Assembly (NCBI GenBank): GCA_017482055.1 | Contig: JAFUOH010000004.1 | Location: 1-61,554, forward strand | Direction of reading: 5' to 3' | Length of the DNA stretch: 61,554 nt | Origin: Clostridia bacterium | GTDB taxonomy: Bacteria > Bacillota > Clostridia > Oscillospirales > CAG-272 | In this document: positions 1 through 61,554 of the stretch, piece by piece | Numbering within the stretch: position 1 is the stretch's first letter | How the letters are laid out: each line of letters opens with the position of its first letter | The notes under the pieces: model-generated | The model's database searches: none | What the model was told of the DNA's origin: nothing | The model's input: only the letters and a program-made list of their open reading frames with translations | Translations under genes and position numbers: made by a program

Positions 1-287
1 CATTTTAACAAAATCAACTTTTCCATGCACTCCGAGTGGCTGTTCCGTAAATTGAACGGGGACCTATATGTGGTTGCCGGGGAAGGGGACCCCGGCTGCC
101 GAGAGCGCGGGATATAAATACTAAGCGGTATATGCGAAAGATATATCGCGCTGTTCTACTAAAGTAAAAGCTTCCCGCCCCAAACCTGAGAGCTAAGCGA
201 AGCGTCAATAAAGTTCTTTGCACAGCTTTCTTTCAAGAAAGCGCGTTTTCCCATACGCAAACGCTTCGCACTTGCTCCACCTAAGCG
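1..287. other. Gap with no recognised gene
   Basis: No convincing gene. A GC-rich hairpin (7-bp stem, 76-82 with 90-96) has no T tract. Short open frames here have no ribosome site and match no family I know. The stretch about 245-290 resembles the one about 26625-26670; both lie beside a minus-strand terminator. Confidence 0.5.
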
Positions 288-319
288 AAAAAAATCCGCC
301 GTACCTGACGGTACGGCGG
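288..319 (-). terminator. Rho-independent terminator downstream of rny
   Basis: A perfect 10-bp stem (296-305 with 310-319) with a 4-nt loop is followed on the minus strand by seven T residues. It lies 124 nt beyond the rny stop codon. Confidence 0.8.
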
Positions 320-442
320 TCGCATTATATATCAAAGCTTGTTGCTTTATTTTCACTTTTATAAATATATATGTAAACTTACGCTTAGCGGTAAGAGTAG
401 AATATATCTTAAAATGAAGTGATGCTTTGTCTTGCTTGTGAT

Positions 443-2002
443 TTATTTTGCGTAATCGATAGCGCGGGATTCTCGGATCATGTGGACTTTGATCTGACCC
501 GGATACTGAAGCTCCGCTTCGATCTTCTTGACGATCTCGCGGGCGATGACCACCATCTGCTCGTCGTTGACCTCTTCGGGCTTGACGGCGATGCGGATCT
601 CTCTGCCTGCCTGGATTGCGTATGACTTGTCCACGCCGGGGAAGCTGTAGGTGATCTCCTCAAGCTTCTGGAGGCGCTTGATGTAGTTTTCAAGGTCCTC
701 GCGTCTTGCGCCGGGACGTGCCGCGGAGATGGCATCGGCAGCCTGGACGATGATCGCGGTGATGGTCTGCGGCTCAACGTCGTTGTGATGCGCTTCGATA
801 GCGTGGAGGACATCCTTGTTTTCCTTGAATTTTTTGCAGATATCCACACCCAGCTGTACGTGAGAGCCTTCGATCTCCTGAGTGAGTGCCTTACCGATAT
901 CGTGGAGCAGACCTGCGCGCTTTGCAAGCGTGCTGTCAACACCAAGCTCATCGGCGATCATGCCGGACAGTAAAGCGACCTCGATGGAGTGATCGAGAAC
1001 ATTCTGACCGTAGCTGGTACGGAAGCGGAGTCTGCCGAGCAGCTTGATAAGGTCGAGATTGAGACCGTGGATGCCCGTGTCGTAGGTAGCACGTTCACCT
1101 GCCTGCTTGATCATAGCGTCTACGTCACGCTTAGCCTTTTCGACCATTTCTTCAATGCGCGCGGGATGGATACGACCGTCGGCAATGAGCTTTTCGAGAG
1201 CGATTCGCGCCACCTCGCGGCGAACGGGATCGAAGCTCGAAAGAGTGATTGCTTCGGGAGTGTCGTCGATGATGAGGTCAACGCCGGTCATTGCTTCGAT
1301 AGCGTGAATATTGCGTCCCTCGCGGCCGATGATGCGACCCTTCATTTCGTCGTTGGGAAGCGCCACAACGGAAACGGTAGTCTCGGTGACGGTTTCGGAA
1401 GCACAGCGCTGGATAGCGAGCGAAAGGATATTCTTTGCCCTGACGTCTGCTTCCTCCTTGAACTGCTGCTCGTATTCGATGAGCTTCTGCGCGGTCTCGT
1501 GCTTTACCTCATCGTCGATGCGAGATACAATCTGCGCCTTGGCTTCCTCTGCGGTGAGTCCTGCGATCTTTTCGAGGGTTTCGAGATGCTTCGCCTTGAT
1601 ATCCTCGATCTCGGCTCTGGTATCATCGCATTCCTTCAGCTTCTTGTTAAGAGTTTCTTCCTTGTGCTCAAGGTTTTCAATCTTGCGATCGATTTGCTCT
1701 TCTTTTTTGGTAACACGCTGCTCCATTTTGGAAAGCTCGGAGCGGCGCTCCTTGATCTCGCGCTCGGCGTCGTTTCGCTGGCGAAGGATCTCTTCCTTTG
1801 CCTCGATGAGAGCTTCCTTTTTCTTGCTCTCAGCTGTGCGCTCGCCGTCTTCAATGATCTTTCTTGCCTGTTCCTCAGCGGATCCGATCTCAGCTTCGCC
1901 GACCTTTTTTCTGTAGGTTATACCGAAAAATACACCCAGCGGTAAGCATACCACTGCGGTGATGATAACACCAATGATAATTTCAACCAATGTACAGAAC
2001 AC
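443..2002 (-). CDS. rny: Ribonuclease Y
   Basis: Membrane-anchored endoribonuclease that initiates mRNA decay in Firmicutes. The protein has one N-terminal membrane helix (about 5-28), a long charged coiled coil (about 35-190), a KH domain with [11 protein letters not shown] (about 219-229) and an HD domain with GLLHDIGK (His/Asp near 367-368). The C-terminus RAIDYAK is typical of the family, and 519 residues matches its usual length. The GTG at 2002 abuts the AAGGAGG ribosome site. The in-frame TTG at 1990, 11 nt after that site, is therefore a likelier true start (515 aa). It is monocistronic, with its own promoter at 2129-2157 and a terminator at 288-319. Confidence 0.97.
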
Positions 2003-2128
2003 CTCCTTGTTCTTTGAAGTTCTGAAAGTTTAGATTTTTTTGTAAATGCAATTATTTCAACACCGAGTCGGTGCCTTCCATCACAAGGCACAACTACAGC
2101 AGTATATATATTAATCACACATACATAT

Positions 2129-2157
2129 ATTTTATACAAAAATCAAGCATATGTCAA
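2129..2157 (-). promoter_or_regulatory. rny promoter
   Basis: Minus-strand TTGACA (2152-2157), 17-nt spacer, TAAAAT (2129-2134), about 130 nt upstream of rny. The leader contains a small CACCGA/TCGGTG hairpin. Confidence 0.7.
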
Positions 2158-2242
2158 GGGGATAAATGCAAATTTAATTAATTTTATTAAAAAATATGTG
2201 CGAGTTACGCATTTTTCGTACGCAATTGGTTGCGATACGGGG

Positions 2243-3334
2243 TTACAAGATCAGAGTTGGGCGCTGAATGCGTACATACCGATCGTTAGCAAGGTCATAA
2301 ACATAGTTGCCGAACATGACGTTGAAGCGGCAGTGCTCACCGGGAATGTTGAGCGTATCGCGCCACACCTCGCACGACATTCCGTGACCGTACATACAGT
2401 ATTTTCTGTCGAAGACCATTTTTATTACCTGATGACCGAGACGGCAGGGCACACCCGACAGAACGACCTCGCTTCCGTGCTCGTAAACCTCCGCATACGG
2501 TGCGACCTTGGCAATAGCCTCGGCGACATCGTGATTTCCGAGTATAATGATGATACGGGCACCGGTGGCTTTCATCATTTCAAACAGCTCGGTGATCTTG
2601 ACTGTGTATTCATGCAGAAATTCGGGGTGACGTCCGATTTTGACCTCATCCGCCATGTCGCCTGTGTGCAGGATAATATCGGGACGCACCAACTCAAACA
2701 GACGGCGATAGTAGGGATAAGAAGCGGATTGGGTGTCGCCGATATGCAAAATGCGCTCACCTTTAAGCTGTGAGAGATCGGGAACGGTCACTTCCGTTTT
2801 GAACTCGCTGCGCATATATTCGATGTCGCAAGCCTCACGGGTTTTGCTTCCAAATGTGGTGTCCTCGTATGGGATAAAGGAGGTGTCGAACAGAATGGGC
2901 GTGAAATATTCCGCAGGTCTTATGGTAGTCAGAGCACAGTCGTACTGCCGCGTGTTAAATTCTCGTGAGGTGGTGAAGATGTTTATCAGCGCTTCACAGT
3001 CATTCGGGCTTGCAACAAACAAAAGATCTGTTTTAGGATAATCAATCGGTACAGTCCTGTAGCCGCGTACAATACGCTCCATGAGTGATTCCCCATCCTC
3101 GGAGACGGTGGTGTCTGCGTCGAGGTGCTTAAAGGGGATGATCTCAGATTCGGTTATACCCGCGATTATTTCGGCGGTCTCCATGGCATATGGAGCAGAG
3201 GCGGTGAGGATCTTTCCGTGAAATTCCAGTGTTTTAAGATGCTCACCGAGCAGGCGAGATTGCTTTTTTCCAAGCTCACTGAGAGTATATGTACCGCTTT
3301 GTACCTGACCCGGGCTTGTTATATAATGTAGCAT
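2243..3334 (-). CDS. Degenerate histidine-phosphatase domain fused to metallophosphoesterase
   Basis: 363 aa with two domains. Residues 1 to about 170 resemble the histidine phosphatase (phosphoglycerate mutase-like) fold, including an ASAPYAMETAEII segment like the usual SSPLxRAxqTA helix. The catalytic RHGE near the N-terminus is replaced by TSPGQ, so this half is probably inactive. Residues about 190-363 are a calcineurin-like phosphoesterase with HIGDTQ, HTGDMADE, LGNHD and YGHG. The first metal motif lacks the usual His (DTQ for DxH). The ribosome site lies within the last codons of the upstream PHP gene, 3 nt apart, so the two are probably translationally coupled. Substrate unknown; a nucleotide or phosphodiester target is only inference. 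Confidence 0.8.
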   Translation of the reverse strand: MLHYITSPGQVQSGTYTLSELGKKQSRLLGEHLKTLEFHGKILTASAPYAMETAEIIAGITESEIIPFKHLDADTTVSEDGESLMERIVRGYRTVPIDYPKTDLLFVASPNDCEALINIFTTSREFNTRQYDCALTTIRPAEYFTPILFDTSFIPYEDTTFGSKTREACDIEYMRSEFKTEVTVPDLSQLKGERILHIGDTQSASYPYYRRLFELVRPDIILHTGDMADEVKIGRHPEFLHEYTVKITELFEMMKATGARIIIILGNHDVAEAIAKVAPYAEVYEHGSEVVLSGVPCRLGHQVIKMVFDRKYCMYGHGMSCEVWRDTLNIPGEHCRFNVMFGNYVYDLANDRYVRIQRPTLIL

Positions 3335-3337
3335 GAC

Positions 3338-4900
3338 TTAGCCTCCGTAAACCCGTTCCTTGGGGATATCGCCCGCAAATTTGTCCGTGTTGACCGTGTA
3401 TATGGGATTTGTCAGCAGGATACATCTGCCTTCCTCATTCCAAAGCTCAACTCTCGTGAAGCTGACCGTATGAATGGGTGAAAGCTCGTAGGTGTATTCA
3501 AACTGTCCGTCCTCGGCGATGTGCTCGGAAATAAGCTCGCCGTCGGCGATTATGCGCACCTTCATTCCCGACTTCAGCGAATCGGCGGTGAAGGTATAGG
3601 TATGCTTTTCAGATACGGTCTTGTCGGTGACGGGAATGATAGCACCCATTGGAAGCCCGTCTCCCGTTAGGTCTGCCGTGCCGTTAAACTGTACGGGATC
3701 ACCCGTGAATGCGCGTCCTGCTCTGATGGATGCAATGAACTCCTCCTCCGGTACGGGGAATGGAATATCGGCATCTGCCGCAGTCCAGACAGCGAAATTA
3801 TTGCCTGAGAACCATTCCGCCTTTGAAGAATGGCTGTCACTGTCGCCGACCGCTGTAAGAAACAGTCCTGCACTGTTTAAGATATCCCAAAACATCAGAT
3901 GATGTTCAAGAGTGAAGCCTTTGCTGCCGCGACCCCGGGGGAACCCGATCTCGATCGCCGATGCGCCGTATGCCTTCGTTGAGATGATGTCTGCGGCGGT
4001 CAGACGGACAACATTTTCAAGCTCAGTCGCGGTGAGGTCTCCCTTTTTATGAGATGCCGCATGAAGGAAGGGGTGATTATAGGAGAAGGTGGCACCGTGT
4101 GAGAGCAGATAATCTGCGGCTTCCTTTTCACCGAGGGGATGGTCGTACTTGGTGTAGTCAACTATCGGCACCCATGTGGAATAGCAGTTTTTGTGCTCTC
4201 CCGCACCGGAAACCTCAAAGGTGACAAAGGGTTTGATGCCGTATTTTTCACCCAGCTTCTCCGCAAGCTCCTTTTGGCGGCGATGAATTTCCGCGGCGTC
4301 GTGCATACAATCAAGCTCCAGCTTATCAACAAGCAGTGTGCCGCTTGTGACGTGAAGCGCGATGTCGGTCAGCGCGTTGTCGAGACCGCCAAGCTCCTCG
4401 GTGATCTCATCGGAAAGGCGGAGAAAAAAGTCGTTTCTGCCGGGTTTCAGCGGGTATACGAGCTTTGCGTTCCGCATCTCCGGCGGACGCTCGGAAAAGG
4501 TCAGTGTAAGATCTCCGCTGCCGCTTTTAAGAACTGCGCCAACGCGGACGGTAACGTCCGAGAGCAGTGTTATCATATGCCGATGATACTGTGTCCACAG
4601 AGTGGTCCCGCCCTCCCTCTCGGCAGTGACGCGGAGTGCATCTCCTTCAAAGTCAAGTGCTGACTCTCCGATAGGGTCGAAGCGGACGCGCACACGGTTT
4701 TCATCCTTATATTCAAGCTCATTCCTCGAAAAATCGATGTTTGGCGTAAATGTGCGGCAGAGGGTGCTGTCGTGATCGGTGAAGCGTATATACTTCATTC
4801 CCAGCTTGTGAGCGTTATACAACTGTGATTCCATACAAGCCCCCGACTGGAAACAGGTATGTATATGCATGTGCATGGGATGGTAGGTATATTTTTTCAT
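3338..4900 (-). CDS. PHP-domain (CehA/McbA-like) metal hydrolase with inserted beta domain
   Basis: 520 aa. PHP metal-binding motifs are visible: HMHIHT at the N-terminus, FTDHDS (about 40), SYNHPFLHA (mid-protein) and GDSDSHSS. A block of about 140 residues rich in beta strands (about 60-200) is inserted between the second and third motifs. It looks like a jelly-roll or carbohydrate-binding-module fold, as seen in some CehA/McbA-type proteins. The C-terminal ~110 residues are also beta-rich. Predicted to be a cytoplasmic phosphoesterase or other metal-dependent hydrolase; no signal peptide. It sits between thiI and the metallophosphoesterase gene with gaps of 28 and 3 nt. A GGAG ribosome site precedes the ATG. 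Substrate not recognisable. Confidence 0.8.
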   Translation of the reverse strand: MKKYTYHPMHMHIHTCFQSGACMESQLYNAHKLGMKYIRFTDHDSTLCRTFTPNIDFSRNELEYKDENRVRVRFDPIGESALDFEGDALRVTAEREGGTTLWTQYHRHMITLLSDVTVRVGAVLKSGSGDLTLTFSERPPEMRNAKLVYPLKPGRNDFFLRLSDEITEELGGLDNALTDIALHVTSGTLLVDKLELDCMHDAAEIHRRQKELAEKLGEKYGIKPFVTFEVSGAGEHKNCYSTWVPIVDYTKYDHPLGEKEAADYLLSHGATFSYNHPFLHAASHKKGDLTATELENVVRLTAADIISTKAYGASAIEIGFPRGRGSKGFTLEHHLMFWDILNSAGLFLTAVGDSDSHSSKAEWFSGNNFAVWTAADADIPFPVPEEEFIASIRAGRAFTGDPVQFNGTADLTGDGLPMGAIIPVTDKTVSEKHTYTFTADSLKSGMKVRIIADGELISEHIAEDGQFEYTYELSPIHTVSFTRVELWNEEGRCILLTNPIYTVNTDKFAGDIPKERVYGG

Positions 4901-4928
4901 ATCGACACGACTCCTTTCATATATCCTC

Positions 4929-6107
4929 TCAGTCCTCGATGCGAATATTATATGTGTTCAGCGTTTCAAATGCCTCGTCGCAGAGAGCGGCGAAGTCAAG
5001 CTTGGCTTCCTCGGCGAGCACATTTTCAAGTTCGGGACGGGTCTTGGGATGGCGGGGAGTGAATACCGTGCAGCAGTCCTCATAGGGGAGGATGGAGGTC
5101 TCAAAGGTGCCGATCCTACGTGCGATGGTGACTATCTCCTCCTTGTCAAGACCGATGCAGGGACGGTAAACGGGCATATTTACCGCATTGTCCGTGACCT
5201 CGATGGCTTTCATGGTCTGACTTGCCACCTGTGCAAGACTTTCGCCCGTAATAAGCGCGTGGCAGTTGTTGCGTCGTGCGACACGCTCGGCGAGGGTCAT
5301 CATGTAACGGCGCAGAAGCAAGGTGAAGTAATCCTCGTCGCAGGCGCGGCGGAGCTCTTCTTGAATATGAGTCAGCGAAATTACATGTACCTTGATATGG
5401 GTAGTGTATTCGCACAGCAGACGCGCAAGCTCCATAACCTTTTCGCGTGCACGCTCAGAGGTGTATGGGAAGCTTTCAAAGTGGAGCGCTTCGAGCGTTA
5501 CGCCGCGTTTCGCAATCATATATCCGGCAACAGGGCTGTCGATACCGCCCGAAAGCAGTAAAAGCCCCTTGCCGCTTGAACCAAGCGGCATACCGCCCGC
5601 GCCCTTGATTCCGCCTGCGTGCAGATATGCGCCGCGCTCACGGATCTCGACTCTGACAGTGACCTCGGGGTTATTTACATCCACCTTAAGCCGAGGGCAG
5701 GCTTCCAGCACCGCTCCGCCCACCTCGCGCATAAGCTCGGGGGACTTTAACGGGAAGGTCTTGTCACTGCGGCGAGCGTCTGCCTTAAAGGTACGCGCGC
5801 CCACGAGAAATTGCGGCAGATATTCCTTTGCCGCCGCCTTGATGGCGTCAATATCCTTTTTTACTACGACCGCGCGGTCAATGGACACGATTCCGAATAC
5901 CTTTTTTGCATATTCCAGCGCAAGCTCAAGGTCGCAGTCGTCGTTTTTCGGCTCGATGTAGATGGTGCTCTGGGCATAATTTACGTCAAAATCGCCCGCA
6001 CGCTTGACTCTGGTGCGAAGCTCCTTGATGAGCAGATTTTCAAAGTAAGAACGGTTGGCACCCTTTAAAATCAGCTCGCCGTATTTACAGAGAAGCACTT
6101 CTTTCAT
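4929..6107 (-). CDS. thiI: tRNA 4-thiouridine / thiazole sulfur carrier synthase ThiI
   Basis: 392 aa. The order is N-terminal ferredoxin-like domain, THUMP domain (about 60-165), then an adenylating PP-loop ATPase with SGGIDS at 186-191. It adenylates tRNA U8 (or ThiS) and transfers sulfur from a cysteine desulfurase. The protein ends soon after the PP-loop domain, so the C-terminal rhodanese domain of E. coli ThiI is absent, as in many Firmicutes. A Cys pair (DCC near 344) is near the site used in rhodanese-less members. It lies 4 nt after cca, so tRNA maturation genes are grouped. A desulfurase gene at 15681 could be the partner (inference). Confidence 0.96.
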   Translation of the reverse strand: MKEVLLCKYGELILKGANRSYFENLLIKELRTRVKRAGDFDVNYAQSTIYIEPKNDDCDLELALEYAKKVFGIVSIDRAVVVKKDIDAIKAAAKEYLPQFLVGARTFKADARRSDKTFPLKSPELMREVGGAVLEACPRLKVDVNNPEVTVRVEIRERGAYLHAGGIKGAGGMPLGSSGKGLLLLSGGIDSPVAGYMIAKRGVTLEALHFESFPYTSERAREKVMELARLLCEYTTHIKVHVISLTHIQEELRRACDEDYFTLLLRRYMMTLAERVARRNNCHALITGESLAQVASQTMKAIEVTDNAVNMPVYRPCIGLDKEEIVTIARRIGTFETSILPYEDCCTVFTPRHPKTRPELENVLAEEAKLDFAALCDEAFETLNTYNIRIED

Positions 6108-6111
6108 AATG

Positions 6112-7365
6112 TTATGTTGTTTCCTTTCGATTTATCAATGTGTCGGCAGCACCTTGAAGCGCTGTTTGATCGTTTGGCAGTTCGTTTTTGATAACACGCT
6201 CAAGCAGAGTATCGAGTATCTTACCGATCTCGTGAGGTATAGCGCCCATTGAAAGCAGTTCCTTGCCGCTTATCCGCAATTCAGCCGTTGTGAAGCATTC
6301 TCCGCTCGTACATATGTCGGAAAGCGTCCGAAGCAGTGAGTCATCACGCTCCGAGCGTGCAATACCGAGACGGATTACATCACGGGCTGCGTCACTTCCG
6401 ATGTCGCGGCAGAGTCGCTTGAGCGCGGCATTGTCCCCCAGTTCCGTATGCAGGTGGAGAAGGATATTTTCCGCATGTCTGCGGGTTTTGTTGTCAAGCC
6501 GCAGATTCATGAACGCTCCCTGTATGCGATGAGGCTCGATATCGGACAACAGCGCCGCAAGCTTCAGAGGATACGCGGCATCTCCGAGCTTTGAAACATA
6601 CTCGGCGGCGCGTATGACGGAATCACCCGCAAGCGCGGGAAAAATATCTTCGATTATGAGATGAAAATCGCGTAATACGCGTGCGGCGGCTTTGCCGCAA
6701 AGGAGCTTTTCAAGCTCCGAGGTTATGCGCTCGCGGGAGATAAAAGTGAGCAGTCCGCGCAGGTCAAGAGCGGCTTTTGCGGTATCTTTTTCGATCTCAA
6801 AATCCAGAACCGAAGCAAAGCGCAGTGCGCGAATTATGCGCAGTGCATCCTCATCGAAGCGCTCCTCGGGCTTGCCCACACAGCGTATAATGCCGTTTTC
6901 AAGATCGTGCGCTCCGCCATTGAGATCAATTATTCCGCTTTCAGGGGAATATGCCATGGCGTTTATGGTGAAATCGCGCCTTTCGAGATCTCTGTCAATG
7001 GAATCGAGAAACAACACCGCCGTCGGATGTCGATGATTGACATATCCTACATCAAAGCGGAAGGTCGTCACTTCCACGGGCAGATTGTCTCTTACTACCG
7101 TTACCGTGCCGTGCTCGATACCGGTCGGATAGGCGTCGAATCCCGGCAGGGCGGAAAAGATATTCAGTATTTCCTCGGCGGGTAAGTTGGTGGTAACGTC
7201 CCAGTCGTTCGGCGTTCTGCCCAGCAGGGCATCCCGCACGCACCCGCCTACCACATAGGACTTGCCGCGCAAATAATCTTCATCGGGAAAAAGGGAAAAC
7301 TTGTTAATTTCCGCCATTACCGCGCAGACATAGTCGGGGATGGTTATTTTAAACGACTCACTCAT
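6112..7365 (-). CDS. cca: CCA tRNA nucleotidyltransferase
   Basis: 417 aa, class II nucleotidyltransferase. The GG motif is at 40-41 with RDALLG, and the metal-binding D-W-D is at 54-56 (NDWDVTT). RRDFTINAMAY and ALRIIRALRFA are typical neck/body motifs of CCA-adding enzymes. The enzyme adds or repairs the 3' CCA of tRNA without a template. No HD hydrolase domain is obvious in the C-terminal half. The start overlaps the stop of the upstream gene by 4 nt and thiI follows after 4 nt, which implies one transcript. Confidence 0.95.
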   Translation of the reverse strand: MSESFKITIPDYVCAVMAEINKFSLFPDEDYLRGKSYVVGGCVRDALLGRTPNDWDVTTNLPAEEILNIFSALPGFDAYPTGIEHGTVTVVRDNLPVEVTTFRFDVGYVNHRHPTAVLFLDSIDRDLERRDFTINAMAYSPESGIIDLNGGAHDLENGIIRCVGKPEERFDEDALRIIRALRFASVLDFEIEKDTAKAALDLRGLLTFISRERITSELEKLLCGKAAARVLRDFHLIIEDIFPALAGDSVIRAAEYVSKLGDAAYPLKLAALLSDIEPHRIQGAFMNLRLDNKTRRHAENILLHLHTELGDNAALKRLCRDIGSDAARDVIRLGIARSERDDSLLRTLSDICTSGECFTTAELRISGKELLSMGAIPHEIGKILDTLLERVIKNELPNDQTALQGAADTLINRKETT

Positions 7366-8666
7366 ACAAGCGCCGGCTCTTTATCGTCTTTTTTAGCGCG
7401 CTGAGTGCCTGCGGTATCATCGGATACCATCTTTTCACGTGCCACGGAGAGCATCAGCTTGATGCGGTTTTCCTGGTTTACGCGGGTTGCGCCGGGGTCG
7501 TAGTCGATGGGCACAATATTGGACTCGGGATGAAGCTCGCGCAGACGTCTTATCATGCCCTTGCCCACGATGTGGTTGGGCAGACAGCCGAATGGCTGTG
7601 CGCAGACGATGTTGCCGTAGCCGCCCTCGATAAGCTCAAGCATTTCCGCAGTGAGGAGCCAGCCCTCACCCATCTTACAGCCGTAGCCCTCGATGCCGTA
7701 AATAAGCTCGCGCAGATGCGAGTATGCCGTGGGGGGATTAAAGGAGCTCTTTGCCCTTACCGTCTCGATCATGATCTCCTCAATGCCCGAGAGGTAGTCA
7801 AAGAGTGCCTTACAGACGGCGAATTTAGCTTTGCTTCCGCCGTAGAGCTTGATATCCTCCATACGGTTGTCCACCTTGAAGAGAATGAAGCTCATAAGCC
7901 CGGGGACATTGACCTCGCAGCCCTCGGAGGCGAGAAATTCTTCGAGGTGATTGTTTGCAAGAGACGAAAATTTTACATATATCTCGCCGACAATGCCGAC
8001 CTTGACGCATTTTCTTGTGCGGTCAAGGGGAACTGCGGCAAAATCCGCCGTGATACGTTCCATGTACGAGCGCATCACGCTCTTGGCAAAGCCCTTGCCA
8101 TTGTCAAACTCAGCCACAAGCGTGTCCGCCCACTTGTCAACCAACGCATCGGCGGCGCCTTTGTTTGTTTCATAGGGGCGCACCTGGTTTGCCAGCAGCA
8201 TCAACAGGTCGCCATACGCCATCGCGGCGATAAGACGGCGGATTAGTCCGAGCGTCAGCGAGAAACCGCTGTTTTTTTCAAGTCCCGAAAGATTCAGTGA
8301 AATTACGGGGATGTATTCGAGTCCCGCCTTTTTAAGCGCCTTGCGAAGCAGATGGATGTAATTTGAAGCACGGCAGCCACCACCCGTCTGGGTGATTATG
8401 AGTGCTACCTTGTGAAGATCGTATTTTCCGCTCTGGAGTGCGTCTATCATCTGCCCGATGACAAGCAGTGCGGGATAACATGTATCGTTGTGGACGTATT
8501 TAAGTCCGCACTCAACCACCGAACGTCCTTCGTTTTTAAGCAGCTCCACATTGTAGCCTGCATTGGCGAATACCTTTATAAGCAGCTTAAAATGATTGGA
8601 GAGCATGTTGGGCACAAGGATGGTGTAATCCTTACGCATTTCTTTTGTAAATTCCACGCGATCCAT
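7362..8666 (-). CDS. Activase-associated DUF2229/HgdB-like partner protein
   Basis: 434 aa from the ATG at 8666, which overlaps the stop of the preceding gene as TAATG (translational coupling). An upstream in-frame ATG at 8699 lies inside the neighbour and is less likely. It resembles the C-terminal third of the giant (about 1,400 aa) clostridial 2-hydroxyacyl-CoA-dehydratase-activase-like proteins. Conserved pieces include NDTCYPA, TQTGGGCRASNY and CAQPFGCLPNH, with Cys residues suited to an Fe-S cluster. Here that region is a separate gene. Probably acts with the activase as an ATP-driven electron-transfer pair; the final substrate is unknown. A lysine/glutamate-rich tail follows the domain. 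Confidence 0.8.
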   Translation of the reverse strand: MDRVEFTKEMRKDYTILVPNMLSNHFKLLIKVFANAGYNVELLKNEGRSVVECGLKYVHNDTCYPALLVIGQMIDALQSGKYDLHKVALIITQTGGGCRASNYIHLLRKALKKAGLEYIPVISLNLSGLEKNSGFSLTLGLIRRLIAAMAYGDLLMLLANQVRPYETNKGAADALVDKWADTLVAEFDNGKGFAKSVMRSYMERITADFAAVPLDRTRKCVKVGIVGEIYVKFSSLANNHLEEFLASEGCEVNVPGLMSFILFKVDNRMEDIKLYGGSKAKFAVCKALFDYLSGIEEIMIETVRAKSSFNPPTAYSHLRELIYGIEGYGCKMGEGWLLTAEMLELIEGGYGNIVCAQPFGCLPNHIVGKGMIRRLRELHPESNIVPIDYDPGATRVNQENRIKLMLSVAREKMVSDDTAGTQRAKKDDKEPALV

Positions 8667-11596
8667 TATGCTCTCGCCTCTCTTTCCTTTGCCTCGCATG
8701 CCGCAAACAGACTGCGAAGCCTTATTTTTACAGCGCCGAGATTGGTGATCTCGTCGATCTTTATCTGTGTATATATCTTGCCTGCGCCTTCAAGTATGGA
8801 GCGTACCTCGTCGGTTGTGATGGCGTCCACGCCGCATCCGAAGGATACGAGCTGGACAAGGTTCATATCCGGCTTGTCGCCGATATACTTTGCCGCTGCG
8901 TAAAGACGGGAGTGATACGTCCACTGATTGAGCACGTGTACCTTGAATTTTTCCACATGGTGGCTTACTGCATCCTCGGTGACTACCACTGCGCCGCATT
9001 CGCAGATAAGGCGATCAATGCCGTGGTTTATTTCGGGATCCACATGGTAGGGTCTGCCCGACAGCACAATGATGGGCATGTTCTTATCACGGGCGAGCTT
9101 TATAAATTCCTCGCCCTTTTCGCGTACACGCATAAGGAACGCATCGCGTTCGGCATATGCCGCATCGCAAGCTGCCTTGACCTCTTTTTTGTCCAGTCCG
9201 TCGAAATATTTAGACAGGATATCGTATATCTTCACAGCGAAATCCTTCGGGCGGTGAACGCCGATGTAATCCTGAATGAATTTCACGCCGCCGCGGAGTC
9301 TCGGCACGTTCGCACCGATGACCTCCGGATAGTATGCAACGACGGGACAGTTGTAGTGATTGTCGCCCAGCTTTTCGTTGAAGTTGTAGGTCATGCAGGG
9401 GTAGAAGATCGCATCCACACCGTCGTCAATCAGCGCTTCGATGTGACCGTGGAGCAGCTTCGCCGGGAAGCATACGGTGTCGGAGGGAATGGTCTGCTGA
9501 CCGCGCAGATACAGCTTGCGGTCGGAGCGCGGTGAGGTGACAACCTCAAAGCCGAGGCGGGTGAAAAATGCGTGCCAGAAGGGCAGCATCTCGTACATAT
9601 TGAGTCCCATGGGAAGTCCGATGCGCGCACGGGGCTTTTCGGGCTTCGCAGTGTAGGAACCCAGCAGTGACAGCTTGTACTCGTAGAGATCGTGGTATTC
9701 CACAGCGCCGCCGCGTGCGGTGGGGCGCTCACAGCGGTTGCCGCCGATGAACTTTCTGCCGCCGTCGAAGGTGTTGACGGTGAGGCGGCAGTGATTTTCG
9801 CACAGACCGCAGGTGGTGACCTTTACGTCATGTTTGAAGTTCGCCAGCTTATCTGCATCGAGCAGTGTGGACGCGCCGTTCGAGGTGTCCTTGGCGTAAA
9901 TAGCCGCGCCGTATGCACCCATCAGTCCCGCGATGTTGGGACGGACGACGTTTCTGCCGATCTCCTTTTCAAATGCTCTGAGTACTGCGTTATTGAGGAA
10001 TGTACCACCCTGTACTACGACATGCTCGCCGAGATCGTCGGGACCCGAAGCGCGGATTACCTTGTAAAGAGCGTTTTTAACGACGGAAATGGAAAGTCCC
10101 GCCGAGATGTTGTCAACGGTAGCGCCGTCTTTCTGCGCCTGCTTGACGGAGGAGTTCATAAACACGGTACAGCGTGAACCGAGGTCAACGGGAGCTTTTG
10201 CAAAAAGTCCCTCCTTAGCAAATTCTGCGATGTCAACGCCCAGCGCTCCTGCGAAGGTCTGCAAAAACGACCCGCAGCCCGAGGAGCAGGCTTCGTTCAA
10301 GAAAATATTGTCAATAGCGCCGTTTCTTATCTTGAAGCACTTGATATCCTGACCGCCGATGTCGATTATGAAGTCTACCGCAGGCATGAATTTCTTCGCC
10401 GCGAAGAAGTGCGCCATAGTTTCAACGATTCCGCCGTCAACAGCGAAAGCGTTCTTGACGATCTCCTCGCCGTAGCCCGTGACCGCCGAGCCGGCTATTT
10501 TGATGCTCGGATACTTCGCGTAGAAGTCCAGTAAAAATTCACGGATGATCGGTACCGGATTGCCATTATTGGGACGGTAGAGAGAGCAGAGAATGTCGCC
10601 GTCCTCGCTCATTGCCACCACCTTGACGGTGGTGGAGCCCGCATCTATGCCTATGTACGCACTGCCCGAATATTTTTCGGGATCGGCGTATTCCACCTTG
10701 TCCACCGCGTGACGGGCTTCAAATTCATCATATTCCGCCTGACTATTGAACAACGGCGGGCAGGAGAGATAACGTCCCTCGGTGCGATACCCCGCAATGC
10801 GTTCCACAGCTTCGACGAGAGTTGCCTGCTCGGAGCCGAGGTCGGCACCGAATGCCGCGCCCATTGCCACAAAGTAAAGCGAATTGTCGGGACAGATGCC
10901 GGTGAGCCCCAGGGATTTGTCAAAAGCATCGCGCAGACCATCCATAAACGTAAGCGGTCCGCCGAGATATACGACCTTACCCTCAATGGGGCGTCCCTGC
11001 GCAAGACCGGCGATAGTCTGATTGACCACCGCGTAGAAAATGCTGGCGGCGATGTCCTCTTTTTTTGCACCCTGGTTGATAAGGGGCTGGATATCGCTTT
11101 TTGCAAATACGCCGCAGCGGGAGGCGATGGTGTAGATCTTCTCACAGCCGTGTGACAGGTCGTTTAAGTCATCGGGAGTGATAGCGAGCAATGTCGCCAT
11201 CTGGTCGATAAAAGCACCCGTACCACCCGCACAGGACCCGTTCATGCGCACTTCCATAGTGCCGTCGAGGTAGAGTATCTTGGCATCCTCGCCTCCGAGC
11301 TCTATGACAACATCCGTTTCTGGGATAAGCCGTTTCACTGCAAGGCGGGTAGCGTAAACCTCCTGCACGAATCCGATGTCGCAGGCTTCCGCCATACCCA
11401 TGCCCGCAGAGCCCGATATGGAAAGCACCGCGTCCCGCGCACCCGGAACTTCGGTAATGAGGGTGCGCAGAAGCGCTACGGTGGATTCGGTGATCTGCGC
11501 GAAGTGGCGTTTGTAGGATTTATATACGATTTTGTTTTCGTCATCCAGCACCACGCATTTAAGCGTGGTTGAACCGACGTCAAGTCCGATTTTCAT
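8666..11596 (-). CDS. 2-hydroxyacyl-CoA dehydratase activase-like protein (two ASKHA domains + DUF2229)
   Basis: 976 aa from the ATG at 11596, 10 nt after AAGGAG. The ATG at 11605 is only 1-2 nt from that site and is rejected. There are two tandem BcrAD/BadFG-type ASKHA ATPase domains, with GLDVGSTTLK near the N-terminus and GIDAGSTTVK near 320. Each has a Cys-bearing loop for a shared Fe4S4 cluster (GSCAGGTGAF and EACSSGCGSF). A DUF2229 region follows from about 660 (GLPMGLNMYEMLPFW, FYPCMTYN). Members use ATP hydrolysis to drive low-potential electron transfer. It heads the six-gene minus-strand run ending at 2243. No dehydratase alpha/beta subunit is nearby, so the electron acceptor is unclear. 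Confidence 0.88.
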   Translation of the reverse strand: MKIGLDVGSTTLKCVVLDDENKIVYKSYKRHFAQITESTVALLRTLITEVPGARDAVLSISGSAGMGMAEACDIGFVQEVYATRLAVKRLIPETDVVIELGGEDAKILYLDGTMEVRMNGSCAGGTGAFIDQMATLLAITPDDLNDLSHGCEKIYTIASRCGVFAKSDIQPLINQGAKKEDIAASIFYAVVNQTIAGLAQGRPIEGKVVYLGGPLTFMDGLRDAFDKSLGLTGICPDNSLYFVAMGAAFGADLGSEQATLVEAVERIAGYRTEGRYLSCPPLFNSQAEYDEFEARHAVDKVEYADPEKYSGSAYIGIDAGSTTVKVVAMSEDGDILCSLYRPNNGNPVPIIREFLLDFYAKYPSIKIAGSAVTGYGEEIVKNAFAVDGGIVETMAHFFAAKKFMPAVDFIIDIGGQDIKCFKIRNGAIDNIFLNEACSSGCGSFLQTFAGALGVDIAEFAKEGLFAKAPVDLGSRCTVFMNSSVKQAQKDGATVDNISAGLSISVVKNALYKVIRASGPDDLGEHVVVQGGTFLNNAVLRAFEKEIGRNVVRPNIAGLMGAYGAAIYAKDTSNGASTLLDADKLANFKHDVKVTTCGLCENHCRLTVNTFDGGRKFIGGNRCERPTARGGAVEYHDLYEYKLSLLGSYTAKPEKPRARIGLPMGLNMYEMLPFWHAFFTRLGFEVVTSPRSDRKLYLRGQQTIPSDTVCFPAKLLHGHIEALIDDGVDAIFYPCMTYNFNEKLGDNHYNCPVVAYYPEVIGANVPRLRGGVKFIQDYIGVHRPKDFAVKIYDILSKYFDGLDKKEVKAACDAAYAERDAFLMRVREKGEEFIKLARDKNMPIIVLSGRPYHVDPEINHGIDRLICECGAVVVTEDAVSHHVEKFKVHVLNQWTYHSRLYAAAKYIGDKPDMNLVQLVSFGCGVDAITTDEVRSILEGAGKIYTQIKIDEITNLGAVKIRLRSLFAACEAKEREARA

Positions 11597-11666
11597 CAGT
11601 TTCATTCTCCTTTATATTCTCGTTTTTTCAAAAGAATATGTCAGTCAAAATACAAATATACATTAT

Positions 11667-11695
11667 ATTATAACACATAAAAAAAGCATGTGCAA
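11667..11695 (-). promoter_or_regulatory. Promoter of the activase-cca-thiI run
   Basis: Minus-strand TTGCAC (11690-11695), 17-nt spacer, TATAAT (11667-11672), about 70 nt before the activase start. No other strong promoter was seen in the tightly packed genes downstream. Confidence 0.7.
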
Positions 11696-11724
11696 TACAT
11701 AGAGTGTAAACAATTACGCGTTTT

Positions 11725-11946
11725 ATGAAGAAATATTTTGCAGCCGAGTCCGGGTGGGGCGCCCCACAGACAAAAGCGCTTGACAGCATCTTTCCCATCG
11801 ACGGAGCGAGAGAGGCATTTGCCGAGATTGAGCGCATCTACGAAGCCGAGTGCGCACGCGATAGGTGTGCGCTTGTCATCGGCAACGGCGGTCACCTCAA
11901 TTACGCCGATCTTATCCGGGACAAGCCGGGCAAGATGTGGATATGA
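11725..11946 (+). pseudogene. C-terminal remnant of an alpha/beta hydrolase (acetyl-xylan-esterase-like)
   Basis: 73 codons with no ribosome site. The translation ends in a segment like the C-terminus of family 7-type alpha/beta hydrolases: AREAFAEIERIYEA, then IGNGGHLNYADL, where the His would be the catalytic one. The nucleophile-bearing N-terminal two thirds is missing, and no matching frame was found upstream. The activase promoter lies just upstream on the other strand. I read it as a leftover of a deleted gene; the family match is from memory. Confidence 0.45.
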
Positions 11947-11951
11947 CGATT

Positions 11952-12005
11952 TAAAAACAGCAAGGCCCCCGCATGGCTCCGAGTACATGAGTCGTGCAGG
12001 GGTTC
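11952..12005 (-). terminator. Likely terminator of the zinc-ribbon gene
   Basis: An imperfect long stem (about 11966-11979 with 11988-12002) is followed on the minus strand by a T-rich run. The plus strand also ends in TTCTTTT, so it may work for both directions. Confidence 0.5.
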
Positions 12006-12017
12006 TTTTGCTATGTA

Positions 12018-12437
12018 TCAGCCGAACATCACGGCTAAAAGGTCGGTGCCGAGAAGCGCAAAGAGTATCGCCATGATAGTTGAAGCGAGCATCAGCAACA
12101 GGAGAGCCAGCGCTCCGAGTATGATTCCCGCTATGGCGAGTCCGCGACCCTCGTTGCCGCTGCGTTTTATGCGCCGCAGTCCGAGAACGGACAGCACGAT
12201 GCCCACTATGGGCGCGGGAGGTATAAGGAACACCGCGCCGAGAAAGCTTACAAGCGATATCGCAAAGCCCGCAATGGCGAGAGCGTCGTTTTTCTTTTCG
12301 GCGGGTTTGTCGGAGGACTGCGCCGCTTCCTCCGTCACCGCCCGAACGGCGGTCTCGGTGCTGCCCAGCGCACCTCCGCAGGACGTACAGAAATTAGAAT
12401 TATCGGCAACCTTACTGCCGCAATGCTTGCAATACAT
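12018..12437 (-). CDS. Zinc-ribbon membrane protein with DUF4190-like helices
   Basis: 139 aa. The N-terminal zinc ribbon is CKHCGSK...CTSCGG (two CxxC pairs within 22 residues). A polar, acidic/lysine linker to about residue 50 follows, then two hydrophobic segments (about 52-80 and 100-130) with a short basic turn LRRIKRSG between them. This is the common Firmicute layout of zinc-ribbon plus DUF4190. Function unknown; probably a small membrane protein with the ribbon in the cytoplasm. Own promoter at 12483-12511, ribosome site GGAAGG. Confidence 0.8.
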   Translation of the reverse strand: MYCKHCGSKVADNSNFCTSCGGALGSTETAVRAVTEEAAQSSDKPAEKKNDALAIAGFAISLVSFLGAVFLIPPAPIVGIVLSVLGLRRIKRSGNEGRGLAIAGIILGALALLLLMLASTIMAILFALLGTDLLAVMFG

Positions 12438-12482
12438 ATTATTACTTTCCTTCCCGTTATGATAAAGTCTATCCGTACATCA

Positions 12483-12511
12483 ATTATAGCACACACTCCT
12501 TCGCAATGCAA
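12483..12511 (-). promoter_or_regulatory. Promoter of the zinc-ribbon gene
   Basis: Minus-strand TTGCAT (12506-12511), 17 nt, TATAAT (12483-12488). It partly overlaps the first of two 27-bp direct repeats. Confidence 0.65.
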
Positions 12512-12535
12512 GCGGTTTTTTTAAAATCTCGCATT
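12509..12535 (+). repeat. Direct repeat copy 1 flanking the GH110-like gene
   Basis: 27 bp beginning CAAGCGG and ending CTCGCATT. It matches 14532-14558 with a single T/A difference in the central T/A run. Confidence 0.75.
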
Positions 12536-12566
12536 TGTACGCAAATCGACAATATTTGAAAATGTA

Positions 12567-12595
12567 TTGAAAAAATCCCTGAAATGTGATATACT
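12567..12595 (+). promoter_or_regulatory. Promoter of the GH110-like gene
   Basis: TTGAAA (12567-12572), 17 nt, TATACT (12590-12595), with TGTGA immediately before the -10, as in most promoters in this window. Confidence 0.65.
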
Positions 12596-12713
12596 TGTTA
12601 ACATAAGGGTCGCCAAGACTCACAAGACTGTAAAAGTTATGATCTTTGCGGACGAACACCGGACAGATCATAGCGAAACATTAATTTTTATTTTGTGGAG
12701 GAAAAACAATTAT

Positions 12714-14309
12714 ATGCTGTACTATCGAGACTTCTGCACGACTCACGATCACGCGTACAACATAGCGTGTGCGATTGAAGCATGTCGTAAGAGCGGTGCA
12801 CATACGCTGATATTTGACGAGGGTACATATGACATCTATCCGGATCGCGCATCGGAGGCGTTTTACGCCATTACTAACCACGGTGTTCCGGGGCTTAAAC
12901 GAATCTGTATACACCTTCGTGATCTTGACGGGTTTACCGTTGACGGAAACGGAGCGAAATTTGTTATTCACGGCATTATGTGTCCCGTTGTCATTGACGG
13001 ATGCCGTAATGTGACAATTAAGAACATCTCTTTTGACAACCCGAACCCGTTCATACTTCAAGGCGAGATCGTCAATGTCGGGGATGAGTATGTTGACTGG
13101 AAGCATGAGCTTGGTGAATACACATTCAGAGATAATGATCTTTATATTAAGACCACCCTTGACGAGGAACGTGTCGCATACAACCCTCTTTGCTATAATC
13201 ACGAAAACTATATGATTCGCGAGAATACCTCCAATTTCTGCTTCGGTGTACCGTTTGTTGAGCAGAGAAAGGAGCTTCTTCCCAACGGCTGTATAAGAAT
13301 ACACGACTGTCAAAAAATGCCTCAGCTTCACGACCGTGTAGTCATTATGCCCGGCAAGCGTTATGCAGCGAATATATTCGTGAAGGACAGCTTTAACACA
13401 ACTGTTGAGGATGTCACCGTCTTTCGCGGCCTCGGTATGGGTGTAGTGGCACAGCGGAGTGATACTATAACGCTGAAAAAGTTTTGTACTCAGCGTAAGG
13501 ATGGCATATATTTTTCCGCCACAGCAGATGCCACCCATTTTACAAACTGCAAAGGCAGGATAACCCTTGAAGATTGCCGCTTCGAAAATCAGCTTGATGA
13601 CGGGCTCAATATCCACGGCATTTACACAAAGATAGTGGGGAAGACCGACAACACGCTTCTGCTTCGCTATATGCACAAGGATTCTTTCGGTATCGGTATC
13701 TATACGGTAGGCGATACCGTAGCCGCAGTCGATCCGCAAAGTCTCATTGGTGACTGGCAAGCGAGGATAACCGATATTGAACCCTACAATCTTGAATTTG
13801 TGCGTCTCACTGTAGATTCTTCCACCGACGGAGTAATCGTAGGAGACGTGCTTGAAAATATATCCACCGATGCCGATCTGACTGTGAAAAACTGTGTGAT
13901 GAGAGGCAACAAGTGTCGCGGAATGCTAATTGGCACACGGGGAAAGGTGCTTGTTGAGGGCTGTAATTTCCATAATGCAGGCTGTGCTGTAAAGTTTGAG
14001 TGTGACGGCGAATATTGGTATGAGTCCGGACCTGTCCGCGATGTCACTATAAAGAACAATACCTTTGACCATTGCAAAGACGGAGGGCGCGATACCGCGA
14101 TAATCACTTGCAGTCCCAGAAAAAAGGTAGAGGAAGGTCGATATTACCACGAAAACATCCGCATCACCGACAATCTGTTTATTACAAACGGCGAGCCTGT
14201 CTTTACGGCTGACAATGTTGACGGTGTGATATTTAAGAACAATCGCATTACAAACCCGACTCCGTATGATATCAGCGTTGATCACTGCATAAATGCGGAA
14301 GTGGAATAA
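12714..14309 (+). CDS. Right-handed beta-helix enzyme, GH110 (alpha-1,3-galactosidase)-like
   Basis: 531 aa from the ATG at 12714, which follows GTGGAGG by about 11 nt. An earlier in-frame ATG at 12567 lies within the promoter and is rejected. The body resembles GH110 proteins from Bacteroides: a capping segment with FDEGTYDIYPD, then parallel beta-helix rungs with GFTVDGNGAKFVIHG, SFDNPNPF, GLGMGVVAQ, ADATHFTNCKG, and DDGLNIHGIYTKI followed by RYMHKDSFG. These blocks line up with the GH110 catalytic face from memory. GH110 enzymes remove terminal alpha-1,3-galactose from glycans. No signal peptide is seen, so it would act in the cytoplasm unless exported otherwise. Flanked by direct repeats and followed by a strong terminator. 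Confidence 0.75.
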   Translation: MLYYRDFCTTHDHAYNIACAIEACRKSGAHTLIFDEGTYDIYPDRASEAFYAITNHGVPGLKRICIHLRDLDGFTVDGNGAKFVIHGIMCPVVIDGCRNVTIKNISFDNPNPFILQGEIVNVGDEYVDWKHELGEYTFRDNDLYIKTTLDEERVAYNPLCYNHENYMIRENTSNFCFGVPFVEQRKELLPNGCIRIHDCQKMPQLHDRVVIMPGKRYAANIFVKDSFNTTVEDVTVFRGLGMGVVAQRSDTITLKKFCTQRKDGIYFSATADATHFTNCKGRITLEDCRFENQLDDGLNIHGIYTKIVGKTDNTLLLRYMHKDSFGIGIYTVGDTVAAVDPQSLIGDWQARITDIEPYNLEFVRLTVDSSTDGVIVGDVLENISTDADLTVKNCVMRGNKCRGMLIGTRGKVLVEGCNFHNAGCAVKFECDGEYWYESGPVRDVTIKNNTFDHCKDGGRDTAIITCSPRKKVEEGRYYHENIRITDNLFITNGEPVFTADNVDGVIFKNNRITNPTPYDISVDHCINAEVE

Positions 14310-14321
14310 TCGAAACCATTA

Positions 14322-14360
14322 TACAAACAGCCGTCCACTTTAGGTGGACGGTTGTTTGTA
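14322..14360 (+). terminator. Terminator after the GH110-like gene
   Basis: A 17-bp stem with one G-U pair (14322-14338 with 14344-14360) and a short loop. It has no long T tract but is very stable. Confidence 0.7.
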
Positions 14361-14397
14361 TAGTATATGTATTAACAGGTAATAGCTTTGGTGGTAG

Positions 14398-14517
14398 TCA
14401 GACTATCCTGATCTTTTCAATATCGGAAAGTGTCAGCAAGTCAAGAGCTTTCTTTTCCTTAACGCACATCGCCGACGCTTTGCCTGCGGCTTCGCCTGTG
14501 GCGTCGATGACCAACAT
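14398..14517 (-). pseudogene. C-terminal remnant of an FAD-dependent oxidoreductase
   Basis: A 39-codon frame on the minus strand reads DATGEAAGKASAMCVKEKKA and then a short helix up to a TGA. This is the usual last helix of FAD-dependent (FAD_oxidored-type) proteins, where ATGEAAGTAAAL contacts the cofactor. A TAG lies directly upstream of the ATG and no other part of such a gene is present. There is no ribosome site. I treat it as a decayed gene end; the family match is from memory. Confidence 0.5.
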
Positions 14518-14531
14518 CTATTGTAGCACAA

Positions 14532-14558
14532 CAAGCGGTTTTTTAAAAATCTCGCATT
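14532..14558 (+). repeat. Direct repeat copy 2 flanking the GH110-like gene
   Basis: 27 bp, 26 identical to 12509-12535 in the same orientation. It lies just upstream of the rnpB promoter. Confidence 0.75.
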
Positions 14559-14562
14559 ATCG

Positions 14563-14591
14563 TTGACATTTTGCCTGTTTTGTGGTATAAT
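14563..14591 (+). promoter_or_regulatory. rnpB promoter
   Basis: Perfect TTGACA (14563-14568), 17 nt, perfect TATAAT (14586-14591) with TGG before the -10 (extended -10). Expected transcription start at about 14598. Confidence 0.85.
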
Positions 14592-14597
14592 CTTAAC

Positions 14598-14985
14598 TGC
14601 GACCGGATCGGGCGATCGCGCGGTATGGCGCCGAAAGGTATTACCGTGAGGAAAGTCCGGGCTTCACAGGGCAGGATAACGGATAACGTCCGCCGAGGGT
14701 GACCTCCGGGAAAGTGCAACAGAAATAGACCGCAGCAGAGGCTCAGCTTTCTGCTGTAAGGATGGAAACGTGAGGTAAGAGCTCACGAGTTCCTATGGTA
14801 ACATAGGTCCGCTGTAAACCCTATCCGAAGCAACACTGCATATGGGATCCGTGTATTTATCACACACGGCTGTTTGCCCGACAGACCCCATGGGTGGCAC
14901 ACGCTTTTGCGTGAAGCTTTTCGGAGACGAAAAGCGAAGATAGATGATCGCACAGAACAGAACCCGGCTTACGGATCGGGTCGCA
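14598..14985 (+). ncRNA. rnpB: RNase P RNA
   Basis: Catalytic RNA of RNase P, which trims tRNA 5' leaders. The universally conserved GAGGAAAGTCCGGGCT block (CR I, about 14648-14663) and ACAGAACCCGGCTTA near the 3' end are both present. The first 11 nt (about 14599-14609) pair with about 14974-14984 to form helix P1 with one mismatch. Internal AGAAATAGACCG and GTAAACCC are also family hallmarks. The ~388-nt length fits. A consensus promoter precedes it and an intrinsic terminator follows. The protein modulator gene rnpM lies 9 kb away. Confidence 0.95.
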
Positions 14986-14993
14986 CCATTTAA

Positions 14994-15022
14994 AAGGCTC
15001 CGATTTTTATCGGGGCTTTTTT
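14994..15022 (+). terminator. rnpB terminator
   Basis: Stem GGCTCCGAT/ATCGGGGCT around a T-rich loop, followed by six T residues, immediately after P1 closes. Confidence 0.8.
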
Positions 15023-15088
15023 GTATCGTGCAGCACCGGGAGACTGCGATATTAACAAATACATTTATCACTGTTTACAAAATCAAAG

Positions 15089-15117
15089 TTGACAATGGGA
15101 CGGGGGCGCGGTATAAT
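15089..15117 (+). promoter_or_regulatory. Promoter of the lipoprotein-desulfurase pair
   Basis: TTGACA (15089-15094), 17 nt, TATAAT (15112-15117), extended -10 TG absent. It lies 35 nt upstream of the lipoprotein start. Confidence 0.8.
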
Positions 15118-15151
15118 AATCTAAATAATATTATTTTGCGAGGTATGTCTA

Positions 15152-15679
15152 ATGAAAAAGATAATTGCGCTTATATGTGCGGCGCTGGTGAGCGTATCTG
15201 CGCTCGCGGGCTGCGGCAATACAGATTCGGATGCACCGATGGGCTTTAAGGAGATCTCCGAGGAGGGCGTGACTTACGACCTGTACGTTCCCGACGAGTG
15301 GGTCACCGACATTTCAACCGGCGTAACCGCGGCTTACTACAGCGGCATTGATCCCACAAACATCTCTATGATGGCGTTTGAGCTTGATGGCTCGGTCTCA
15401 AGCATCGCTGACTACTGGACAAGCTATGAGCCAAGCCTGAAGGCTATGTTCCCCGACCTTGCGTATGTATACGAGCCCGAGGAATTTACCCTTGACGGTG
15501 TTACCGCCGTACAGTATGTCTACACAGGCACCTTTACTGACACGCCTTACAAGATCATGCAGGTAGTAGCCTTCAAGGATGCTACTGTATACATCTTTAC
15601 CTATACTGCTGAGGCAGACAAATACGACACACACTTTGAAGACGTGCTTGCCATCCTTGCTAACTTCAAGTTCCATTAA
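15152..15679 (+). CDS. Small PsbP/DcrB-like lipoprotein
   Basis: 175 aa. An N-terminal signal peptide ends in a lipobox LAGC (Cys about 21), so the protein should be anchored to the outer face of the membrane. The mature part (YDLYVPDEWVTD, then beta strands with VTAVQYVYTGTF and a final FEDVLAILANFKF helix) looks like the PsbP/DcrB/YbjN-type alpha-beta sandwich common in Firmicute lipoproteins. No enzymatic motif. The cysteine desulfurase starts 1 nt after its stop, so the two are co-transcribed; a functional link is not obvious. Confidence 0.75.
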   Translation: MKKIIALICAALVSVSALAGCGNTDSDAPMGFKEISEEGVTYDLYVPDEWVTDISTGVTAAYYSGIDPTNISMMAFELDGSVSSIADYWTSYEPSLKAMFPDLAYVYEPEEFTLDGVTAVQYVYTGTFTDTPYKIMQVVAFKDATVYIFTYTAEADKYDTHFEDVLAILANFKFH

Positions 15680-15680
15680 T

Positions 15681-16859
15681 ATGAAAACGATCTATTTTGA
15701 CAACAGTGCCACGACACCTCTCTGCGTCGAAGCGAAGGACGCCATGTACGCGGCAACAGAGCTGTACGGAAATCCCTCATCGCTCCACACTATGGGCGTG
15801 GAAGCGGAAAAGGCAGTATCCGACGCACGCCGTGCCGTACTTGCCTCCATCGGCGTAAGAACCATATCAAAGATCACCGAAAAACAGTTGATCTTTACCG
15901 CAAGCGGCACCGAAGCGGATAATCTGGCGCTGATCGGTGCGGCGACCGCAAAAAAATTTACCGAAAAGAAAAAAATAATCATCTCCGACAGCGAGCATCC
16001 TGCCGTAATGGAGCCTGCGGCGGAGCTTGAGCGTCGCGGTTTTACAGTAGTGCGCGTACCTACCGTGGGAGGCGCACCCGACTATGACATGATCGCGCGG
16101 GAAGCTGACAAAAACACTGTTCTTGCGAGTTTTATGCTTGTCAATAACGAAACCGGCGCTGTATATGACATAAAACGCATTTCGAGGCTCATAAAAGCCG
16201 CGAACCCCGATGCGCTTATGCACACCGACTGCGTGCAGGGCTATATGAAACTCCCCATGACCGAAAGATCACTGGGAGCGGATCTTATTACGCTCAGCGC
16301 GCACAAGATCGGCGGACCCAAAGGCGTGGGTGCGCTGTATGTGTCGGCGGACGTGCTGAAAAAACGTCAGCTTGCCCCTATTATCTTCGGCGGCGGGCAG
16401 GAATCGGGAATGCGTTCGGGCACGGAAAATGTGCTTGGCGTCGTCGGCTTCGGTGCGGCGGTGAAGGCACATGCAGGATGCATCGCCGAAAATGCGGCGA
16501 AATGCGGCAGTATACGAGAGCGCCTTATAGCCGCGCTTTCCGACGGTGAGCGCTTTTCGGGAGTGAAGCTGAACCTGCCCGAGACAGCGGCAGCGCATAT
16601 CCTCAGCATCACACTTCCGAATATAAAAAGCGAGACCATGCTCCACTGCCTGTCCCGCGACGGCATCTTTATATCCAGCGGCTCGGCATGCTCCTCCAAC
16701 ACGGGTCACGGCAGTCATGTGCTCCGTGCGTACGGTCTCTCCGACCGTGAGGCGGATTGCACAGTTCGAGTGAGTCTTGGCGCGCAAAACACGCCGGAGG
16801 AAGCAGATACGTTTTTAGAGTCGTTTGAAAAAGCACTCCATACACTTGTGAGAATATAA
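15681..16859 (+). CDS. Cysteine desulfurase (IscS/NifS family)
   Basis: 392 aa from the ATG at 15681, 1 nt after the lipoprotein stop. No ribosome site is visible, so translation is probably coupled. It is PLP-dependent and converts cysteine to alanine plus an enzyme persulfide. Visible features: YFDNSATTPL at the N-terminus, GTEADNLAL, the PLP lysine K209 in SAHKIGGPKG, RSGTEN, and the active-site Cys C337 in SSGSACSS. It is a group I enzyme by motif order. No iscU lies beside it. ThiI in this window needs such a sulfur donor, so a tRNA thiolation role is plausible (inference). Confidence 0.93.
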   Translation: MKTIYFDNSATTPLCVEAKDAMYAATELYGNPSSLHTMGVEAEKAVSDARRAVLASIGVRTISKITEKQLIFTASGTEADNLALIGAATAKKFTEKKKIIISDSEHPAVMEPAAELERRGFTVVRVPTVGGAPDYDMIAREADKNTVLASFMLVNNETGAVYDIKRISRLIKAANPDALMHTDCVQGYMKLPMTERSLGADLITLSAHKIGGPKGVGALYVSADVLKKRQLAPIIFGGGQESGMRSGTENVLGVVGFGAAVKAHAGCIAENAAKCGSIRERLIAALSDGERFSGVKLNLPETAAAHILSITLPNIKSETMLHCLSRDGIFISSGSACSSNTGHGSHVLRAYGLSDREADCTVRVSLGAQNTPEEADTFLESFEKALHTLVRI

Positions 16860-16872
16860 GTGGGCGTTTGTT

Positions 16873-16900
16873 GTAGGGGCGATTCATGAATCGCCCCTAC
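16873..16900. repeat. 28-bp perfect palindrome
   Basis: Half-site GTAGGGGCGATTCA followed by its exact complement. A related hairpin with the same GTAGGGGCG/CGCCCCTAC ends lies at 34199-34237. Without a T tract it looks like a dispersed REP/MITE-type element rather than a terminator, although it may also act as one. Confidence 0.65.
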
Positions 16901-16940
16901 GAAATCATCCGAACTCCAATCAAACATCAAGGAGACACAC

Positions 16941-18188
16941 ATGGAAACCTACGATTATGTAAAATCCGTCAGCACCGCTGCTGCCGCATCAAAATCGGCT
17001 ATGGCGGGCGCCTCCACAAAAACAAAAAACGCAGTACTTGCACGGATTGCAGAGCTCCTGCGTACGGAGAGTGAGCGAATCATCGCGGCGAACACGCTTG
17101 ATCTCGAAAACGCCGATGCAAACGGTGTGCCGAAGCCTATGCTTGACCGCCTGAAGCTCGACAAAAAGCGCATCGACGGTATCGCCGACAGTCTCGGCGA
17201 GCTTATTATGCTTGAAGACCCTATCGGATCGGGGACACGTACCACACGTCCAAATGGGCTTGTCATTGAGCATATCCGTGTACCTCTTGGCGTGGTCGCC
17301 ATCATATACGAGGCTCGTCCCAATGTCACCGTGGATGCGGCGGCGCTTTGCATCAAGACGGGCAACGCCTGCGTGCTTCGCGGCGGAAAGGAAGCCATAG
17401 CCACCAATCGCGTGCTGACCGAGCTCATGCGCCGTGCGCTTTGTGACAACGGTCTGCCCGAAAACGCCGTGGCACTTATCGACAACACTACCCGAGAAAG
17501 CTCTACCGCGCTTATGAAGATGCGAGGACTTGTTGACCTGTTGGTTCCGCGCGGCGGTGCGGGACTTATTCGCAGTGTGGTGGACAACGCCACCGTGCCC
17601 GTAATCGAAACCGGAGCAGGCAACTGTCATATCTACATCGACAAGACTGCCGACCATGACATCGGCGTAAAGGTTGCGCTCAACGCAAAAATGTCCCGCC
17701 CATCGGTATGCAATGCAATCGAGACCATGCTTGTCCATGAGTCCGAGGCGGCTGAGTTCCTTCCGAAATTCACAGCGGCTCTGGGAGATAAAACCCTCGA
17801 AATACGCGGCTGTGAGCGTACCTGCGCCATTCTCGGCTGTAAGGTGGCGGAGGAATCCGACTGGGCGACCGAATATGACGACTATATCCTCGCCGTAAAG
17901 GTGGTGTCCGGCATAGATGAAGCCATTGCCCACATCAACCGCTACAACACGGGACACAGCGAGTCAATAATCACCGGCAATATGGCAAACGCCGAACGGT
18001 TCAGAAATGAGATTGACGCGGCGGCGGTTTATGTCAATGCTTCCACACGCTTCACCGACGGCGGCGAGTTTGGTTTTGGAGCTGAGCTCGGCATATCCAC
18101 CCAAAAGCTTCACGCGCGCGGTCCCATGGGTCTTGACGCGCTTACCACGGGCAAGTATCTTGTGACCGGTAACGGACAGGTGAGGTAA
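16941..18188 (+). CDS. proA: Gamma-glutamyl phosphate reductase
   Basis: 415 aa, aldehyde-dehydrogenase fold. It reduces gamma-glutamyl phosphate to glutamate 5-semialdehyde in proline synthesis. Visible: PLGVVAIIYEARPNVTVDAA, GNACVLRGGKEA, LVPRGGAGLI, and the catalytic Cys257 in RPSVCNAIET. The C-terminal GRGPMG-like ARGPMGLDALTT and full length are typical. Ribosome site AAGGAG precedes the ATG. The kinase partner proB, which usually lies next to proA, is not within the window. Followed by a strong terminator. Confidence 0.96.
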   Translation: METYDYVKSVSTAAAASKSAMAGASTKTKNAVLARIAELLRTESERIIAANTLDLENADANGVPKPMLDRLKLDKKRIDGIADSLGELIMLEDPIGSGTRTTRPNGLVIEHIRVPLGVVAIIYEARPNVTVDAAALCIKTGNACVLRGGKEAIATNRVLTELMRRALCDNGLPENAVALIDNTTRESSTALMKMRGLVDLLVPRGGAGLIRSVVDNATVPVIETGAGNCHIYIDKTADHDIGVKVALNAKMSRPSVCNAIETMLVHESEAAEFLPKFTAALGDKTLEIRGCERTCAILGCKVAEESDWATEYDDYILAVKVVSGIDEAIAHINRYNTGHSESIITGNMANAERFRNEIDAAAVYVNASTRFTDGGEFGFGAELGISTQKLHARGPMGLDALTTGKYLVTGNGQVR

Positions 18189-18206
18189 GAAAAGTCCATA
18201 TAGGCA

Positions 18207-18240
18207 ATCAGACTGTCCGAATCGGACAGTCTGATCTTTT
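18207..18240 (+). terminator. proA terminator
   Basis: 13-bp perfect stem ATCAGACTGTCCG / CGGACAGTCTGAT with a 3-nt loop, followed by CTTTTAT. Confidence 0.8.
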
Positions 18241-18241
18241 A

Positions 18242-18481
18242 TCATGACAGCGACTTAAACCGATCCTTGGGTTTGTATATGCGAAAGAAAATTTTTATGC
18301 TCACTTTCGGGATTTCACCGTTTTCACGGCGTGTGAGAGTTTTCGGACTGATTTCCAGCAGCCTTGACATGGCGGATTTTGATAGATTGTGGGTCGTGCG
18401 CAGTTTTTTGTTGTTGAAGCTGTGCGGGTCGCACTTGAAAATCTTGAGGAAGAAAGCTGATACGGCACCGGGTTTTAACAA
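18242..18481 (-). pseudogene. Possible XRE-type helix-turn-helix remnant
   Basis: 79 codons on the minus strand. Residues about 28-65 read LRTTHNLSKSAMSRLLEI, then SPKTLTRRENGEIPK, which resembles a lambda-repressor-like HTH: a LSKS helix, a recognition helix at SPKTLTRREN, and a GEIP turn. The N-terminus has no good ribosome site and the C-terminus stops right after the HTH. Either a tiny regulator or the decayed remains of one; a chance frame cannot be excluded. Confidence 0.3.
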
Positions 18482-18508
18482 AATAATACACTAATATTCA
18501 AAAAACCA

Positions 18509-18537
18509 TTGCCATTTTCCGAAAAATGTGATACAAT
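18509..18537 (+). promoter_or_regulatory. Promoter of the NSS symporter gene
   Basis: TTGCCA (18509-18514), 17 nt, TACAAT (18532-18537) with TGTGA directly upstream of the -10. Confidence 0.65.
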
Positions 18538-18570
18538 AATCAAGTATAACATATTTCGGAGGACAATATA

Positions 18571-19932
18571 GTGGATCAGAAACGAAGTTCATTCACGGGA
18601 AAGATCGGATTTGTGCTTGCCGCCGCGGGGTCTGCGGTGGGACTTGGCAACATCTGGCGCTTCCCGTATCTTGCAGCGAAGTACGGCGGCGGTATTTTCC
18701 TGCTCGTATATATAATTCTCGCCGTAACCTTCGGCTTTACGCTTATGGCGGCGGAGATCGCCATCGGACGCAAAACCGGACTGTCGGCGATCGGTGCTTT
18801 TAAGCAGCTTGATAAGCGTTTTACCTTTGTCGGCTATCTCGCGGCGATCATCCCCGCGATCATTTTGCCCTACTATTCCGTTATCGGCGGCTGGGTAATG
18901 AAATATATTGCGGGCTTTGCCACAGGACAAGCACATGTCATGGCGGGCGACAAATATTTTTCCGAATATCTGAAGATTATAGGCGAGCCGATCATTTGGT
19001 TCCTGCTTTTCATCGGACTTACTGCCGTTATAGTTATGCTCGGCGTTGAAAAGGGCATCGAAAAGGTAAGTAAGGTCATGATGCCCGTGCTCGTGGTGCT
19101 TATTTTCGGAGTTGCTGTCTATACAATAGTTGCCATGCCGGGCGCATGGGAGGGTGTTGTCTACTATATCACCCCCGATTTCTCAAAATTCTCCATCATG
19201 ACCGTGGTGGCGGCGATGGGACAGCTTTTTTACTCCATGTCGCTGGCGATGGGTATCATGATAACCTTTGGTTCCTACATGAAAAAGGACATCAGCATCG
19301 AAAAGTCCATTCACCAGATCGAATTATTCGATACAGGTGTGGCATTCCTGGCGGGTCTTATGATAATCCCCGCAGTGTTCGCTTTCTCGGGAGGAAACGA
19401 GGATGCCCTCGGAACGGGTCCTACCCTTATGTTCGTTACTCTGCCGAAGGTGTTCGATTCCATGCCTGCCGGCAATATTATCGGTGCGGTGTTCTTTGTA
19501 ATGGTATTCTTTGCGGCGCTTACCTCATCGATATCGCTTATGGAGACCGTGGTGTCGATCCTTCAGGATAAGCTTAAGATGAAGCGTATCCCCGCCTGCC
19601 TTGCAGTGCTTGGGTTCAGCTTGGCAATGGGGCTTATAACCTGCCTCGGTTTCAATGTATTCAAGGATATTAAGCCTCTCGGACTTGACGACCTGCTTAC
19701 TTTCTTCGACTTTATCGCAAACAACATCCTGATGCCCGTAACCGCGTTTTTCACTGCGATACTTGTGGGCTTTGTATTAAAGCCGCAGTATCTCATTGAT
19801 GAGCTCGATATCGGCGGTGCCTTCAAGGCAAAGCGGCTGTTTAAGGTTATGATCAAGTATATAGCCCCCATATTTATTGTGGCGATACTCGTTTCGTCCG
19901 TGCTGGATGCGTTTGATATTGTAAAGATGTAA
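18571..19932 (+). CDS. Sodium:neurotransmitter-symporter (NSS/SNF) family transporter
   Basis: 453 aa with about 11 hydrophobic segments, consistent with an inner-membrane LeuT-fold carrier. The GTG start at 18571 follows GGAGG by about 8 nt. The unwound TM1 signature GSAVGLGNIWRFPYL (about 20-34) that binds Na+ and substrate is intact, with the AEIAIGR motif in TM2. Family members import amino acids with Na+; the substrate cannot be read from sequence. Probably monocistronic, but no clear terminator separates it from the CBM9-like gene 65 nt later. Confidence 0.92.
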   Translation: MDQKRSSFTGKIGFVLAAAGSAVGLGNIWRFPYLAAKYGGGIFLLVYIILAVTFGFTLMAAEIAIGRKTGLSAIGAFKQLDKRFTFVGYLAAIIPAIILPYYSVIGGWVMKYIAGFATGQAHVMAGDKYFSEYLKIIGEPIIWFLLFIGLTAVIVMLGVEKGIEKVSKVMMPVLVVLIFGVAVYTIVAMPGAWEGVVYYITPDFSKFSIMTVVAAMGQLFYSMSLAMGIMITFGSYMKKDISIEKSIHQIELFDTGVAFLAGLMIIPAVFAFSGGNEDALGTGPTLMFVTLPKVFDSMPAGNIIGAVFFVMVFFAALTSSISLMETVVSILQDKLKMKRIPACLAVLGFSLAMGLITCLGFNVFKDIKPLGLDDLLTFFDFIANNILMPVTAFFTAILVGFVLKPQYLIDELDIGGAFKAKRLFKVMIKYIAPIFIVAILVSSVLDAFDIVKM

Positions 19933-19997
19933 AAGCGGATATAAAAGCGATGTATCCAAGTCTCAAGCCATTTTAAAATGCTGAAAGGAACGTACCA

Positions 19998-20627
19998 ATG
20001 AAGCAGTACAATCTTAAAATAACAGACAAAGTCCCTGCAGATTGGAGCGGCATCGAGCGCGCAGACGTTGATTCCTACGTCTGGGGCGGCGCGGAGCGCG
20101 CTTACAAAACCTTCGGACAGGTTATATACGCCGCAACCGGCGACTCCGACGAGGGACTTTACATCCGCCTTTTCTGCGAGGAAAAGAACCCCGTTTCGGC
20201 GGAAACACAGCTTGACGGCATGGTTTGCATGGACAGCTGTATGGAATTTTTCTTCAATATGCACGATAAAGGCTCGGATGAGAACCGTTACCTCAACATC
20301 GAATGCAACAGCCTCGCTGTTACTCACGTCGGCTTCGGCGAAGGCAGACACGGCAGAGTATTTCTCGACAGCCTGGGCGTTGACCGTTTCCCCGTTAAGC
20401 TTTCAAAGGGCTTTGGCGGCTGGGAGCTTATTCACTTCGTGCCGATCGCCTCGCTCAAGAAGATATTCGGCATTTCGAAGTTTGACGAAAGCACCGTGAT
20501 GACAGGAAATTTCTACAAGTGCGACGAGAATGCAAACGCGCCCTTCGGCTCATGGGCGCCCGTCGTTGCACCGAAGCCTGACTTCCACAGACCCGAGTGC
20601 TTCGGCAAGATCGTTATTTCGAAGTAA
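19998..20627 (+). CDS. Carbohydrate-binding family 9-like protein
   Basis: 209 aa, a single CBM9-like beta-sandwich. Recognisable pieces: LYIRLFCEEKNPV, DSCMEFFFN, YLNIECNS, and the C-terminal APFGSWAPV/KPDFHRPECFGKI, which is characteristic of stand-alone family 9-like proteins. It has no signal peptide and no attached catalytic domain. It would be a cytoplasmic sugar- or polyol-binding protein of unknown role. A GAAAGGA ribosome site precedes the ATG. Confidence 0.75.
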   Translation: MKQYNLKITDKVPADWSGIERADVDSYVWGGAERAYKTFGQVIYAATGDSDEGLYIRLFCEEKNPVSAETQLDGMVCMDSCMEFFFNMHDKGSDENRYLNIECNSLAVTHVGFGEGRHGRVFLDSLGVDRFPVKLSKGFGGWELIHFVPIASLKKIFGISKFDESTVMTGNFYKCDENANAPFGSWAPVVAPKPDFHRPECFGKIVISK

Positions 20628-20670
20628 GAACTGCAAATTCGTCTGATTGTGATTACGGTTTAATATGAAG

Positions 20671-20694
20671 GCGCGGGATTTGAATGTCCCGCGC
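20671..20694. repeat. GC-rich hairpin GCGCGGGA/TCCCGCGC
   Basis: 8-bp stem with an 8-nt loop downstream of the CBM9-like gene. It has no T tract. Could be a weak terminator or part of a dispersed repeat. Confidence 0.4.
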
Positions 20695-20785
20695 TACTTG
20701 ATTTTGTGAAACAGGCTTGTTTGTCGCATTAAACGCCGCGTTTAACCGTTACCGCAAAGGAAATGGCGGAAGCCCTCCCCGGGGT

Positions 20786-21073
20786 TTACGAGACAAGCGA
20801 CAGTTTGCTTGCCGACATTCCGTAGGGTGAAGAATTGGAGGAGCATTTGTGCTCTGCTGTCAACAGAGTGGCAGTGAATATAGTGAGGATATTTTTGAAC
20901 CAATTACCGATGGAAGTCAGCACCTTCTGCGCAATGGCGGCGGTCTCATTGACTGCCTGCATGTATTTATCGTAAAACTCAGAATCCTCGTAGCATGCAA
21001 GATCAACCTCGGCGGCTTTGTCGATTATGTTGTGGCTCGTACAGAAGCGCCGCACCGACCGCCAAGCACACAA
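20786..21073 (-). pseudogene. Remnant of an ABC transporter transmembrane domain
   Basis: A minus-strand frame reads AAEVDLACYEDSEFYDKYMQ followed by a helix (AVNETAAIAQKVLTSIGNWF) and a hydrophobic stretch. VDLACYEDPEFYDKY is a well-known intracellular loop of Clostridia-type exporter half-transporters. Neither the ATPase domain nor the first membrane helices exist here. The upstream part of the frame is not homologous. I read it as an internal fragment of a lost transporter gene. Confidence 0.55.
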
Positions 21074-21109
21074 AAAATACCGACCGTACAGCTTGCCGCC
21101 GTACGGTCG
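21072..21109 (-). terminator. infB operon terminator
   Basis: Stem CGACCGTAC/GTACGGTCG followed on the minus strand by GTATTTTTTG, 12 nt beyond the infB stop codon. Confidence 0.8.
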
Positions 21110-21120
21110 ATTCGTTATAT

Positions 21121-24009
21121 TTACTGAGGCTTAACTTCTTCCATTACAAATGCTTCGAGAACATCGCCTTCCTTGATGTCGTTGAAGCGCTCGAGACCGA
21201 TACCGCATTCGAATCCCTGTGCGACTTCCTTGGCATCGTCCTTGAAACGCTTGAGGGAGGAGATCTTATCTTCGAAGATCACGACACCGTCGCGTACCAC
21301 GCGGATCTGAGCGTTTCTCGATACCTTACCGTCCTGAACATAGGAGCCTGCAATAGTTCCGACGTTGGGAACGTGAATGGTCTGACGAACCTCGGCGTGA
21401 CCGAGTACAACTTCCTTGAACTTGGGCGCCAGCATACCTTTCATAGCCGCCTCTATCTCCTCGATGCACTCGTAGATGATGCGGTAGGTGCGGATCTCGA
21501 CAGTCTCACGCTCTGCCTTGTCGATGGCAGTCTTGTCGGGACGGACGTTGAAGCCGACGATCAACGCGTTGGATGCGGCTGCCAGCATTACGTCGCCCTC
21601 GGTGATGCCGCCGACAGCGGTGTGGATGATGTTTACGCGGACTTCCTCGTTGGAGAGCTTCTGGAGAGACTGCTTAACAGCCTCTGCGGAACCGCCCACA
21701 TCTGCTTTTACGATGATATTGAGATCCTTGATGCCCTCGCTTATCTGTGCGAACAGATCGTTAAGGTTGACCTTTGCGTTAGCCTTGAACTGTTCATCCT
21801 TAGCCTTTTCACGGCGCTGCTCTGCAAGCTCACGCGCCATACGCTCGTCTTCAACTGCCGCAAATTCATCGCCTGACTCGGGAACCTCTGAGAGACCGAT
21901 TATCTCAACAGGTACGGAGGGACCGGCGGTCTTAACCGTTCTGCCCTTATCGTCGGTCATCGCACGGACGTGACCTACTGCGGTACCCGCGATGACAATA
22001 TCGCCCGCATTGAGTGTACCGTTCTGTACAAGGACGGTGGCAACGGGGCCGCGTCCCTTGTCGAGCTTTGCTTCGAGTACGAGACCTTTCGCACGGCGGT
22101 TGGGATTAGCTTTAAGCTCCTTCATATCCGCAACGAGCAGAACGTTTTCAAGCAGATCGTCGATACCCATGCCGGTCAGAGCCGATACGGGCACACAGAT
22201 AACGTCGCCGCCCCATTCCTCGGGTACGAGCTCGTATTTGGTAAGCTCCTGCTTTACCACATCGGGGTTGGCTTCGGGCTTATCCATCTTGTTTATAGCA
22301 ACTACTATGTCAATACCTGCCGCTTTCGCATGGTTGATCGCCTCAACGGTTTGAGGCATGATACCGTCGTCTGCCGCTACAACGAGGATCGCGATATCGG
22401 TGGACTTTGCGCCACGCGCACGCATGGAGGTGAACGCTTCGTGACCGGGGGTGTCGAGGAAGGTGATATCGCGGTCGTTAAGACGAACGCGGTAAGCGCC
22501 GATAGCCTGTGTGATACCGCCTGCTTCACCGGAGGTGACATTGGTATGACGGATAGCATCGAGCAGAGAGGTCTTACCGTGGTCAACGTGACCCATTACG
22601 CAGACAACAGGGCTGCGGGGCTCGAGATCCTCCTCCTTATCCTCCGCCTCGTCGAAGAGACGTTCTTCTATGGTGATAACGACTTCTTTGGTGACCTTTG
22701 CGCCGAGCTCGTCGGCAACAAGGTACGCGGTATCGTAGTCGATGACTTCGTTAACGGTAGCCATAACGCCAAGCAGCATAAGACGCTTGATAACCTCCGC
22801 GGCGGTTACCTTTAAGCGGGATGCAAGCTCACCTACGGATATCTCATCGGGAACGGTGATCTGCAGGGGCTGCTTCTTTGCCTTTTCGATGCCCTGCTTG
22901 CGCATCTTTTCCATAGCCATGCGCTCTTTTTCACGCTGGCTGTGCCCGTCGCGGTTATTTTGCTTCTTTAATTTCTGTTTCTCGCCGCGCTCGTTCTTTC
23001 CTGTCTCGGATGCAAGATTTTCAAGGCGCTCGTCGTACTTGTCGAGGTCAACACTGCTGGTACGCATGTCTACGATGCGGCTCTCACCGGTGTTCTTGGC
23101 TGCGTTCTGACCGCGTGTGTAGGTGTGTACCGGCTCGCGTCCTTTATTACTGCGGCGCTCGTTTCCGGAATCCTTATCCTTGAAGCCTCCGCCGAATCCG
23201 CCCTGACCGCGATTATCGCGGTTTTGCGTACCCTGTGGACGGTTGCCGTCACGGTAATCACGGTTCTGCGCACCTTGTGGACGGTTGCCGTCACGGTAAT
23301 CACGGTTCTGCGCACCTTGTGGACGGTTGCCGTCACGGTTATCGCGGTTATGGAATCCACTCTGTGGACGATTGCCGTCACGATTATCGCGGTTCTGCGC
23401 GCCCTGTGGACGGTTGCCGTCACGGTTGTCGCGGTTTCTGAAATCACTGTGCTGAGGACGCGCATCACGATTCTCGGGCTCACGCTTGGGTACTTCGGTC
23501 TTGGGAGCTTCTTTCTTAGCTTCTTCAGCCTTGGGTGCCGCTTTCTTGGGTTCCTCGGCCTTGGGAGCTTCCTTCTTAGGCTCCTCAGCTTTAGCAGCTT
23601 CCTTTTGGGGGGCTTCGGCCTTGGGAGCCTCTTTCTTGGGCTCTTCAGCCTTGGGCGCCGACTTTTCGGGTTCCTCAGCTTTGGGAGTTTCCTTCTTGGG
23701 TTCCTCAGCCTTCGGAGCTTCCTTCACGGGCTCATCCTTCTTGGCTTCCGAGACTTTGGGTGCTTTGGGCTTGGGTGCTTCCACGACTATCTTCGACTTA
23801 CCATCGAGATAATCGCCTATACTGTCCACCTGAGCGCGCTCGGTGATAGCGTTCATTACGAGGTTGAACTCCTCGGGATCGAGGGATGCGGAGTGTGACT
23901 TGCTGTCAATACCGTTGGCTGTCAGCACGTCAAGGAGATCCTTGTTCTTAAGTCCGAGATCCTTCGCAAGACTGCTTATTTTAGTCTGATTCTTCTTGGT
24001 TTCTGCCAT
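21121..24009 (-). CDS. infB: Translation initiation factor IF-2
   Basis: 962 aa. GTPase that brings fMet-tRNA to the 30S subunit. N-terminal IF2N fold ([18 protein letters not shown]), then a long low-complexity linker (about 75-270) made of Lys/Ala/Glu/Pro repeats and an Arg/Asp/Asn/Gly repeat. A second IF2N domain follows (about 385-435) and then the G domain (GHVDHGKT near 470, [12 protein letters not shown]). Domains II-IV are complete and end in MEEVKPQ. It is the last gene of the rimP-nusA-rnpM-ylxQ-infB operon. The usual downstream rbfA is absent; a terminator follows at once. Confidence 0.98.
23190..23480 (-). repeat. Tandem 14-residue coding repeat in infB
   Basis: About six 42-nt units encode variants of [14 protein letters not shown]. 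Two adjacent units are almost identical at DNA level (about 23231-23330). The region is in frame and conserved as protein, so it is an intrinsically disordered RNA-binding-like linker and not a CRISPR array. Confidence 0.85.
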
Positions 24010-24040
24010 ATTATATCAATCATCCTTTCGGTACGGTTAA

Positions 24041-24424
24041 TCAATGTGCGGAGTCGTCGATGAGAGCGGCGATACCGTTTACGAAATTCATGTCGGTGAC
24101 ACCTATAACGGCGATGTTCGCGGTCTTTCCGATACGCGCCGACAGCTCACTTGCTGTGATCGGTAATCGGCAAAGCTCCGTGCCGTAAAATTTGCAGGCA
24201 TCGGCTATGCGCTTTGTGGTGTTTGCCGATGCATCGGAGGCTACCAGTGCAAGAGGGATTCTTCCGCGCCTTATCTCGTCGCGGCAAAGATCCGTGCCGC
24301 ACACAAGCTTGCGTGCGCGGGCGGCAAATCCGAGAAGTCCGAGCAGCTTTTGTTCACTGCCGCAGCGCAGCTTGTGTATGCCTTCGCTCTTTTCGGAACT
24401 TACCTTGTTTTCTTTATCATTCAT
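24041..24424 (-). CDS. L7Ae/L30e-family RNA-binding protein (YlxQ-like)
   Basis: 127 aa from the ATG at 24424, which overlaps the rnpM stop by 8 nt. The alternative start at 24493 would lie inside rnpM. Ribosomal L7Ae-like fold: LLGLLGFAARARKLVCGTD, then RGRIPLALVASDASANT and a final GVTDMNF segment. YlxQ proteins bind kink-turn RNA. The position between rnpM and infB is the conserved Firmicute order. Confidence 0.9.
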   Translation of the reverse strand: MNDKENKVSSEKSEGIHKLRCGSEQKLLGLLGFAARARKLVCGTDLCRDEIRRGRIPLALVASDASANTTKRIADACKFYGTELCRLPITASELSARIGKTANIAVIGVTDMNFVNGIAALIDDSAH

Positions 24425-24707
24425 CGTCGGCAAGCTCCTTTTCGATAGCGGCGTATACCTCATCGGGTATTTCCACCTCGAGACTGCGCTCAATTGCTCT
24501 GCGCTTTCTGCATTTTTTGAGACAGTCTACACTTCTGCATACATACGCGCCGCGCCCTGATTTTTTACCCGTCAGATCGAGGGACACGCTTCCGTCGGGG
24601 GCGCGCACCACTCTTGCCAGCGTTATTTTGGGCTTCGACTCGCCGCATCCGAGACATTTTCGCTCGGGAATCTTTTTCTTTGGCTTTGCCTGTGTTGTTT
24701 CCTGCAA
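24417..24707 (-). CDS. rnpM: RNase P modulator RnpM (YlxR, DUF448)
   Basis: 96 aa. YlxR fold with PERKCLGCGE, LARVVRAPDGSVSLD, GRGAYVC and a conserved Cys pair. The homologue in Bacillus has been reported to bind RNase P RNA and lower its activity; that role is established for the family, not shown here. The start is TTG at 24707, 10 nt after GGAGG. Lies between nusA (gap 103 nt) and ylxQ (8-nt overlap). Confidence 0.93.
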   Translation of the reverse strand: MQETTQAKPKKKIPERKCLGCGESKPKITLARVVRAPDGSVSLDLTGKKSGRGAYVCRSVDCLKKCRKRRAIERSLEVEIPDEVYAAIEKELADDE

Positions 24708-24810
24708 AATACGATTTCCTCCCGTATTTCATGTTGGGATCCGATACACATTGATACTCTTTTGTACCGGAACCGTTATCTTGTGCCTGCTTTTATCTGT
24801 TGGTACATGG

Positions 24811-25917
24811 TCAGATCTGAATATCTGCTTCCGTGTCGTCGGCAGCGTCGATAAATGCCTTCTTTGCAGCCTCTTCTTCTTCAAGCGCCGATTTTGTCTT
24901 GATGTCGATCTTGAAGCCGGTGAGACGTGCGGCAAGACGAGCGTTCTGACCTTCCTTACCGATGGCAAGAGAAAGCTGATCCGCATCTACTACAACACGG
25001 CAGGACTTCTCGGAATCGAGAATAACCTCCTTAACGGTGGCGGGTGAAAGCGCCGCGCTGATATATTCGGTGGGATCCTCGCTGTACTTTACGATATCTA
25101 TCTTCTCACCGCGAAGCTCGGTTACGATGCTTTGAATACGCATTCCGCGATTACCGATACAGGAACCGATAGGATCGACGTTGGGATCGCGGCTCATGAC
25201 CGCCATCTTTGTGCGGGAGCCTGCCTCACGGGTTATAGACATAATAACCACGGTTCCGTCCTGTATCTCGGGAATTTCAAGCTCGAAAAGGCGCTTTACA
25301 AGACCGGGAGCGGTACGCGAAAGGGATACCAGCGGACCGCGGAGGGTCTCCTTCATGACCTCGGTTACGAAAACCTTGATGCGGTCGCCCACATTGAAGC
25401 GTTCGCCGGGGATCTGATCCTGTTTCTTAAGATATACCTTGCTTGTACCGGTATCGACCAGTACGTCCTCGTTTTCGGGATCCACCTTATCGACAATGGC
25501 GGTGATGATCTCTTCCTTCTTAGACTCGTATTCCTTGATCATCATGGAGCGCTCAGCCTCGCGAATGCCCTGAATGATGACCTGCTTTGCGGTCTGAGCA
25601 GAAAGACGGCGGAAGTTCTTGGGCTTGAGCTCGGTCTCGCAGATATCGCCGAGGGAATACTTCTTGTTTACCTTGAGAGCTTCCTCAAGGGTGATCTCCT
25701 GCTCGGGATCGAGCACCTCCTCAACAATGTTTTTTTGCTCGAACATGCGGATGCTCTTTTTGTCCTTGTTGATCTCCACACGCACATTGGCAAGACCGTT
25801 GCGGTCGCGCTTATATGCGCTGATGAGAGCAGCTTCAACGCGCTCAAGCATATAGTCTACTGCTATGCCCTTTTCCTTTTCAAGCAGCTCGAGAGCTTCA
25901 AACAATTCGGAATTCAT
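24811..25917 (-). CDS. nusA: Transcription termination/antitermination factor NusA
   Basis: 368 aa. N-terminal RNA-polymerase-binding domain (FEALELLEKEKGI), S1 domain (about 135-200, RFNVGDRIKVFV), KH1 (DPIGSCIGNRGMRIQSI) and KH2 (LSLAIGKEGQNARLAARL). It lacks the C-terminal acidic repeats of E. coli, as is normal for Firmicutes. A short acidic tail follows. The second gene of the rimP operon, 27 nt after rimP. Confidence 0.97.
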   Translation of the reverse strand: MNSELFEALELLEKEKGIAVDYMLERVEAALISAYKRDRNGLANVRVEINKDKKSIRMFEQKNIVEEVLDPEQEITLEEALKVNKKYSLGDICETELKPKNFRRLSAQTAKQVIIQGIREAERSMMIKEYESKKEEIITAIVDKVDPENEDVLVDTGTSKVYLKKQDQIPGERFNVGDRIKVFVTEVMKETLRGPLVSLSRTAPGLVKRLFELEIPEIQDGTVVIMSITREAGSRTKMAVMSRDPNVDPIGSCIGNRGMRIQSIVTELRGEKIDIVKYSEDPTEYISAALSPATVKEVILDSEKSCRVVVDADQLSLAIGKEGQNARLAARLTGFKIDIKTKSALEEEEAAKKAFIDAADDTEADIQI

Positions 25918-25944
25918 TTTTCTGTAACCAAACCTTTCTGAATA

Positions 25945-26430
25945 TTATTTAAAATCGAATACGGTTCTTGCTTTTGAAACCGCCGTGTGAGGGATCACAC
26001 AGTCGGCGCCGTCAACCTCGAGGGTTATGTTACCTTCCTCGTATGCCTTCAGGATGCCGACAAACACCTTCTTGCCGGGATAGGCTTCCATGGGGGCAAA
26101 CAGGCGCACCTCAAGCTTCTCGCCGATCAGCACCTCATAGTGCCAGTCGTACTTGACATCACGCTCTACTCCGGGTGAGGACACCTCAAGGTGGTATGCG
26201 TCCTCGATGGGGTCAAGCTCGTCAAGCAGCGGGTCGATGGTGCGGTGTACCTTCTCGCAGTCGTCGATGTTTACTCCGTTTTCGTGATCAATGGTGAAGC
26301 GCAGGAAATAATCGGCACCTTCCTTGACATACTCAATGTCCCACACCGAATAGCCAAGCTCGTTTATTACAGGCTTTAGGGCTTCGGTGACAGTGCCGAC
26401 AATGTTTTTTGTCGGTTTCTTCGGTTTCAC
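25945..26430 (-). CDS. rimP: Ribosome maturation factor RimP
   Basis: 161 aa. Two-domain RimP fold with YSVWDIEYVKEGADYFLRF, IDDCEKVHRTID and YHLEVSSPGVERD. Needed for 30S maturation. A GTG start follows GGAGAG by 7 nt. First gene of the operon, behind a promoter at 26529-26557 and a leader hairpin. Confidence 0.96.
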   Translation of the reverse strand: MKPKKPTKNIVGTVTEALKPVINELGYSVWDIEYVKEGADYFLRFTIDHENGVNIDDCEKVHRTIDPLLDELDPIEDAYHLEVSSPGVERDVKYDWHYEVLIGEKLEVRLFAPMEAYPGKKVFVGILKAYEEGNITLEVDGADCVIPHTAVSKARTVFDFK

Positions 26431-26476
26431 TTATCTTCTCTCCAATACTGCGGTCAATCGCCGCGGCATAAATTAA

Positions 26477-26498
26477 GAGTGGGTCTCATGACCCACTC
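26477..26498 (-). promoter_or_regulatory. Hairpin in the rimP leader
   Basis: Perfect GAGTGGGTC/GACCCACTC stem with a TCAT loop between the rimP promoter and its start. It is followed on the minus strand only by TTAATTT. It may be a weak attenuator or an RNA-stability element; NusA autoregulation at such leaders is known elsewhere but is not shown here. Confidence 0.4.
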
Positions 26499-26528
26499 TC
26501 CTTTTATTCAATACTAACTTACATTAAC

Positions 26529-26557
26529 AGTATATCACAACTTTTCATGAAATGCAA
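26529..26557 (-). promoter_or_regulatory. rimP-infB operon promoter
   Basis: Minus-strand TTGCAT (26552-26557), 17 nt, TATACT (26529-26534), again with TGTGA immediately before the -10. Confidence 0.7.
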
Positions 26558-26670
26558 CCCCTTTTTAGAAAAAAGTTTAACTTTTTTAGAAAAAAGCGAG
26601 TTTATTCGAGTTCGGGACATTTGCTTACGCCTATATGTAAACACTTCGCATTCGCCCGCATCCAAGCCAC

Positions 26671-26701
26671 AAAAAACAACGGACGGCAGAGCCGTCCGTT
26701 G
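26671..26701 (-). terminator. Terminator downstream of the AraC-ABC operon
   Basis: Perfect 11-bp stem CAACGGACGGC/GCCGTCCGTTG with AGA loop. On the minus strand it is followed by TTTTTT. It lies 190 nt beyond the ABC gene stop. The rest of 26560-26889 holds only A-rich and purine-rich sequence with no gene. Confidence 0.75.
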
Positions 26702-26889
26702 TAAAGAAAGAAAAAAGAAAGGAAAAGAAAAGAAAGTAGAAAAATATAAAAGCACCAACGACCACTATTCTCTACTAAAAATAATGACCGCGGGCAGACA
26801 GCAAAACGCCATCTGCCACATAAATTATATCATACCCTTTTTGTTTTGTCAACCCTTGGCAGGAATATTTACGATTTTGCTTTTTTCGG

Positions 26890-28782
26890 TTAGGCTAATA
26901 TATTATTTTCTACCGCCTCACTCTGTTCATGACTGCGGCACAGCAGCGAATATAATCCGCCGCGGGCGATGAGCTCGTCATGCCGCCCCGATTCCGCTAT
27001 TTTTCCTTCCTCCAGAACGATTATCTTGTCGGCACGCATGACGGTGGAAAGTCGGTGAGCGATCACTATGACAGTGCGGTTTCCCGTAAGGGCTTCGATT
27101 GCTGCCTGGATGTCGGCTTCGGTCTTGTTGTCAACGGCACTGGTCGCTTCATCGAGAATAAGAATGGGCGTATCGCGCAGTATGGCACGTGCAATGGCGA
27201 TGCGCTGCTTCTGACCTCCCGAAAGGCGCATTCCGCGCTCACCAATCAGAGTGTTGTAGCCATTTGGCAGACTCATGATAAATTCATCCGCATGAGCGAT
27301 CTTGGCGGCGGCGCGGATCTTGTCCATGTCGAGATTATGTACCGACGAGGAGATGATGCGGTCGGTGGCGGGATTCTTTCTTATCACATTACCCAGCGGT
27401 TCTGCGATACCGTTGACATCGAGACCGCCGCGCGCGGTGACGATACGCTTGTATTCTTCGCTGTCCATGTCATCGTCGGACATACCGTAGGCAATGTTCT
27501 CGGCTACAGTGCCGTTGAAAAGGAACACATCCTGCAAAACCATTGATATCTGCGAGCGCAGAGAACGCTGTGTCACTCCCTTGATGTCAACTCCGTCGAT
27601 CTTTACGCAGCCCGATATCGGATCGTAGAAGCGCTCGATCAGCGATACGACGGTGGTTTTCCCCACACCCGTAGGACCAACCAGCGCTATCATCTCGCCC
27701 GGTTTTGCGGTGAAGGACACCTCGTGCAGCAGAGGTTCATCCTTATTATAATAGAAGGTAACATTGTCGAACTCCACCTCTCCGCGGCATTTTGTAAGCT
27801 CTGCGGCATCGGGGGCATCCGCTACCTCGGGCACGCTGTCAAGCACTGCGAATACGCGCTCCGCGCTTGCCGCCGCTGCTTGGAGATCCTCAAACAGTCT
27901 TGCCAACACAGCGAGAGGGGAGTAAAACAGGCTTAAGTACATCACAAAGCCCACGATGTCGGAAATTGGCATGCTTCCGTCAAGCGCCATCATGCCGCCG
28001 AATACGATTACAAATACAGTGCCGATGGATGTGAGCAGCTCAATAGTCGGTGTGAAGATCGAGCTTGCAAGATTTGCGCGGATGTTGACCTTTGCGTAGT
28101 AGCGGCAGTCCTCGGTGATCTTTTTGTGCTCTCTTTCCTCACATCCGAAGGCTTTTATCTCTTTCATGCCCGTGATGTTGTCCTGAAACACGCCGTTCAG
28201 CTCGCCGAATACACGGGAGTTGACCTTGTACATGGGAGCTACAAATTTCGCGCCGATCCAGCCTCCGATAAGCACCAAGGGAACAGGTATCAGCGTAATA
28301 AGCGCCAGCTCCGCATTAATGAGGAACATCATAACGCAAACGCCGATTATGGTGACAATATTGCCGATAAGATCCGGCACAGAGTGAGCGATAAGCGTTT
28401 CAAGCTGCCTTGTATCACTCGTAAGACGGCTCATAAGGTCTCCCGTCTGCTTGTCCTGATAGTATCGCATGGACAGCGACTCGAGTTTATCGTATACTTT
28501 AAGAGTCAGCTCGGGTACGAACCGCCATGCCGCGATGTGAGCCACACCTATGGTAATACTGCGGCAGAGGGCGCGGACAAGATATGCCGCAACAAGAGCA
28601 ATGGCGAAGTATATGAGCACATTCATGTCGAATGCTTCCGACTCAAGGGAAGCGGTGAACTCACGCATCAGCGCGGGAGTCGCAAGATTCAAAATGGCAG
28701 CGCCGATAATGCCGACGGCGGCAAATATCATAGTGCCGATATGATTTGAAGCGAGTGTAAGTAAGCGTTTTACTGTTTTCAT
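26890..28782 (-). CDS. ABC exporter half-transporter (membrane domain + ATPase)
   Basis: 630 aa. Six-helix type IV exporter membrane domain (about 1-310) fused to an ATPase: Walker A GPTGVGKTT (about 370), Q-loop MVLQDVFLFNG, signature LSGGQKQR and Walker B ILILDEATSA. Between AENIAYGM and the helix IRAAAKIAHADEF lies an extra ~50-residue insertion (about 450-500) not usual in the family. Probably works as a homodimer; substrate unknown. Its start overlaps the AraC stop by 4 nt (ATGA), so the two form an operon. Confidence 0.93.
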   Translation of the reverse strand: MKTVKRLLTLASNHIGTMIFAAVGIIGAAILNLATPALMREFTASLESEAFDMNVLIYFAIALVAAYLVRALCRSITIGVAHIAAWRFVPELTLKVYDKLESLSMRYYQDKQTGDLMSRLTSDTRQLETLIAHSVPDLIGNIVTIIGVCVMMFLINAELALITLIPVPLVLIGGWIGAKFVAPMYKVNSRVFGELNGVFQDNITGMKEIKAFGCEEREHKKITEDCRYYAKVNIRANLASSIFTPTIELLTSIGTVFVIVFGGMMALDGSMPISDIVGFVMYLSLFYSPLAVLARLFEDLQAAAASAERVFAVLDSVPEVADAPDAAELTKCRGEVEFDNVTFYYNKDEPLLHEVSFTAKPGEMIALVGPTGVGKTTVVSLIERFYDPISGCVKIDGVDIKGVTQRSLRSQISMVLQDVFLFNGTVAENIAYGMSDDDMDSEEYKRIVTARGGLDVNGIAEPLGNVIRKNPATDRIISSSVHNLDMDKIRAAAKIAHADEFIMSLPNGYNTLIGERGMRLSGGQKQRIAIARAILRDTPILILDEATSAVDNKTEADIQAAIEALTGNRTVIVIAHRLSTVMRADKIIVLEEGKIAESGRHDELIARGGLYSLLCRSHEQSEAVENNILA

Positions 28783-29681
28783 TTGTTTTCTCCTGCTGCC
28801 GAAGCTCTCATAGCTTCGCGATATTCACGGGGAGATATACCGGCAAAGCTGTGAAAGAAGCGGCTGAATGACGATATATCCGGGAAGTTAAGCTCCTCGG
28901 CAATAGATGCCACGGCACGGGTGGTGGTACTGAGCAGTGCCTTTGCGTGGCTAAATCTTCGCTCTCGGTAATACAACATGGGGCTCTGATTGTAGAAGCG
29001 CTTGAAATTTCTGATCAGCGTATACTTATTGATGAAAAACTGACTTTGCAGGTCTTCAAGCGTAATTATCTGCAGATAGTTGTTGTCAATATAGCTTTTA
29101 ACCGTTGCTATCGGATCATGGAGAGCTGCTTCGGTACGATACGGCACGGTTTCAAACTGTCCGAGGATAAGGGCGAGCAGCTCCAAAAGCTTGGCTTTCA
29201 TCATAATCTCAAAGCCGAAAGCGTGTTTTTGATATAGCGCAATGATATCAAAAAACAGTTTTTCGAACGCATCCGCATCATACGGTGTAAACACATATGG
29301 AATGCATGGAGACATGATGTCGGGCTGTATAAGCAACAGCTCGTTGTCCGTCATCACGGGCTTGTTCTTATAGCTTATGGGGGTTATCTCGCTGTTGGGG
29401 TTGTATATCATGTCAAAATGTATGTGCGGCTGGTTGAAATCACAGCCGTCCACGCATTCGAACTCATGCGGGATACCGGGCCGTAACAGGATGGTGTCAT
29501 TCTTTTTGCAGATATACGGCACACCGTCTATGGTGATACGAGCCTTGCCTCCGCTCACATATATGAGCTCATAGTCGTATATCACCCGCTTCCCGATGTG
29601 AAAGCCATGCCGCAGTACGGACATCATTGCGAGGCGTACATATGGAGAGAGTGTGTTTGGGTTTATGAATATCACCTCCAT
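28779..29681 (-). CDS. AraC-family transcriptional regulator
   Basis: 300 aa from the ATG at 29681; an upstream in-frame start at 29747 falls in the promoter zone. The N-terminal cupin-like sugar-sensing half has YELIYVSGGKARI and LLRPGIPHEFE. The C-terminal double HTH (about 195-290) has INKYTLIRNFKRFYNQSP and ISSFSRFFHSFAGISPREYR. The ribosome site is poor, since the only purine-rich run (GGAGGTGA) lies at or after the ATG; the exact start is uncertain. Divergent from the GH172 gene, with overlapping promoters and two dyads between them, so it probably controls both. Confidence 0.92.
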   Translation of the reverse strand: MEVIFINPNTLSPYVRLAMMSVLRHGFHIGKRVIYDYELIYVSGGKARITIDGVPYICKKNDTILLRPGIPHEFECVDGCDFNQPHIHFDMIYNPNSEITPISYKNKPVMTDNELLLIQPDIMSPCIPYVFTPYDADAFEKLFFDIIALYQKHAFGFEIMMKAKLLELLALILGQFETVPYRTEAALHDPIATVKSYIDNNYLQIITLEDLQSQFFINKYTLIRNFKRFYNQSPMLYYRERRFSHAKALLSTTTRAVASIAEELNFPDISSFSRFFHSFAGISPREYREAMRASAAGENK

Positions 29682-29701
29682 CGAGCAATTGTACAAATAA
29701 T

Positions 29702-29718
29702 TGACAACTATTTTGTCA
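29702..29718. promoter_or_regulatory. Dyad TGACAA-N5-TTGTCA
   Basis: Perfect 6-bp arms in the AraC-GH172 intergenic region, upstream of the GH172 -35 and within the araC-type gene leader. Candidate regulator binding site. Confidence 0.4.
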
Positions 29719-29728
29719 TGTTTTGCTA

Positions 29729-29757
29729 TTGCGCATATTCTCCGCATCTGATATAAT
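29729..29757 (+). promoter_or_regulatory. GH172 promoter
   Basis: TTGCGC (29729-29734), 17 nt, TATAAT (29752-29757) with TGA before the -10. The -10 shares bases with the minus-strand -10. Confidence 0.65.
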
Positions 29758-29784
29758 TATATCACAGTAAATACTGTAAATCAA
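29756..29784 (-). promoter_or_regulatory. AraC-ABC operon promoter
   Basis: Minus-strand TTGATT (29779-29784), 17 nt, TATAAT (29756-29761). The palindrome TGATATAATTATATCA supplies a -10 to both strands. Confidence 0.6.
29764..29777. promoter_or_regulatory. Candidate operator ACAGTA-N2-TACTGT
   Basis: Perfect 6-bp arms within the minus-strand spacer and at the expected GH172 transcription start. A protein bound here should affect both promoters. Confidence 0.45.
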
Positions 29785-29799
29785 GGAGGATATAAAATT

Positions 29800-30870
29800 A
29801 TGAGCAATTATTTTTCCGACATGTTCAGATTAACAAGAAAGTGCGACGCGGTGTCGCGGTCAATTTCCGCCGAAAACTTTAAGGGCGAAAAGGGTAAGGG
29901 CGGTATGTCCACCGACGGCGCGGCAACTAACGCTGCAAGAGATCTTGGGCAGGGTTGGAAGGTGTCGCCATATGTACGCATCGGAGCGGGCGAGACATTT
30001 GAAATGGCAAATATCGAGGATATGGGCATTATCAAGCACATCTGGCTCACTCACAGCGAAAAAATGGTGCGCTCGTTTATCCTGCGCATCTACTATGAGG
30101 GAAGCGATACCCCCTCGGTGGAAGCACCACTGGACGATTTTTTCTGCAACACTGACAATTCCTTTGCACAGGTGAGCTCGCTTGCCATATGCGTAAACCC
30201 CGCACGCGGTCTCAACTGCTACTTTGAGATGCCCTTCCGCAAGCAGTGCCGCATGACAATCGAAAACATATCTAAGGATGAGATCTGCCTTTACTATCAG
30301 GTAGACTATGTGTTGTGTGAGGTTCCCGAGGACTGCCTCTACTTCCATGCGCAGTACCGCCGTCAGAATCCCGTTCACTACAAGGATGTATATACTATCC
30401 TCGACAATGTACAGGGCAACGGACACTATGTCGGTACCTATATGTACTGGGGTCAGAACAACAACGGCTGGTGGGGCGAGGGCGAGATCAAGTTCTACCT
30501 CGACGGCGACAAGGAGTTCCCCACTATCTGCGGCACGGGTACCGAGGACTATTTCTGCGGTGCATACAACTTTGATGTACAGGGCAGATACACCGAGTTT
30601 ACCACTCCTTATGCGGGAATGCCCAAGGTCATCCGTCCCGACGGTCTCTACAAGGCAAACGAGCGTTTCGCGCTCTACCGCTGGCATATCGTTGACCCGA
30701 TCTACTTTAAAGAGGACATCAAGGTGACCATGCAGGATCTCGGTTGGCGAAGCGGCGGCAGATACCTGCCCCGTCAGGACGACATTTCCTCGGTCTGCTA
30801 CTGGTATCAGGACAGCATTTGCAAGACCTTCCCGAAATTCCCGAGCAAGGATGAGCTTGAGCTGATCTGA
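29800..30870 (+). CDS. GH172 (DUF2961) family glycoside hydrolase
   Basis: 356 aa. Begins with the conserved DUF2961 segment SAENFKGEKGKGGMS and has GTGTEDYFCGAYNF (E249 within it), TTPYAGMP and RWHIVDPIYFKED. The family includes alpha-D-fructofuranosidase/difructose dianhydride I synthase and D-arabinofuranosidases. The conserved Glu residues act in catalysis, though I cannot assign the exact pair by eye. No signal peptide, so it is cytoplasmic and would act on imported oligosaccharide. Ribosome site AAGGAGG. Faces away from the AraC gene and lies directly upstream of the solute-binding protein array. Confidence 0.9.
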   Translation: MSNYFSDMFRLTRKCDAVSRSISAENFKGEKGKGGMSTDGAATNAARDLGQGWKVSPYVRIGAGETFEMANIEDMGIIKHIWLTHSEKMVRSFILRIYYEGSDTPSVEAPLDDFFCNTDNSFAQVSSLAICVNPARGLNCYFEMPFRKQCRMTIENISKDEICLYYQVDYVLCEVPEDCLYFHAQYRRQNPVHYKDVYTILDNVQGNGHYVGTYMYWGQNNNGWWGEGEIKFYLDGDKEFPTICGTGTEDYFCGAYNFDVQGRYTEFTTPYAGMPKVIRPDGLYKANERFALYRWHIVDPIYFKEDIKVTMQDLGWRSGGRYLPRQDDISSVCYWYQDSICKTFPKFPSKDELELI

Positions 30871-30929
30871 GTTATAACGCATCGGCAATTTGTCGAAAGA
30901 TTGTCTGCTTGAATTGTGCAATGTGTCGA

Positions 30930-30958
30930 TTGACTTCGATGGGCGAATGTGATATAAT
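30930..30958 (+). promoter_or_regulatory. Promoter of array gene 1
   Basis: TTGACT (30930-30935), 17 nt, TATAAT (30953-30958), with TGTGA before and TA after the -10. Confidence 0.75.
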
Positions 30959-31015
30959 TACAGTGGAAAGTACTGATATTATATTACAAAAACACACCGA
31001 GGAGGTATTTTGATC

Positions 31016-32482
31016 ATGAAGCGCATTCTTTCCTCTGTATTGCTGCTCTCGATGCTCGCGGCAGTTACGGCTTCCTGCGCCAAGGGTGACACCGATGATG
31101 CACAAACCACCGACACACAGGCAGCTGTCGAAACCGAAGCTGCGGATCCCGCAAAGACCTTTGAGCTTGAAGAGGGTCTTGACTACAATGAGACGACCCT
31201 TGTGGTGCTGACCGCTGAGGGTATCGTCCACGGCATTGATTCCTCTGAGGAGGGCGGCGGAAATGTTATCAAGCAGGCAGTCTACGATCAGTTCCGCGCC
31301 ACCGAGGAGCGTCTGAACGTAAAATTCGAGTATATCGACGTAAATCCTTTTGCACAGCTTTCGGGACTTGTTTCCCAGTCCATCAACGCACAGTCGGATG
31401 ACTATCAACTGGTATTCGGAGTGGCGTCCAACATCATCGGACTTGTCAATGAGGGGTATTTCCTCTCCGTAAACGAGCTTCCGCACGTAAATCTCGACAA
31501 GGTGTGGTGGAACAGGGGATACATTGAGTCGGTATCCATAAACTCCGACAATCCCTACATACTGTTCGGCGATATTTCCTACAATATGATCGAGCGTACC
31601 TGTGCGATGTTCTTCAACAAGCGCATGATGGAGGAGCTGAACGATCTTACCGACACCGATATTTACGATATCGTGCTGAACGGCGAGTGGACTCTCGATA
31701 AGTTCACAGAGCTTGCGGTAGGCATCTACCGCGACGATAACGGCAACACTCAGAACGATATCGACGATATCCACGCCGTAACCATCAGCGGCGCTCGTGA
31801 ATTCGAATTTATGGCATTCAGCGCAGGTCTCCGCTACACCGACCGCGATGAGGACGGCTATCCTGTGCTCAATCTCTACACCGACAGCGCTATCACCCTT
31901 ACCGATAAGCTGCTGTCCGTGCTTCGCAGCGAGGACACCTATCTTGAGGGCGGCAACAACAACTATGCCGATCTCAAGTTTGCGGGCGGCAAGGCGCTGT
32001 TTATGCCCAGCCGTCTCTTCCTTGCAGGCTGGGGCTCGCTGCGCGAGATGTCCGATGACTTCGGTATCATTCCCATGCCCAAGCTCGACGAGACTGTTGA
32101 TGGCTATTACAGCACCGTAGGAAATGCGGTGGAATGGGGCGTTGTACCCGTCACCGTTGCCGACCCGACTATGATCTCCGCCGTTGCGGAATCGCTGGCG
32201 TACGAGGGCTATGAGCGTCTGACTCCCGTTTATTACGAGAACTCGCTTAAGCTGAAATACACACGCGGCGACGCCGACACCGAGTCCCGCATCCTCGATT
32301 TAATAACACAGAGCGCGCGTACCGACTTTATCTATCTCAACAAGCTCGGCGGAATCGGAAACATCTTTGCCACCGCGTTCAACACCAACCAGAACAATTT
32401 CTCATCCACCTATGCTGCAATGGAACCCGCAGCACTGCAGACGCTTGCGGACATGATCGAAGCGGATATGGAAAATCAGTAA
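31016..32482 (+). CDS. Array gene 1: solute-binding lipoprotein
   Basis: 488 aa from the ATG at 31016 (AGGAGG 10 nt upstream; an in-frame TTG two codons earlier is less likely). Signal peptide with a lipobox before Cys about 19 (TASC), then an acidic Thr/Asp/Glu linker of about 35 residues. The mature part has the two-lobe family 1 sugar-binding-protein plan: VWWNRGYIESVSI, LFGDISYNMIERT, NGEWTLDKFTEL, a DDNGNTQNDIDD loop like a calcium site, FGIIPMPKLDE and TPVYYENSLKLKYTRG. With gene 10 it forms a subfamily sharing YTRG, DTESRI and ARTDF near the end. No permease is adjacent. Confidence 0.85.
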   Translation: MKRILSSVLLLSMLAAVTASCAKGDTDDAQTTDTQAAVETEAADPAKTFELEEGLDYNETTLVVLTAEGIVHGIDSSEEGGGNVIKQAVYDQFRATEERLNVKFEYIDVNPFAQLSGLVSQSINAQSDDYQLVFGVASNIIGLVNEGYFLSVNELPHVNLDKVWWNRGYIESVSINSDNPYILFGDISYNMIERTCAMFFNKRMMEELNDLTDTDIYDIVLNGEWTLDKFTELAVGIYRDDNGNTQNDIDDIHAVTISGAREFEFMAFSAGLRYTDRDEDGYPVLNLYTDSAITLTDKLLSVLRSEDTYLEGGNNNYADLKFAGGKALFMPSRLFLAGWGSLREMSDDFGIIPMPKLDETVDGYYSTVGNAVEWGVVPVTVADPTMISAVAESLAYEGYERLTPVYYENSLKLKYTRGDADTESRILDLITQSARTDFIYLNKLGGIGNIFATAFNTNQNNFSSTYAAMEPAALQTLADMIEADMENQ

Positions 32483-32500
32483 ATCAAGGTCTAATACAAA

Positions 32501-32541
32501 GCCGATGCTGTCTCGCCGAATGCGCAGACAGCATCGGCTTT
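32501..32541 (+). terminator. Terminator after array gene 1
   Basis: 13-bp perfect stem GCCGATGCTGTCT/AGACAGCATCGGC, 12-nt loop, then TTTATT. Confidence 0.8.
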
Positions 32542-32637
32542 ATTACGTCCTATTTTGGATGTTACAAATAACGCAATATCACACATTTCTGTGTGTATCG
32601 CACAAAAATATGATTCGAAGCTTTTAATAATTGCCAA

Positions 32638-32666
32638 TTGAATACGAAACGGCATTGTGATATAAT
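32638..32666 (+). promoter_or_regulatory. Promoter of array gene 2
   Basis: TTGAAT (32638-32643), 17 nt, TATAAT (32661-32666) preceded by TGTGA. Confidence 0.7.
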
Positions 32667-32696
32667 AATTATATAAAGTTATAAGGAGAGAAACAA

Positions 32697-34151
32697 ATGA
32701 AAAAACGTATTATTTCACTGCTGCTTCTTACGACAATGCTCACATCGCTGGCGGCGTGTGGCGGCGATTCCGATGGTGACAGAGAGAATACCGACACCGC
32801 TCCAACCTCCACCGATACCGCCGAGGTACTGCCGGCGGGTATCGAAAAAAAGAATTGGGACGCAGAGTTCACTATTCTGTACCCATATTGGGGACTTTAC
32901 GAAAACTCATTCTTTGCCGAGGAGAACAGCGGTGAGGCAATGAATGTTGCGCTTTTCAACCGTCAGCTTAAGGTTGAGGAATACTTGGGCGTTGATATAA
33001 TCAACCATAAGGTCGCCGGGATCGAAGCTGTTATGCCTGCGGTGCAGGAGGGCGTAATGGCGGGCGATGATCTCTATCAGATGGTGCTGACGCACTGTAT
33101 AACCAATACCGCCGCAATGATAACCTCGGGCTATTTACTTGACCTCAATACGGTCTCTACCATAAATCTTGACGGAGAATGGTGGAATCATGTCTCCAAC
33201 AAGAACCTTTCGGTGTTGGGAAAACAGTATTTTGCCATCTCCGATTATATGCTCCCCGATCCCAATGCAGTGCTTTTCAACAAAACCATGATCAATGATT
33301 ACAAGCTCGAAAATCCCTATGACCTTGTACGCGAGGGGAAATGGACCATCGACAAGATGATGGAAATGATGAGCGCCGTTACCAAAGATAACGGTGACAG
33401 CGTATGGGATGTTAAGGACACTTACGGCTTCGGCTGCCCCGATGACTGGTATCTTGCCTCGTTCATATACTCCTCGGGACTTACCCTGACTGAAAAGAAC
33501 GAGGACGATGAGCTTATATTCGCAATGGACAAAGAGCGTGCGTATACTATGGCGGAAAAGCTGAACGCACTTCTTTCGAGCCCTGACACCTTTATTTATG
33601 CCTTTACTATCGACAACGACCCGACGCGTATCGCGGGCGAATCTATGAATGTTTCCAACGGTCGCTCGCTTTTCAGTCTTGTCGCTTCGAGCAAGCTTGA
33701 CGATTACCGCGAAACCACCATTGATTTCGGTATCCTTCCGTATCCAAAGCTTGATGAAGATCAGGAAAATTATATATCCAACGACTGGTCGGGCATGATG
33801 TGTGTACCGAGCTCGGTTCAGAATCCCGAGATGGTGGGCGAGGTTATCGAGCTGCTGTCGTACTACACTGCGGATGAGGTCATCCCCGCATACTACGATG
33901 TCGTGCTTGGCGAAAAGCTGTCCCGTGATGATGATTCCAAGGAAATGCTCAGCATTATCTTTGACGGCATTGTATTTGACGCAGGTATGAACTATTTCGG
34001 CTTTACCTCGGGTGTCAATGCGTTCTGGGATATCGGCGACCGTATCAGTGGGTCGGGCTGGGGCGGTTACGCATCCTTCCTTGCGGCGAACAAGTCTTCC
34101 GCGGAGGCGACCATCAAAGCCTTCAACGAAGCAGTGGCAGATGTCGAATAA
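32697..34151 (+). CDS. Array gene 2: divergent solute-binding lipoprotein
   Basis: 484 aa. Lipobox LAAC (Cys about 21), acidic linker, then a two-lobe binding protein fold. It keeps landmarks of the array (EWWNHVSNKNLSV in place of PWWNKEYIESVS, REGKWTIDKMMEM, FGILPYPKLDEDQENY) but differs most from the others. For example it has DYMLPDPNAVLFNKTMI where the rest have LFGDISYN, and it lacks the DxNGN loop. Ribosome site AAGGAG. Followed by a GTAGGGGCG hairpin rather than a classic terminator. It may bind a different glycan than its neighbours. Confidence 0.85.
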   Translation: MKKRIISLLLLTTMLTSLAACGGDSDGDRENTDTAPTSTDTAEVLPAGIEKKNWDAEFTILYPYWGLYENSFFAEENSGEAMNVALFNRQLKVEEYLGVDIINHKVAGIEAVMPAVQEGVMAGDDLYQMVLTHCITNTAAMITSGYLLDLNTVSTINLDGEWWNHVSNKNLSVLGKQYFAISDYMLPDPNAVLFNKTMINDYKLENPYDLVREGKWTIDKMMEMMSAVTKDNGDSVWDVKDTYGFGCPDDWYLASFIYSSGLTLTEKNEDDELIFAMDKERAYTMAEKLNALLSSPDTFIYAFTIDNDPTRIAGESMNVSNGRSLFSLVASSKLDDYRETTIDFGILPYPKLDEDQENYISNDWSGMMCVPSSVQNPEMVGEVIELLSYYTADEVIPAYYDVVLGEKLSRDDDSKEMLSIIFDGIVFDAGMNYFGFTSGVNAFWDIGDRISGSGWGGYASFLAANKSSAEATIKAFNEAVADVE

Positions 34152-34198
34152 ATTGACTGCTGTGCTGATCATTACAGTATAAAATTCACCCAAGAGAC

Positions 34199-34237
34199 GT
34201 AGGGGCGCTGTGCATCGAGGATGTGCGGCGCCCCTAC
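34199..34237. repeat. Hairpin repeat related to the 16873 palindrome
   Basis: Ends GTAGGGGCGC and GCGCCCCTAC pair. Inside them TGCATC and GATGTGC also partly pair. Shares its outer 9 bp with the element at 16873-16900. Confidence 0.6.
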
Positions 34238-34309
34238 GGGTTGGTCGGCAAAACTTTTTTTCGACGGAATCAATAAAAAACGCGGCAAATCCTTGTGGGG
34301 AGTGACATA

Positions 34310-34338
34310 TTGACACAATTGTATCATTGTGATATAAT
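34310..34338 (+). promoter_or_regulatory. Promoter of array gene 3
   Basis: TTGACA (34310-34315), 17 nt, TATAAT (34333-34338) within TGTGATATAATTA. Confidence 0.8.
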
Positions 34339-34418
34339 TACATTAACGGTTTTTAGCATTATAGCCAAACGACTGCGTGTCGTACCGAATAAACTGTATA
34401 ATAAAGAGAGGAACTGCC

Positions 34419-35885
34419 ATGAAAAATTTACGTAAAGCTTCCCTATTGCTGGCGCTGCTTATGATGGCTTCCACCGCCTGCGGTACCGCAGATGATAAGG
34501 GCAAGGATGCAAAGGACACCACTCCCACCGACACCACTCCCCTTACCACCCAGGCTGACATGTCGAACGTGCTGGAGGTACCGGACGGGCTCACATCCAA
34601 TTATGACACTATCTCCATTCTTACGGCGGAGGGTAAACTCGCCAGCGTCGATGAGCTCACCGACGAGGATGCGGATGTACTTACCAAGGCTATGTACGAC
34701 CGCACCGTGAAGGTCGAGGATAAATTCGGCATAGATCTTACGTTTACTCCCGTAAACCCCTGGGGCGACACTCAGTCTCTTGCCCGCCAGTCGGTCAACT
34801 CCGGCTCCGACGACTACCAGTTCGTGTTCACCTGCGCGTCTCACATGGTAAACCTTGTGAACGAGGGTCTGTTCCTTCCTCACTCCGATCTGCCCTACAT
34901 CGACATTGATAAGCCCTGGTGGAACAAGGAATACATCGAGTCCGTTTCCATTATAGCAGACGATCCCTACATCCTTTTCGGCGACATCTCCTATAATATG
35001 CTCCAGCGTACCGCCTGCGTGTTCTTCAACATCAATCTGCTCGAATCCAAGATGAATATGCAGCCCAGTGATCTTTACGAGCTGGTCTACAACGGCGAGT
35101 GGACCATCGACAAGTTCACCGAGCTTGTGCACTCCGTATACGAGGATGCCAACGGCAACACCCTCAACGACGGAGACGACATCCACGGTCTGGCGCTCTT
35201 TAGCGCAAACCAAGTAGACTGGCTGGCGTACAGCTCGGGTATTGAGTTCACCACCCGCGACGAGGACGGTTATCCCGTTATCGACCTCTACAACAACACC
35301 ACCATCGACCTTGCGGAAAAACTGTATAAGCTTCAGTTCGGCAGTGAGGGTGTATACGATTACAAGGACAACGGAAAGCATTCAAGCGCGTTCTCCCAGG
35401 GCAAGTCAGTGTTCTTTGTAAATCGCTTCCTGTGCTGTGACTGGTTCCGCGAGATGAAGGATGACTACGGCATTCTTCCCATGCCCAAGTACGACGAGTC
35501 TATCGACGGCTATCATTCCACCGTTGAGACCCTCGTTCAGTGGGGCGGCGTTCCGGTGACCGTTTCCGATCCCATATACGTATCCGCGGTGGCGGAGGCT
35601 CTGGCATATTACAGCCGCGAGCTCACCACTCCCGCTTATTATGAGTCCACCCTCAAATTAAAGCTGACCCGCGACGACGAGTCCATGGCGATGATCGACC
35701 TCATCATGAGCAACCGCGACACCGACTTCCTCTACATAAACCGTCTCAAAAAGCTGGGCGACATCTTCAAGCGCATCGTTACCGACGGTCAAAACAACTT
35801 CGCGTCCAACTACGCAACCCTTGAAACCGCAGGCGAGACTGCGCTGAAGACCCTTATTCAGACCTTCGAGGACGCACGCGAATAA
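34419..35885 (+). CDS. Array gene 3: solute-binding lipoprotein
   Basis: 488 aa from the ATG at 34419 (MKNLRKASLLLALLM); a TTG/ATG start at 34377 lies just after the -10 and is rejected. Lipobox ASTAC with Cys about 20. Core subfamily features: KPWWNKEYIESVSI, LFGDISYNMLQRT, NGEWTIDKFTELV, EDANGNTLNDGDDIHG, FTTRDEDGYPV, YGILPMPKYDESIDGYHS, LVQWGGVPVTV and TPAYYESTLKLKLTRDD. Family 1 binding proteins deliver oligosaccharides to an ABC importer; ligand unknown. Confidence 0.87.
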   Translation: MKNLRKASLLLALLMMASTACGTADDKGKDAKDTTPTDTTPLTTQADMSNVLEVPDGLTSNYDTISILTAEGKLASVDELTDEDADVLTKAMYDRTVKVEDKFGIDLTFTPVNPWGDTQSLARQSVNSGSDDYQFVFTCASHMVNLVNEGLFLPHSDLPYIDIDKPWWNKEYIESVSIIADDPYILFGDISYNMLQRTACVFFNINLLESKMNMQPSDLYELVYNGEWTIDKFTELVHSVYEDANGNTLNDGDDIHGLALFSANQVDWLAYSSGIEFTTRDEDGYPVIDLYNNTTIDLAEKLYKLQFGSEGVYDYKDNGKHSSAFSQGKSVFFVNRFLCCDWFREMKDDYGILPMPKYDESIDGYHSTVETLVQWGGVPVTVSDPIYVSAVAEALAYYSRELTTPAYYESTLKLKLTRDDESMAMIDLIMSNRDTDFLYINRLKKLGDIFKRIVTDGQNNFASNYATLETAGETALKTLIQTFEDARE

Positions 35886-35899
35886 TATCGCACAGATCC

Positions 35900-35937
35900 C
35901 GGGTGCCGTGGCTACGCCGCGGCACCCGTGTGTTTTT
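35900..35937 (+). terminator. Terminator after array gene 3
   Basis: Stem CGGGTGCCG/CGGCACCCG with an 11-nt spacer that pairs further (TGGC/GCCG), then GTGTGTTTTTA. Confidence 0.75.
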
Positions 35938-35984
35938 AGTCGGAATATACAAAATGCTTAATATAACCTTGTGCGGGATGCAGA

Positions 35985-36013
35985 TTGACTCATTTGCATC
36001 AATATGTTATAAT
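35985..36013 (+). promoter_or_regulatory. Orphan promoter before the array remnant
   Basis: TTGACT (35985-35990), 17 nt, TATAAT (36008-36013). Still consensus-like although the gene behind it has decayed. Confidence 0.7.
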
Positions 36014-36089
36014 GATAATATAATATTTGGGTGATATGCCCAAATATCGGCACGGCGACTGTGAATTGTTGTAAGAATAGGAGTGCAAT

Positions 36090-36179
36090 ATAAGACATCT
36101 GCGAAAAATATCCCTGTTGCTTGCGTTTTTAATGCTTGCGATGACTGCCTGCAGCATCCGCACCTTTTGCGCGCATTAG
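36090..36179 (+). pseudogene. Remnant of an eleventh array paralogue
   Basis: Behind AGGAG, the frame reads (ATA)RHLRKISLLLAFLMLAMTAC, then SIRTFCAH and a TAG. This is clearly the conserved array signal peptide and lipobox (compare MKHLRKLSLLLALAML...TAC). The start codon is ATA instead of ATG, and everything after the lipobox Cys is lost or unrelated. The next intact paralogue, with its own promoter, starts 115 nt later. It is the relic of a deletion within the tandem array. Confidence 0.85.
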
Positions 36180-36232
36180 GCGAACATATAAGCATTGCGG
36201 ACATTTTTGTACATGGCACGGAGTTTTGTATA

Positions 36233-36261
36233 TTGACAAGTGGGGAGCAGTATGATAAAAT
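36233..36261 (+). promoter_or_regulatory. Promoter of array gene 4
   Basis: TTGACA (36233-36238), 17 nt, TAAAAT (36256-36261) preceded by TATGA. Confidence 0.75.
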
Positions 36262-36294
36262 ACTAAATACAAAAATTGATAAGGAGAACTTGAA

Positions 36295-37758
36295 ATGAAA
36301 AGTATTCGAAAAATATCCGGCTTGCTTGCACTTTTATTGCTGACGACTACTGCCTGCGGACCCGCAGATGAGCCTGTTGATACTTCTGCCGATACCGCAG
36401 CCGACGGTGTGACTGATACCGCAGCCGACAGCGCTGAGGCATCGCTTGACCTTCCCGATGATCTTACCTCGGATTATGATACCATCTCCATTCTTACTGC
36501 GGAGGGTATACTTGCAAGTGTGGATGAGCTTACCGACGAGTTGGATATGCTGGATCAAGCATTGTATAATCGCACTACCGCAGTTGAGGAACGGCTCGGC
36601 ATCGACCTCACATTCACCCCCGTCAATCCCTGGGGCGATACACAGACTCTTGCACGACAGTCCGTCAATTCCGGCTCCGACGACTATCAGATGGTATTTA
36701 CTTGTGCACAGCATATGGTAAACCTGGTTAATGAGGGCTTGTTTCTTCCGCTTTCCGAGCTTCCATACGTAGATATCGAAAAGCCCTGGTGGAATAAGGA
36801 ATATATCGAATCCGTTTCCATTCTTGCGGATGACCCGTACATACTGTTCGGCGACATTTCCTATAATATGCTGGAACGCACCACCTGCGTATATTTCAAC
36901 ATAAATCTCCTTGAAGAAAAGCTTAACATGAAGCCCGAGGATCTTTACCGGATCGTGTATAACGGCGAATGGACGCTGGATAAATTCACCGAGATCGTGT
37001 CACAGGTATATGAGGATGCTAACGGTAACACTCTGAATGATGCCGATGACATCCACGGCTTTGTTACCTACAATTCCACCACAATGAACTGGATAGCGTA
37101 CAGCGCGGGACTTGAATTCACCTCCCGTGATGAGGACGGTTACCCCGTTATCGATGTAAACAACGAGGCCTCCTATCAGCTTGCCGAAAAGCTGTATAAG
37201 CTCCAGTTCGGTACCGAATCGGTTATCAATATTGCCGATAACGGCGGACATATCGGTAAGTTTACCAACGGAAAATCGCTGTTCCTCATCAACCGATTTG
37301 TTGCGGCAGGCTGGGGTATTCGCGATATGCAGAATGACTACGGCATCCTGCCCATGCCCAAGTACGACGAAAATGTTGACGGCTATCACTCCGCAGTGGA
37401 GGTACTGGTACAGTGGGGCGCGGTGCCTGTGACTGTAATCGATCCAACCTTTGTATCTGCAGCAGCGGAAGCGTTGGCATACCACAGCCGTCAGCTTACC
37501 ACTCCCGCATACTACGAAACTACGCTTAAATTAAAGCTGACCCGCGACGACACATCTATGGCGATGATCGACATGATAATGGACGGTCGCGATACGGACT
37601 TCCTGCTTATAAACAATCTTGAAGGACTCGGAAACATATTCGCAAGAGTATTTACCGACGGTCAGAACAATTTCGCCTCCAACTACGCTACCTATGAGGC
37701 TGCCGCGCAGACTAAGTTGAAGCAGCTCATCCAGGATTTCGAGGATGCGCGAAAGTAA
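36295..37758 (+). CDS. Array gene 4: solute-binding lipoprotein
   Basis: 487 aa, AAGGAG ribosome site. Signal peptide MKSIRKISGLLALLLL with lipobox TTAC, then an Asp/Thr/Ala linker (DTAADGVTDTAAD). Closest in layout to gene 3: KPWWNKEYIESVSI, LFGDISYNMLERT, NGEWTLDKFTEIV, EDANGNTLNDADDIHG, FTSRDEDGYPVIDV, YGILPMPKYDENVDGYHS and LVQWGAVPVTVIDP. The strongest sequence change from its neighbours is around the presumed ligand loop HGFVTYNSTTMNWIAYS (others have QVDWLAYS or DPFNWMAFS). Extracytoplasmic, membrane anchored. Confidence 0.87.
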   Translation: MKSIRKISGLLALLLLTTTACGPADEPVDTSADTAADGVTDTAADSAEASLDLPDDLTSDYDTISILTAEGILASVDELTDELDMLDQALYNRTTAVEERLGIDLTFTPVNPWGDTQTLARQSVNSGSDDYQMVFTCAQHMVNLVNEGLFLPLSELPYVDIEKPWWNKEYIESVSILADDPYILFGDISYNMLERTTCVYFNINLLEEKLNMKPEDLYRIVYNGEWTLDKFTEIVSQVYEDANGNTLNDADDIHGFVTYNSTTMNWIAYSAGLEFTSRDEDGYPVIDVNNEASYQLAEKLYKLQFGTESVINIADNGGHIGKFTNGKSLFLINRFVAAGWGIRDMQNDYGILPMPKYDENVDGYHSAVEVLVQWGAVPVTVIDPTFVSAAAEALAYHSRQLTTPAYYETTLKLKLTRDDTSMAMIDMIMDGRDTDFLLINNLEGLGNIFARVFTDGQNNFASNYATYEAAAQTKLKQLIQDFEDARK

Positions 37759-37780
37759 GCAAAGCTGTAATATTAAATTT

Positions 37781-37818
37781 CCGAGCGGTTGTATCTCGAT
37801 GCAGCCGCTCGGTTTTTG
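37781..37818 (+). terminator. Terminator after array gene 4
   Basis: Stem CCGAGCGGTTG/CAGCCGCTCGG with one G-U pair, then TTTTTGG. Confidence 0.8.
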
Positions 37819-37863
37819 GTTATGGGAATGCCGACAAAAATAATAAGATTGCTATGCAAGATA

Positions 37864-37892
37864 TTGACAAAGTTGACATGGCGTGATATAAT
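37864..37892 (+). promoter_or_regulatory. Promoter of array gene 5
   Basis: TTGACA (37864-37869), 17 nt, TATAAT (37887-37892) within GTGATATAATTA. Confidence 0.8.
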
Positions 37893-37925
37893 TATGTCAA
37901 ATAATTAACTTTGGAGGAAGATACA

Positions 37926-39401
37926 ATGAAGCATATACGTAGATTATCCCTTCTGCTTGCACTTGCAATGATCTTTACTGCAGCGTGCGGCGAACCTGTT
38001 GACACCGCGGATACCGATAACACAGGCGATACAACCGTGCCTGTCGAAGCTACCTCCGCCGACACCGAGGCACAGCTTGAGGTGCCCGACGGTCTTACCT
38101 CGAACTACGAGGTGTTTTCCATCCTTGCTGTTGCAGGCACGGTTTCGTCTTTAGAGGAGCTGACGGACGATATGAACGTGCTGCAGCAGGCTCAGTACGA
38201 GCGCACCGCCGCAGTGGAGGAGCGCTTCGGTATCGACATTCGGTATGTGGATGTTTCGGGATGGAAGAATTTCCAGGGACAGGCGCGCCAGTCCATAAGC
38301 TCGGGCTCGGACGACTATCAGCTGATGTTCGGCTGTGCGTCTCAGCAGGTAAATCTCATCAACGAGGGCTTGTATCTGCCCCACGATGAGCTTCCCTATG
38401 TTGATATTAATAAACCCTGGTGGAACAAGGAATACATTGAATCCGTTTCGCTCCATGAGGATGAATTGTATCTGCTTTTCGGAGATATGACCTATAACAT
38501 GCTTCAGCGTACCTGCTGCGTATTCTTCAATATCAATCTGCTTGAAGAGAAGCTTAACATGAAGCCCGAGGATCTTTACGACCTCGTTTACGCGGGCGAG
38601 TGGACCATCGACAAGTTTACCGAGCTGGTTTCTGCCGTTTACGAGGATGCAAACGGCAACACCATAAACGATGAGGACGACATCCACGGCCTTACCTACC
38701 TCGGTCAGGATCCCTTCAACTGGATGGCGTTCAGCTCCGGTCTTGAGTATACCACCCGCGATGAGAACGGTTATCCCCATATCAATGTAAACACCGAGAC
38801 TACCATTGATATGCTCGACAAGCTATGTGCGCTGTTCTTTAATAACGAATCGGTATTCAAGACCTCCAACGCCGACGGTACCAACCGCGATTTTGCAAAG
38901 CTGTTCGGCGAGGGTAAGGCGCTATTCTGCGTAAACCGGTTCTTTATTGCCGACTGGGAGCAAGTTCGTGTGATGACCGATGACTACGGCATTCTTCCCA
39001 TGCCAAAGTACAGCGAGGACATCGACGGCTATCACTCTACCGTTGAGTCGCTGGTTCAGTGGTGTACGGTGCCCGTTACCGTGGTCGATCCCGTATACGT
39101 GTCGGCGGTGGCAGAGGCTTTCGCTTATGAAAGCCGTCAGCGGACCACTCCCGCATACTATGAGACGACTCTTAAACTAAAGAACACCCGCGACGATGCC
39201 TCCATTGAGATGATCGACATGATCATGTCCGGCAGAGACACCGACTATCTCTACATCAATCCGCTGAACGGTCTCGGCAATGTGTTCAAGACCGTATTTA
39301 AAGCGGGACAAAACAATTTTGCCTCCGCATACGCTGCTGTTGAGATGGCAGGTACACAGGCACTTGCCGATCTTATCGAGCAGTATGAGGAAGCAAATTG
39401 A
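37926..39401 (+). CDS. Array gene 5: solute-binding lipoprotein
   Basis: 491 aa from the ATG at 37926 (GGAGG 9 nt upstream); the in-frame TTG at 37911 abuts that site and is rejected. Lipobox TAAC. Core motifs: KPWWNKEYIESVSLHEDELY, LFGDMTYNMLQRT, AGEWTIDKFTELV, EDANGNTINDEDDIHG, YTTRDENGYP, YGILPMPKYSEDIDGYHS, LVQWCTVPVTVVDP. It shares TYLGQDPFNWMAFSSGLE and FNNESVFKTS with gene 6, so genes 5 and 6 form a close pair. Terminated by its own hairpin. Confidence 0.87.
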   Translation: MKHIRRLSLLLALAMIFTAACGEPVDTADTDNTGDTTVPVEATSADTEAQLEVPDGLTSNYEVFSILAVAGTVSSLEELTDDMNVLQQAQYERTAAVEERFGIDIRYVDVSGWKNFQGQARQSISSGSDDYQLMFGCASQQVNLINEGLYLPHDELPYVDINKPWWNKEYIESVSLHEDELYLLFGDMTYNMLQRTCCVFFNINLLEEKLNMKPEDLYDLVYAGEWTIDKFTELVSAVYEDANGNTINDEDDIHGLTYLGQDPFNWMAFSSGLEYTTRDENGYPHINVNTETTIDMLDKLCALFFNNESVFKTSNADGTNRDFAKLFGEGKALFCVNRFFIADWEQVRVMTDDYGILPMPKYSEDIDGYHSTVESLVQWCTVPVTVVDPVYVSAVAEAFAYESRQRTTPAYYETTLKLKNTRDDASIEMIDMIMSGRDTDYLYINPLNGLGNVFKTVFKAGQNNFASAYAAVEMAGTQALADLIEQYEEAN

Positions 39402-39409
39402 CAATATCG

Positions 39410-39451
39410 AAAAAACACGGTGCGGCACAAAACTGCCGCACCGTGTTTTTT
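39410..39451 (+). terminator. Terminator after array gene 5
   Basis: Eighteen-bp stem from AAAAAACACGGTGCGGCA and its complement, CAAAAC loop, with a T tract at the end. Confidence 0.85.
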
Positions 39452-39477
39452 CGGTGGACAATATTAAACGTTAAGTA

Positions 39478-39506
39478 TTGACAAAATTAACGCATTGTGA
39501 TATAAT
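39478..39506 (+). promoter_or_regulatory. Promoter of array gene 6
   Basis: TTGACA (39478-39483), 17 nt, TATAAT (39501-39506) within TGTGATATAATTA. Confidence 0.8.
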
Positions 39507-39552
39507 TATCTAAGCAAGAACTTACAAAATATTATTATGGAGGAGAATAGTT

Positions 39553-41019
39553 ATGAAACACCTTCGCAAATTGTCCCTGCTTTTAGTGCTTGCGATGCTT
39601 GCCACCACCGCTTGTAATGGCGGGAATGACGACACCAAGGACACCGAGGCTGACACCGACACCCGGATTGTGACCGACAGCGAGACCGTAAACAACGAGG
39701 AAGCACTTGAGCTTCCCGATGACCTTACATCCGAGTATGATGTAATTTCATTCCTTACCGCAGAGAATATTTTAGGCTCTGCCGATGAGCTCACCGAGGA
39801 TATGGACGTGCTGCAGCAGGCTATGTATGAGCGCACCGCTGCTATTGAGGAGCGCTTTGCGGTTGACCTTCAGTTTACCGAAGTCCGCCCCTGGCAGGAT
39901 ACTCAGAACATGGCTCGTCAGTCCATCAACGCAGGCTCCGACGACTATCAGTTCGTATTCACCTGCGCATCTCACATGGTAAACCTTGTGAACGAGGGTC
40001 TGTTCCTGCCCCACTCCGAGCTTCCTTGGATCGACATCGAAAAGCCTTGGTGGAACAAGGAGTACATACAGTCCGTGTCCCTTCACGAGGATGAGCAGTA
40101 TATTCTGTTCGGCGATATTTCCTACAATATGACCCAGCGTACCGCCTGCGTATTCTTTAATGTACAGCTTCTCGAAGAAAAGCTGAATATGCAGCCCGAG
40201 GATCTTTACGAGCTGGTTTACAACGATGAATGGACCATCGACAAGTTCACCGAGCTTGTATCGGGCATTTATGAGGATACCAACGGTAATACCGTCAATG
40301 ATATCGACGATATCCACGGCCTTACCTATCTCGGCAGCGATCCCTTCAACTGGATGGCATTCAGCTCCGGTCTTGAATTCTCCGGCCGTGATGAGAACGG
40401 TTATCCTGAGATCAATGTCAACAACGAGACCACTCTCGACCTGCTTGACAAGCTCTGCAAGCTGTTCTTCAATAACGAAGCAGTATTCAAGAGCTCCGCT
40501 AACCCCGACTTCGCAGTGGCATTCGGCAGCGGCAAGTCCTTATTCTGTGTAAATCGCTTCTTTATGACCTCATGGCAGCAGTTCCGCGAGATGACCGACG
40601 ATTACGGTATCCTGCCTATGCCTAAATACAGCGAGGATATCGAGGGCTACCACTCCACCGTTGAGTCTCTCGTACAGTGGGGCGGCATACCGGTAACCGT
40701 ATCCGATCCTGTCTTCCTTTCCGCTGTTGCGGAAGCTCTTGCATACGAGAGCCGCGAGCGTACCACTCCCGCATACTATGAGACTACGCTTAAGTTAAAG
40801 CAGACCCGTGACGAGGCAAGTATGGAAATGATCGACATGATCATGGCAGGCAGAGACACCGACTATCTCTACATCAATCCTCTGGGCGGTCTCGGCAACG
40901 TATTTAAAAACGTATTTAACGCAGGTCAGAACAACTTCGCATCCATTTACGCTTCCGTTGAGATTGCAGGTCAGACTGCACTCCAGGAACTTATCGAGGC
41001 TTACGAGGACAGACAGTAA
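39553..41019 (+). CDS. Array gene 6: solute-binding lipoprotein
   Basis: 488 aa. MKHLRKLSLLLVLAMLATTAC signal (Cys 21), Asp/Thr linker, then KPWWNKEYIQSVSLHEDEQY, LFGDISYNMTQRT, NDEWTIDKFTELV, EDTNGNTVNDIDDIHG, FSGRDENGYPEINV, YGILPMPKYSEDIEGYHS, LVQWGGIPVTVSDP and TPAYYETTLKLKQTRDE. A 67-nt tract (39932-39998) is identical to array gene 8 (43229-43295), which suggests recent gene conversion. Own promoter and terminator. Confidence 0.87.
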   Translation: MKHLRKLSLLLVLAMLATTACNGGNDDTKDTEADTDTRIVTDSETVNNEEALELPDDLTSEYDVISFLTAENILGSADELTEDMDVLQQAMYERTAAIEERFAVDLQFTEVRPWQDTQNMARQSINAGSDDYQFVFTCASHMVNLVNEGLFLPHSELPWIDIEKPWWNKEYIQSVSLHEDEQYILFGDISYNMTQRTACVFFNVQLLEEKLNMQPEDLYELVYNDEWTIDKFTELVSGIYEDTNGNTVNDIDDIHGLTYLGSDPFNWMAFSSGLEFSGRDENGYPEINVNNETTLDLLDKLCKLFFNNEAVFKSSANPDFAVAFGSGKSLFCVNRFFMTSWQQFREMTDDYGILPMPKYSEDIEGYHSTVESLVQWGGIPVTVSDPVFLSAVAEALAYESRERTTPAYYETTLKLKQTRDEASMEMIDMIMAGRDTDYLYINPLGGLGNVFKNVFNAGQNNFASIYASVEIAGQTALQELIEAYEDRQ

Positions 41020-41032
41020 TTATACCGAGGAA

Positions 41033-41068
41033 ATACCGCAGTGCTCACGCGCTGCGGTATAATTTTTT
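41033..41068 (+). terminator. Terminator after array gene 6
   Basis: Stem ATACCGCAG/CTGCGGTAT with a 10-nt loop, then AATTTTTTCG. Confidence 0.8.
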
Positions 41069-41099
41069 CGCTCATTTCGCCTATTAAGCCGGTAGAGTA

Positions 41100-41129
41100 T
41101 TGACATTTTTGCAGAAGATGTGCTATAAT
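41100..41129 (+). promoter_or_regulatory. Promoter of array gene 7
   Basis: TTGACA (41100-41105), 18 nt, TATAAT (41124-41129). The only array promoter with an 18-nt spacer and TGTGC instead of TGTGA. Confidence 0.75.
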
Positions 41130-41180
41130 AAATCAACATAAAAATATGCACTCAGCAATATAATTATAAGGAGGAAAAAC

Positions 41181-42635
41181 ATGAAACATTTACGAAAATT
41201 ATCTATGCTTCTGATTCTCGCAATGCTTTTCACCACTGCATGCGGCGGTGACGGTGACAACAAGGATACCGATAACGGTGCGGACACCGTTCACGTGTCC
41301 GACGGCGAGAGTACGAATAACGAAGAAGCGCTCGGCTTGCCGAGTGATCTCAAATATCCCGAGGAGACCATTACCATACTCACCGCCGAGAGCATCGTTG
41401 CGGCTCCCGAGGAGCTTACCGAGGAATCGGAGCTTGTCGATCAGGCGAAGCACGCCATTGATCTTGCCATCGAGGATCGCTTCGGTATTACTCTCGATTA
41501 TGTGGGCATTGTTCCCTGGCAGGATACCTCGGGAATGGCACGTCAGTCCGTTAACGCAGGCTCGGACGACTACCAAATGGTATTCACCTGCGCTCAGCAT
41601 CAAGTAAACCTCGTTAACGAAGGCTTGTATCTGACCCATGATGAGCTTCCCTATATTGATATCGACAAGCCCTGGTGGAACAAGGAGTACATTGAATCGG
41701 TGTCACTCCATGAGGACGAGCTTTACATCCTGTTCGGCGATATCACTTACAATACCTCTCAGCGTACCACCTGCGTATTCTTTAACATGAATCTGCTTGA
41801 AGAAAAGCTTAACATGAAACCGCAGGATCTTTATGATCTCGTTTACGCGGGCGAGTGGACTATCGACAAGTTCACCGAGCTGGTGTCTCAGGTCTACGAG
41901 GATGCCAACGGTAATACACAACGTGATACGGAAGATATTTACGGCTTTGTTTCGCCTTGGAATGAGACCTTCAACTGGATGGCGTACGGCTCGGGTATCA
42001 AGTTCACCACCCGCGGCGATGACGGCTATCCCGAGATCAACCTCAACACCGAAACGACTGTGACGCTGGTCGACAAGCTGTGTAAGCTGTTCTTCGGCAA
42101 CGACGGCGCCACCGTGAAGGGCAACGCCGCCGACGATTTCGGTGCGGGCAGAGCGCTGTTTATCGTAAACCGCTTCTTCTTAACAAACTGGGAGCAGTTC
42201 CGCACCATGACCGATGACTACGGTATTCTTCCCATCCCGAAGTATGACGAGTCTATCGACGGATATCACTCCCCCGTTGAGGAGCTGGTACAGTGGGGCG
42301 CTGTACCGGTGACCACCTCCGACCCGGTTATGGTTTCCGCAGTAGCGGAGGCTATGGCGTATGAGGGACGTGAGCAGCTTACACCTGCTTACTATGAGAC
42401 CACGCTCAAATTGAAGCTTACCCGCGACGACGAGTCTATGAAGATGATCGACCTTATCATGGCGGGCAGAGATACTGACTATATCTACATCAATCCCCTC
42501 GGCGGTCTCGGCGACGTATTCGAAAAGGTTTATGCCGCACAGCAAAACACCTTCGCATCCTCCTACGCATCTGTTGAGATGGCGGGCGCACAGGCACTTG
42601 CAGATCTTATCGAAGCTTACGAAGAAAATAAATGA
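41181..42635 (+). CDS. Array gene 7: solute-binding lipoprotein
   Basis: 484 aa, ribosome site AAGGAGG. MKHLRKLSMLLILAMLFTTAC signal, then KPWWNKEYIESVSLHEDELY, LFGDITYNTSQRT, AGEWTIDKFTELV, EDANGNTQRDTEDIYG, FTTRGDDGYPEINL, YGILPIPKYDESIDGYHS, LVQWGAVPVTTSDP and TPAYYETTLKLKLTRDD. The loop EDANGNTQRDTED retains most oxygen ligands of the presumed calcium site. No clear terminator follows; 42636-42777 has no gene. Confidence 0.87.
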   Translation: MKHLRKLSMLLILAMLFTTACGGDGDNKDTDNGADTVHVSDGESTNNEEALGLPSDLKYPEETITILTAESIVAAPEELTEESELVDQAKHAIDLAIEDRFGITLDYVGIVPWQDTSGMARQSVNAGSDDYQMVFTCAQHQVNLVNEGLYLTHDELPYIDIDKPWWNKEYIESVSLHEDELYILFGDITYNTSQRTTCVFFNMNLLEEKLNMKPQDLYDLVYAGEWTIDKFTELVSQVYEDANGNTQRDTEDIYGFVSPWNETFNWMAYGSGIKFTTRGDDGYPEINLNTETTVTLVDKLCKLFFGNDGATVKGNAADDFGAGRALFIVNRFFLTNWEQFRTMTDDYGILPIPKYDESIDGYHSPVEELVQWGAVPVTTSDPVMVSAVAEAMAYEGREQLTPAYYETTLKLKLTRDDESMKMIDLIMAGRDTDYIYINPLGGLGDVFEKVYAAQQNTFASSYASVEMAGAQALADLIEAYEENK

Positions 42636-42777
42636 TTACAAACCCCTCCGCTGCATGTATGTACGGCTGCGCAGTCCGCTCGAATGCTTAATTGAATAAT
42701 AAAAGCGGAGCGAAATTTATACAAACAGTACAGCATTTTATACAAATCTTGTTCTATTATATTGTTTTAGTTGATGA

Positions 42778-42806
42778 TTGACAAATAAAAGTAATTGTGA
42801 TATAAT
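42778..42806 (+). promoter_or_regulatory. Promoter of array gene 8
   Basis: TTGACA (42778-42783), 17 nt, TATAAT (42801-42806) within TGTGATATAATTA. Confidence 0.8.
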
Positions 42807-42852
42807 TAATGTTGTAGTAAAATGCAAATGATGCAAATGGAGGAGAATGTAT

Positions 42853-44305
42853 ATGAAACATTTACGCAAATTATCTATGCTTCTTGTGCTCGCGATGCTG
42901 GCTACCACCGCTTGCGGCGGCGACGGCGATTCCGAGGACACCAAGGGCGGCGAAGATACCACTCCCGTCACCGACAGCGAAACTGTCAACACCGAAGAAA
43001 TGCTTGAGATACCCACTGATCTTTCGTCCGAGTACGATGCTATATCGTTTTTGACCGCAGAGAGCATCCTTGCTCCCCCCGAAGAGCTTACCGAAGAGGT
43101 AGATGTGCTCGGCCAGGCAAAATATGAGGCTGTAGTGGCTGTCGAAGAGCTTCTGGGCGTTGACCTTGAATTTACCGGCGTTGTTCCGTGGGCAGATACC
43201 TCCACAATGGCTCGTCAGTCCATCAATGCAGGCTCCGACGACTATCAGTTCGTATTCACCTGCGCATCTCACATGGTAAACCTTGTGAACGAGGGCTCAT
43301 TCCGAGCTTCCCTACATTAACATCGAGAAGCCCTGGTGGAACAAGCAGTACATAGATTCCGTATCTCTTGTTGCGGATGAGCCTTACATCCTGTTCGGCG
43401 ACATCACCTTTAACACCATTCAGCGTACCACCTGCGTATTCTTCAATGTCCAGCTTCTCGAAGAAAAGCTGAACATGGTACCTCAGGATCTTTATGACCT
43501 CGTATACAACGGCGAGTGGACTATCGACAAGATGGCAGAGCTTGCTTCCCAGGTCTATGAAGATGCTAACGGTAACACCATCAATGACTTCGACGATATT
43601 CACGGTCTGGTTCAGTTTGGTGCGAGTTCCTTCAACTGGATGGCTTTCAGTTCGGGCATAGATTTCACCACTCGTGATGAGGATGGTTATCCTGAACTCA
43701 ACCTCAACAATGAGACCACTCTTGCTCTCTGCGACAAGCTCCTCGCATTCCTTACAAACAACGAGGCTGTATACAAGCATAACGACAACCACGAGCATGT
43801 TTGGAAGTTCAGTAACGGCAAGGCTCTGTTCTTGCAGAACCGCTTCTTCCTTACCGGCTGGGAGCAGCTCCGTACCATGGAGCAGGACTACGGCATTCTG
43901 CCCATGCCTAAGTACGATGAGTCCATCGAAGGCTACCACTCCACCGTTGAGGCGCTCGTACAGTGGGGCGGTGTACCGGTAACCGCTGCTGACCCCGTAT
44001 TTGTATCCGCTGTAGCCGAGGCTTACGCTTACGAAGGCCGTCAGAGAATAACTCCCGCTTACTATGAGACCACTCTCAAATTAAAGCAGACTCGTGACGA
44101 TGCATCCATGGAAATGCTTGACATGATCATGGCAGGCAGAGATACCGATTATCTGTTCATCAATCCTCTCGGCGGCATGAACGAAGTCTTTAACAAGGTA
44201 TTCAATTCCAACCAGAACAGCTTCGCATCTCAGTATGCATCCCTCGAAATGGCTGCAAATGCTACTCTCCAGGGTCTTATCGAAGATTACGAAGAGCTTC
44301 ACTGA
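42853..44305 (+). pseudogene. Array gene 8: solute-binding lipoprotein broken by an 11-nt deletion
   Basis: Promoter, ribosome site GGAGGA, signal peptide MKHLRKLSMLLVLAMLATTAC and the first ~150 codons are intact. After ...NLVNEG (43295) the frame jumps: the paralogues have 27 nt coding roughly for LFLPHSELP, whereas here only 16 remain. The first frame ends at a TAA at 43318-43320. The second frame is open from about 43296 to 44305 and carries KPWWNKQYIDSVSL, LFGDITFNTIQRT, NGEWTIDKMAEL, EDANGNTINDFDDIHG and TPAYYETTLKLKQTRDD. All downstream motifs are conserved, so the mutation is recent or an assembly problem. Without frameshifting it yields only a truncated lipoprotein. Confidence 0.85.
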
Positions 44306-44334
44306 TTAAATACATTATAAGAGACTCTACATGC

Positions 44335-44365
44335 AGCTCCCCGCATCATGCGGGGAGCTTTTTTT
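44335..44365 (+). terminator. Terminator after array gene 8
   Basis: 11-bp stem AGCTCCCCGCA/TGCGGGGAGCT with a 3-nt loop, then seven T residues. Confidence 0.85.
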
Positions 44366-44415
44366 GTACAATCTTACAATTATTTTGCACTAAACAACAG
44401 TTTTACACAAAAATG

Positions 44416-44444
44416 TTGACTAATACTTTTTTTGATGATATAAT
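44416..44444 (+). promoter_or_regulatory. Promoter of array gene 9
   Basis: TTGACT (44416-44421), 17 nt, TATAAT (44439-44444) within GATGATATAATTA. Confidence 0.75.
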
Positions 44445-44495
44445 TATGCTGTGGTGTTATACACACAACTAAAAGAAAAATCGGAGGAAATAACA

Positions 44496-45968
44496 ATGAA
44501 GCATTTACGTAAAATGTCGCTCTTACTCGCGCTGTTAATGTTATCTGCAACTGCTTGCGGACCCGCAGACGATACCGGTGATGATACATCGGCAGACACC
44601 GTTACCGAAAGTGCAGCTGAGACTGTTGACCCAATGACAGTTCTTGATCTCCCCGCCGATCTCCGTTATCCCAATCAGGTGATCCGCCTTCTGACCTCGG
44701 AAAATATTCTCGCGAGCGTTGAAGCAGAGGATCTTACCGAGGATATCGACGCGCTCAGCAAGGCAATGTATGACCGTACAATGGCAGTAGAGGAGCGCCT
44801 TAGCATCGATTTTGAGTTTATCAATGTGGTTCCGTGGACAGATACCGCTAACATTGTTCGTCAGTCCGTAGGTGCGGGCTCCGATGACTATGATATGGTA
44901 TTCACCTGCGCATCGGCACAGGTAAATCTCGTAAACGAGGGTCTGTACCTCCCCGTTTCCGAGCTGCCCTATGTTGACCTCTCGAAGCCCTGGTGGAACA
45001 GAGAGTACATCGACTCCGTATCTCTTAATGCAGATGAGCCCTACATCCTGTTCGGCGATATCTCCTATAACATGATCCAGCGTACCTGCTGTACATACTT
45101 CAATGTGCGCCTGCTTGATGAAAAGCTCGGTATGAAGCCCGAGGACATTTATCAGCTGGTGCTGGACGGCGAATGGACTCTTGATAAGTTCACCGAGCTG
45201 GTTTCCGCAGTATATGAGGATGCCAACGGTGACACCAAGAATGACGGCGGAGATATCCACGGCCTGGTTGTAAACGGCAACAGCGCATTTGAATTTCTGG
45301 CATACAGCGCGGGCGTTGACTTCACTACCCGTGATGAGGACGGATATCCCCAGCTCAACATGAACAACGAGACCACCCTCGGTCTGGTTGAAAAGCTCTG
45401 CAACCTCCATTTCGGTAACGAGGCGGTATACAACGCAAACGACAACCACGGTCATATCCAGAACTTTGCCGACGGTAAGGCTGTATTTATCGTAAACCGC
45501 GTATTCATCTCCGGCTGGGACTTCCTGCGCGAGATGAAAGACGACTATGGCATGGTTCCGAACCCCAAGTATGACGATAGCATCGATGGCTACCAGTCTG
45601 CGGTTGAGACACTTGTACAGTGGGGTACCGTTCCGGTAACCGTAAAGGATCCCGTAATGATCTCCGCAGTAGCTGAGGCTCTGGCATACTACAGCCGCGA
45701 GTACACCACGCCCGCTTACTATGACACCACCCTTAAGCTGAAGCAGACCCGTGACGATATGTCCATGCAGATGATCGACCTCATCATGGACAGCAGAAAG
45801 ACTGACTATCTCTACATCAACCGTCTTAACGGTATGGGCGATATCTTCAGATCTATCTACAACGCAGGTCAGAATACCTTCGCTTCTCAGTATGCATCCA
45901 GAGAAATGGGCGCTCTCAACGCCCTCAAGACTCTTGTCCAGGACTACGAGGAAGCATTTGAAAAGTAA
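44496..45968 (+). CDS. Array gene 9: solute-binding lipoprotein
   Basis: 490 aa from the ATG at 44496 (GGAGG 9 nt upstream); a farther start at 44451 is only a few nt after the -10 and is rejected. MKHLRKMSLLLALLMLSATAC signal, linker DDTGDDTSADTV, then KPWWNREYIDSVSLNADEPY, LFGDISYNMIQRT, DGEWTLDKFTELV, EDANGDTKNDGGDIHG, FTTRDEDGYPQLNM, YGMVPNPKYDDSIDGYQS, LVQWGTVPVTVKDP and TPAYYDTTLKLKQTRDD. Slightly more diverged than genes 5-8 in the MVPNPKYDD segment. Confidence 0.87.
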   Translation: MKHLRKMSLLLALLMLSATACGPADDTGDDTSADTVTESAAETVDPMTVLDLPADLRYPNQVIRLLTSENILASVEAEDLTEDIDALSKAMYDRTMAVEERLSIDFEFINVVPWTDTANIVRQSVGAGSDDYDMVFTCASAQVNLVNEGLYLPVSELPYVDLSKPWWNREYIDSVSLNADEPYILFGDISYNMIQRTCCTYFNVRLLDEKLGMKPEDIYQLVLDGEWTLDKFTELVSAVYEDANGDTKNDGGDIHGLVVNGNSAFEFLAYSAGVDFTTRDEDGYPQLNMNNETTLGLVEKLCNLHFGNEAVYNANDNHGHIQNFADGKAVFIVNRVFISGWDFLREMKDDYGMVPNPKYDDSIDGYQSAVETLVQWGTVPVTVKDPVMISAVAEALAYYSREYTTPAYYDTTLKLKQTRDDMSMQMIDLIMDSRKTDYLYINRLNGMGDIFRSIYNAGQNTFASQYASREMGALNALKTLVQDYEEAFEK

Positions 45969-45990
45969 TAGTGATACCGATATCCTTTAC

Positions 45991-46034
45991 AACCGCACTC
46001 CGAAAGCCAAAAAGCTTTCGGAGTGCGGTTTTTG
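45991..46034 (+). terminator. Terminator after array gene 9
   Basis: 17-bp stem AACCGCACTCCGAAAGC with its complement, CAAAAA loop, followed by TTTTTG. Confidence 0.85.
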
Positions 46035-46097
46035 CGTTGAAGAAAATATTTTGACAAATTCGTGGACGATTTGAAACTTTGTAATGTATAGTGTTTA

Positions 46098-46126
46098 TTG
46101 ACAATTCGCATAAATTGTGATATAAT
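46098..46126 (+). promoter_or_regulatory. Promoter of array gene 10
   Basis: TTGACA (46098-46103), 17 nt, TATAAT (46121-46126) within TGTGATATAATAA. Confidence 0.8.
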
Positions 46127-46176
46127 AAAAATGTACACAATTGTGTATTAACCAAAATTAATGAAAGGGCGATTAT

Positions 46177-47661
46177 ATGAAACACTACAGGCTTATCGCC
46201 ATGGCGCTCGCGCTTATGCTTATCTGCACGAGCTGCGGTAAAGGCGATACAAAAACCGAAAACACCGATTCGACACCCGCGGTGACCGACACCGAGGTAG
46301 TTACAGACGAAGCAATGACCGACGGACTCCCCGCAGACCTTAATTACGGTGACAAGACCGTTAATATCCTCAACATGGAGTATATTATCAGCGGTCCTAT
46401 AGAATATGACCCCGAAACCAGTGTTCACGGTCAGCAGGCATCCGTCGTACAGGAGGCTAACTACTACAGACGCCTTGCGGTTGAAGAACGTCTCGGCGTT
46501 AAGATCAACTTTATCGAGGAAACGACATATAAAAACATACCCGGGTTGGTTCGTCAGTCCGTCAATGCGGGCTCCAGCGACTATGATATGGTATTCTCTA
46601 TTGCAAGCCAGCAGGTAACCCTTGCACAGGAGGGCTTATATGTTCCTGTAAACGATCTGCTCTATGTTGACCTTGATAAGCCCTGGTGGAACAAGGAATA
46701 CATTGAGTCCGTTTCCGTCAACGTAAACAATCCTTACATACTTTTCGGCGATATCACCTATAATACCGTTCAGCGTACCTGTGCGGTGCTGTTCAACAAG
46801 GCTCTGCTTGAAGAACGCCTCGGTATGACTGATGAGGATATGTATGAGATCGTGCTCAACGGCGAATGGACCATCGACAAGATGGCAGAGCTTGCAAGCC
46901 AGGTCTATGAGGATGACGGTAATACCATCAACGATGTAGGCGATATTCACGGTATCATTTCCTTTGGCTCGAATACCTTTGAGTGGCTTGCGTACAGTGC
47001 GGGTCTTGAATTCACCTCCCGCGATGAGGATGGATATCCGGTACTCAACCTCAATACCGAAAAGGCTGTTGACCTCTGTGACAAGCTTCTTAAACTGCTG
47101 TCGGGCGAGTATACATTTGTTACCACCAATAACGGTGAGCAGGTAACCAAATTCGCCGAAGGTAATGCACTGTTCCTCGCAAACCGCCTGTTCCTCACCG
47201 ACTGGGCAGCTATTCGCGAGATGAAGGACGACTACGGTATTATCCCCATGCCTAAGTTTGATGAAGATATCGACACCTATCACTGCGTAGTTGAAAACCT
47301 CGTACAGTGGGGTGGAGTAACGGTAACCGCACAGGATATCGACATGATCTCCGCAGTGGCTGAGTCCATGGCATACGAGGGCTATCAGAAGGTTATGCCC
47401 GCATACTATGAGACCGCGCTCAAGCTTAAGTACACCCGCGGCGAGGACGTTGATACCGAAACACAGATTATCGACCTCATCGCGCAGAATGCACGTACAG
47501 ACTTCCTTTACATGAATAAGCTGGGCGGACTGGGTAGCATCTTTGCCAACGTCCACAATGTAAATCAGAACAACTTCGCATCCCTCTACGCATCAAGCGA
47601 GCTTGCTGCAAAGGGCGAGCTTAACGAGCTTATCGAAGAAGATATGGCTAATCAGGAATAA
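46177..47661 (+). CDS. Array gene 10: solute-binding lipoprotein
   Basis: 494 aa, AAAGGG ribosome site. MKHYRLIAMALALMLICTSC signal; the peptide differs from the MKHLRK type of genes 5-9. Motifs: KPWWNKEYIESVSVNVNNPY, LFGDITYNTVQRT, NGEWTIDKMAEL, EDDGNTINDVGDIHG, FTSRDEDGYPVLNL, YGIIPMPKFDEDIDTYHC. The C-terminal part (KYTRG, DTETQIIDLIAQNARTDF, NKLGGLGSIF) matches gene 1 more than genes 3-9, so the two outer genes of the array belong to one subfamily. Confidence 0.87.
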   Translation: MKHYRLIAMALALMLICTSCGKGDTKTENTDSTPAVTDTEVVTDEAMTDGLPADLNYGDKTVNILNMEYIISGPIEYDPETSVHGQQASVVQEANYYRRLAVEERLGVKINFIEETTYKNIPGLVRQSVNAGSSDYDMVFSIASQQVTLAQEGLYVPVNDLLYVDLDKPWWNKEYIESVSVNVNNPYILFGDITYNTVQRTCAVLFNKALLEERLGMTDEDMYEIVLNGEWTIDKMAELASQVYEDDGNTINDVGDIHGIISFGSNTFEWLAYSAGLEFTSRDEDGYPVLNLNTEKAVDLCDKLLKLLSGEYTFVTTNNGEQVTKFAEGNALFLANRLFLTDWAAIREMKDDYGIIPMPKFDEDIDTYHCVVENLVQWGGVTVTAQDIDMISAVAESMAYEGYQKVMPAYYETALKLKYTRGEDVDTETQIIDLIAQNARTDFLYMNKLGGLGSIFANVHNVNQNNFASLYASSELAAKGELNELIEEDMANQE

Positions 47662-47668
47662 TTCCGAC

Positions 47669-47702
47669 CTCCGCGCGTGGTAACACGCGCGGAGACTTTC
47701 TA
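47669..47702 (+). terminator. Terminator at the end of the array
   Basis: 11-bp stem CTCCGCGCGTG/CACGCGCGGAG with a GTAA loop, then ACTTTCT. Confidence 0.75.
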
Positions 47703-47782
47703 TATATACAACAAAAAACCGCCGCACAAGCGACACCTACCATAAAGCAGGTATGTGTCCCTTTGGCATTTTGTTGATTGGT

Positions 47783-47811
47783 TTGGATGCGAGAATGAAT
47801 TGTAGTAAAAT
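47783..47811 (+). promoter_or_regulatory. Promoter of tnpV-DUF6809
   Basis: TTGGAT (47783-47788), 17 nt, TAAAAT (47806-47811). Weaker than the array promoters. A small ACAC...GTGT hairpin lies just upstream. Confidence 0.5.
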
Positions 47812-47838
47812 CAAAATCTAATTTTGGAGGATACTACA

Positions 47839-48222
47839 ATGAAAAAGAACGTTGAATCCCTTTACGAAAACTTTGTAGGAACTTACCGAGGGGAAAATGG
47901 ACACCTTATTCCCGATATTGCACTTCCCAAACAGACCGCGTATCAAATCGGCAAGTATGGACGGATGCACCTTGATTACATCAAACAGCATCGTCGCGGA
48001 AGGTACACCACACTTTTGACCGAGGGCAAGTTAAATACTCGATTGCACGAAATTGATCTTGAAGCAAACGAAATGCTTAATAGCATTATCCCCCGCCTTG
48101 CTGCCGAAAGAGGTATCGACGAGAATTTGAAAGCTCTCGATTTGCTCCGTTGGGTAGCTGAGATGAACAATATCAAAGCAAGCACGGAAGAGATCGTTTT
48201 GCGGGAGGTGGTGTTGGTATGA
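47839..48222 (+). CDS. TnpV-family transposon-encoded protein
   Basis: 127 aa from the ATG at 47839 (GGAGG 8 nt upstream). Family landmarks: IPDIALPKQTAYQIGKYG, RMHLDYIKQHRRGRYTTLL, EGKLNTRLHEID, and the closing WVAEMNNIKASTEEIVLREV. TnpV proteins are small cargo of Clostridia transposons (Tn4451-like) and have no proven function. It marks the left edge of the mobile island. Overlaps the next gene by 4 nt. Confidence 0.85.
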   Translation: MKKNVESLYENFVGTYRGENGHLIPDIALPKQTAYQIGKYGRMHLDYIKQHRRGRYTTLLTEGKLNTRLHEIDLEANEMLNSIIPRLAAERGIDENLKALDLLRWVAEMNNIKASTEEIVLREVVLV

Positions 48223-48485
48223 AGTTGATTATCAATGAACTTTGGCACGGAAACATCATACCGCAAGAAGATAGCAGAACCAACTCCAAGGAAATGAAAG
48301 AACTTCTCGGCTATATGTCAAGGCATCACGAGGACTTGGAAAAAAGCTTCACAGACGAGCAGAAAGAAACGTTCGAAAAGTTTCACGATTGCTGGAGCGA
48401 GTATATGAGCTTAGCGGAGGCGGCGATATTTGAATACGCTTTTAAACTTGGGATGCGGATTGCTATCGAAACATTATCTGAATAA
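48219..48485 (+). CDS. DUF6809-like small protein
   Basis: 88 aa. Begins with an ELWHGNIIPQE-type segment, then a helical KELLGYMSRHHEDLEKSFTD and a C-terminal AAIFEYAFKLGMRIAIETL helix. This is the plan of small DUF6809 proteins found next to transposon genes in Firmicutes. Translationally coupled to tnpV. Function unknown. Confidence 0.75.
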   Translation: MKLIINELWHGNIIPQEDSRTNSKEMKELLGYMSRHHEDLEKSFTDEQKETFEKFHDCWSEYMSLAEAAIFEYAFKLGMRIAIETLSE

Positions 48486-48490
48486 TGAAT

Positions 48491-48525
48491 GGGGCTGACG
48501 GAAATAATCGTCAGCCCTATAAATT
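48491..48525. terminator. Weak bidirectional hairpin between convergent genes
   Basis: Stem GGGCTGACG/CGTCAGCCC (48492-48500 with 48509-48517), then A/T-rich sequence. It lies between DUF6809 (plus) and the large HExxH gene (minus). Confidence 0.45.
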
Positions 48526-48585
48526 AATCTTCTATCAGTTTTTTTGTTGCCATAATGTTGCAAAAATGGGTTAGTAAACACAAAT

Positions 48586-51084
48586 TCATTCAATACCAAA
48601 ATCCTGTTCTAACAGTCTATTTTTATAACTATCAATTGTTTTATTAATTGTGTCGATAAATTCATCTGTGTTTGTTTCTATGCTTATGGATTTCACTATT
48701 TGTCGAATTTCAGAATAACGAGAAGTATTATGATGTAATATCAATTCACTAAAATAATCACTCGCATTTCTACAAATGTATGTATAATAGTGTTTATACA
48801 ACTTGGTGCTGCCACTAACAACAAAATCATCTTTTGGACAAAAAGCTTGTAACACCGCAACCCTTTTTAATTCATCATCAAGTGTTGAATCGGTTGATCG
48901 TGTAAGATTTACGTAATGTTTTGGTAAATTATCATCATCGGCCGTTAACAATAGCATTTGTGTATCAGCATATCCTTCTCTAAAAACATAAACAATATGT
49001 TCAAACATTGGATATGATAATTTACCCTGTTCAGATACCTTGTGACATTCAATTTCGCCTATCTTATGTTGCAACATTTCAATAAAATCGTATGCCAACA
49101 AATTAATTATTAGATTTTCTGTAAATAATTTGTTTTTATTGTCACCTTTGACAATGTTATCATTTGACACAAGTTTTTTTAGAAAATCAGAACTTTTTGT
49201 TGTAACATAGTTACTTAGTGAAACACCTTCGTATGCGGTAGAAAGAATACCTGTAAGTTCGCTGAAAAGATCATCAAGATCGGTATCATAAAATTCTTTT
49301 GTTTTATTAACAAAATATTCGACAAGCCGATCCGCATAATAATACTGTTCACCATTAAACAAATCGTCTGCAAATATAGAATCATAAAAAGCGTTTACAA
49401 GTTTTTCAAAGAACAAATATTGCTCCACTTCGCTTTCAAAAATGGATAGTATATCCTTTTCAATGGCAATACTTGTATAATTGTCACTATATATTTCTAT
49501 CAACAAACAAGCTAATAAACTTTTAACATATAGTTTTGCACGTTTTTTTCTCAAATCCGCCGTTTGACCTACATGATGAGCAATTTCATGTGCAATTGTT
49601 GCTATTGTATTTGAAATGTTATAAATTTCTTTGTCGTTAATATGTATAATAAGGATATTTTGTTCGTTACCTAAATCCCGATTTTGTGTAAGAGAATCTA
49701 CATATATGTCATTTTTGAAATCAGGACACAAGAGAAAATGATATTTGTTATTGGTTTTGTCGTCGCTTAAACAACATACCATTTGATTTGCAATTGCTGT
49801 ATAGAAAGCAATTAATTTTGGGGGAATATCAAAATACATTAATTGATATGGATCCGTTTGGATGAATTTACGCTCACTATGGAGCATACTTGTTGAAACA
49901 GACTGCATATGATTGAAAAATTTGTTCATAACATCTATTATTAGTTCAGAACGTGTTCTTGCATAGTCCTTGTTCGACCTTGGTTTATCGGACAACTCGA
50001 ATATATTAGAAGCTTTTAATATTTTTTTATCAATATATTCCAACAAACCATAGAACGATTCAATAAAACTCAAAATATAGTACTGAGAAATGCCTCTGTT
50101 CAACGTCGAAATAATCATTTTTTGAGTTTCGAACAAAAACTGCTGTAAATAGTTCGTAAAATATGAAACATTTGAAACATTTTTTTCTAAATTGGATTTG
50201 CGGTAACTATCGCAATAATAATCAAATATCTTTTCTCCTAATACACAAAGTTTAGAATTTATATCTTCGCTTTGATCTTTATTAAAATACTCTCCGTTTA
50301 ATTTGTCCTGTAAGTCTTTTATATCTACGCCTATATGAACCTTGGTAGAAACAAGGCTATCGTTTTGAGTGGATATTTGTTCTGTAAGTTTTACTAATGT
50401 ATCAAATGAAATATTATCGTATACTAATAAAGTGTCATACCGTCCAAGAGTAGAAATTTTAATGTTCGGAGAAAAATCCATGTTGGCGAATTGATTGTAG
50501 TCTCCTACATTAACAACGGCAGATAAAGATTTTTCCTTATCAAGATTAGAGCCGGGAATGTATGCATACAATGATATAATATCGTGAACATTTTCATCTT
50601 CTTTGATTTTATGTAAAACATCCATGTATGCAACTAAAGACAGTTTATCTCCATTCGCTACCAATACGTAATCACAATGATCAAAAGTATGATATAAACT
50701 TATATTCTCATTTTTTTCAAGAAATGGAATCTTAGTTGAAGAAGTTACATTTATAAACGATATATACACGAGAGAGGGAGAATTTTGGACAGATGACAAA
50801 ACATCATCTTCGTTTTCAGAAAGCAATATCAAACTTTGTTGTATGTGGTAGTTTTTGCTTTCGCTATAGCAAATTCGAATTTTCTCAATTTCATCACGCG
50901 CATCACATAGCAAATTATCAATTGATTCTTTTTGTAAAACGGAGTGTATTTCTATCCAGTCATAATAGCACATAGATTTTAAGAAAACTCTATCTTCATC
51001 ATTTGGGTTAGAACTTAAATTCAATGACTCATTACAACTTGAATAAGTGTTTTTTCCTAATGTAAATACATAACAATTTGACAT
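48586..51084 (-). CDS. Large HExxH zincin-like protein of unknown function
   Basis: 832 aa, strongly AT-rich (Asn/Lys/Ile/Ser codons) unlike the flanks. No signal peptide or membrane helix. Residues 1 to about 250 hold two similar-looking alpha/beta units, each with an [FG]xxYD[tv]LLV-like strand (FDHCDYVLVANGD near 134-146, LGRYDTLLVYDN near 213-224). The middle (about 280-400) is helical. A zinc-metallopeptidase motif HEIAHH (H499, E500, H503) sits on a predicted helix, preceded by a substrate-like strand ILIIHIND. About 200 residues later comes EGYADTQM (E703), a plausible third zinc ligand. I do not know a named family for the whole. It lies 450 nt after the DisA_N-like gene on the same strand. 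Ribosome site GGAG. Confidence 0.75.
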   Translation of the reverse strand: MSNCYVFTLGKNTYSSCNESLNLSSNPNDEDRVFLKSMCYYDWIEIHSVLQKESIDNLLCDARDEIEKIRICYSESKNYHIQQSLILLSENEDDVLSSVQNSPSLVYISFINVTSSTKIPFLEKNENISLYHTFDHCDYVLVANGDKLSLVAYMDVLHKIKEDENVHDIISLYAYIPGSNLDKEKSLSAVVNVGDYNQFANMDFSPNIKISTLGRYDTLLVYDNISFDTLVKLTEQISTQNDSLVSTKVHIGVDIKDLQDKLNGEYFNKDQSEDINSKLCVLGEKIFDYYCDSYRKSNLEKNVSNVSYFTNYLQQFLFETQKMIISTLNRGISQYYILSFIESFYGLLEYIDKKILKASNIFELSDKPRSNKDYARTRSELIIDVMNKFFNHMQSVSTSMLHSERKFIQTDPYQLMYFDIPPKLIAFYTAIANQMVCCLSDDKTNNKYHFLLCPDFKNDIYVDSLTQNRDLGNEQNILIIHINDKEIYNISNTIATIAHEIAHHVGQTADLRKKRAKLYVKSLLACLLIEIYSDNYTSIAIEKDILSIFESEVEQYLFFEKLVNAFYDSIFADDLFNGEQYYYADRLVEYFVNKTKEFYDTDLDDLFSELTGILSTAYEGVSLSNYVTTKSSDFLKKLVSNDNIVKGDNKNKLFTENLIINLLAYDFIEMLQHKIGEIECHKVSEQGKLSYPMFEHIVYVFREGYADTQMLLLTADDDNLPKHYVNLTRSTDSTLDDELKRVAVLQAFCPKDDFVVSGSTKLYKHYYTYICRNASDYFSELILHHNTSRYSEIRQIVKSISIETNTDEFIDTINKTIDSYKNRLLEQDFGIE

Positions 51085-51121
51085 AATCCTACTCCATCTA
51101 ATTAGTCTGTATCTTGAAACT

Positions 51122-51150
51122 AAAAGGGCAGTAATAAATACTGCCCTTTT
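51122..51150 (-). terminator. Terminator between the two AT-rich genes
   Basis: 12-bp perfect stem AAAAGGGCAGTA/TACTGCCCTTTT with ATAAA loop, 3 nt after the end of the open frame at 51153. The T-rich arms make it work on either strand. Confidence 0.7.
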
Positions 51151-51152
51151 GA

Positions 51153-51467
51153 TTATTTACCGTATTTTTTATCGATATCGATAGTGTTCCCCTTAGAATC
51201 AGTAAATCCCAAAAGAGTACCCGGTTTCACTGTATCTATATGATTGCTATCTTTAAAGCAAGATTTGCTTACAATATGGCTTTGAGCAATCTTATAATGC
51301 GATAACGGCACTTTTCGCTTTGTTTTTGAAAAATTAAGTCCTTCCATTCTCGTTCGGAACCACCCTTTCGTAATGGTCGCAACAAATGCGACGAGTTCTT
51401 GCAACAAATGACGAAAACTTCGCCACATATCAAGCGTGCCAACATGGGGCTTTCTGCACGCCAACAA
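51153..51467 (-). other. Transcribed-looking unit: possible small gene or ncRNA, with a GC-richer block
   Basis: An open frame of 104 codons starts with TTG and has no ribosome site. It has a consensus promoter 15 nt upstream and an intrinsic terminator 3 nt downstream, so a ~350-nt transcript is likely. Roughly 51310-51470 is clearly more GC-rich than its AT-rich surroundings and looks like an inserted repeat. The last ~45 codons (KPGTLLGFTDSKGNTIDIDK) are more protein-like. I cannot name a family. Confidence 0.35.
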
Positions 51468-51481
51468 TGCAAGTATATTGT

Positions 51482-51510
51482 ATTATACCGCATACACATT
51501 AAAATTGCAA
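51482..51510 (-). promoter_or_regulatory. Promoter inside the AT-rich pair
   Basis: Minus-strand TTGCAA (51505-51510), 17 nt, TATAAT (51482-51487) with TGCGG upstream of the -10. Confidence 0.65.
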
Positions 51511-51537
51511 CCCCATCAATCAAAAATTAACAATTTA

Positions 51538-52500
51538 TTAACAAATAGCCGATATTATATCTATGGTTTGATCGTCCGAATATATCACACCAACACAATT
51601 CTTCGTTGTTTGAACATATAATTTAATTGAGTTATATCGAGAACCTCGTCCGGAATTGCCTTCAAATTCTTTAGGAACTTTTCCATCAAAAATACATCCA
51701 TACGCATAACAGTTGGCTTCTAAATCGAAAATCAATCCACCATCAATATCCGTAATCTGCGACATGTTTGTGGCACTAAAATTTAATATAGGTGACAATA
51801 GGAAACCTCGTCCAGCTTTTTGTGAAGCTAAACGTTTAGCTTCACCCATAGCCTTCTTGTCAGATTTAAAAATTACGAAAGATGTTCCGTGATTTTGTTC
51901 AATTAAAGTATCTATCAAGATTTTGAAAGAAACTTCATTAAAGTCAGGAAGCAACTCTTTTAATTTAGCAATCGCGTCTTTTTTGTCGATCTTGTTTTCA
52001 ATATCGTAAACATTCTTGTATTTTCCGTTGCAATATCCCAAAATATCTGTTTCACCTATTCTTAAATACCATGTCATATGTTTTTTAATTGTGAATACAT
52101 AGCATTGATATTTCTTTAAAATTTCAGATAGAGAGGCAATACCAATCACTTTATATAGGTTGCCGTTTTCTTGCCCTAAAACCAAGCAATGTGACTTATC
52201 TATTGGTTGCAACATTTTTCTTAGCAATCTTACATTAGAGAAAGAAAATTCAATGTTTGTTTGTGAACTTATATGTATGTCAACATCAATTTTTGGTACA
52301 GAATCCCTATTGCTGCCAAGTGCAGGAATGAAAACTAAATTTTTTTCTTTACATTCGTTTCTTTCGTAACTTGTAGCAGAAATTTGTGTAATAATTTCTG
52401 TGTCTGGCGCTTGAGGTAACAAAGCATAAGCATTATTTATCATATCTTTTTCTTTGTCATCAATTATATCTGTATTAAATAAATTAATCAATTCACACAT
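51538..52500 (-). CDS. DisA_N (diadenylate cyclase superfamily) domain protein with N-terminal sensor-like region
   Basis: 320 aa from the ATG at 52500 (AAGGTG 8 nt upstream; a GTG at 52509 overlaps that site). Residues about 195-320 match the DAC/DisA_N fold as found in the conflict-associated DACN-type proteins: HGTSFVIFKS, EAKRLASQ, IDGGLIFDLEANCYAYGCIFDG (D253-G-G), then GRGSRYNSIKLYV (R288-Y-N) and GVIYSDDQTIDI. In housekeeping DisA these motifs read DGA and RHR; the RYN form is, from memory, the norm in this branch. Residues 1 to about 190 form an N-terminal domain with mixed strands (sensor-like, unnamed). It would make or sense a c-di-nucleotide. It has its own promoter and precedes the HExxH gene. 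Confidence 0.78.
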   Translation of the reverse strand: MCELINLFNTDIIDDKEKDMINNAYALLPQAPDTEIITQISATSYERNECKEKNLVFIPALGSNRDSVPKIDVDIHISSQTNIEFSFSNVRLLRKMLQPIDKSHCLVLGQENGNLYKVIGIASLSEILKKYQCYVFTIKKHMTWYLRIGETDILGYCNGKYKNVYDIENKIDKKDAIAKLKELLPDFNEVSFKILIDTLIEQNHGTSFVIFKSDKKAMGEAKRLASQKAGRGFLLSPILNFSATNMSQITDIDGGLIFDLEANCYAYGCIFDGKVPKEFEGNSGRGSRYNSIKLYVQTTKNCVGVIYSDDQTIDIISAIC

Positions 52501-52531
52501 TTTAGGCACCTTGAAATCTTAATATATTTTA

Positions 52532-52560
52532 ATTATATCATACTTTATGAAAAAATTCAA
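52532..52560 (-). promoter_or_regulatory. Promoter of the DisA_N-like gene
   Basis: Minus-strand TTGAAT (52555-52560), 17 nt, TATAAT (52532-52537) with TATGA upstream of the -10. Confidence 0.7.
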
Positions 52561-52701
52561 TAAATTTTGACAAAATAACCTACAAATTGTGTTAAATTAA
52601 TTTCATAGACGGCTTTAATAAAATTAAATACTTCCACCAATACATATACCATACTAAAAATGACGACTACTGCTATTTTTTATATCAAAGGAAGTGGGAA
52701 A

Positions 52702-52800
52702 ATGTTATACAAGGCATGGCTATCAAATTGGCTTGAAATTTATGTGTAATCATCGGCGAAACAACGAAATTATTACGTTATTACACTACAGAGGAATTGT
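52702..52800 (+). pseudogene. N-terminal remnant of a tyrosine integrase
   Basis: Translation reads MLYKAWLSNWLEIYV, a TAA stop, then SSAKQRNYYVIT in the same frame. Firmicute integrases start with a WLxxWLExYVKPSxKxRTYxxY pattern, so the stop replaces the Lys and the next residues continue the same domain. The catalytic domain is not found downstream. It marks an old insertion point in the 52510-53050 gap, which otherwise holds no gene. Confidence 0.6.
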
Positions 52801-52907
52801 TTGAAAGTCTATAATATGCCCTGTTAAGCATCCGAGATGAATAACACGAAGTCAAACAAGAAATGAATCACCTTCAACAAGGTTATTATCACTAAGCAAA
52901 ATTAACC

Positions 52908-52946
52908 ACCGAAAGCAACCAAATGGTCGCTCTCGGCTATCTTTTT
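52908..52946 (+). terminator. Hairpin before the XRE gene
   Basis: 12-bp stem CCGAAAGCAACC/GGTCGCTCTCGG with two G-U pairs, then CTATCTTTTT. Confidence 0.5.
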
Positions 52947-52990
52947 GAAAAATCCACGCTCCGTGGAATGATTATTTCCAAATGGTTTGT

Positions 52991-53018
52991 TTACTGCGAG
53001 ATTAAAGTATGGTATAAT
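52991..53018 (+). promoter_or_regulatory. Promoter of the XRE-ABC operon
   Basis: Extended -10 TGGTATAAT (-10 at 53013-53018). The -35 is weak (TTTACT at 52991-52996, 16-nt spacer), as expected for a regulated or extended -10 promoter. Confidence 0.5.
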
Positions 53019-53052
53019 TATGCTACAGGCATCAAAATATGGAGGTGTGATT

Positions 53053-54177
53053 ATGTCGATTGGACAGAATATAAAGAAATATCGAAAAGAAAAAGGCTAT
53101 ACACAAAGAGAACTTGCTGATCTGATCGGCGTATCCGTGCAGGCTATATCCAAGTGGGAAACAGATACCGGAGCACCCGATATATCGCAGGTGGTTCCGT
53201 TGGCATCCGCTTTGGATATCTCAACAGATGCCCTCTTTGATTATGAACATCATACAATACCTAAAGATTTTGAAGAACTGCGAAAGGACTACCACAGACA
53301 AGAGGTTTTCAGAGATCAAAGGGATTCAGCTAAGAATTATAAAATGCTAAATGCTTATTTTTCTGCTCATCCTCAGAACTCTGAAGCAGCATCTTTGTGC
53401 CTTAAATGCTTGGTAGATATGATCGTTGCGGGTAAAACGCAAGACCGAGGCAAAAGCGAACTGATTGCCGAGTGTGAAAAGTATGCAAACTGCATATTCA
53501 AATACGAAACCGATATTGATACGGTTTTTATGAATCATTTTGTTCTTGCCCGTGGTTATGCCGCGCTTGGCGAAAATGAAAAAGCAAAAGAGATGCTCGG
53601 TAAGATTCCCGTGACATTTGGTGATAGATTGTATTGGGAGGCGGAGATCGCGCAAGCGAACAAGGAATATGACGACGCTATGTTGAAGTGCCGCTCAAGT
53701 TTTGCCTTGAAAGCAAGATACATTTCAAGATGCATCCGTATGGCGGGAGAAATACATCAAGCGAGGGATAGTGAAAACGGACTTGCACAGCGTATAGAAT
53801 ACGAGGAATATATGCTCCGTTTGCTAAACGCCTTTCTTTCCGGCGGTGATTATCTGCCTTGCCGCCAAATCTTCCAAAAGTACGTTTTGCTTTGCGGTAT
53901 GGTAAAAAAGCATACCAAACTGAACCGATTTGATCTTGCCCTTGAAAAAGCCGAAATGCTATTTGCGGGCAGAGTTGAATTTTTGAATTTCCTTGACAAT
54001 CAAGAAGGTAAATATTCCTTGCTGTTTGAAAATAATGATTCCGTGGAATATCAGATGCACACAAAATATCAACTTGATTGTTACGTTAAGGATACCGTGG
54101 AGTTTTTGAAAAAGCGTCCCGAGTATGAAAATGATACAAGAATCAAGGAGCTTTTTAAGAAATACGATTTAGAGTAA
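53053..54177 (+). CDS. XRE-family regulator with TPR-like C-terminus
   Basis: 374 aa from the ATG at 53053 (GGAGG 7 nt upstream; start at 52987 rejected). N-terminal HTH (about 1-60): IGQNIKKYRKEKGYTQRELA, then VSVQAISKWETDTGAPDI. Residues about 90-370 are helical, with repeated pairs such as FVLARGYAALGENEKAKEML that look like tetratricopeptide repeats. Proteins of this plan can sense a peptide or metabolite and control adjacent transporter genes. The ABC pair starts 21 nt downstream, so control of the exporter is likely (inference). Confidence 0.88.
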   Translation: MSIGQNIKKYRKEKGYTQRELADLIGVSVQAISKWETDTGAPDISQVVPLASALDISTDALFDYEHHTIPKDFEELRKDYHRQEVFRDQRDSAKNYKMLNAYFSAHPQNSEAASLCLKCLVDMIVAGKTQDRGKSELIAECEKYANCIFKYETDIDTVFMNHFVLARGYAALGENEKAKEMLGKIPVTFGDRLYWEAEIAQANKEYDDAMLKCRSSFALKARYISRCIRMAGEIHQARDSENGLAQRIEYEEYMLRLLNAFLSGGDYLPCRQIFQKYVLLCGMVKKHTKLNRFDLALEKAEMLFAGRVEFLNFLDNQEGKYSLLFENNDSVEYQMHTKYQLDCYVKDTVEFLKKRPEYENDTRIKELFKKYDLE

Positions 54178-54198
54178 TATCCCCGAGGGGGTGAGGAT

Positions 54199-55926
54199 TT
54201 GAAGGATAATGTAATAATCAAAAGAATATGGCAATATGCAAAGCCGTATGAATGGGCATTTCTGATTAGTTATTTTGTTCTGCTCGTAGAGCTTGTCTTT
54301 AATCAGACCATACCCTTGTTTTTAGGGGACGTAATCAATTTTGCGGTCTATGAAGCGGATATGCAGGGATTCCTTTATGCAACGCTATGGTATGCACTTG
54401 TGTTTTTCGGTTACGCAGCTTGTGGTTTTATTCAGCTAATATTGTGGCAAAGAGTACATAACAAATACGTTTACGACGTTCGTATTGCTTGTTACAGAAA
54501 AGTATTACGTATGAAGCCGAGTGTTCTGACCGATATAAAAACGGGTGATGTGATTCGCACTATAAATAGCGATACCGCAGAGTTTCACCATATCATACAG
54601 CGCTTCGGTATGAGAATTTTGAACTCCGGAATCGGTACGATAGTATCGTTGACAATTGTTGCTTTTATGAAATGGGAAATCGCGCTTTTGATGGTAGCAA
54701 TCATCACGATTTCAGCGATAGTATGTAAGACGATTGAAGCAAAAATGAAAAAAGCATCCGACGAGATCCGTACCAAGCAAGGTAAGTATTCTGCTTGGCT
54801 TATGGAAATGCTCAAAGGGATGCGAGAAATCAAGCTTTTTGTTGCAGAAAAAACGGTACTCAAGATTTTCACAAACAAAAATAAGGATATTATTGATTCC
54901 TCGGTAAAGCAAGATATCATACAGTTCAAGTCCGATCAAATTATTAGAGGTATCTATTTTCTTGCAGACATCGTTTTCTATATTATCTGTGCCTTCTTTG
55001 TGGCAGGACGTTCTATCAATATCGGACAGTATGTTGCAATCGCATCTTATTTTTCAATGGTATCTTGGAACATCAGACGTGTATTGCACGGCAACGTAGA
55101 CTACCAAAAGCGTAAGACCTGCGTTGAGCGCGTATTCAAGCTTTTAGACCAAGATGAGGAAAATGAAACGGGTCTTGAAACGCTTGAAGTTCGTAACGGA
55201 AGTATAGATATTAAAAACCTTTCTTTCTTCTATACCGAGAAAAAGGATGTTCTTAAAAAAATAGACCTACATATCGATGCAGGAACAAAAATCGGTGTTG
55301 TCGGCGTATCGGGTGTAGGAAAAAGTACGTTGGCAAATATCTTGTTACGATTCTATGAGCCACAAGGCGGTGAGGTTCTTGTTGATGGTCAGAGCTTAAG
55401 TAAGTGTACTTATGCCTCTATTAGACAGGCTATTGGTATCGTCAATCAAGAGAACATTATTTTTGATACGACCGTAAGAGATAATATCACGTTTGGCAGC
55501 AAAGCAACTGACGAAGAATTATGGTCGATTCTTGAAAAGGTATATTTGAAAGACGAGATAGAGAAGCTCCCGAACGGTCTTGATACTGTTCTTGGAAAGA
55601 AAAATATGTCCTTGTCGGGAGGCCAGAATCAAAGACTTTGCATTGCACGTTTTATGTTCCGCGATCCAAAGATCATTATTCTCGATGAAGCAACAAGCTC
55701 CCTTGATTTTGAATCCGAGCGTATCGTACAAGCGGCACTTGATGCTCTTGCCGAGAACAAGACTACGATAGTAATCTCTCACCGTTATCAAGCTCTACTG
55801 AACACCGATAAAATATTGGTGCTTCACGAAGGAGAGCAGGTAGGCTATGACCACCACGACAAACTGATGGCAGAAAACAAATACTTTGCCGATATGTTTG
55901 CAGGGCAGAAGGAGGTGACGGCATGA
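54199..55926 (+). CDS. ABC exporter subunit A
   Basis: 575 aa. The start is TTG at 54199 after GGTGAGGA. Six-helix exporter membrane domain (about 1-310) plus ATPase: Walker A GVSGVGKST, Q-loop IGIVNQENI, signature LSGGQNQR, Walker B IIILDEATSS and H-loop ISHR. The next gene starts within its stop codon region (4-nt overlap), so they form a heterodimeric exporter. Neighbouring XRE regulator suggests peptide, drug or toxin export. No precursor peptide or lantibiotic gene was seen nearby. Confidence 0.92.
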   Translation: MKDNVIIKRIWQYAKPYEWAFLISYFVLLVELVFNQTIPLFLGDVINFAVYEADMQGFLYATLWYALVFFGYAACGFIQLILWQRVHNKYVYDVRIACYRKVLRMKPSVLTDIKTGDVIRTINSDTAEFHHIIQRFGMRILNSGIGTIVSLTIVAFMKWEIALLMVAIITISAIVCKTIEAKMKKASDEIRTKQGKYSAWLMEMLKGMREIKLFVAEKTVLKIFTNKNKDIIDSSVKQDIIQFKSDQIIRGIYFLADIVFYIICAFFVAGRSINIGQYVAIASYFSMVSWNIRRVLHGNVDYQKRKTCVERVFKLLDQDEENETGLETLEVRNGSIDIKNLSFFYTEKKDVLKKIDLHIDAGTKIGVVGVSGVGKSTLANILLRFYEPQGGEVLVDGQSLSKCTYASIRQAIGIVNQENIIFDTTVRDNITFGSKATDEELWSILEKVYLKDEIEKLPNGLDTVLGKKNMSLSGGQNQRLCIARFMFRDPKIIILDEATSSLDFESERIVQAALDALAENKTTIVISHRYQALLNTDKILVLHEGEQVGYDHHDKLMAENKYFADMFAGQKEVTA

Positions 55927-57584
55927 AATATACAAGAAGAAATATATACCGCCATCTGAATGAAAAGATATCGTTTTCTAAAAAGCTGATGCTTATTGGC
56001 GGCTTGCTGACACTATTGATAACTGCTGTCTCGCTCATATCTCCATATCTGTATAAGACATTGGTTGACGATGTAATGACCGCAGGAAACATCAATTTGC
56101 TTTACTATGTGATTCCTGCGATGATTGGTGTTTATCTCGTAAAGGTTATGTTGACGGGAATACGTACATATGTCAATAAGAAATTCTCCTATGCTACCAC
56201 GCTTGAAACAAAGAACCGTTTGATGCAGAAATTTCTTGAACGTGACATTTCAATGGCAGCGGGTAAGGAGATTGGAACGCAAAGCAACAACTTGGAGCAA
56301 GACTCCGGTGCGGTGCACACTTTCCTTTCAAGCCATATCGTGGGATTTGTAACCTCCTTTATTGTGGCGGCGATTTACATGGCGCTGATGATCAATATCA
56401 ATGTTTGGTTAGGACTTTTATCCGTGATTCTTCTTCCGCTGACCATATGGTTTTCACAGATAATAGGCAATAAATACAACGCCGTAAACAAAGAAAGCTA
56501 TGAGGTAAAATCGAAAACCAAAACACATCTATTTGATACGGTTCAAAAATGGCGCGAGATCAAAACTAATACGCTTGAGGATCAGTTTTCTGCCGAATAT
56601 GACGAACGGTTAGAACCCGAAAGAAAGCTGAACAACAAGTGGATGTTCTATTATGCTTTGCGGGACTTTTTCTACGAAATCAAAACACAGTTTGTTTTGA
56701 AGGTGCTGATATATTTTGTCGGTGGTTTGTTTGTTATCTCAAAAGACATCACTATTGGCGATCTGTTAATGTTTATCAGTTTTATGGCAAGTATGGAGTC
56801 GGCACTTGATTCAATTATGAGATCAAAGACCGATTTTCTCGGACAAAAGGCTGTGTTTGACCGTCTGTTTAAGATTTTGGATGAACCCGAACCGAACAAG
56901 GGTGCCGATTGTTCCGAAAATGCAACAATATACTTGAAGAACGTTGATTTCGCATATTCCGAAGAAAGTGGCAAGGTTCTTGAACAGGTATCCTGCGAGT
57001 TTGCACACGGAAAGAAATATCTTTTGGTAGGTAAAAGCGGAGAGGGCAAGTCAACACTTATAAAGCTTTTGCTTGGATTGAATAAGCCGCAGGCAGGGCA
57101 ATTACTTTTTGAAAACACAGAGATCTTTGAAATTGATTCTCAATGTCTTTTGACGAACGTAGGAACTGTAATGCAGGAGAATATGTTTTTCAACCTTTCG
57201 ATTCGAGATAACCTACAACTGATCGCACCCAAAGCAAGTGAAGATGATCTTATTTTTGCTTTGAAAACAGCTTGTCTATATGATTTTGTCGATAGCCTGC
57301 CTCAAAAGATAGATACCGTTATCGGCGAGCGAGGTGTTAAGCTTTCGGGAGGACAAAAGCAACGTCTCGCAATCGCTCGCTTGATACTTCATAATCCTCA
57401 GATCATCATTTTGGATGAAGCCACAAGCGCGCTTGACTCCATTGTTGAAAGTGAAATTCTCGATAATCTGAGCAATATTTTTAGCGATAGGACGATGATC
57501 GTAATATCACATAAACCGATCGTAAACTTCAAGAAGGATGAAACCTACTTGGTTGAAAATAAGCGTATCGTCAAAACTGCATAA
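55923..57584 (+). CDS. ABC exporter subunit B
   Basis: 553 aa, ATG overlapping the upstream TGA. Exporter membrane domain with helices about 20-300 and an ATPase with Walker A GKSGEGKST, LSGGQKQR and IIILDEATSAL. The H-loop reads ISHK. The two ATPases have ordinary catalytic Glu residues after Walker B, so neither half is obviously degenerate. Pairs with the preceding gene. Confidence 0.92.
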   Translation: MKYTRRNIYRHLNEKISFSKKLMLIGGLLTLLITAVSLISPYLYKTLVDDVMTAGNINLLYYVIPAMIGVYLVKVMLTGIRTYVNKKFSYATTLETKNRLMQKFLERDISMAAGKEIGTQSNNLEQDSGAVHTFLSSHIVGFVTSFIVAAIYMALMININVWLGLLSVILLPLTIWFSQIIGNKYNAVNKESYEVKSKTKTHLFDTVQKWREIKTNTLEDQFSAEYDERLEPERKLNNKWMFYYALRDFFYEIKTQFVLKVLIYFVGGLFVISKDITIGDLLMFISFMASMESALDSIMRSKTDFLGQKAVFDRLFKILDEPEPNKGADCSENATIYLKNVDFAYSEESGKVLEQVSCEFAHGKKYLLVGKSGEGKSTLIKLLLGLNKPQAGQLLFENTEIFEIDSQCLLTNVGTVMQENMFFNLSIRDNLQLIAPKASEDDLIFALKTACLYDFVDSLPQKIDTVIGERGVKLSGGQKQRLAIARLILHNPQIIILDEATSALDSIVESEILDNLSNIFSDRTMIVISHKPIVNFKKDETYLVENKRIVKTA

Positions 57585-57590
57585 AGCACA

Positions 57591-57635
57591 CCGCCGAGAG
57601 TAACCGTAATTGATTGCTCTCGGCGGATTTCTTTG
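57591..57635 (+). terminator. Terminator of the XRE-ABC operon
   Basis: 10-bp stem CCGCCGAGAG/CTCTCGGCGG with a 16-nt loop, then ATTTCTTT. Confidence 0.75.
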
Positions 57636-57697
57636 CACTGTTTGCACAAATTTAGATTTTGAATATTGTGTTACTTGCCAAATTTTCAATTCGGTAA

Positions 57698-57726
57698 TTG
57701 ACATTATTGCTATTTTATGGTACAAT
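57698..57726 (+). promoter_or_regulatory. Promoter of the mobilisation region leader
   Basis: TTGACA (57698-57703), 17 nt, TACAAT (57721-57726), TGG before the -10. It starts a long leader with no large gene until 58605. A 17-codon frame (57807-57860, MIISAAGNCVSPVFLYA) may be a leader peptide, although it has no ribosome site. Confidence 0.7.
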
Positions 57727-57887
57727 ACTTATCCTAAGTTTTCAAGTTAGGCAGACTACTCCATTATGAGTATAGCCTGTTTGGCTTAATCTTATACAAA
57801 CAAAATATGATTATAAGTGCCGCGGGCAATTGTGTAAGTCCCGTCTTTCTATACGCTTAGCACGAGCGTTCACGAGCTTTTAGACTC

Positions 57888-57996
57888 GTACTTTACATAC
57901 ATAAAGGGCACGGAGATCACCTTTTTAAGCGAACAAGTGCCGTTCGCTTTTTGGTGTTTCCCGTGATCCTGTATGTAAAAGTACGGGGCTTTTTTG
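57888..57996 (+). promoter_or_regulatory. Nested inverted repeats: candidate attenuator
   Basis: A ~32-bp imperfect inverted repeat (57888-57921 with 57953-57984, ends GTACTTT...AAAGTAC) encloses an intrinsic-terminator-like hairpin AGCGAAC/GTTCGCT + TTTTT (57928-57950). A third hairpin CCCGT/ACGGG + GCTTTTTTG (57960-57993) shares the right arm. These structures are mutually exclusive, as in attenuated leaders. The ligand or leader peptide is unknown. Confidence 0.55.
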
Positions 57997-58013
57997 TTTT
58001 CACCCCCACGCTT

Positions 58014-58057
58014 CGTGCCAAGATGGCACGAGGTTGACCTCGGCTCAGAGTGAGCCG
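58014..58057. repeat. Three adjacent small hairpins
   Basis: CGTGCC/GGCACG, GAGGT/ACCTC and CGGCTCA/TGAGCCG follow one another without gaps. Likely recognition or structural sequence of the mobile element. A 51-codon frame (58065-58220, starting MLPPEKHGGS) follows without a clear ribosome site; its status is uncertain. The rest of 58221-58379 shows no gene. Confidence 0.45.
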
Positions 58058-58379
58058 AAGTGAGATGTTACCACCCGAAAAACACGGCGGCAGTATCATC
58101 GGATATATGATAAACTGCCCCCACAAATATATAACCGCCGACGAGAGAAAGGAGGTCGCGGAGGCGGTAGCAACGGATATACTCGTCCGTTGCGGAGGGA
58201 AACATTCGAGCCAAAGGTGAGAATGTTGTCTACTTCAACACGGCAAATGAGGGACAAGCTGCGGGTGTGCTTGTGCCGAAATGAGCCGTAAGGTTGCAAG
58301 AATGCAGAGGCAATGGGGTTGGATTGCTTCTGCTCCGCCGCAGCCTTTTAGGGAGTCCAGAGGGAACGGATGGCACACT

Positions 58380-58406
58380 CCTTGCATCGCAAGGTATAGT
58401 GTGTTA
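58380..58406 (+). other. oriT: Origin of transfer (oriT), pMV158/MobV type
   Basis: A hairpin CCTTGC-ATC-GCAAGG (58380-58394) is followed by TATAGTGTGTTA. The known pMV158 nick site is TAGTGTG/TTA preceded by an inverted repeat, which fits exactly. The predicted nick is between 58403 and 58404. It lies 200 nt upstream of a MobV relaxase gene. Confidence 0.85.
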
Positions 58407-58604
58407 CACCGTATAAACGCAGAGTAAATTTGCGGAGGCAAATTTGCTCCGCTTCGGTGAAGTTCTGCCGCCCCGCTTAATGGCGGCAGGGCTTCGACGA
58501 AAGCACAAGGCGTGACAACGCCGCCGCGTTTGTGCGGTGTACCCGCATCCTCGCGCTCCCCCACACGCATCCATCAAAAATACGACTAACAGGAGGTAAC
58601 GCTT

Positions 58605-59609
58605 ATAGCAGTACACGCAATTTTAAGATTTAGGAAACACAAGGGCGGCACAATACTCAGTGCGCAGAAACACAACGAACGAGAGAAAGACGCATACAAG
58701 TCCAACCCCGATATTGACCTTGAAAGGAGCAAGGATAATATCCATCTGAAACCACCCGCACAGAAAAGCTATCGAAAGATAGTAAAGGAACGCATAGCCG
58801 AGAGCGAATGTAAGACGGTCATCAAGAGGAATAGTGTGCTTCTTGTGGAAACGCTCATCACCGGCTCACCCTATCTGCTCCAACCGATGAGCCACGATGA
58901 AATGCTCGCCTATATGAAACGTGCCTACGATTTTATGGCGGAACGGGTGGGAGAGCAAAACATCGTATCCGCCGTTATCCATCTTGACGAGAAAACACCG
59001 CATATGCACCTCTGCTTCGTGCCGCTATCCGAGGATAACCGATTGACCGCTAAAGAGATTATCGGCAACCAAGCGCGGCTATCAGAATTTTGGCAGGACG
59101 GCTTCTACGAGCATATGCACGAAAAGTATGAGGTCATTGAGCGCGGGGAGTCTGCCAAGATCACGCACCGCAAGCACATTCCCGTTTGGCTCTACAAGAA
59201 AGCTGAACATCTTGACAAGATGTATTCCGAGGTCGAAGCCATACTCTCCAACATCGGTATGTTCAACGCCAAAGGTAAGTCCGAAGAAGCGTTGACAGTC
59301 TTGCGCGAATGGGCGAAGGAAGGAGAGTATTTCTCGTCAAAGGTCAAGGAAACCACCAAGCACATTGAGGGGCTTGAACAAGAGGTGAAAACCCTTTCCG
59401 CAAAGGTCGATAGAGAGAGTTCCAAAGTTTTCGATCTGACGCTTGAAAACAAACGGGCAAACCGTGAGATTGAGGAATACAAGACCGACGTATATCTTCT
59501 TGAACGGCAAGTGGAGCGTTACAAAAAGCTTGTTGAGAAGATACCGCCCGAGATAATGGCGCAGATCAAGGGCAGCCGCAAACGCGACGATGATTTTGGA
59601 GATAGATAA
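58605..59609 (+). CDS. MobV-family relaxase with ATA in the start position
   Basis: 334 aa if read from ATA at 58605. That codon lies 8 nt after AGGAGG and begins the conserved N-terminus AVHAILRFRKHKGGTILSAQ, then HNEREKDAY...NPDID, motif I of MobV proteins. The next in-frame start, GTG at 58836, would delete that motif. Motif III HLDEKTPHMHL with the His triad is intact. The second half is a coiled coil (about 190-310). Relaxases of this family nick TAGTGTG/TTA and lead the strand during mobilisation. The ATA means either rare non-ATG initiation or loss of the start codon. Confidence 0.85.
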   Translation: MAVHAILRFRKHKGGTILSAQKHNEREKDAYKSNPDIDLERSKDNIHLKPPAQKSYRKIVKERIAESECKTVIKRNSVLLVETLITGSPYLLQPMSHDEMLAYMKRAYDFMAERVGEQNIVSAVIHLDEKTPHMHLCFVPLSEDNRLTAKEIIGNQARLSEFWQDGFYEHMHEKYEVIERGESAKITHRKHIPVWLYKKAEHLDKMYSEVEAILSNIGMFNAKGKSEEALTVLREWAKEGEYFSSKVKETTKHIEGLEQEVKTLSAKVDRESSKVFDLTLENKRANREIEEYKTDVYLLERQVERYKKLVEKIPPEIMAQIKGSRKRDDDFGDR

Positions 59610-59623
59610 AGGAGGATATTGCT

Positions 59624-59911
59624 ATGAAGAATAAGGATTACAAAACAATTCACGTCATCACCCCCGAAACCGACGAGGAATACGATATGCTCCAAGAAAT
59701 TCTGAGTGAGAGCCGAAAGCGACTTCCGATGCTTGAAGCAATGACGAAGGAAGAACGCATAGAGTATTTCCGCAAGGGCTTGTTCCCGAGAAAGCTTGAT
59801 TTCGATTTGGATTTCGGCAGCACGGTCATTCACGTCAATACTCGCTTTGACCAAAAATCCAAAGAAAATGTCATTGACCGCGTTCGCAGGGTGTCGGACA
59901 AAATAAATTAA
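59624..59911 (+). CDS. TnpW-like small transposon protein
   Basis: 95 aa, ribosome site GGAGG. The C-terminal half (FGSTVIHVNTRFDQKSKENV, IDRVRRVSDK) resembles TnpW proteins, whose core is a GsTxYxVnvyFskTSkETmdDKilRLi pattern. The N-terminal 50 residues are an extra charged helix. Located 14 nt after the relaxase, probably co-transcribed. Function unknown. Confidence 0.55.
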   Translation: MKNKDYKTIHVITPETDEEYDMLQEILSESRKRLPMLEAMTKEERIEYFRKGLFPRKLDFDLDFGSTVIHVNTRFDQKSKENVIDRVRRVSDKIN

Positions 59912-59976
59912 CAAAGTTACGCAGACTTTAGCGTTGTAAAGTTTTGAAATGTTTTCTCGGATGTGGTATAATATAG

Positions 59977-60267
<291 letters not shown>

Positions 60268-60387
60268 ATTGACGAAGTGCTACTTCAAAAGCAAAGGAGG
60301 AAAACTGAATATGGCAAGGACAAGGCGTTCGTTGATTTCAGCAAGTCAATGAACGCCTTTCGTCATTTCAGAGAACAGGAGGCGATT

Positions 60388-61236
60388 ATGTCAGAAGCAA
60401 TTAAAGAAATTCCATTGGAGGAACTTCACCCATTTCCAGACCACCCCTTCGGAGTGCGAGACGATGAAGCTATGGCACAGACCGTCGAGAGCATCCGAGA
60501 GTATGGTGTCCTTGTCCCTGCGATAGCTCGTCCCCGTGAGGATGGTGGCTATGAACTGATTGCAGGACATAGACGAAAACACGCCTGCGAGCTTGCAGGC
60601 CGTGAGACGATGCCGGTCATTGTCCGAGACATTGACCGCAATGCCGCCATTATCATTATGGTGGATAGCAATTTACAAAGAGAAAGCATCCTGCCGAGTG
60701 AAAAAGCCAAGGCTTACAAAATGAAGCTGGAGGCGATTAAACGCCAAGGCAAACGCCACGATTTAACTTCGACACAGCCTGTGTCGAAGTTGCGAAGCAA
60801 CGAGGAGCTTGGGCAGAGTGTGAATGAAAGTCGTGAAACCATCCGACGATATATCCGACTGAACGAGCTTGAACCGGAGCTGATGCAAATGGTTGATGAG
60901 GGCAAAATCGGTATGACCCCTGCGGTCGAGATTTCCTATCTCAAACCCGATGAACAAAAGCTCCTTATCGAGACCATCGACAGCGAACAGGCAACGCCGT
61001 CTTTTTCGCAGGCACAGCGAATGAAGCGACTTTCCCAAGAGGGCAAGCTGAGTGATGATGCGGTGCTCGACATTATGATGGAACAGAAGAAACCCGAAAA
61101 TTGGGATTTGAAGCTCCCGATGGATAAGATCAGAAAATACTTCCCCCGTTCCTACACGCCGCAGAGGATGGAAGAAACCATCATCAAACTGCTTGAAATG
61201 TGGATGAAGAAACGGCAGAGAGACCAACAGCGGTAA
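60388..61236 (+). CDS. ParB/Spo0J-family partition-like protein
   Basis: 282 aa from the ATG at 60388, 5 nt after AGGAGG. ParB nuclease/CTPase-like N-domain: IPLEELHPFPDHPFGVRDDE, YGVLVPAIARPR and ELIAGHRRKHACELAG (GHRR motif). An HTH follows with RETIRRYIRLNEL, then KIGMTPAVEISYL. Typical of ParB-like proteins carried by Firmicute conjugative and mobilisable elements. No ParA lies upstream. A 13-codon frame (60312-60353) precedes it behind its own GGAGG and may be a remnant of a preceding gene. Confidence 0.9.
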   Translation: MSEAIKEIPLEELHPFPDHPFGVRDDEAMAQTVESIREYGVLVPAIARPREDGGYELIAGHRRKHACELAGRETMPVIVRDIDRNAAIIIMVDSNLQRESILPSEKAKAYKMKLEAIKRQGKRHDLTSTQPVSKLRSNEELGQSVNESRETIRRYIRLNELEPELMQMVDEGKIGMTPAVEISYLKPDEQKLLIETIDSEQATPSFSQAQRMKRLSQEGKLSDDAVLDIMMEQKKPENWDLKLPMDKIRKYFPRSYTPQRMEETIIKLLEMWMKKRQRDQQR

Positions 61237-61254
61237 AATGGAATACGGTAACTG

Positions 61255-61297
61255 AGCCGAACAGGAATTATAACATATATTCTTGTTCGGCTTTTTT
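61255..61297 (+). terminator. Terminator after parB
   Basis: 14-bp stem AGCCGAACAGGAAT/ATTCTTGTTCGGCT with one G-U pair, followed by TTTTTC. Confidence 0.85.
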
Positions 61298-61320
61298 CAT
61301 GCCCAAAAACAGGAGGCAAC

Positions 61321-61554
61321 ATGGCAGTATGTCGAGTTGAGAAAAACAAGAACTATACCACCATGTCGAACTTTCATCTGCGAGACCCGAACCTATCCAA
61401 CAAGGCACGAGGGCTTCTATCCACAATGCTTTCTCTCCCCGAAGATTGGGACTACACCACACGAGGACTTGCGAAGATCTGCAAGGACGGTGTGGATGGG
61501 ATAACCGCACAGCTCAAAGAGCTTGAACAGTACGGCTATCTCATACGCCACAGG
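61321..61554 (+). CDS. Replication-initiator-like helix-turn-helix protein (partial)
   Basis: The first 78 codons only; the window ends inside the gene. ATG with AGGAGG 6 nt upstream. Residues about 15-75 form a winged HTH like those of conjugative-element replication initiators: YTTMSNFHLRDPNLSNKARG, LLSTMLSLPEDWDYTTRGLA, then LKELEQYGYLIR. Such proteins (often with a C-terminal DUF6017 domain) sit after parB in these elements. The assignment rests on the HTH alone. Confidence 0.75.
   Translation, partial: MAVCRVEKNKNYTTMSNFHLRDPNLSNKARGLLSTMLSLPEDWDYTTRGLAKICKDGVDGITAQLKELEQYGYLIRHR

What the first reader, a model, noticed from the sequence alone, without database searches (positions are those of the whole stretch)
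48586..52560. AT-rich two-gene unit: DisA_N-like protein with a large HExxH protein
A DAC-superfamily protein (DGG and GRGSRYNS motifs, N-terminal sensor-like domain) is encoded beside an 832-aa protein with HEIAHH and a possible Glu ligand in EGYAD. Both are compositionally foreign and sit among TnpV, an integrase relic and MobV. Nucleotide-signal-plus-effector pairs of this kind are typical of anti-phage systems (CBASS-like logic). A protease or zincin effector controlled by a c-di-nucleotide would be new to my knowledge. All functional links are inference.
Basis: partly seen in the sequence, partly recalled or inferred. Interest (0 to 1): 0.8.

Follow-up and report, generated by a model that had tools for sequence, protein, structure and literature searches.

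The report
Zinc-protease-like core with swappable partners
A pair of foreign-looking genes, one resembling an enzyme that makes a cyclic nucleotide signal and one resembling a zinc protease, turns out to be a recurring bacterial module in which the protease-like gene is constant and its partner is exchanged, which looks like an undescribed type of phage-defence system but has not been tested.

Summary
In detail: window 48586-51084(-) encodes an 832-aa HEIAHH...EGYAD protein and 51538-52509(-) a DAC-superfamily protein, both AT-rich (GC 0.30/0.32 against 0.505 for window 1-47800). I found 16 further homologues of the HExxH protein, whose family has no accepted Pfam, NCBIfam, PADLOC or PDB match. 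HExxH is kept in 17 of 17, the downstream Glu in 16 of 17. Nine of 17, window included, sit beside a DAC. But the proposed direction of control (DAC signals, HExxH executes) is doubtful: 2 of 17 have a SIR2-like gene 3 nt away instead, 3 of 17 a multi-membrane-helix protein, and 0 of 7 genomes with DAC-less homologues hold this DAC elsewhere. One DAC locus adds a SLATT membrane protein. Best reading: the HExxH protein is the shared core of an abortive-infection-type module, with DAC, SIR2 or membrane proteins as exchangeable outputs. DACs of this family are known in defence (DS-2, joined to CBASS); a zincin-like core was not found in print.

The parts
48586..51084 (-). Large HExxH protein, 832 aa, member of a family without accepted database model (proposed shared core of the module)
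   Evidence: homologues; alignment A5; no accepted family
49576..49590 (-). HEIAH, residues 499-503: putative zinc ligands and catalytic Glu
   Evidence: HExxH in 17 of 17 homologues
48964..48978 (-). EGYAD, residues 703-707: putative third zinc ligand E703, and D707
   Evidence: Glu in 16 of 17 (L085 has Asp), Asp at the 707 position in 17 of 17
51538..52509 (-). DAC-superfamily protein, 323 aa from GTG; likely start ATG at 52500 (320 aa)
52063..52398 (-). DACNH-like putative sensor domain (residues 38-149)
   Evidence: Pfam PF21750 E 2.3e-5, 24.7 bits against cut-off 27; 7 of 9 linked DACs match
51736..51744 (-). DGG (DGA in classical DACs, recalled), residues 256-258
   Evidence: D256 and G257 invariant in A6 (9 rows) and A7 (23 rows)
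51628..51648 (-). RGSRYNS motif, residues 288-294
   Evidence: G289, R291, N293 invariant in A6 and A7
52532..52560 (-). Promoter-like site TTGAAT-17-TATAAT with TG before the second hexamer, ahead of the DAC start
   Evidence: consensus match only
51121..51151 (.). Terminator-like hairpin (13 pairs) between the DAC and the HExxH gene
51153..51347 (-). Possible small ORF (64 aa from ATG; 104 aa from TTG at 51467) in the gap; coding status unproven
   Evidence: the window copy fails the ribosome-binding-site criterion

Best explanation
A mobile two-gene immune-type module. The constant gene encodes a large protein with a C-terminal gluzincin-pattern zinc site (HExxH + E-x-x-[A/S/C]-D) and a divergent N-terminal region. 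It is proposed to recognise infection, directly or as a protease acting on a cue, and to switch on the protein encoded next to it. That partner is exchangeable: a DAC-type cyclic-dinucleotide synthase (window and 8 other loci), a SIR2-like NAD-consuming protein, or a multi-TM membrane protein. In the window the output would be a burst of c-di-AMP or a related product that arrests or kills the host, through a receptor elsewhere (a SLATT membrane protein lies beside one relative) or because excess c-di-AMP is itself harmful in Bacillota (recalled). Shown: the pair, its recurrence, the conserved motifs, partner exchange. Inferred: phage trigger, proteolysis, direction of signalling, nucleotide product, abortive outcome.
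For: HExxH 17/17 and Glu 16/17, with 15-21% identity to the window protein among the 10 others in A5: the motif is under selection. A DAC is adjacent on the same strand in 8 of the 12 matches; with the window 9 of 17. DAC first in 7 of 9, HExxH first in L064 and L065; the two ORFs overlap in L061, L064, L065. Partner exchange: SIR2_2 E 5.9e-17 (L069) and 2.8e-16 (L076), 3-nt gaps; multi-TM proteins by hydropathy in L066, L067, L068. No such DAC elsewhere in 0 of 7 DAC-less genomes. L062 adds SLATT_5 (3.8e-10), starting 4 nt inside the HExxH gene's end. Over 15 neighbourhoods (window not included) the widely recurring families are HExxH and DAC; others link at most three loci. DAC N-terminus before the common core: 36 residues in the window, 125-216 in the 8 others, fitting sensing outside the DAC. 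HExxH-linked DACs cluster on a tree of 36 DACs (9 linked, 27 of the others): 2 label changes against 8.2 in shuffles, 0 of 500 as low. A related DAC is essential in DS-2 (PMC13092281, passages).
Against: No experiment, no structure. PADLOC finds nothing in the pair, and of 9 neighbouring proteins scanned in other loci one matches (AriA-like, second gene downstream in L017): thin defence context. The DAC family mostly lives without the HExxH protein: of 39 loci brought in by DAC searches and compared only L017 has it (flanks short in some), and 1 of 28 genomes or records. The window DAC's highest identity on the tree is to an unlinked DAC (L008, 31%). A terminator-like hairpin and 453 nt separate the window genes, so co-transcription is unproven. 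No SLATT or other receptor was seen beside the window pair. Three of 17 homologues have no clear partner (L083, L084, L085). L066 and L067 are split ORFs and L084 is a 519-aa fragment. The membrane partners share no detectable homology, so calling them outputs rests on topology. One search carries the tool's warning about empty answers; its control is, another call with the same profile.
Confidence: 0.5

Rival explanations
1. One reading: the DAC senses infection and makes a cyclic dinucleotide, which activates the HExxH protein as a protease effector that damages host or phage proteins.
For: The DAC keeps a DACNH 'probable sensor' domain and the branch's conserved motifs; pair linked in 9 of 17 loci; DS-2 DAC catalytic mutants lose defence in print.
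Against: The HExxH protein occurs with SIR2 or multi-TM partners, in genomes where no such DAC was found. L062 already has a separate SLATT gene. No nucleotide-binding domain recognised in the HExxH proteins.
Confidence: 0.2
2. The HExxH protein is a processing protease, toxin-antitoxin-like: it cleaves a small linked protein or the partner's N-terminus, releasing or restraining the partner's toxicity, with no specific phage sensor.
For: A small ORF of at least 45 aa with a ribosome-binding site lies just upstream of the HExxH gene or operon in 9 of 16 loci, against 2 of 42 other gaps in the same loci (Fisher p 4.5e-5). Printed precedent: zincin MPTase plus small fast-diverging protein in ternary conflict systems (PMC7159879, passages).
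Against: The small ORFs are mostly not alike; only L017 and L059 resemble each other (E about 1e-3 in a nine-sequence comparison at most). The window copy fails the RBS criterion. Control gaps were not length-matched; with the stricter 5-base RBS it is 4 of 16.
Confidence: 0.15
3. A regulatory, non-immune c-di-AMP module (osmotic, wall or sporulation control) that happens to be mobile.
For: c-di-AMP has housekeeping roles in Bacillota (recalled); one linked DAC of 9 weakly matches CdaS, E 0.0067; the L022 DAC relative sits by HlyIII and alanyl-tRNA synthetase genes.
Against: Sporadic presence (12 of 397 genomes of L017's family; of 97 window relatives only the window's own genome), foreign composition, exchange with SIR2, SLATT company in L062.
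Confidence: 0.1
4. Chance neighbours without joint function.
For: 453-nt gap and terminator-like hairpin in the window.
Against: Adjacency in 9 of 17 loci from divergent genomes; in 195 genomes of L017's family the 3 intact matching DACs are all beside an HExxH gene, the fourth match being a 32-residue remnant.
Confidence: 0.02

Closest known systems
DS-2 (DefensePredictor, PMC13092281, passages seen): phospholipase + cGAS-like + DAC
   Same: The DAC belongs to the same broad family (NF053872 hits 9 of 9 linked DACs)
   Different: DS-2's DAC accompanies a CBASS operon; here no CD-NTase was seen in the genes scanned and the constant partner is an HExxH protein. Window score 123.9 bits against cut-off 630
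CBASS (recalled)
   Same: Cyclic-nucleotide synthase next to an effector-type gene; SLATT in one locus
   Different: Synthase is DAC-type, not CD-NTase, and is replaceable by SIR2 or membrane proteins
Nucleotide-signal/SLATT conflict systems (Burroughs et al. 2015, recalled; SLATT as predicted nucleotide-responsive pore stated in PMC7159879, passages)
   Same: DAC plus SLATT_5 in L062
   Different: Large HExxH protein as the constant element
Protease-activated conflict systems and zincin MPTase/small-peptide pairs (PMC7159879 and PMC8195603, passages)
   Same: A peptidase beside exchangeable effectors; small diverging ORF nearby
   Different: No vWA, MoxR, VMAP, EAD, trypsin or caspase among the genes scanned; this family is not described in the passages seen
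M48/ImmA-type gluzincins (recalled)
   Same: HExxH plus downstream E-x-x-A-D
   Different: About 200 residues between motifs in the window protein; of 11 members one weakly touches Peptidase_M48 (E 0.16) and one WLM (E 0.079)

Membership tests
Diadenylate cyclase (DAC) superfamily | Sequence match to the DAC domain | tested here: met
   Window protein: NF053872 E 6.2e-36; PF02457 hits 6 of 9 linked DACs, best 7.4e-9, but not the window member
Diadenylate cyclase (DAC) superfamily | Classical DGA and RHR active-site motifs (recalled) | tested here: inconclusive
   D256, G257 and R291 invariant in all 23 rows of A7, but the window has DGG and RYN in place of DGA and RHR; RYN is shared by most of this branch, including the DS-2-like L005
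Diadenylate cyclase (DAC) superfamily | Makes c-di-AMP | not testable with these tools
   Needs biochemistry
DS-2 (NF053872) | Curated score of the equivalog model | tested here: not met
   123.9 bits against 630
DS-2 (NF053872) | CBASS phospholipase and cGAS-like gene adjacent | tested here: not met
   None among the window neighbours scanned; none among the genes of other loci that were scanned, a part of them
CBASS | CD-NTase gene | tested here: not met
   Not found among the window neighbours scanned; PADLOC empty for the pair
Gluzincin metallopeptidase | HExxH | tested here: met
   17 of 17
Gluzincin metallopeptidase | Downstream Glu as third zinc ligand | tested here: met
   Position is Glu in 16 of 17; that it binds zinc is inference
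Gluzincin metallopeptidase | Zincin fold | not testable with these tools
   Structure prediction switched off; no PDB sequence relative; one search gave two weak matches judged chance
Gluzincin metallopeptidase | Match to a known peptidase family model at its cut-off | tested here: not met
   sub-threshold only: WLM 0.079 and M48 0.16, each in one of 11 members
Anti-phage defence system | Located with other defence genes | tested here: inconclusive
   1 of 9 neighbours scanned with PADLOC matches (AriA-like, L017); the window's neighbours were scanned with Pfam only
Anti-phage defence system | Protects from phage | not testable with these tools
   Needs experiment

The most novel reading that the evidence does not exclude
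An undescribed class of bacterial immune system built around a zinc-peptidase-like core that, on infection, proteolytically or allosterically switches on whichever output is encoded beside it: a c-di-AMP burst (with or without a SLATT pore), NAD depletion by SIR2, or membrane permeabilisation. A signal synthase would then be an exchangeable output, not the sensor, the reverse of CBASS logic.
Probability: 0.35. Interest if true: 0.88.

Novelty: new variant of a known kind. Interest (0 to 1): 0.72.

Why it matters
If true, it adds a protease-centred design to bacterial immunity, places a diadenylate cyclase in the output position, and gives a testable explanation for DACs outside CBASS. It also supplies a protein family with a strictly kept zinc-site pattern and no accepted model in Pfam, NCBIfam or PADLOC, with swappable partners that make the logic experimentally separable.

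Tried and rejected
P0001 alone found no homologue beyond itself in 97 relatives or 391 class genomes, and none in plasmids or phages, viral contigs or genome contigs; the DAC route (L017) opened the family. Viral scans with P0003 and with alignments A4 and A5 were also empty. P0001 alone does find L017's genome, so the negatives carry weight for relatives as close as that. The 891-aa ORFs beside the L021/L022 DACs were considered as relatives; the L022 one is alanyl-tRNA synthetase (the L021 one has the same length and place and was not scanned). The RNase L match (E 0.008) lies outside the HExxH region and is taken as chance. An internal repeat in the N-terminus gave hhalign probability 21.5%: not claimed; no relation to the DAC N-terminus was seen (same call). 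Rfam gave only sub-threshold DapZ matches over the hairpin, on both strands. The gap sequence matched nothing beyond itself and its own inverted hairpin in 19 genomes, and one plasmid over 11% of its length. G230 (E 0.0076; 445-aa ORF without HExxH) was dropped from the 17. Eleven of the DAC loci fetched were left out of the tree. The first control for the small ORFs wrongly included test gaps and was replaced.
Full report
What is there. Window 48586-51084(-) encodes 832 aa with HEIAHH (499-504) and EGYAD (703-707); 51538-52509(-) encodes a DAC-superfamily protein with DGG and RGSRYNS. The likely DAC start is the ATG at 52500, just after a promoter-like site. Both genes are AT-rich (GC 0.299 and 0.316; GC3 0.24-0.25) against 0.505 for window 1-47800, with TnpV on one side and, beyond an HTH gene and two ABC transporter genes, Mob_Pre and ParB on the other. 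The genes are 453 nt apart with a terminator-like hairpin between.

Identity of the DAC. NF053872 (DS2_3_antiphage) matches at E 6e-36 but far below its equivalog cut-off. DACNH is sub-threshold. Of the nine HExxH-linked DACs, 9 match NF053872, 7 DACNH and 6 the Pfam DAC domain. D256, G257, R291 and N293 are invariant in the 23 rows of A7; the window's DGG and RYN differ from the classical DGA and RHR (recalled). So it is a DAC-superfamily member; its product is unknown.

Identity of the HExxH protein. The window protein has no Pfam, NCBIfam or PADLOC match. Of 11 family members none matches NCBIfam at E 0.1, and Pfam gives only scattered single-member matches with E 0.011 or worse, among them the zincin families WLM (0.079) and M48 (0.16). 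There is no PDB relative (one search gave two weak matches judged chance).

Finding relatives. Direct searches failed. A DAC alignment scan of genome contigs gave 25 loci. In one, L017 (titled Lachnospiraceae bacterium UBA7196), a 904-aa HELAH protein follows the DAC and matches P0001 at E 4e-25. L017's DAC is also the best phmmer match to the window DAC among the 39 loci of that call; on the tree the nearest rows by path are the HExxH-linked L062 and L061, while the highest identity (31%) is to L008, an unlinked DAC. A profile of the two HExxH proteins matched 12 of 397 genomes of L017's family, L017's own included. An 11-member profile matched 3 of 245 class genomes (the window's own, G146, and G230, which was dropped) and 3 of 226 order genomes (L017's own, G929 with two places, G965). 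With the window that makes 17 homologues.

Conservation. HExxH is intact in 17 of 17; the downstream position is Glu in 16 of 17 and Asp in L085; the final Asp of the motif is present in 17 of 17. Identity to the window protein in A5 is 15-21%. So the zinc-site pattern is under strong selection while the rest has diverged.

Partners. Of 17: DAC in 9 (window, L017, L059-L065); SIR2_2 in 2 (L069, L076; 3-nt gaps); proteins with three or four predicted N-terminal membrane helices (hydropathy) in 3 (L066, L067, L068); no clear partner in 3 (L083, L084, L085; L085 has a membrane-helix protein 428 nt upstream). L062 has a SLATT_5 gene whose start overlaps the end of the HExxH gene by 4 nt. Seven of the nine DAC loci have DAC first; L064 and L065 have HExxH first. 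Over 15 neighbourhoods compared by BLAST (window and L084 not included) HExxH and DAC are the widely recurring families; SIR2 recurs in its two loci, and other similarities link two or three loci. In 7 genomes with DAC-less homologues no such DAC was found (which bears the tool's warning about empty answers); the same profile did find it in three genomes known to hold it.

Is the DAC tied to the HExxH gene? In 195 genomes of L017's family 4 match the DAC profile; three are intact and beside an HExxH gene, one is a 32-residue remnant with no recognisable partner around it. Outside that family the answer is no: 1 of 39 loci brought in by DAC searches (flanks short in some) and 1 of 28 genomes or records have the HExxH gene. 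Some relatives sit with patatin and nucleotidyltransferase genes as in DS-2 (L003, L005). On a tree of 36 DACs the linked members need 2 changes against 8.2 in shuffles, 0 of 500 as low. On the HExxH tree the DAC label also clusters (2 changes against 6.0; 1 of 500 as low). Both trees have many weak, long branches.

Mechanism. Partner exchange around a constant HExxH protein argues that this protein is the hub and that DAC, SIR2 or membrane proteins are outputs. SIR2-like, SLATT and membrane proteins are typical abortive-infection effectors (recalled; SLATT as predicted nucleotide-responsive pore: PMC7159879, passages). The window DAC has the shortest N-terminus of the nine (36 residues before the common core against 125-216), which fits sensing outside the DAC, though the DACNH domain remains. 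Nothing here shows infection sensing, proteolysis or nucleotide synthesis.

A possible third gene. A small ORF with a ribosome-binding site lies upstream of the HExxH gene or operon in 9 of 16 loci (L084 not examined), 0.42 expected from order-1 Markov sequence; with a stricter 5-base site 4 of 16, 0.14 expected. Other gaps of the same loci give 2 of 42 (p 4.5e-5; gap lengths not matched). The window copy fails the criterion. L017's and L059's small proteins are weakly alike (E about 1e-3 in a small set). This is a lead, not a finding.

Known work. DS-2 is phospholipase + cGAS-like + DAC; mutation of two predicted DAC catalytic residues abolished defence in each case, and 15 of 30 DAC homologues were near CBASS (PMC13092281, passages). 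That paper's main text holds no 'protease' and one 'peptidase' (an M15 family peptidase). Galperin 2023 on DAC architectures, the likeliest place for an earlier mention, is not held and was not seen. Ten literature searches listed no paper whose title or abstract start describes a DAC-zincin pair; two searches showed only part of their matches (20 of 25, 12 of 7,919), and the library lacks most subscription papers.

Verdict. Observation confirmed; interpretation partly supported, with the direction of control probably reversed. A well-supported recurring gene module of unproven function.

Noticed in passing
window 51153-51467(-); L017 10901-11224; L059 11107-11380; L063 5091-5454: Small ORFs (about 54-104 aa) in the gap between the DAC and the HExxH gene; RBS-preceded ones are enriched upstream of the HExxH gene or operon across the family (9 of 16 against 2 of 42 control gaps).
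   Followed up: partly
window 51085-51537(-): The gap folds more stably than shuffles (z -3.06, 0 of 100 shuffles as stable), with a promoter-like TTGCAA-17-TATAAT at 51510-51482; no Rfam family above threshold.
   Followed up: partly
L062 11617-12273: SLATT_5 membrane protein gene overlapping the end of the HExxH gene: a possible receptor for the DAC product.
   Followed up: partly
L069 10628-11980 and L076 6763-8064: SIR2-like genes 3 nt from the HExxH gene, homologous to each other (E 1e-57).
   Followed up: partly
L005 2926-6600 (Citrobacter conjugative plasmid) and L003 3239-6909 (Gluconobacter plasmid): Patatin, nucleotidyltransferase and DAC genes side by side, resembling DS-2, on plasmids.
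   Followed up: no
L021 9428-14236, L022 1-4271: A DAC of this family beside HlyIII-type and alanyl-tRNA synthetase genes (Pfam run on L022 only), perhaps a housekeeping branch.
   Followed up: no
G929 (loci L083, L084): Two HExxH homologues in one genome without DAC; one has an AAA-ATPase/PD-(D/E)XK-like gene 132 nt upstream.
   Followed up: no
L017 15197-16522: AriA-like AAA_15 ATPase (PADLOC E 5.1e-36), second gene downstream of the pair, a possible PARIS-like neighbour.
   Followed up: no
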